Assembly (NCBI GenBank): GCA_002763035.1
Contig: PFDC01000161.1
Coordinates: 1-6,841, forward strand
DNA from: Candidatus Pacearchaeota archaeon CG10_big_fil_rev_8_21_14_0_10_35_13
Lineage (GTDB): Archaea; Nanobdellota; Nanobdellia; Pacearchaeales; GW2011-AR1
DNA: 6,841 nucleotides
Direction: 5' to 3'
The translations under genes and the position numbers were made by a program. Numbering within the stretch: position 1 is the stretch's first letter; every line of letters begins with the position of its first letter. Below are positions 1 to 6,841 of the stretch, one piece after another. The notes under the pieces were generated by a model that was given only the letters and a program-made list of their open reading frames with translations, ran no database searches and was not told the origin of the DNA.

Positions 1-924
1 TACGTCAACGTCAGGGTTTCCTCCGAGTTTTCTGTGTTCTTCTACTGTTGCTTGTCCTCCGCTAAATGCGTACTTATTAATTTTTTTCCTTACTTCTTCT
101 GGAGTGTCTGTCATTGAGATGTAAGAGGTTTCATCACTGCTTGACATCTTACCCCCTTCTTTTAATCCTGGTAAGAATAAGTGGTAAGTAGAGCTTATTT
201 GAGAAAATTTATGATCTTTATTTCTCATTGCCATGCCTCTTGCTATTCTTATGTGAGGGTCTTGGTCTACCCCTACAGGGATAAATACTGGCTTCCCTTC
301 ATCAAATTCTGGTAGTTGTGAATGAAACATATCGGCTGCTTGTATTAATGAAGCATTCATCTTTCCAGGACTTATTTCTCCATAAACTCCTTTAAATTCA
401 TTAAACGTAGCGTACCTTGAAAAGTTTGATGCTAACCTATAATAAGCATTACTCTTTTTTGCATCATTGCTTCTTTCACTTTGGAAATAAAAGTCTACGT
501 CTTCCGGTTTTAATCCTAGCGCAATATAATTAAGCAAGTATTGGTCAATGGCTATCTTTCTTAATTCCCCTAATGGTTTCTTTCTTACATTATAAGCTTC
601 TAAGTCAGCAACTGCAATGTAAAGTTTTACCCCTAGTTTTTGGTAGAATATCATTTGTTGAGCCAATAACATATGCCCTAAATGGAAGACCCCCGAGGGC
701 ATTAATCCCGTCATTAATACAACTTTCTTTTTTTTCTTAATAGCTTCTAAAATCTTCTGAAAGTCTCTATGAGCAAAAATGACTTTTCTTCTAAACAAGA
801 CGTTTTTGTTAAAGACTTCCGGTAGTGACTTTATGGGCTCTAGCCCGAATTCTTTTATTAGTTTCTCGTAATCAATTTTTCCTTCTACTTCCCATGGTGT
901 TACGTTCATACCTTCTTTTTTCAT
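1..924 (-). CDS. trpS: Tryptophanyl-tRNA synthetase, archaeal/eukaryal type (C-terminus outside window)
   Basis: Class I aminoacyl-tRNA synthetase that charges tRNA-Trp with tryptophan using ATP in the cytoplasm. My reverse-strand translation gives 308 open codons running off the left edge. The N-terminus has the archaeal/eukaryal TrpRS signature TPWEVEGKIDYEKLIKEFG (residues 9-27) and FRRKVIFAHRDF (44-55). The HIGH motif appears as PSGVFHLGH (76-84), VGVDQDPH lies at 217-224, and the KMSKS loop is GKMSSSD (258-264). The last visible stretch, AFSGGQATVEEHRKLGGNPD (286-305), is also typical of this family. Roughly 60-70 C-terminal residues should lie outside the window. I chose the ATG at 924 because a TATA box sits 21-29 bp upstream, which suits leaderless transcription. 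The in-frame ATG at 909 (MNVTPWEV) is a possible alternative start. The gene is divergent from the membrane-protein gene at 1047. Identification is very secure. Confidence 0.96.
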   Translation of the reverse strand, partial: MKKEGMNVTPWEVEGKIDYEKLIKEFGLEPIKSLPEVFNKNVLFRRKVIFAHRDFQKILEAIKKKKKVVLMTGLMPSGVFHLGHMLLAQQMIFYQKLGVKLYIAVADLEAYNVRKKPLGELRKIAIDQYLLNYIALGLKPEDVDFYFQSERSNDAKKSNAYYRLASNFSRYATFNEFKGVYGEISPGKMNASLIQAADMFHSQLPEFDEGKPVFIPVGVDQDPHIRIARGMAMRNKDHKFSQISSTYHLFLPGLKEGGKMSSSDETSYISMTDTPEEVRKKINKYAFSGGQATVEEHRKLGGNPDVDV

Positions 925-944
925 TATTATTCTAACAACCTTTT

Positions 945-961
945 ATTTTTAAACTCTTTCC
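945..961 (-). promoter_or_regulatory. TATA box and BRE of trpS
   Basis: Read on the minus strand this is GGAAAGAG followed by TTTAAAAAT, a purine-rich BRE-like element next to an archaeal TATA box. The TATA box ends 20 bp before the trpS ATG at 924, so transcription should start at or within a few bases of the start codon. No Shine-Dalgarno-like sequence precedes the ATG. This is an inference from spacing and consensus. Confidence 0.65.
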
Positions 962-1008
962 TTAGAATATTCTAGACTTATCACTTACCTATATAATAGT
1001 TTATTGTT

Positions 1009-1026
1009 ACAATAAGATTTATATAT
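1009..1026 (+). promoter_or_regulatory. BRE/TATA promoter of the membrane cyclase-like gene
   Basis: ACAATAAGA precedes a strong TATA box, TTTATATAT (1018-1026). The box is centred about 25 bp upstream of the ATG at 1047, so the mRNA is probably leaderless. The surrounding 24 bp (1009-1032) match the promoter of the tRNA at 6223-6246 at all but three positions. Confidence 0.7.
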
Positions 1027-1046
1027 GTATTCCAGTTAGTTTTATT

Positions 1047-3092
1047 ATGATTAATAAAATGAGGTATTCATTCTTTAGTATGCTACTACTATCAATGTTA
1101 TTAATCGTTAGCATTTCTTCATTTGTTAGTGCAGAAATATTTCTTGAACAGCCATCTAGTGTTTATAATCTTGGTGATGATTTTTCCGTCGATGCGAGGG
1201 TTAGTGAAATAATTGATGGATACTTTAGTATGGAACTTATTTGTGGGCAGGATAAGGTATTATTAGTTAGGGATATTCTTTCTTCTACAATTATTCATAA
1301 GGAATTAACTCTTACTAAGGCTTACATCGATAGTCTTATTGGTCAGTGTTCGTTATTGGCAAGTTATGGTGAGAGTCTTAGTCAGTCTCAAAGTTTTACT
1401 ATTACTAAAAAAGTTGATGCTTACGCAGAGCTTGATAAGAAGGAATTTCTTCCTAGTGAGAGTATGGGAGTTTATGTAGAAGCTCATAAGGCTAATGGTG
1501 ATGCTCTTGAGGGTTTTTCTGAGATTTCTTTCTTAGAAGCTAATGTTTCATTGACAAAAGTTGTTAAGGGTGGTGTTTTAAGCACTAATCTTACTATCCC
1601 TTATAATATGCCTGCTGGCACTTATTCTTTGAAAATTTGGGTTTATGAAAAGGATAAGCAGGGGGGTATTACTAATGAGGCTTCTTTAGAGAAGAATTTT
1701 GTTGTTAGACAAGAAGCCCGTAATGTTGAGATTGCAATTTCTGATCAGGAAGCAACTCCGGGCAATGATTACGTTTTCAAAATTCTTGTTTATGATCAAT
1801 CTAATAGTTCTATGGAAACAGAAGTGAAGTATTCCTTGTATAATAACGTTAGTCTTGTTGAGCAAAAGCTTGTTAATTCTGATGAGAGCATCAGCATTAA
1901 AGTTCCTCGTAATGAGTCTCCTGGTTACAGGAACATCCTAGCAGAAGTCAGTGGTCTTAGTGCTAAGAGGTCTTTTTATATTCCTGAAGTTCAGAAGGCT
2001 GAGTTCTCAATTTTTAATTCTACTCTTAATGCTGTGAATATTGGTAATGTTCCTTATAAGAAGAGTGTTGAAGTATCAATTGGTAATACTTCTAAAGTTG
2101 TTGATGTTAATATGCCTGTTGGTGGTTCTTCAAAGTTCAGCCTTCATGCTCCTGAGGGTACTTATGATATTAAGGTTAGTGGTGGTAATGAAGACTTTAC
2201 TGCTTCTGGTGTTTTACTAACTGGCAGGTCAATAGCAGTTTCTGATTATGATGATAGTCCTGGAATTATCGGTGGTTATCCTCTTGTTTGGTTATTCCTT
2301 ATTGGTATTCTTGGTATGTTCATCTTTGGTCTTTCTCGTAGTATGGGTATGAAGAAGTTCTTTGCTAGAATGCCTCGTTTTAGGAGTAAGAAGGAGTTGC
2401 ATAATGATTCCATCGGTGATAATTCTAAAGTTATTGTTGGTTCTAAGAAGGCTTCTGAAATTCTTATTCCTGAGATTAATGTTCTTGAGGCTGAACACTC
2501 TTTAGTTCTCCGTGGTCAGAAGCAGGACTCTACGATTATCTCATTAAACATTAAGAATAAGAAGGGGCTTAAATCTGATGGTCCTTCTGTTGAGACTCTC
2601 GGTAAGATTCTTGAATTAATGCGTTCTTCTAAGGGTGTTAGTTATACTAGTGGTAATTATCTTTTTGGTTTGTTTGTTCCTTCAATTACTAAGACTTTCA
2701 AGAATGATCTGAATGCTATTAGAATTAGTGAGGAGATTAAGAATGTTCTTGATGATCACAACAACAAGTTCTCTGAGAAGATCGTTTATGGTATTGGTAT
2801 TAATAATGGTGATATCATCTCAAACGTTGATAAGGCTTCAAAAAAGCTTCAGTTTACTGGTGTCGGTAATACTATTCCTTTGTCTAAAAAAGTTGCTGAC
2901 ACCTCTGCTAATCACGATGGTACATTATTCATTTCTGAGAACACTCATAAGAAGACCATGAGTGTTGTTAAGACTAAGAATGTTAAGATTACTGATGATT
3001 TCATGGTTTATTCTATTAGCAGTATTATTGAGCGTGAACAACATAGCAAGTTCATTAATGATTTCTTACGTAGACAAAAGGAAGAAAAGTAG
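1047..3092 (+). CDS. Membrane receptor-like protein with degenerate class III nucleotidyl cyclase domain
   Basis: The 681-residue protein starts with a signal peptide (1-29; cleavage probably after SFVSA). Residues 30-400 are rich in beta-strand-like sequence, with repeated segments such as PAGTYSLKIWV (189-199) and PEGTYDIKVSG (369-379) that resemble Ig-like or macroglobulin MG2-type sandwiches, and several N-x-S/T sequons. A single membrane helix (about 409-430) is followed by basic residues, which places the C-terminus inside the cell. Residues about 495-640 follow the class III adenylate/guanylate cyclase pattern: TIISLNIKN (first metal motif), YTSGNYLFGLF (second metal motif), KIVYGIGINNGDI, FTGVGNTIPLSKKVA and GTLFISENT. 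The metal-binding Asp positions are Asn501 and Asn537, and the usual transition-state Asn and Arg are Pro611 and Lys615, so catalysis is unlikely. I infer a sensor or scaffold in which an exterior domain is coupled to a nucleotide-binding or dimerising pseudo-cyclase. The start is supported by a TATA box 25 bp upstream. The cyclase fold assignment is by motif only; the ligand is unknown. Confidence 0.85.
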   Translation: MINKMRYSFFSMLLLSMLLIVSISSFVSAEIFLEQPSSVYNLGDDFSVDARVSEIIDGYFSMELICGQDKVLLVRDILSSTIIHKELTLTKAYIDSLIGQCSLLASYGESLSQSQSFTITKKVDAYAELDKKEFLPSESMGVYVEAHKANGDALEGFSEISFLEANVSLTKVVKGGVLSTNLTIPYNMPAGTYSLKIWVYEKDKQGGITNEASLEKNFVVRQEARNVEIAISDQEATPGNDYVFKILVYDQSNSSMETEVKYSLYNNVSLVEQKLVNSDESISIKVPRNESPGYRNILAEVSGLSAKRSFYIPEVQKAEFSIFNSTLNAVNIGNVPYKKSVEVSIGNTSKVVDVNMPVGGSSKFSLHAPEGTYDIKVSGGNEDFTASGVLLTGRSIAVSDYDDSPGIIGGYPLVWLFLIGILGMFIFGLSRSMGMKKFFARMPRFRSKKELHNDSIGDNSKVIVGSKKASEILIPEINVLEAEHSLVLRGQKQDSTIISLNIKNKKGLKSDGPSVETLGKILELMRSSKGVSYTSGNYLFGLFVPSITKTFKNDLNAIRISEEIKNVLDDHNNKFSEKIVYGIGINNGDIISNVDKASKKLQFTGVGNTIPLSKKVADTSANHDGTLFISENTHKKTMSVVKTKNVKITDDFMVYSISSIIEREQHSKFINDFLRRQKEEK

Positions 3093-4010
3093 TTAGTTAG
3101 TTATTATTCTTACTCTATCTTCGTCTTCTAATACATGGGCCATTCCCACTTTTTGTTCTGGGAACTTCGCACTTTTTCCGTTAATCACTGCTTCTTTGAA
3201 TTCTTCTAATAAGTCTTTGTGTATAGTTCTTACTAAGTCTTTGATTGTTGATTCTTTCTCTAGTATCATTGGTTCTTTTGTTCTTTCAGTATAGACTCTT
3301 ATTAGTTTTGTTTCTTTCCAAATTCTTCCTTTTAGTTCTTCTATTCCTTCACCGGTTATTGTTGATATCAGGATTAGGTCATTGAACTTCTTTCTCAGTT
3401 TTTCTGCGTTATTCTTTGCTCTTGGTGAGTCTATCTTGTTTCCTATGAAGATTATTGGTTTTTTTATTTCTGCTTTTTTCAGTTCTTCATAAACCTTTTC
3501 TGCTCTTGAGTAATCACTAATTAGGTCAATCATGAATAGTACTCCGTCAGTGTTCTTTACTATTCCTATGAGTCTTTTTCCTCCACCTGCGTCTTCTGTT
3601 GCTCCTTCTATCAATCCTGGTAAGTCTACTATTTGTATTAGTGCCCCGTTTAGTCTTATTACTGCAGGTATTGGTTTTAGTGTCGTGAATTCGTACTCCG
3701 CGACTTTTATGTTCATTCCTGAAAGTTTTGCTAGTAAGGAGCTCTTTCCTGAACTTGGTGCTCCTACTAGGCAGAACTGCCTATGCCCTTGCCTTTCTAC
3801 ACCTAACCAATCTTGATATTTGATGTTAGCCCTGCTCTTAGTCTTCTTTACGTCTTCAAGCAATAACTTCTTCATCATCCTGTAGTCTCCGTTTTTGTAT
3901 CCTGGTAGCTCGGCTAGTATCTTTCTTATTTCGTTAATCCTTGCTCTTCCTTCGAGCCCGATTAATCTTTCTCTAATTTTTCTTTTCTGTACGTCTGGTG
4001 GTAATGCCAT
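3093..4010 (-). CDS. drg: Drg/Rbg-family GTPase with TGS domain, short form without S5D2L insert
   Basis: 305-residue TRAFAC-class GTPase of the Drg (developmentally regulated GTP-binding) family, which associates with translating ribosomes. Residues 1-75 form the basic helical N-terminus of Drg proteins. The G domain has G1 GAPSSGKS (83-90), G2 FTTLKPIP (108-115), G3 DLPGLIEGA (129-137), G4 NKID (191-194) and G5 STITG (216-220). The C-terminal TGS domain (about 236-305) contains RTIHKDLLEEFKEA and ends in HVLEDEDRVRIITN, closely matching the Drg C-terminus. Drg proteins are usually about 365 residues and carry an S5D2L insertion between G3 and G4. Here G3 and G4 are only about 60 residues apart, so that insert is missing. 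An SD-like GAGG (4019-4022) lies 8 nt before the ATG. The TAA stop directly abuts the TAG of the converging membrane-protein gene, with no spacer. The family call is secure; paralogue identity is less so. Confidence 0.93.
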   Translation of the reverse strand: MALPPDVQKRKIRERLIGLEGRARINEIRKILAELPGYKNGDYRMMKKLLLEDVKKTKSRANIKYQDWLGVERQGHRQFCLVGAPSSGKSSLLAKLSGMNIKVAEYEFTTLKPIPAVIRLNGALIQIVDLPGLIEGATEDAGGGKRLIGIVKNTDGVLFMIDLISDYSRAEKVYEELKKAEIKKPIIFIGNKIDSPRAKNNAEKLRKKFNDLILISTITGEGIEELKGRIWKETKLIRVYTERTKEPMILEKESTIKDLVRTIHKDLLEEFKEAVINGKSAKFPEQKVGMAHVLEDEDRVRIITN

Positions 4011-4018
4011 TTTTGTTT

Positions 4019-4022
4019 CCTC
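4019..4022 (-). promoter_or_regulatory. Shine-Dalgarno-like GAGG of the drg gene
   Basis: On the minus strand GAGG stands 8 nt before the ATG at 4010 and fits the archaeal anti-SD. It is the only clear SD-like site before a start in this window. This agrees with drg having a real 5' leader while most of its neighbours look leaderless. Confidence 0.5.
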
Positions 4023-4034
4023 AATGATTTAATT

Positions 4035-4074
4035 AGAATTCTGTTACAAAGAGTAATAATAAATTCAGAATTCT
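4035..4074. repeat. 9-bp inverted repeat flanking a candidate drg TATA box
   Basis: AGAATTCTG (4035-4043) and CAGAATTCT (4066-4074) are perfect 9-bp inverted arms separated by 22 bp. Each arm also contains the self-palindrome AGAATTCT, and the two palindrome centres are 32 bp apart, close to three helical turns. Between the arms the minus strand reads TTTATTATT (4063 to 4055), a plausible TATA box for drg that would start transcription near 4035. The layout suggests an operator or an RNA hairpin; this is inference only. Confidence 0.5.
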
Positions 4075-4201
4075 TTGATAGTTGCCCCCTCAAGATGAGG
4101 ATTTTATGACAAGTTTAATTGGTTGAATATGGAGACCAGTCTAGAAATAAACATTTCCCTGATAGTTTTTATCTCGTTATTCATATTGGTGTTATAATTC
4201 T

Positions 4202-4219
4202 AAGATTTTTAAATCTTTC
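4202..4219 (-). promoter_or_regulatory. BRE/TATA-like promoter just downstream of the YchF-type gene
   Basis: On the minus strand GGAAAGA is followed directly by TTTAAAAAT (4213 to 4205), nearly identical to the trpS promoter (GGAAAGAG plus TTTAAAAAT). It lies only a few bases past the stop of the YchF-type gene. Transcription would begin around 4180 and yield either a leader of about 170 nt for drg or a separate small RNA. The same bases form a short palindrome, AAGATTT-TT-AAATCTT (4202-4217), so an alternative reading is a 3'-end hairpin of the upstream mRNA. Confidence 0.4.
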
Positions 4220-4223
4220 CAAT

Positions 4224-5420
4224 TCATCTTGTTATGATTTCTATACCATCTCGGTGTTTTAGTACGTGTTCTTTACCGATTATTTGTTTTGTTCTTACGT
4301 CTATTGCTTTTATGAAGTTGTCTCCTAAGTCTGTGTGTAGTTTGTATGCGAAGTCTAAAGCTGTTGATCCTTCTGGTAGGAAGTAGCAGTCTGGTAGTAC
4401 GTTTCCTTTACTGTCCTCGAGTTTTTTTGTTCCTGCAGGGAATATTGCTATGTACTTCAGCATTTCTAGTACTACCTTATTAATTATTTCTTGTACTCCA
4501 GTGCTTCCGTACTTTTCTAGAACATTTTCTTTTATGAATTCTAAGGCTTGTTTTTGTTTATCATTTATTTTCTCGCTGATTATTTCATAGTTCTTCTCTC
4601 CTGGTAAGTACTTGATTATCCCTTCTTTTGTCGCCATTCTTAACATTAATTCTCCTTCTGCAGAGCAGGGTATTATTACATATTCTGGGAATTTCTCAAT
4701 TGCCCTTTTTAGGTTTTCTTCGGATTTTTGTTGGTCCATCTTATTAGCTGCTATTATCATTGGTTTTGTTATCATTCTTAGCATTCCTGCGAAGTTTGTT
4801 AGTTGTTCGTCATTCCAGGTTGTTGGTCTTTCTGGGTTATAACCTGTTTTTCTTATCACAATTTTTACATCTTCTTCTGTTACTTTCAGTCCTGAGAATT
4901 GTTTTGCTACTGCTTCTGCAAAGTTGTCCTTTACCATTTCTGTGGTTCTTGCGAATACTTTCCATACTTTTTTTAGTATTCCTGCGTACCATAAGTCTAA
5001 TTCTCTTATTAAGAATTCAATGCTCTTGCAAGGGTCGTACTCTTCTTTTGTTGGTTTTCCTTCTTCGTTTGTTTGTCCTGACATATCAACTATTTGTATG
5101 AATGCGTCTGCTTGTCTTAAGTCGTCGAGGAATTGGTTTCCTAACCCTTTATTTTCGCTAGCTCCTGGCACTAGTCCTGCTACGTCAAGCATTTCTACTG
5201 GTACGAATCTCCATCCGTCAATGCATACTCCTTCTCGGGGGTTGCATTGTCTTGGTGGTGTGAACTCTTTATCAATGCATCTTATCTTCACATAACCGAT
5301 CCCATGGTTTGGTTTTATCGTCGCGAAGGGGTAATTTGCTATTAGTGCTTCTGCTAAGGTTGCTGATTTGAAGAATGTGCTCTTCCCTACGTTTGGTGCT
5401 CCCACTAGTCCTATTAGCAT
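4224..5420 (-). CDS. YchF/OLA1-related GTPase with TGS domain (archaeal MJ1332/YGR210 type)
   Basis: 398-residue cytoplasmic P-loop GTPase of the Obg-YchF group, associated with ribosomes and translation. G1 is GAPNVGKS (7-14), the G2 Thr is in NYPFATIKPN (29-38) and G3 is DVAGLVPGA (79-87), followed by KGLGNQFLDDLRQADAFIQI (91-110). A cysteine-bearing segment, QCNPREGVCIDGWRF (58-72), is typical of the archaeal subgroup. G4 is NKMD (226-229), the normal guanine-specific form, whereas bacterial YchF and eukaryotic OLA1 have an NxxE-type motif and prefer ATP. This points to the YGR210-like branch, and GTP is the likely substrate. G5 is SAE (253-255). A helical region is followed by the TGS domain (about 325-398), ending in EHVLKHRDGIEIITR. 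The start follows from the G1 position and a TATA-like box 22-28 bp upstream. The neighbouring drg product has the same G-domain plus TGS architecture. Archaeal genomes often label such proteins YchF. Confidence 0.94.
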   Translation of the reverse strand: MLIGLVGAPNVGKSTFFKSATLAEALIANYPFATIKPNHGIGYVKIRCIDKEFTPPRQCNPREGVCIDGWRFVPVEMLDVAGLVPGASENKGLGNQFLDDLRQADAFIQIVDMSGQTNEEGKPTKEEYDPCKSIEFLIRELDLWYAGILKKVWKVFARTTEMVKDNFAEAVAKQFSGLKVTEEDVKIVIRKTGYNPERPTTWNDEQLTNFAGMLRMITKPMIIAANKMDQQKSEENLKRAIEKFPEYVIIPCSAEGELMLRMATKEGIIKYLPGEKNYEIISEKINDKQKQALEFIKENVLEKYGSTGVQEIINKVVLEMLKYIAIFPAGTKKLEDSKGNVLPDCYFLPEGSTALDFAYKLHTDLGDNFIKAIDVRTKQIIGKEHVLKHRDGIEIITR

Positions 5421-5441
5421 TGTTCTCTTAAGAATTAGGGG

Positions 5442-5448
5442 TTTTTAA
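5442..5448 (-). promoter_or_regulatory. TATA-like box of the YchF-type GTPase gene
   Basis: The minus strand reads TTAAAAA, 22-28 bp upstream of the ATG at 5420, within the 57-bp gap after the preceding gene. The spacing matches the leaderless pattern of trpS. It suggests that the GTPase has its own promoter even though the upstream gene runs in the same direction. Confidence 0.45.
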
Positions 5449-5477
5449 TACTTATTTCTTACTTTTCACCATGCTTT

Positions 5478-6113
5478 TTAATTAAAGCTCCCTAATATTT
5501 TTTCTAACTCTGGCACTTCTACTTCTTCAGGATTTATCTTCACACCATTCTTTTCCCAGTAACTATCACTCAAGACTTCTCTTGATACCAGGGTCATTTC
5601 CCTCAGGTCTTCTTCAGTTATTATTCCTAATTCTCTAAGTTTTTCAAGCATCACAATTTCTGTTTTTATTCTCCTGATTGTTGCTCTTGCAGCATCGTAG
5701 CCTAAGTCTTCTGTTAGTATACCCATTTTTTCTTCGTGGGTAAGGTTTTCCCTTGCCATCCTTTCTTTTAATTTTTTGAGTTTGTCTTCACCCTTAGTTG
5801 CTCTTGCAACTTCACAACTTCGGTAAATCACTTCACTTAGCTTGTCTATTAGCCCTTGGGGAACTTCTGCTCGTTTAAAGCCATTAATCACATCAAGATA
5901 ATGAAATATTTCCCCCTCTTCTGGCTGAAGGTTTTTTGGTAGTTCTTCTCCGTGGTCTCTGAAGTACATATCTTTGTACTTTATTAAAGATTCGGAGGTT
6001 ATTCTGTCAGTTATTTCTTTTTCCTTCCTTTCTTCTTCTGCAACTTTCTCGTTGAGTATTCTTTCTATTTCTTCCATTACTCTTGTTGATGGTTGAACAA
6101 TGCTGATTATCAT
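5478..6113 (-). CDS. Hypothetical helical, highly charged protein
   Basis: I do not recognise this family. The 211-residue product is soluble, strongly charged and predicted by eye to be almost entirely helical. It has a Glu/Lys-rich, coiled-coil-like N-terminal stretch (about residues 13-45) and a second helical block (about 105-180) containing DLGYDAARATIRRIKTEI and LRELGIITEEDLREM. There is no signal peptide, membrane segment, cysteine cluster or nucleotide-binding motif. The start is uncertain. The ATG at 6113 gives an extra MIISIVQPSTRV, while the in-frame ATG at 6077 gives MEEIERILNEKV, a more natural helical beginning. For 6113, an ATAAATAAT box at 6154-6162 would leave a leader of about 20 nt. 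For 6077, TATGATAAT (6104-6112) lies 27-35 bp upstream. Codon use (A/C-ending third positions) matches the other minus-strand genes, which supports real coding. It lies 57 bp upstream of the YchF-type GTPase gene, so a shared transcript is possible. Confidence 0.75.
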   Translation of the reverse strand: MIISIVQPSTRVMEEIERILNEKVAEEERKEKEITDRITSESLIKYKDMYFRDHGEELPKNLQPEEGEIFHYLDVINGFKRAEVPQGLIDKLSEVIYRSCEVARATKGEDKLKKLKERMARENLTHEEKMGILTEDLGYDAARATIRRIKTEIVMLEKLRELGIITEEDLREMTLVSREVLSDSYWEKNGVKINPEEVEVPELEKILGSFN

Positions 6114-6222
6114 AGCACTTACTTTTGTTGTGTCCCTTACGATTATCAGGATGATTATTTATGATGGTTATTGGTGTGATGCTTATCTTTTTCTTCTTAG
6201 GACTAATGGTTTCGTTTATGTC
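6114..6222. other. Spacer between the hypothetical gene and the tRNA promoter
   Basis: Non-coding stretch between two divergent units. On the minus strand ATAAATAAT (6154-6162) could be the TATA box of the hypothetical gene. I see no structured RNA or repeat. A plus-strand reading frame crosses it but runs into the tRNA, so it is not taken as a gene. Confidence 0.4.
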
Positions 6223-6240
6223 ACAATAACCTTTATATAT
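6223..6240 (+). promoter_or_regulatory. BRE/TATA promoter of the tRNA-Ile gene
   Basis: ACAATAACC followed by TTTATATAT (6232-6240) is a canonical archaeal BRE/TATA pair. The TATA box ends 30 bp before the first base of the tRNA, so transcription should start roughly 5-10 nt upstream of the mature 5' end, leaving a very short leader for RNase P. Confidence 0.75.
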
Positions 6241-6270
6241 GTCTTCTTAGTATTCTTTTTATTGAGCTAT

Positions 6271-6410
6271 GAGCCTGTAGCTCAGCCCGGTTAGAGCACT
6301 GGTCTTATATGACGGCGAACCGTTAAGGGGTTTGTTTATGAGTAAGTTCTTTCTTACTTATTCCGTGCTGAGAAAGCCAGGGGTCCCCGGTTCAAATCCG
6401 GGCAGGCTCA
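6271..6410 (+). tRNA. tRNA-Ile (anticodon UAU) with a 65-nt intron
   Basis: The mature tRNA is 6271-6309 joined to 6375-6410, 75 nt. Acceptor arm: GAGCCTG (6271-6277) with CAGGCTC (6403-6409), discriminator A6410, no encoded CCA. D arm: GCTC/GAGC around AGCCCGGTTA. Anticodon stem: CTGGT (6299-6303) with GCCAG (6376-6380). T arm: CCCGG/CCGGG around TTCAAAT. With the intron at canonical position 37/38 the anticodon loop is CTTATAA, giving anticodon TAT (6306-6308), which reads the isoleucine codon AUA. Splicing is supported by a BHB motif: exon CTTA (6304-6307) pairs with intron TGAG (6369-6372), with 3-nt bulges on both sides. Most archaea read AUA with a CAU-anticodon tRNA carrying agmatidine, so a UAU anticodon is rare. 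The 3' end is repeated downstream. Confidence 0.9.
6310..6374 (+). other. Archaeal tRNA intron (BHB-type, position 37/38)
   Basis: 65-nt intron removed by the archaeal splicing endonuclease. The 5' cut falls between A6309 and T6310 in bulge T-A|T, and the 3' cut between A6374 and A6375 in bulge A-A|A; the 4-bp central helix includes one U-G pair. The intron interior folds well: GACGG (6311-6315) can pair with CCGTGC (6363-6368) apart from one bulged base, CGAACC (6316-6321) pairs with GGTTTG (6329-6334), and AGTAAG (6341-6346) pairs with CTTACT (6353-6358). No reading frame of note is inside. Confidence 0.85.
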
Positions 6411-6720
6411 TTTATTTTTTTTGCCTGCTTCTTTGGTTGCAGGAACTAATAGAAACCCGCTGGTGGTTTGTATGCAGGCTCATTTATTTTTTTTGCCTGC
6501 TTTTTTGGTTGCAGGAACTAATAGAAACCCGCTGGTGGTTGTATATCACGAAGTGTTGGTTGCAGGACTCATAGAACCCGCTGGGGGTTGTATGCAGGCT
6601 CATACTATTCACCACATGATTTTTGACTCCTACGGTTGTTCTTTGGAACTAATAGAAACCTTTTTTCTTAAGAAAGGTTTGTATGCAGGCTCATCCTATT
6701 CCCTACATGCTTCTTGTTCT
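6402..6720 (+). repeat. Degenerate repeat array carrying copies of the tRNA-Ile 3' end
   Basis: This fills most of the 365-bp gap between the tRNA and the last gene. GCAGGCTCAT, which is the tRNA 3' end plus one base, recurs at 6402, 6474, 6594 and 6685. Units 6402-6473 and 6474-6544 are nearly identical (72 and 71 bp; one C/T change and one T deletion). A third, shorter unit (6545-6593) keeps only the right part. A fourth (6594-6684) has a diverged left part, and a fifth start (from 6685) resembles the left part of the fourth (CTATTC and ACATG shared). The conserved right core is GGAACTAATAGAAACC, a loop, GGTT(T), then GTAT, and it forms a small stem-loop in every copy. No convincing protein is encoded. 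Origin and role are unknown; tandem duplication of the tRNA 3' end plus trailer, or repeated integration at the tRNA 3' end, are the options I see. Confidence 0.85.
6411..6422 (+). terminator. T-rich terminator after the tRNA
   Basis: TTTATTTTTTTT begins right after the discriminator base. Oligo-T tracts on the non-template strand are the main archaeal termination signal. The same tract recurs in the second repeat unit (6483-6494), so termination could be in series. Confidence 0.55.
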
Positions 6721-6748
6721 GATTATAATGATTTGTTTCCATAACATT

Positions 6749-6755
6749 TTTATAC
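6749..6755 (+). promoter_or_regulatory. TATA box of the right-edge gene
   Basis: TTTATAC, within CATTTTTATACTAG, lies 21-27 bp upstream of the ATG at 6776. This is the same leaderless spacing as elsewhere in the window. Confidence 0.5.
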
Positions 6756-6775
6756 TAGCTGAGACTTTTCTTTTA

Positions 6776-6841
6776 ATGCCTAAAGAAAAGAAAAAGAAGA
6801 TTAGTGAGTCGTTAGCTATTGTTTCATTAATTCTTAATATT
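6776..6841 (+). CDS. N-terminus of a probable membrane protein (cut by window edge)
   Basis: Only 22 codons are visible: a lysine-rich start, MPKEKKKKISES, followed by the hydrophobic LAIVSLILNI. A basic tail leading into a hydrophobic run suggests an N-in membrane helix, but the family cannot be told. Support for coding comes from a TATA box 21-27 bp upstream and from T/G-ending codons (ATT, AGT, GAG, TCG, GCT, GTT) like those of the other plus-strand gene. Confidence 0.6.
   Translation, partial: MPKEKKKKISESLAIVSLILNI

What the first reader, a model, noticed from the sequence alone, without database searches (positions are those of the whole stretch)
6402..6720. Repeat array built on copies of the tRNA-Ile 3' end
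Seen directly: the last nine bases of the tRNA (GCAGGCTCA) plus T recur three more times downstream, each later copy preceded by GTAT and a small stem-loop; two 72-bp units are nearly identical and others are diverged. Known: integrative elements use tRNA 3' ends as attachment sites and leave direct repeats of them. Inference: either a serial tandem duplication of tRNA tail plus trailer, a graveyard of very small elements inserted at the tRNA end, or a non-coding RNA made by read-through from the strong tRNA promoter. No integrase gene is in the window, and the units look too short to be ordinary islands.
Basis: partly seen in the sequence, partly recalled or inferred. Interest (0 to 1): 0.75.

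Follow-up and report, generated by a model that had tools for sequence, protein, structure and literature searches.

The report
Tiny mobile repeats docking at genes
In a group of small-genome archaea a folded repeat of about 40 bases, likely a very small mobile element, is scattered through the genome with one end, in about two thirds of the copies, touching a gene edge (start codon, stop codon, tRNA end or tRNA intron junction) or lying just behind a tRNA, and the array in this window is four such copies stacked behind a tRNA gene.

Summary
The window holds four copies of a roughly 40-nt structured repeat behind a tRNA gene, three of them followed by a copy of the tRNA's last bases. It is not local: the repeat also lies behind tRNA-Gln, -Thr and -Glu in this genome (the first two with a copy of their own tRNA's 3' end) and in 56 of 200 genomes of its order (own included). 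Rfam has no such family. Over 185 hits, stem and loop pairs covary. The striking rule is positional: the repeat's 3' end abuts functional edges. Mechanically called ORF starts: 60 at -2..+3 nt against about 4 per equal bin further on; antisense stop codons: 19 at -4..+3 against about 2. Another 12 copies lie in tRNA introns with that end at the exon junction, 7 at tRNA edges, 31 behind tRNAs (17 with an exact target duplicate). At start codons the repeat supplies a Shine-Dalgarno (48 of 51). At argS two species carry it, while three relatives have the ATG 20 nt after the same promoter box. Best reading: a non-autonomous mini-element inserting at gene edges; the array grew by insertion plus tandem duplication. 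The enzyme is unknown; Cas1 and TnpB do not track copy number; 63 copies abut nothing recognised.

The parts
6271..6410 (+). tRNA gene with an intron (tRNA-Ile by reading of the sequence; ARAGORN with introns says Ser)
   Evidence: Rfam tRNA 55.3 bits
6402..6411 (+). X1: tRNA 3' end GCAGGCTCA plus T, first copy of the duplicated target
6412..6432 (+). spacer 1; contains GCCTGC, the reverse complement of GCAGGC in X (X')
6433..6473 (+). core copy 1 (41 nt)
   Evidence: model R1, 63.2 bits; identical 41 nt behind tRNA-Gln at L007:3077-3117
6474..6483 (+). X2: second copy of GCAGGCTCAT, abutting the 3' end of core 1
6484..6504 (+). spacer 2 with the same X' GCCTGC; unit 2 is a 99% copy of unit 1
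6505..6544 (+). core copy 2
   Evidence: R1 51.0 bits
6545..6555 (+). 11-nt linker ATCACGAAGTG, identical to the linker of the 49-bp units on contig C55
6556..6593 (+). core copy 3 (38-nt subtype shared with the C55 units)
   Evidence: R1 50.4 bits
6594..6603 (+). X3: third copy of GCAGGCTCAT
6636..6684 (+). core copy 4, degenerate, loop replaced by a longer hairpin
   Evidence: R1 19.3 bits
6685..6694 (+). X4: fourth copy of GCAGGCTCAT; 6676-6716 is 85% identical to 6585-6625

Best explanation
The array is four copies of a dispersed, folded repeat of about 40 nt that is likely a non-autonomous mobile mini-element, predicted to be inserted at gene edges by an enzyme that was not identified. 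Shown: the repeat has a 9-bp stem (five outer pairs covary, the inner ones hardly vary) and two positions of its upstream strand that covary with the stem's loop, as in a pseudoknot. Its 3' end abuts ORF starts and antisense stop codons far more often than nearby positions do, and further copies abut tRNA edges and tRNA intron junctions. Behind tRNAs it is often followed by a copy of that tRNA's own 3' end and preceded by a short reverse complement of it. At start codons it brings a Shine-Dalgarno at 5-9 nt spacing. At one gene, occupied and empty sites differ by little more than the repeat. Inferred: staggered breaks about 10-24 nt apart at a gene edge are joined to the folded element and filled in, which duplicates the edge (the X copies); the copy that still serves the gene is kept and the other decays; the inverted X' comes from snap-back copying or is a structural need. 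Inferred for the window: one insertion behind the tRNA, tandem duplication of the 72-bp unit, and exchange with, or re-insertion of, the 49-bp subtype of contig C55.
For: Own genome: copies behind tRNA-Gln (24-nt exact duplicate of its 3' end), tRNA-Thr (12 nt) and tRNA-Glu (no clear duplicate). 56 of 200 genomes of the order and 26 of 371 of the phylum hit, own included. 185 distinct hits from 54 sources: 56 ORF starts, 31 behind tRNA 3' ends, 16 antisense to stop codons, 12 in tRNA introns, 7 at tRNA edges, 63 other. Position profile over 182 copies: 60 ORF starts at -2..+3 nt, 0 in each of the three bins before and 0 in the next, then about 4 per 6-nt bin; antisense stops 19 at -4..+3 against about 2 per bin. 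The core's 5' end shows no ORF start within 8 nt and 7 ORF stops at -7..+3. Exact target duplicates of 10 nt or more in 17 of 31 behind tRNAs (shuffled mean 1.8, max 6 in 300); X' of 6 nt or more in 10 of 31 (shuffled mean 2.5, max 7 in 500). Covariation: 7-24 paired in 143 of 145 (shuffled max 131), 9-28 in 120 of 145 (shuffled max 99). Empty sites: argS carries the core in G081 and G082, 21 nt after TTTATTAAC by count of the sequence; in G083, G080 and G078 the ATG follows the same box after exactly 20 nt.
Against: No mobilising enzyme found: Cas1 in 0 of 18 copy-rich genomes and 1 of 18 copy-less ones; TnpB-type zinc ribbon over cut-off in 2 of 18 and 2 of 18; reverse transcriptase in 12 of 18 against 7 of 18, and the two read in full sit near DGR-like target proteins by my reading. 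A duplicated target is shown for tRNAs; of 56 ORF-start copies only 1 has one of 10 nt or more, of 16 stop-codon copies none, of 12 intron copies none. X' is not above chance at ORF starts (1 of 56). Pair 8-23 shows no covariation, and pair 5-25 covaries as like bases, not as Watson-Crick pairs. 63 of 185 copies abut nothing I recognised. The within-genome likeness of cores compares a best-of-several with a single ortholog and is biased. ORF calls are mechanical; at least one window copy counts as an ORF start of a frame that is probably spurious. No transposition, excised form or transcript was observed. A strict edge preference is hard to get from random insertion.
Confidence: 0.6

Rival explanations
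1. The core is a cis-acting RNA leader (a translation module or small riboswitch-like pseudoknot) of housekeeping mRNAs; the tRNA copies are stray or secondary.
For: 56 of 185 copies are classed at ORF starts, with GGAGG in 48 of 51 alignable ones, spaced 5-9 nt from ATG. Fourteen pairs of related proteins occur among the abutted genes, 12 of them from different genera, for example uS19, SRP54, eS1 and PheT (names are my reading of the sequences). 34 of 56 have a short upstream ORF across the core, 22 of these ending at or next to the start codon.
Against: 10 of 12 intron copies and the 16 stop-codon copies are antisense to the gene; copies behind tRNAs have GGAGG in only 12 of 31; tRNA target duplications.
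Confidence: 0.2
2. RNA-guided homing: the pseudoknot is the scaffold of a guide RNA and the adjoining gene edge is its guide, which keeps copies only where the next bases are conserved.
For: It would explain why the 3' side meets conserved sequence in either orientation, and the recurrence at related genes, including an ftsZ-like stop in two genera.
Against: TnpB/Cas12f-type zinc ribbons are over cut-off in only 2 of 18 copy-rich genomes. Behind tRNAs the intact target X1 stays beside the element and would be cut.
Confidence: 0.1
3. Remnants of ordinary integrase-type islands at tRNA genes, reduced to their right attachment end.
For: Duplicates mostly run from the T-loop to the tRNA 3' end; tRNA 3' ends are usual attachment sites in archaea (PMC3293823, passages read).
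Against: X copies match the host tRNA for several different tRNAs within one genome; inserts are tiny; most copies are not behind tRNAs.
Confidence: 0.07
4. A purely local tandem expansion of tRNA tail plus trailer.
For: The two 72-bp units are 99% identical.
Against: The same core stands at unrelated places in the own genome and in dozens of others.
Confidence: 0.03

Closest known systems
REP / REPIN elements mobilised by RAYT (TnpA-REP) transposases
   Same: Short (20-40 nt) hairpin repeats dispersed in a genome, with no coding capacity (PMC3733652 listing and passages).
   Different: No GTAG or CGTC tag; loop pseudoknot; at most about 15 copies per genome found here; docking of one end at gene edges; target duplication at tRNAs. 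RAYT presence not tested.
Casposons (Cas1-type integrases)
   Same: Insert at tRNA 3' ends and at 3' ends of conserved protein genes with target duplication (PMC4046053, PMC6614799, passages read).
   Different: No genes in the insert; Cas1 absent from the 18 copy-rich genomes tested; also docks at start codons and intron junctions.
Archaeal tRNA-targeting integrative elements (SSV-type, pNOB8-type)
   Same: Tail of the tRNA repeated beyond the element (PMC3293823, passages).
   Different: Insert of about 46-78 nt without genes in the copies with clean duplicates; duplicate is host-derived for each tRNA; tRNAs are a minority of targets.
Archaeal BHB tRNA introns
   Same: 12 copies lie inside tRNA introns with the core end at or within a few nt of the exon junction.
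   Different: Most copies are outside introns, and 10 of the 12 are in antisense.
Pseudoknot riboswitches that overlap the Shine-Dalgarno (recalled, for example preQ1 or SAM-II types)
   Same: Small pseudoknot with the Shine-Dalgarno in or next to it.
   Different: No Rfam match on the core at E up to 5 in 10 sources; antisense and tRNA copies.

Membership tests
REP/REPIN | dispersed short hairpin repeat | tested here: met
REP/REPIN | GTAG or CGTC tag at one end | tested here: not met
   aligned cores begin NNGGNTGC and end in variable stem bases; tag definition from PMC3733652 passages
REP/REPIN | RAYT (HUH Y1) transposase in the genome | not tested
Casposon | Cas1-type integrase in the genome | tested here: not met
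   0 of 18 copy-rich genomes; the MAGs are incomplete
Casposon | target duplication at gene 3' ends | tested here: inconclusive
   for tRNAs 17 of 31 with exact duplicates of 10 nt or more; for stop-codon copies 0 of 16
IS200/605 TnpB omega-RNA | TnpB-type protein in the genome | tested here: not met
   over cut-off in 2 of 18 copy-rich genomes, G000 and G034
Retrotransposed SINE-like element | reverse transcriptase able to act in trans | tested here: inconclusive
   RT in 12 of 18 copy-rich against 7 of 18 copy-less genomes; two inspected look like DGR enzymes by their neighbours
tRNA-integrating element with tyrosine integrase | integrase gene in the element | tested here: not met
   inserts of about 46-78 nt hold no gene; integrases elsewhere in the genome were not searched
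Known structured RNA family | match to an Rfam model | tested here: not met
   no match on the core at E up to 5; only tRNA reaches gathering scores in 10 sources
BHB tRNA intron | lies within a pre-tRNA at a splice junction | tested here: not met
   true for 12 of 185 copies only

The most novel reading that the evidence does not exclude
A new class of mobile element in DPANN archaea that docks onto the ends of functional sequences themselves: a folded core joined to the 5' ends of leaderless messages, tRNAs and exons in sense, and to gene ends in antisense, and then written into the genome. It carries its own ribosome-binding site on one strand and an immediate stop codon on the other, so that it can sit flush against essential genes without harm.
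Probability: 0.25. Interest if true: 0.92.

Novelty: new variant of a known kind. Interest (0 to 1): 0.8.

Why it matters
It would be among the smallest mobile elements known, in archaea whose mobile DNA is hardly described, and its docking at start codons, stop codons, tRNA ends and intron junctions is a targeting rule for which I know no enzyme. It also gives a concrete route by which tRNA genes gain tail duplications and filled introns, and by which leaderless genes gain a leader with a Shine-Dalgarno. Each of these can be tested by comparing strains.

Tried and rejected
Rejected or left open: (1) Chance or assembly artefact: speak against it. (2) Virus-borne element: two pattern scans of viral contigs gave 44 stretches; under the model none scored above 25.7 bits. 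Five of them share a full-length match of 25.0 bits, which I took as chance-like because the scan had selected the hairpin, and did not follow. (3) Known RNA family: none. (4) TnpB, reverse transcriptase and Cas1 as mobilisers. (5) A conserved leader peptide: short ORFs across the core exist, but the frame changes between subtypes and pair 7-24 changes on both sides. (6) A TATA box at a fixed distance before the core in the ORF-start class: only a weak peak, 8 of 45 motif hits in the best 5-nt window against 3.5 expected; the leaderless-start idea rests mainly on argS. (7) T-loop insertions in Aenigmatarchaeota: 7-nt TTTCGAA repeats flank two copies (L105, L115), but ARAGORN finds no tRNA with the insert in or left out, so this is suggestive only. 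(8) X' as a general feature: above chance behind tRNAs, not at ORFs.

Limits: the genomes are draft MAGs; ORF calls are mechanical (60 aa or more); searches count the own genome, and one search lists only its best matches. Of the 49 stretches, six loci were put into the census and one (L116) fell out as a repeat; the rest were read only. Three of the 185 are second-strand matches of a hairpin already counted. 166 of 185 could be put in fixed columns, 145 distinct; the other 19 were left out. Five of the 31 copies filed behind tRNAs also end at a called ORF start, among them both argS copies. One search printed three loci (L330, L331, L344) at a wrong offset; one search repeated the argS ones, L344 was not repeated. 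HUH/RAYT transposases and integrases elsewhere in the genomes were not tested. That nothing like this is in print rests only.

Full report
What is there. Sorting the array into parts shows that the repeated thing is a core of about 40 nt, TTGGTTGCAGGAACTAATAGAAACCCGCTGGTGGTTTGTAT, whose 3' end touches a copy of the tRNA tail in three of the four cases. The second and third cores are joined by an 11-nt linker identical to the linker of the 49-bp units on contig C55, so the array mixes two subtypes.

Not only here. In the own genome (850 kb, 182 contigs) the core also stands behind tRNA-Gln, followed by a 24-nt exact duplicate of that tRNA's own end, behind tRNA-Thr with a 12-nt duplicate, and behind tRNA-Glu without a clear one. 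A covariance model of 15 cores hits 12 of 56 genomes at E up to 1e-3, 56 of 200 genomes of the order at E up to 1e-5 and 26 of 371 of the phylum at E up to 1e-6, the own genome counted each time. An exact-pattern scan of named genomes gave 49 stretches: 44 archaeal, named Pacearchaeota, Nanoarchaeota, Aenigmatarchaeota, one Hydrothermarchaeota and one DHVE2, all with model matches, and five bacterial without a full-length match. Viral contigs gave weak matches only. Rfam has no such family.

Fold. Of 185 hits 166 could be put in fixed columns, 145 distinct. The five outer stem pairs exceed shuffles; the inner ones hardly vary. Two further pairs link the 5' strand to the hairpin loop: 7-24 is G-C in 130 and C-G in 10, paired in 143 of 145 against at most 131 in 2000 shuffles; 9-28 is T-A in 89 and A-T in 29, paired in 120 of 145 against at most 99. 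Pair 8-23 shows no covariation, and 5-25 covaries as T/T and A/A, which is not Watson-Crick. Shuffles do not remove relatedness, but both forms of 9-28 occur together in 11 sources, and the C-G form of 7-24 in six. So the core most likely works as a folded single strand, RNA or DNA, with a pseudoknot.

Where it sits. I fetched contexts for 188 hits, 185 after dropping repeats, from 54 sources. Start positions of ORFs of 60 aa or more relative to the core's 3' end in 182 copies: 60 fall at -2..+3 nt; the three 6-nt bins before and the one after hold none, and later bins about 4 each. Stop codons of antisense ORFs: 19 at -4..+3 against about 2 per bin. The core's 5' end shows no such rule (no ORF start within 8 nt, seven stops at -7..+3). 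Sorted once each: 56 ORF starts, 31 behind tRNA 3' ends, 16 antisense to stop codons, 12 in tRNA introns with the core end 36-42 nt from the tRNA 5' end (10, antisense) or 44-45 nt from its 3' end (2, sense), 7 at tRNA edges and 63 other. Five of the 31 behind tRNAs also end at a called ORF start. In the antisense-stop class the stop codon itself often lies in the core, because its reverse complement starts with (A/G)TAA or ATAG; part of that pile-up may come from this alone.

Target duplication. Behind tRNAs the core is followed, in 17 of 31 cases, by an exact duplicate of 10 nt or more (shuffled partners: mean 1.8, max 6 in 300). Thirteen of the 17 are 20-24 nt, and by my reading fourteen start at T-loop base 53-55 and run to just past the tRNA end; two (one of them in the window) lie in tandem arrays, where the array unit lengthens the match. 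Just before the core there is often a reverse complement of the first bases of the duplicate that follows the tRNA's own T-loop variant (GGATTTG for TTCAAATCC, GGAATCG for TTCGATTCC). This inverted piece is 6 nt or longer in 10 of 31, against a shuffled mean of 2.5 and max of 7 in 500. At ORF starts only one of 56 copies has a duplicate of 10 nt or more (L059, 11 nt), and the inverted piece is not above chance. Such traces would be free to decay there, but that is inference.

Empty sites. In one genus the arginyl-tRNA synthetase gene (my reading of the protein) carries the core between promoter and ATG in G081 and G082: TTTATTAAC, 21 nt, then the core, then A and ATG. In G083, G080 and G078 the same box TTTATTAAC is followed by exactly 20 nt and the ATG. 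So the core sits where the start codon stood, turning a leaderless-looking gene into one with a leader. This shows gain or loss of little more than the repeat, not recent movement. A search for TATA-like boxes at fixed distance over the ORF-start copies gave only a weak peak.

What it does. At start codons the core brings GGAGG in 48 of 51 alignable copies, 5-9 nt before the ATG. In 34 of 56 a short ORF crosses the core, 22 of them ending at or next to the start codon, which hints at coupled translation. Among the abutted genes there are 14 pairs of related proteins, 12 between genera. For 13 pairs I compared the cores: of 21 sides with another copy in the same genome, the core was more like that copy than like the ortholog in 18, equal in two and less in one. 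A best-of-several is compared with one ortholog here, so this leans to homogenisation or repeated insertion without proving it.

Mechanism. The evidence favours a non-autonomous mini-element inserted at gene edges with duplication of the edge; the copy that still serves the gene is kept. Shown: fold by covariation, positions, duplications at tRNAs, empty and occupied sites. Inferred: mobility itself, staggered breaks, action in trans. The enzyme is open. Cas1, which does the like in casposons (passages), is absent from the 18 copy-rich genomes tested; a TnpB-type zinc ribbon is over cut-off in two of 18; reverse transcriptases are common but not specific (12 of 18 against 7 of 18), and the two inspected look like DGR enzymes. 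HUH/RAYT transposases, the mobilisers of REP elements, were not tested. The main rival, a regulatory leader, explains the ORF-start class well but not the antisense copies or the tRNA duplications.

Known or new. I found no described family with this combination. The searches behind that statement are in an open-access library. Papers were seen in passages (PMC6614799, PMC4046053, PMC3293823, PMC12306157, PMC3733652), in abstract (PMC3218864) or only in search listings. It works like a REP or MITE and fails the REP tag test, so I rate it a new variant of a known kind, with the docking rule as the truly strange part.

Noticed in passing
L007:7538-8455: Free-standing LAGLIDADG (PF14528) ORF whose stop codon lies inside the tRNA-Glu gene 8440-8515 that carries a core behind it.
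   Followed up: partly
L007:9049-9170 and 9447-10367: Core units of 49 bp without a tRNA (two full, one cut), next to a DDE_Tnp_1 transposase ORF; a 16-bp inverted repeat 9176-9191 / 9605-9620.
   Followed up: no
L323, L322: Reverse transcriptases beside genes that look like DGR target proteins, in the window genome and in G113.
   Followed up: partly
L045 (G024:C18): A core ends at the start codon of a transposase-like ORF, 43 nt behind tRNA-Cys.
   Followed up: no
G014 and G109 copies, e.g. L058, L071, L205: [GA]GAGGC stands within 45 nt upstream of the core in 10 copies of G014 and 6 of G109, by eye in the loop of an extra hairpin.
   Followed up: no
L105:7614-7653, L115:3735-3774: Aenigmatarchaeota copies flanked on both sides by TTTCGAA inside what looks like a tRNA T-loop; would be an unusual T-loop intron.
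   Followed up: partly
G026 contig C12: A Cas12f-like zinc ribbon and Cas1 within about 3.5 kb, in a genome without copies of the repeat.
   Followed up: no
window 5478-6113: ORF of 211 aa on the minus strand without a Pfam match.
   Followed up: no
G024 loci L076, L080: A second, different small repeat GGAGGTGCGGAACCG...GGTTCTG or close to it is seen near several cores.
   Followed up: no
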